From assembly GCA_003159055.1 (NCBI GenBank), contig PMLH01000177.1:215-5864 (forward strand): DNA of 5,650 bases. Reading direction: 5' to 3'. The notes beneath the pieces were generated by a model, which saw nothing but the letters and a program-made list of their open reading frames with translations, had not been told where the DNA came from and did no database searches. The stretch is from Myxococcales bacterium. Lineage in GTDB: Bacteria > Myxococcota > Polyangia > Fen-1088. Within the stretch, counting starts at the first letter, position 1, and each line of letters opens with the position of its first letter. Both the position numbers and the translations under genes were made by a program. Below are positions 1 to 5,650 of this stretch, piece by piece.

Positions 1-1
1 G

Positions 2-646
2 CGCCTTCTTGAAGGGCTGCCAACCGCCGTGCGCCTGGTACACCGACAACTTGCGAATGTCGGGCACACCGAGGTTGCGGGTGACGATTTTCTCACCGGG
101 CGTGGAATGAAAAGCCGCGCGCGCATCAATGGGAGTAAACTCCGGTCCTTCCGTCGCCTCGGCAGCGGGCTTGCCGCGAAGCTCGTCTATGAGCGCATCC
201 AGGTTCCGGGCGCCAAGGCCGCGGTAGCGCGTTCCGTCGGTCACCACCGAAGCACCGTGAGCGCAACCGATGAGGTCGTCGTCCTCGTCGAGGCTGAACA
301 GGCCGTCGTCCGTGCTTTGTCCAGCACGGATGCCCAGGCGCTTGTGCACGTGATCGAGGGCGTCGTACCCCGCGCGGGCCACGCAGCCGAGGTTGCTACA
401 CACGTGTAACCGATGCCGCGCAGGCGGATGCCGGCGGAACATCGTGTAGAAGGTCACCACACCAAAGACGTGAGCCACCGGCAAATCGAGCAGACGGGCC
501 ACGTGCTCGATCGCCTCGTCAGAAAGATGACCAATCTCGTCCTGAACGAGGTGAAGCACCGGGATCAACGCTGCTTGCGCGTTGGGATAGCGCCCCCGAA
601 CCCGGCTTACCGACTGTAGCGTTTGCGATGAAAGATCGATGGCCAT
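2..646 (-). CDS. nuoE: NADH dehydrogenase NuoE–NuoF fusion, 3' end beyond the window
   Basis: The first 215 codons are visible and contain no stop. Residues 1-158 form the thioredoxin-like [2Fe-2S] subunit of respiratory complex I (NuoE/Nqo2, 24-kDa family), which accepts electrons beside the NADH/FMN subunit. Landmarks are ALIPVLHLVQDEIGHLS (26-42), VFGVVTFYTMF (60-70) and the Cys pair HVCSNLGCV (C83, C88). After a linker (about 159-184), residues 185-215 (EKIVTRNLG..., YQAHGGWQPFKKA) match the N-terminal start of NuoF (51-kDa, FMN/NADH subunit). No ATG lies in the linker, so the two appear to be one polypeptide. Of the second Cys pair (C-x3-C in the family) only C128 is present; the earlier position is D124. 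ATG 646 is the first start after an in-frame TAG at 680-682; the Shine-Dalgarno is weak. NuoE is certain; the fusion is strongly supported but the NuoF part is cut by the window edge. It could serve complex I or a related NADH-linked diaphorase module. Confidence 0.88.
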   Translation of the reverse strand, partial: MAIDLSSQTLQSVSRVRGRYPNAQAALIPVLHLVQDEIGHLSDEAIEHVARLLDLPVAHVFGVVTFYTMFRRHPPARHRLHVCSNLGCVARAGYDALDHVHKRLGIRAGQSTDDGLFSLDEDDDLIGCAHGASVVTDGTRYRGLGARNLDALIDELRGKPAAEATEGPEFTPIDARAAFHSTPGEKIVTRNLGVPDIRKLSVYQAHGGWQPFKKA

Positions 647-660
647 CAGCCTAGGCCTGC

Positions 661-689
661 ACTTTGAGTTGTGAAAAGCCTAACGTCAA
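661..689 (-). promoter_or_regulatory. Possible promoter for the nuoEF-type gene
   Basis: On the minus strand TTGACG (684-689) matches five of six bases of a sigma-70 -35 box. Seventeen bases further on, CAAAGT (661-666) is only a poor -10 box (three of six). It lies 15 bases before the ATG at 646 and in the only gap available for a promoter, but the -10 is weak, so this is a tentative call. Confidence 0.25.
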
Positions 690-714
690 CCTCTGGCTGA
701 CACAAAACCAAACC

Positions 715-749
715 CTATGGTCGGTGCGGCAGACCCGTGCTATGGTTGG
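715..749 (+). promoter_or_regulatory. Direct repeats with extended -10 box upstream of crcB
   Basis: CTATGGTCGG (715-724) and CTATGGTTGG (740-749) are near-identical 10-mers whose starts are 25 bases apart. The second contains TGC-TATGGT (738-746), which reads as an extended -10 element (TGn plus TATNNT-like), with only a weak -35 at about 718-723. Transcription would start near 753, about 12 bases before the crcB ATG at 765. The repeats could instead be a regulator site between the two divergent genes. Confidence 0.3.
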
Positions 750-764
750 CCTCGCTTCTAGACG

Positions 765-1148
765 ATGGTTAAGTTGTTTTGGATTTGCATGGCTGGCGCC
801 CTCGGAACCGGCGCACGCTACCTGGTTGGCCTCTGGGCATATGATCGGCTCGGCAAGGCGATTCCGTACGGCACGTTGCTGGTCAACGTGGTTGGCTGCT
901 TCCTCATCGGCTTGGTGATGCAGCTTTCGTTGCGGACCGTAGCCATCCCGCCCGCACTCCGGCTGACACTCACGACCGGATTCATCGGGGGACTGACCAC
1001 CTACTCCAGCTTCAACTACGACGTCAGCCGATACCTGCAGTCGGGCGCCTACGCAACCGCGGGCCTCTACTTTTGCCTCACCGTGATTCTCTGCCTGGCC
1101 GCGGGCTCGCTCGGCGTCATCCTCGCTAGCTCACTGTGCTCGAATTGA
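765..1148 (+). CDS. crcB: CrcB/Fluc fluoride channel
   Basis: This 127-residue protein has the size and four hydrophobic helices of the CrcB/Fluc family (about 3-24, 35-57, 66-88, 97-123). These proteins work as dual-topology dimers in the inner membrane and let toxic fluoride leave the cytoplasm. Family motifs are in order: GALGTGARY (11-19), GTLLVNVVG (36-44, with pore-lining N41) and TTGFIGGLTTYSSF (70-83). The family's phenylalanine box (TFSTF) reads TYSSF here, so its first Phe is Y80 while F83 is kept. The start is fixed: an in-frame TAG sits at 759-761, two codons before ATG 765, and no other start is possible. There is no clear Shine-Dalgarno. It is divergent from the nuoEF gene and stands alone. 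I see no fluoride riboswitch in front of it. The family assignment is secure; fluoride export is known for the family, not shown here. Confidence 0.95.
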   Translation: MVKLFWICMAGALGTGARYLVGLWAYDRLGKAIPYGTLLVNVVGCFLIGLVMQLSLRTVAIPPALRLTLTTGFIGGLTTYSSFNYDVSRYLQSGAYATAGLYFCLTVILCLAAGSLGVILASSLCSN

Positions 1149-1150
1149 TT

Positions 1151-1166
1151 CGTCGGTTTTCCGACG
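1151..1166. terminator. Small hairpin after crcB, possible terminator
   Basis: CGTCGG-TTTT-CCGACG is a perfect 6-bp stem with a four-base loop, starting two bases after the crcB stop codon. No T-run follows, so it is not a canonical intrinsic terminator. The next 50 bases are rich in C and A and poor in G, as expected of a Rho loading region, so Rho-dependent ending of the crcB transcript is plausible. Confidence 0.4.
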
Positions 1167-1485
1167 GTGCTCACCCCCGGGACAACAACAAAAACCAGCA
1201 ACACCCAGCAACAACCACCGCCGCGCGTTCGTCGCGAGTCCTGGCGATATTCGCTCACTTTGCGGAAAGCAAAGCGCAAACGCCGAATCCGGTAGTACAA
1301 TCTGCCTCCGCGACTGCGCGACCGCCACCCATGTGAAACACCGCAGATCAGGCATGCCGAAAAGACCAGCACGCCGAGAGCGAAAAGGGCCGAAGGTCGT
1401 TCGTGCCAGGGCGACTGTTTCTTCGCCAAGAAGCAATGAGCGGAGCTTCAGGGCGCGCAGCGTTCCGCCGATTACCTGCGGGAGA
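1167..1485. other. Non-coding gap between crcB and the regulator gene
   Basis: About 320 bases without a convincing gene. From 1171 to about 1222 it is A/C-rich and G-poor and holds two copies of CCAGCAACA (1195-1203, 1205-1213) starting 10 bases apart. A hairpin CTTTGC-GGAAA-GCAAAG lies at 1258-1274. A -10-like box lies at 1296-1301. The regulator's frame stays open through 1333-1485, but that part is rich in AGA, AGG and A-ending codons, unlike the G/C-ending codons of the gene proper, so I treat it as leader rather than protein. Confidence 0.5.
1258..1301 (+). promoter_or_regulatory. Possible promoter and operator of the NtrC-type regulator
   Basis: TACAAT at 1296-1301 matches five of six bases of a -10 box, but the sequence 17 bases before it (1273-1278) is not -35-like. 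Just upstream are nested inverted repeats: CTTTGC/GCAAAG (1258-1263, 1269-1274) and TTTGCG/CGCAAA (1259-1264, 1275-1280). They cover the -35 region, a usual place for an activator or repressor site. Start of transcription would be near 1308, giving a leader of about 180 bases to ATG 1486. Confidence 0.3.
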
Positions 1486-2811
1486 ATGCAGATTCGGATT
1501 CTCCTTGTCGACGACGACAGAACCACCCGGGAAGCACTCTCGCGTGTGGTGGCCTCGCTTGGCTACGAATACGTTGCCGCGGAAACCGTGACGCGTGCGC
1601 TGGACGCACTTTCGTCCAAGCCTTTCGAGCTGTGCATGGTCTCGCTCGGGCTGCCCGTCGACACCATCCGCAACGTTGTCGCCTCCGCGCACGCGCGAAA
1701 AAGCGCGATTCCGATCGTGGTTCGGGCCGCGCAGGGTACTGTGAGAGAGATCGTCTCGGCGTTTCGAATGGGGGCCGTGGACTTCATCCCGCGGGCGTTC
1801 CACGACGAGGTTTGCGGCGAGGTCATCGAGCGTGCCTTGGCCGAGCGTGGACGTGGCGTCGCCCCCCTGCGAACCAGCGGCGCGACCCTGGTCGGAGAAC
1901 ACCCGGCCATGCACGTCGTGCTCGAACGCGTGGATCAGGTTGCCCATTCTGACGCCAGCGTGCTCATCCGCGGCGAGGATGGTACGGGCAAGGAAGTCGT
2001 GGCGCGTCTGATCCATGCCTGCGGCACGCGCCGCAGTGGACCGTTCGTCGCCGTCCGCTTGGCGGCGGGCGACGCCAAGCTGACCGCAACCGACATGTTC
2101 GGCAGCCAGCACACCTCGGCCAAGGGCCCTTCGGTATCCAGCATCGGCAAGCTGCAAGAGGCCGAACACGGCACCTTGTTTGTCGACGAGATCGCGAATC
2201 TTCCACGCGAGCTTCAAGTGGGACTTCTGCGGCTGGTGCGGGATCCGGCCAGCCGAAGCCGCACCGACGTGCGCATCGTCGCCGCCACCACGAAGAACCT
2301 CCAACAATCGGTGCGCGAGGGCGCGTTCATCGAGGACCTCTACTACCGCCTCAACATCATTCCGATCGAGATTCCGCCGCTTCGAGAACGGCTGGAAGAC
2401 GTCCCGATTCTCGTCGAGCATTTCCGACGCTCGGCCAACGCGTTCCGCGGCCGCGAGACGCCGCCGTTCCCGCCGGATGTACTGGTTCACCTCGGCGAAT
2501 TTCCATGGCCGGGCAACGTCCGCCAACTGGAAACCGTCGTCGCCAACCTAGTCATCGCGGCCAAGGATCGCGGGGTCACAGTGTGCGACCTGCCCGCCAG
2601 TTTGCGTACAGACGTGAAGTCGCTCGGACAGGCAATCGTCGATCTGCCTCCTCACGGGGTCGATCTGCGCATGCTGCTGACCCAGCTCGAAGATCGATTG
2701 ATCGGGCAAGCGCTCGAACGAACCGGCGGAAACAAGAATCGCGCCGCCGAGCTTCTGGGCATGAATCGGACCACGCTGGTTGAGAAGTTGCGCCGCAGAA
2801 CCGTGGCCTAA
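1486..2811 (+). CDS. NtrC-family regulator with degenerate receiver and no GAFTGA loop
   Basis: This 441-residue protein has the order and length of an NtrC-type response regulator: receiver (1-120), AAA+ ATPase (about 135-365) and Fis-type helix-turn-helix (about 402-438, ending NRAAELLGMNRTTLVEKLRRR). Walker A GEDGTGKE (163-170) and Walker B TLFVDE (230-235) are intact, as are the LPPLRER-like and WPGNVRQLE motifs. Key positions are altered. The receiver keeps acidic D9-D11 but has Ser53 where the phosphorylated Asp belongs, Arg80 for the conserved Thr/Ser and Arg103 for the conserved Lys. The GAFTGA loop that touches sigma-54 reads TSAKGP (210-215). In the FREDLYYRL segment the first arginine is I282. 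It therefore should bind DNA and perhaps ATP, but probably is not phosphorylated or able to open sigma-54 promoters. The open frame reaches GTG 1333, but MQIRILLVDDD is a typical receiver start. GGAG sits only one base before ATG 1486, so the start is uncertain. No histidine kinase is adjacent. Confidence 0.88.
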   Translation: MQIRILLVDDDRTTREALSRVVASLGYEYVAAETVTRALDALSSKPFELCMVSLGLPVDTIRNVVASAHARKSAIPIVVRAAQGTVREIVSAFRMGAVDFIPRAFHDEVCGEVIERALAERGRGVAPLRTSGATLVGEHPAMHVVLERVDQVAHSDASVLIRGEDGTGKEVVARLIHACGTRRSGPFVAVRLAAGDAKLTATDMFGSQHTSAKGPSVSSIGKLQEAEHGTLFVDEIANLPRELQVGLLRLVRDPASRSRTDVRIVAATTKNLQQSVREGAFIEDLYYRLNIIPIEIPPLRERLEDVPILVEHFRRSANAFRGRETPPFPPDVLVHLGEFPWPGNVRQLETVVANLVIAAKDRGVTVCDLPASLRTDVKSLGQAIVDLPPHGVDLRMLLTQLEDRLIGQALERTGGNKNRAAELLGMNRTTLVEKLRRRTVA

Positions 2812-2828
2812 ACACCGACAGATGCAAT

Positions 2829-2908
2829 CGTCATCGGCGCCACGTTTTCTACCCTTGTCGTCAGTGGGTTGACGGTAGGGTTCCTTCCCTGACGTCATTC
2901 GGCTGACG
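2829..2908. promoter_or_regulatory. Array of three enhancer-like inverted repeats (CGTCA-N6-TGACG)
   Basis: Two exact copies of CGTCA-N6-TGACG lie at 2859-2874 and 2893-2908. A degenerate third, CGTCA-N6-CCACG, lies at 2829-2844. Centres are 30 and 34 bases apart, about three helical turns. The right-hand site also forms the palindrome TGACGTCA (2890-2897). They sit about 160, 130 and 95 bases before the predicted sigma-54 start site (2996), the usual range for upstream activator sequences of enhancer-binding proteins. Which protein binds is unknown; the Fis-type HTH regulator encoded just upstream is the obvious candidate. Confidence 0.6.
2851..2881 (+). terminator. Imperfect stem-loop, alternative terminator of the regulator gene
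   Basis: ACCCT...CGTCA (2851-2863) pairs with TGACG...AGGGT (2870-2881) around a six-base loop, with a three-against-two bulge inside the stem. It lies 40 bases after the regulator's stop and is followed by TCCTTCCCT, a poor T-run. It may end the regulator transcript, but the CGTCA-N6-TGACG core recurs at 2893-2908, so a DNA-binding role explains it at least as well. Confidence 0.3.
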
Positions 2909-2969
2909 ATCTCGACGATCGCGAGACATGGCTTCCAGCAACTTGGCCCAGTTAGAAGATCCATTTTCC

Positions 2970-2985
2970 TGGCACGGGTGGTGCA
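2970..2985 (+). promoter_or_regulatory. Sigma-54 (-24/-12) promoter of the sigma-factor gene
   Basis: TGGCACG-GGTG-GTGCA fits the RpoN consensus TGGCACG-N4-TTGCA with one mismatch. The invariant GG (2971-2972) and GC (2983-2984) are ten bases apart as required. Counting from the -24 and -12 positions gives a start of transcription at 2996. The sigma-factor ATG is at 2998, so the mRNA would be practically leaderless, and indeed no Shine-Dalgarno is present. Upstream repeats at 2829-2908 look like the matching enhancer. Confidence 0.8.
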
Positions 2986-2997
2986 AACCGCTCCCGC

Positions 2998-3801
2998 ATG
3001 CCTAAAGCGAAGCGAACTCGGGTTGGAAAGCAACGGCGGCCGGTAGCACACAGCACACCGAAAAAGCCCACACGAGCACGCAAGCTTTCGGCCAAGGCGC
3101 TGGCAGCGCGACGAAGCGAGTACGCAGCGAAGTTTTTCCCGTACATCGAGAAGGTCGCGCGCAGACTCGCCCGTCGGCTTCCCGCGCACGTCGAGATCGA
3201 CGACCTGGTTTCGGCAGGCGTGATTGGCCTGATGGAAGCTGCCGAGCGTTTTGATCCGAAGCGCGTCGATCGCTTCGAAGCTTTCGCCGAGTTCCGCATC
3301 CGCGGCGCCATGCTCGACGATCTGCGAGCGCGCGACACGCTTTCGCGCGATATGCGACGTCTCTCGAACGAGTTGCGGGAGGCCACCCGCAAGCTGGAAT
3401 CGCAGCTTGGCCGGTCGCCCGATCAAGGCGAACTGGCTGAGACGCTCGGCCTCCGAGTCGACGAGCTCTACACGCGCCAACAGAAGTTGTCAGGCTCTTC
3501 CGTGGTCGGCATCGACGACGCTGGTCCCGATTTCCTCGAACGTACGAGCGACGCCAATTCTCCCGATCCATTCGAGCTTACCGCGCATCGGGAAACCTTG
3601 GCCCACCTGGTCTCTGGCATCGACGATCTGCCTGAGAAGATGCAACAGGTCCTTTCGCTCTACTACTGCGAGAACATGAACTTGAAGGAAATCGGCGAGA
3701 TCCTGGGCGTCACCGAGTCGCGCGTCTGCCAGATCCACGGCGAGGCAACCCGCCGCCTGCGCGAAACGCTGTCCGACATCGAGGACGCCGTCGCCGCGTA
3801 A
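2998..3801 (+). CDS. FliA/WhiG-family (sigma-28 type) RNA polymerase sigma factor
   Basis: This 267-residue protein directs RNA polymerase to a dedicated promoter class. Region 2 has EIDDLVSAGVIGLMEAAERFDP (split as 66-75 and 76-87) and FEAFAEFRIRGAML (93-106), the hallmark of the FliA/WhiG/SigB group. Region 3 (about 114-160) contains LGRSPDQGELAETLG, and region 4 (about 211-256) contains LPEKMQQVLSLYY and the helix-turn-helix LKEIGEILGVTESRVCQIH. The FliA group usually has about 240 residues; the excess is an N-terminal tail (1-36) packed with Lys and Arg. ATG 2998 is the only choice: an in-frame TAG lies at 2953-2955 and no ATG, GTG or TTG follows before region 2. It is preceded by a sigma-54 promoter and followed after 76 bases by a FlgM-like antagonist, as expected for this family. 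The family is certain; whether it controls flagella, sporulation-like or other genes cannot be told from the window. Confidence 0.95.
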   Translation: MPKAKRTRVGKQRRPVAHSTPKKPTRARKLSAKALAARRSEYAAKFFPYIEKVARRLARRLPAHVEIDDLVSAGVIGLMEAAERFDPKRVDRFEAFAEFRIRGAMLDDLRARDTLSRDMRRLSNELREATRKLESQLGRSPDQGELAETLGLRVDELYTRQQKLSGSSVVGIDDAGPDFLERTSDANSPDPFELTAHRETLAHLVSGIDDLPEKMQQVLSLYYCENMNLKEIGEILGVTESRVCQIHGEATRRLRETLSDIEDAVAA

Positions 3802-3846
3802 GTCGAGCCAAGTCACTGAAATCGTTGCCCCATAAAGAAAGTGAAG

Positions 3847-3863
3847 AAACCTCCTTAAGGTTT
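3847..3863. other. Hairpin containing an anti-Shine-Dalgarno-like sequence
   Basis: AAACCT-CCTTA-AGGTTT is a perfect 6-bp stem with a five-base loop in the gap between the sigma-factor and anti-sigma genes. It contains ACCTCCTTA (3849-3857), identical to the 3' tail of typical bacterial 16S rRNA, and the palindrome CCTTAAGG (3853-3860). In mRNA the AAGG would be paired, and the hairpin overlaps the predicted -35 of the next promoter. The role is unknown. Confidence 0.35.
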
Positions 3864-3881
3864 GCTCGCTGGGGCCGATGT
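3856..3881 (+). promoter_or_regulatory. Possible sigma-28-type promoter of the FlgM-like gene
   Basis: TAAGGTTT (3856-3863) and GCCGATGT (3874-3881) resemble the enteric FliA consensus TAAAGTTT-N11-GCCGATAA with seven of eight and six of eight matches, spaced 10 instead of 11 bases. The start of transcription would be about 3888, just before the in-frame ATG at 3890. In that case translation would begin at the second Met of the gene. The promoter preference of the local sigma factor is unknown, so this rests on similarity to the enterobacterial box. Confidence 0.35.
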
Positions 3882-4081
3882 CGGAATACATGGCAGCATC
3901 AACTGATCTCCAGCTCCGCAAGGGCCCTCGGAACGCGCCCCTCGGCGAACATGCAGAGTCGGTTTCCCGACACATGCGGGTCCGGGCACTACGACGGCAG
4001 GTTGAGGAAGGCACGTACAAGGTCAACCCGCAACGCCTCGCGCTCAGGATTTTGGCGAAAGCGCTCCGCGATCAAACCTGA
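3878..4081 (+). CDS. flgM: FlgM-like anti-sigma-28 factor
   Basis: This small, charged 67-residue protein has no membrane segment. Its C-terminal half (33-64: MRVRALRRQVEEGTYKVN followed by PQRLALRILAKAL) carries the FlgM signature, a helix, then G-x-Y-x-V-[DN], then an amphipathic helix I/L-A-x-x-I/L-L. In FlgM this part wraps around FliA-type sigma factors and keeps them off RNA polymerase. FlgM proteins are commonly near 100 residues, so this one is short at its N-terminus, the unstructured part. It follows the FliA-type gene on the same strand, which strongly supports a sigma/anti-sigma pair. ATG 3878 is the first start after the in-frame TGA at 3842-3844; ATG 3890 (63 residues) is an alternative that would fit the promoter proposed at 3856-3881. 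Its last 38 bases overlap the 3' end of the convergent DUF763 gene. Confidence 0.82.
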   Translation: MSEYMAASTDLQLRKGPRNAPLGEHAESVSRHMRVRALRRQVEEGTYKVNPQRLALRILAKALRDQT

Positions 4082-5294
4082 GTGAAAGCTGCTTCGGTCG
4101 TGACGCACGATCGAAGCAGGTTCGTCCGCCCAATTGTGGCGAGATGCGCCGTTCGTGCGCAATCACGGCCGATAACGCCAAAGCGGGGCCGATGGGCAGA
4201 CTCTTCCCGTCTGCCGCCGCCTCCGCCAACCGGCATTGCTCGTCGAGTCTGCGCAGCGCCGCCAGTTTGTCGCTTTGTCCCAAGTGTGCGCGGTCGACAG
4301 CTCGCCGAAGCGTCCGCAGCGTCTCGTCGTAGACCTTGAGCGGCACCGGAAATGGATGGCCGTCCTTTCCGCCGTGCGCAAAGGCGAAGCGCGCCGGATC
4401 AGAGAATCGGCTCGGCGCCCCGTGCAGCACCTCCGCCACCAAGGACAGCGCGAACAACGTGCGCTGCCCTATGTTCGGCGTGAGCAAAAGCTCGGGGAAG
4501 CTCGCCGGTCCTTGCCGAGCCGCCACGTGCAAGGCCGCGCCCAGGCGGCGTAGGTCCAGGTTGTCTGCGCGCACGTCGTGATGGCTCGGCATTGCAAGCA
4601 CGCGCTCGACCTCGGCCACCACGCCCGCAGGATCGGACACTGCAAGGCTGACAGTTTTCTGCCTGGCCGCTGCCGCGCCACGATCGGTGAGATTCACAAT
4701 GGGCAGAGGACTCGGTTCTCCCTCGATCGCCGCGTGCGGCTGGTCGACGAAAGATCCGGCGCGATCCCAAAGCCAATGGTACCGGCGTGCCTGGCGCTTG
4801 TCCGGATTCATCCCCTGCTGCACGACGACCCACTTGCCGTCGTCGGTGACCACGAAGCTGTGCAAATACAGATCGAACCCGTCCTGCACAGCCGCGCTGT
4901 CGACCTTGGCGACCAGCCGGCTCGCGCGCACCAATCCGGTTGCGTCGAGGGAAAGCGTGTCTCCGAGGGCACGAAGCTCGTCGGGCGTACGACGAGAATG
5001 CCGCCCGCGGCCACCACAGACGTGGATGCCAAGCTCGGCTTCCACGGGTGCTAGGCCTCGCTTGAGCGCACCGAGCACGCTGGTCGTGATCCCCGAGGAG
5101 TGCCAATCCATCCCCATGACACAGCCGAGCGACTGGAACCAAAACGGATCGGCCAGCCGACGCAAAACCTCATCGCGGCCGTAGTCCAGCACCAACGCCT
5201 CGACCATCACCCGGCCGAGGCGCGCCATGCGCGTCGCCAGCCACATCGGGACGCGACCGCCGTGAAGAGGCAAATCCGCGATGCCGGTCCTCAT
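4044..5294 (-). CDS. DUF763 domain protein
   Basis: This 416-residue protein is a full-length member of the DUF763 family found in archaea and some bacteria, with no established function that I know of. Typical blocks are MRTGIADLPLHGGRVPMWL at the start, DPFWFQSLGCVMGMDWHSSG (49-68) followed by ITTSVLGALKRG, GGRGRHSRRTP (94-104), DGKWVVVQQGMN (142-153), FAHGGKDGHPFPV (294-306) and PKQLSLRF (400-407). LLLTPNIGQRTLFALSLVAE (260-279) looks like a helix-hairpin-helix, a fold often seen in DNA-binding proteins, which is an inference. ATG 5294 fits the family's start (M-[KR]-T-G-x-ADLPLHGG); the frame continues back to a TTG at 5315. The family usually ends soon after KQL-like sequence, so the last nine or so residues are an extension, and they overlap flgM on the other strand. 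It is 37 bases after the 5332-5640 gene and probably shares its transcript. The cytoplasm is likely, as there is no signal peptide or membrane helix. Confidence 0.9.
   Translation of the reverse strand: MRTGIADLPLHGGRVPMWLATRMARLGRVMVEALVLDYGRDEVLRRLADPFWFQSLGCVMGMDWHSSGITTSVLGALKRGLAPVEAELGIHVCGGRGRHSRRTPDELRALGDTLSLDATGLVRASRLVAKVDSAAVQDGFDLYLHSFVVTDDGKWVVVQQGMNPDKRQARRYHWLWDRAGSFVDQPHAAIEGEPSPLPIVNLTDRGAAAARQKTVSLAVSDPAGVVAEVERVLAMPSHHDVRADNLDLRRLGAALHVAARQGPASFPELLLTPNIGQRTLFALSLVAEVLHGAPSRFSDPARFAFAHGGKDGHPFPVPLKVYDETLRTLRRAVDRAHLGQSDKLAALRRLDEQCRLAEAAADGKSLPIGPALALSAVIAHERRISPQLGGRTCFDRASRPKQLSLRFDRGALSPKS
4089..4119 (+). terminator. 14-bp stem-loop after flgM, probable terminator
   Basis: CTGCTTCGGTCGTG-ACG-CACGATCGAAGCAG forms 14 pairs with one G·T wobble and a three-base loop, beginning eight bases after the flgM stop. 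It is the strongest hairpin I see in the window. No T-run follows on the plus strand (GTTCGTCC), so efficiency as an intrinsic terminator is uncertain. It lies inside the last codons (about 392-402) of the opposing DUF763 gene. It most likely ends the sigma/anti-sigma transcript; an RNA-stability role is possible. Confidence 0.55.
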
Positions 5295-5331
5295 CGGCGC
5301 ACCGCCAGTGGGCAACGCCGGGGCAAGAGCG

Positions 5332-5640
5332 CTACTCGCCCGAGAAGCGAACGTAGGTGTGCTCTTCCCCTGCTGCGGCCCGCACGGCCTCGAGAATCGC
5401 CTCGCAATGCGCCTTCACCTCGGTCTTCGCCGATCCGCGAAGCCGGCTTTCCAGCTCTTTGACGACCAGCGGAATCTGAATCTGGTTGAACAACGTGTCG
5501 CCAAACGGGTCGACAAAGCGCAGACAGGGCGAAGTCGCGTCTTCGCGATCCGGAAGCAACTTCTCGGTCAGGTTCCCATCGTCGAGAACCTCATCTTGAA
5601 CTTCACCTGATTCGGTCTCCACGCGCACGTCGATTCCCAT
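5332..5640 (-). CDS. Small conserved protein of unknown function
   Basis: I do not recognise a named family for this 102-residue, acidic, soluble-looking protein, although its type (MGIDVRVET...LRFVDPFGDTLFNQIQ...VKAHCEAILEAVRAA...HTYVRF) recalls small conserved hypothetical proteins annotated in several bacterial phyla. It begins with beta-like sequence, has a conserved-looking core CLRFVDPFGDTLFNQIQIP (39-57), then two helical segments (about 58-68, 72-90) and a final strand HTYVRF (94-99). It has no Cys pair, metal motif, signal peptide or membrane helix. ATG 5640 is preceded by GAGAGGAACC (minus strand), a good Shine-Dalgarno and the clearest one in the window. It lies upstream of, and 37 bases from, the DUF763 gene on the same strand, so the two are probably one operon. 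That is the only clue to function. Confidence 0.8.
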   Translation of the reverse strand: MGIDVRVETESGEVQDEVLDDGNLTEKLLPDREDATSPCLRFVDPFGDTLFNQIQIPLVVKELESRLRGSAKTEVKAHCEAILEAVRAAAGEEHTYVRFSGE

Positions 5641-5650
5641 GGTTCCTCTC

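Follow-up and report, generated by a model that had tools for sequence, protein, structure and literature searches.

A probable FleQ/FlrA-type sigma-54 enhancer upstream of fliA in Myxococcota and its unusual partner regulator

The fliA locus and its palindromic boxes

The window, the whole 5,650-nucleotide stretch of DNA analysed here, comes from a Myxococcales bacterium and carries, in order, a NuoE-like gene on the minus strand, crcB, a regulator gene, fliA, and a DUF763 gene and a short unassigned frame, both on the minus strand. The features that bear on the control of fliA are collected in Table 1. The NuoE-like frame (2-646, minus strand, open-ended) encodes a 2Fe-2S thioredoxin-fold protein, and no other complex I gene lies in the window. 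A comparison of the window with Rfam at gathering thresholds had no hits, and thus no fluoride riboswitch before crcB. The DUF763 gene (4044-5315, minus strand) also matches rhizobial megaplasmids; in the plasmid search (264 records), the 20 matches listed cover this gene only.

Table 1. Regulatory and coding features around fliA in the window
Feature	Position	Strand	Description
Regulator, NtrC/FleQ type	1486-2811	+	Receiver without phospho-Asp, AAA+ domain without GAFTGA, Fis-type HTH ending NRTTLVEKLRRR
Box 1, degenerate box-like sequence	2829-2844	.	2 mismatches; probably not functional
Box A	2859-2874	.	CGTCAGTGGGTTGACG; FleQ/FlrA-type palindrome, exact CGTCA-N6-TGACG
Box B	2893-2908	.	CGTCATTCGGCTGACG; exact CGTCA-N6-TGACG, centre 34 bp from box A
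Sigma-54 promoter	2970-2985	+	TGGCACGGGTGGTGCA; GG-N10-GC
fliA, FliA/WhiG-family sigma factor, presumed controlled gene	2998-3801	+	TIGR02479, 228.6 bits against a cut-off of 189.6

The fliA product exceeds the TIGR02479 cut-off and belongs with the FliA/WhiG sigma factors. Its ATG lies 12 nt after the sigma-54 box, and the distance is 12-13 nt in 17 of the 18 sequences compared (19 nt in G388). In G381 another ATG lies in frame farther upstream; in the window, no alternative in-frame start (ATG, GTG or TTG) precedes the conserved part of fliA. At sigma-54 promoters +1 is placed 12 nt after the -12 GC, which would put the transcription start near 2996 and leave a leader of about 2 nt in the window, and of about 2-3 nt across the sequences compared. 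This layout suggests a near-leaderless fliA mRNA, and the same short distance between promoter and ATG can be read at a second sigma-factor gene in relatives (L153, L154); the leader of fliL is ordinary.

The first-pass annotation, made from the sequence alone, had described six CGTCA/TGACG half-sites within 2829-2908, arranged as two pairs of identical arrangement and spacing plus a degenerate third, with centres 30 and 34 bp apart, and these counts and distances hold. It is the clustering of the half-sites that is unusual and not their total, since the whole window contains 16 and shuffles give an expectation of 18.3. Exact CGTCA-N6-TGACG occurs twice in the window, as boxes A and B, and in none of 200 dinucleotide-preserving shuffles of it. 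Both boxes contain the GTCA-N6-TGAC palindrome of FleQ/FlrA-type upstream activator sites, in two exact and conserved copies, around centres (GTGGGT and TTCGGC) that do not share the AT-rich centre of the Pseudomonas FleQ box. Given a +1 near 2996, the centre of box A falls near -130 and that of box B near -96. The sites had also been called phased: the 34-bp spacing of boxes A and B proved invariant, but it does not correspond to an integral number of helical turns.

Conservation at fliA and recurrence at other promoters

We compared the locus with an order of 18 genomes (numbered G); the way in was G271, one of the genomes in a sample drawn from the phylum to which a Polyangiaceae record belongs. 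A contig scan with the protein alignment gave, among the matches listed, proteins only 31-38% identical and of a general NtrC character, so that the relatives were taken from a genome search. The few listed homologues that carry an organism name come from three Polyangia, one Myxococcales and one Deltaproteobacteria. An orthologous HTH was found at E below 1e-18 in 17 of the 18 genomes, the local regulator not being found in G394, and a FliA-type gene adjoins the orthologous HTH gene in all 17.

The core of box A, GTCA-N6-TGAC, is exact in each of these 17 relatives, and box B stands at exactly +34 from it, 13 times without a mismatch and four times with one (G380, G382, G366 and G393). A sigma-54 box, TGGCAY-N6-TGCW, is also present in all 17; measured from the start of box A it lies at 109-112 bp in 16 relatives, within 2 bp of the distance in the window, and at 101 bp in G271. 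The boxes therefore stand upstream of a flagellar sigma-54 promoter throughout this set. Phylogenetic footprinting, which the first-pass annotation had proposed, gave a clear outline in an alignment of 16 sequences (the window plus 15 relatives, all but G366 and G393): half-sites are identical to the window in 92-100% of cells, the two box centres in 43% and 62%, and the spacers in 36% (2875-2892), 28% (2845-2858) and 41% (2909-2970). The proposal of a readable operator at enhancer distance is thus borne out, both by this footprint and by a sigma-54 promoter at near-fixed distance.

The same comparison reduces three operator sites to two. At its offset in the window, box 1 has 4 to 8 mismatches of 8 in all 17 relatives, and we rejected a third phased site on this ground. 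Box-like sequences do occur 17-45 bp upstream of box A in a few relatives, with one mismatch in G380 (at -34) and G271 (at -19) and two in G386 and G391 (at -18). Loss of the repeats in close relatives had been named as the observation that would tell against the operator; boxes A and B are kept, and only box 1 fails. Chance clustering of the half-sites, to which the unconserved box 1 might be ascribed, is refuted for boxes A and B by their conservation in 17 of 17 relatives and by the shuffles, and its probability is negligible. Of 377 genomes in a sample of the phylum, a single one, G271, has the complete pattern of two boxes plus sigma-54 promoter, and has it at this locus; the reversed control gave 0 of 377. 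The phylum-wide HTH search scored up to 15 candidates per genome, and copies may be missed.

Boxes of the same kind also recur elsewhere in the related genomes. Exact tandem boxes were found at 28 places in 15 of the 18 genomes, against 1 in the reversed control, and inspection of the neighbourhoods places 13 of them before fliA, 4 before fliL-fliM (G380, G381, G382 and G395), 2 before a second gene of the sigma-70 family, FliA-like on reading (G380 and G382), and 8 at non-flagellar positions, with 1 left unassigned. Pfam confirms FliM and FliL in L156, FliM in L260, and sigma-70 regions in the second sigma-factor gene. A GG-N10-GC element follows the fliL boxes in all four tandem-box genomes. 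In the six genomes G386-G391, where flagellin and FliM occur together with a GAFTGA-less local regulator, fliL is preceded every time by one box with a single mismatch and one exact box, 30 bp apart, with GG-N10-GC at a distance of exactly 47 bp, counted from where the exact box starts. Because boxes and promoter element are kept there, sigma-54 control seems to persist after the loss of GAFTGA.

The eight non-flagellar tandem hits, all at 19-bp spacing, correspond to L148-L152 (G387, G388, G389, G390 and G392), where three or four GTCA-N6-TGAC boxes form pairs 19 bp apart with about 100 bp between pairs. Beside them, L151 (by Pfam) and L152 (by reading) encode an FHA-domain bEBP that has a different C-terminus and the loop GAHSQA; the gene was not seen in L148-L150. 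Such places indicate that other proteins may read the motif, and they lend some colour to the idea that an unrelated transcription factor binds boxes A and B. We consider this improbable: the motif agrees with the FleQ/FlrA type, and the boxes sit at flagellar sigma-54 promoters, namely those of fliA, fliL and the second sigma-factor gene.

Two broader searches were set aside. The proposed genome-wide search for CGTCA-N6-TGACG, run in the 18 genomes of the related order, did return an excess (244 against 53 in the reversed control), but we do not take the count as evidence of a regulon; G394, in which no local regulator was found, is also high (20 against 1). A search for one box with a loose sigma-54 box mixed fliA sites with other hits.

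From the agreement with the FleQ/FlrA motif we conclude that the box operator is genuine and belongs to a known type, a flagellar sigma-54 enhancer, and boxes A and B very probably function as an enhancer of the bEBP type, as judged from sequence and its conservation.

The genomes differ in the flagellar genes that could be detected. Flagellin was matched in 12 of the 18 and FliM in 11; neither was matched in G383, G384, G385, G392, G393 and G366, whose assemblies are of unstated completeness. In all six, fliA is nevertheless retained together with the boxes and the sigma-54 box, and one may ask what role a flagellar sigma factor has where there is no flagellum. FHIPEP matched 17 of the 18 genomes, among them G384, G385, G392 and G393, with a weak match in G366 and none in G383. 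This family does not separate flagellar FlhA from its type III secretion relatives, and we set it aside as a marker of flagella, as the matches could be either.

The neighbouring regulator and its intact paralogue

The first-pass annotation had implied that the adjacent regulator is a normal sigma-54 activator, and this part of the reading did not survive. The protein does have the outline of one: Pfam recognizes Response_reg, Sigma54_activat (149.9 bits), an AAA+ lid and a Fis-type HTH_8, and the AAA+ domain has the Walker A (GEDGTGKE) and Walker B (LFVDEI) motifs of sigma-54-activating bEBPs. Where GAFTGA should stand, however, it reads TSAKGP, and in the receiver Ser53 occupies the position of the phospho-acceptor Asp while Arg103 replaces the Lys. 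Not every bEBP needs this Asp. Among 120 homologues this position is Ser in 62 and Asp in 44, so that its loss is limited to part of the group. A GAFTGA-like motif is present in 3 of the 120 top homologues, the Walker A lysine in 112, and the helix NRTTLVEKL, without a single change, in 120. The predicted fold (mean pLDDT 83) keeps the AAA+ domain and the HTH, with residues 209-218, at the expected place of GAFTGA, under 50.

Fold matches of the regulator include NtrX and FleQ, and a sequence search of the PDB put Pseudomonas FleQ first (209.5 bits, against 206.5 for NtrX), so that the FleQ label rests on a small margin. The Fis-type HTH carries the RTTLVEK helix of the FleQ family, RTTLVEKMRK of FleQ aligning with RTTLVEKLRR of the regulator. 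For the N-terminal domain of FleQ, which we take to be Pfam PF06490, the regulator has Response_reg instead according to Pfam, and no NCBIfam bEBP model among the 25 matches listed reaches its cut-off for the window proteins.

In the relatives, the local copy appears in several states of completeness. The copies of G271, G380, G382 and G395 keep GAFTGA, the Asp and the Lys; the copy of G381 is cut by its contig. In a tree of 49 rows a branch with SH-aLRT 97 (quick method) separates the 28 without GAFTGA from the rest, which fits a single loss of the motif. The tree omits rows of fewer than 300 residues (the local copies of G381, G383, G384, G385 and G391 and the remote copy of G389), along with P0113, G366 and G393. 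The last two genomes (L128, L129) have a local loop GAFTDV and a helix NRSTL, possibly a separate loop loss, and keep box A, box B with one mismatch and the sigma-54 box. In G383, G384 and G385 (L122, L119 and L123) the AAA+ domain is gone while the boxes and the promoter stay: what the gene still encodes is an initial receiver segment joined to the HTH at a similar junction, in open frames 169-170 codons long, and in the one short copy tested (L119) Pfam recognizes HTH_8 only. Pairwise comparison of six genomes with full-length degenerate copies gave dN of 0-0.067 for the HTH, 0.05-0.17 for the AAA+ domain and 0.05-0.15 for the receiver, with dS of 0.2-0.8. As dN lies clearly under dS, and in the HTH most strongly so, the degenerate gene is being maintained and is not decaying freely.

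This purifying selection on the AAA+ domain, the Walker A lysine kept in 112 of 120 homologues, and the position of the gene next to fliA in 17 of 17 relatives would all suit a local regulator that still activates fliA and contacts sigma-54 through another surface. We find this quite unlikely, as GAFTGA is described as necessary for contact with sigma-54 (PMC10274813), the loop region is variable both in length and in sequence and is predicted with low confidence (residues 209-218), and three genomes retain boxes and promoter with no AAA+ domain at all. The regulator appears instead to keep DNA binding and is unlikely to drive sigma-54 alone, and its HTH probably binds boxes A and B.

A candidate for the missing activity is encoded elsewhere. 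A second gene with LGLNRTTLVEKLRR was found in 14 of the 18 genomes, with a GAFTGA or GSFTGA loop in 13 of the 14 copies, the remaining one (G389) being a partial frame. In G383-G392, the 10 genomes in which the local copy is missing either GAFTGA or the AAA+ domain, it is present in 8, and the count becomes 9 of 12 when G366 and G393 are added. Among these it was not found in G385, G388 and G366, whose assemblies may be incomplete. RpoN is matched in all 18 genomes, above the cut-off in 16.

The local protein could also be a plain repressor or sigma-70 regulator of fliA, with no other bEBP involved and the sigma-54 box a relic or a trap, since bEBPs without GAFTGA, such as NtrC of Caulobacter and Rhodobacter capsulatus, act at sigma-70 promoters (PMC10274813). 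A relic would hardly be expected in all 17 relatives with so little change in its distance, rpoN is present, and the local regulator itself has GAFTGA in four relatives, so that we regard this explanation as unlikely.

A model for the operator and its relation to known systems

Boxes A and B would probably form a two-site upstream activator sequence for the sigma-54 promoter that transcribes fliA almost leaderless, each box taking one dimer of a Fis-type HTH. Activation would most likely come in trans from the intact GAFTGA paralogue, which has the same recognition helix, while the local regulator would bind the boxes yet be unable to activate. It may instead modulate fliA, either as a competitor for the boxes or as a member of mixed oligomers; competition is the most likely and simplest form, because the shortest copies have no ATPase domain with which to join a ring. 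We propose activation by the paralogue and modulation by the local protein because the sigma-54 promoters and boxes of fliA and fliL persist despite the disarmed local protein. The complete model, in which enhancer, activation in trans and local modulator are combined, is one that we moderately favour. More speculative, and in our view doubtful, is its extension: that the flagellar enhancer has become a target shared by an intact activator and a disarmed paralogue working as a built-in anti-activator, that the disarmed copy decays to little more than an HTH, and that the module of operator, sigma-54 promoter and near-leaderless fliA is kept even in lineages in which neither flagellin nor FliM was detected, FliA there necessarily having some other role.

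The relatives offer a natural series at one unchanged operator, from an intact activator through a loop-less AAA+ protein to little more than an HTH, which makes the change from activator to DNA-binding modulator directly testable. With 17 relatives supporting it at the level of single bases, the FleQ/FlrA-type operator is also extended to a group of Myxococcota that is represented here chiefly by metagenomes.

A survey of the literature by titles and abstract openings found none on this locus, and the exact motif string turned up in one source, on Desulfovibrio (PMC4641369). There, the FlrA/FleQ-like DVU2894 has the predicted conserved motif yGTCA-N6-TGACr, the same palindrome, which leaves the six central bases free and is tied to a flagellar bEBP and sigma-54. 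The DVU2894 site lies upstream of its own regulator gene, with predicted autoregulation and the loop GAFTHA (PMC4641369), whereas the boxes described here lie downstream of the regulator gene and upstream of fliA. The FleQ box of Pseudomonas, GTCAAT-N2-ATTGAC, resembles boxes A and B in its GTCA-N6-TGAC half-sites and spacing, in often occurring more than once and in its place at flagellar promoters (PMC10723142), and the HTH of its regulator shares RTTLVEK with the local one. The centres here are GC-rich, however, and the neighbouring protein has a Response_reg receiver and no GAFTGA. As a caution, a ChIP study in P. fluorescens and P. putida reported no robust FleQ consensus (PMC6120874).

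The operator is thus of a known kind, and it is the partner regulator that is unusual. Other bEBPs without GAFTGA (NtrC of Caulobacter and R. capsulatus, VspR of V. cholerae) have lost loop L1 and kept DNA binding, as the local regulator appears to have done, but they are reported at sigma-70 promoters (PMC10274813), while the conserved target here is of the sigma-54 type. Closer to the proposed arrangement are the paired or hetero-oligomeric bEBPs, R. sphaeroides FleQ/FleT, HrpR/HrpS and VnfA1/VnfA3, in which two related bEBPs serve one sigma-54 promoter (PMC9542535). In the present case the interaction is putative, and one partner lacks the sigma-54 loop and, in three genomes, the whole ATPase domain.
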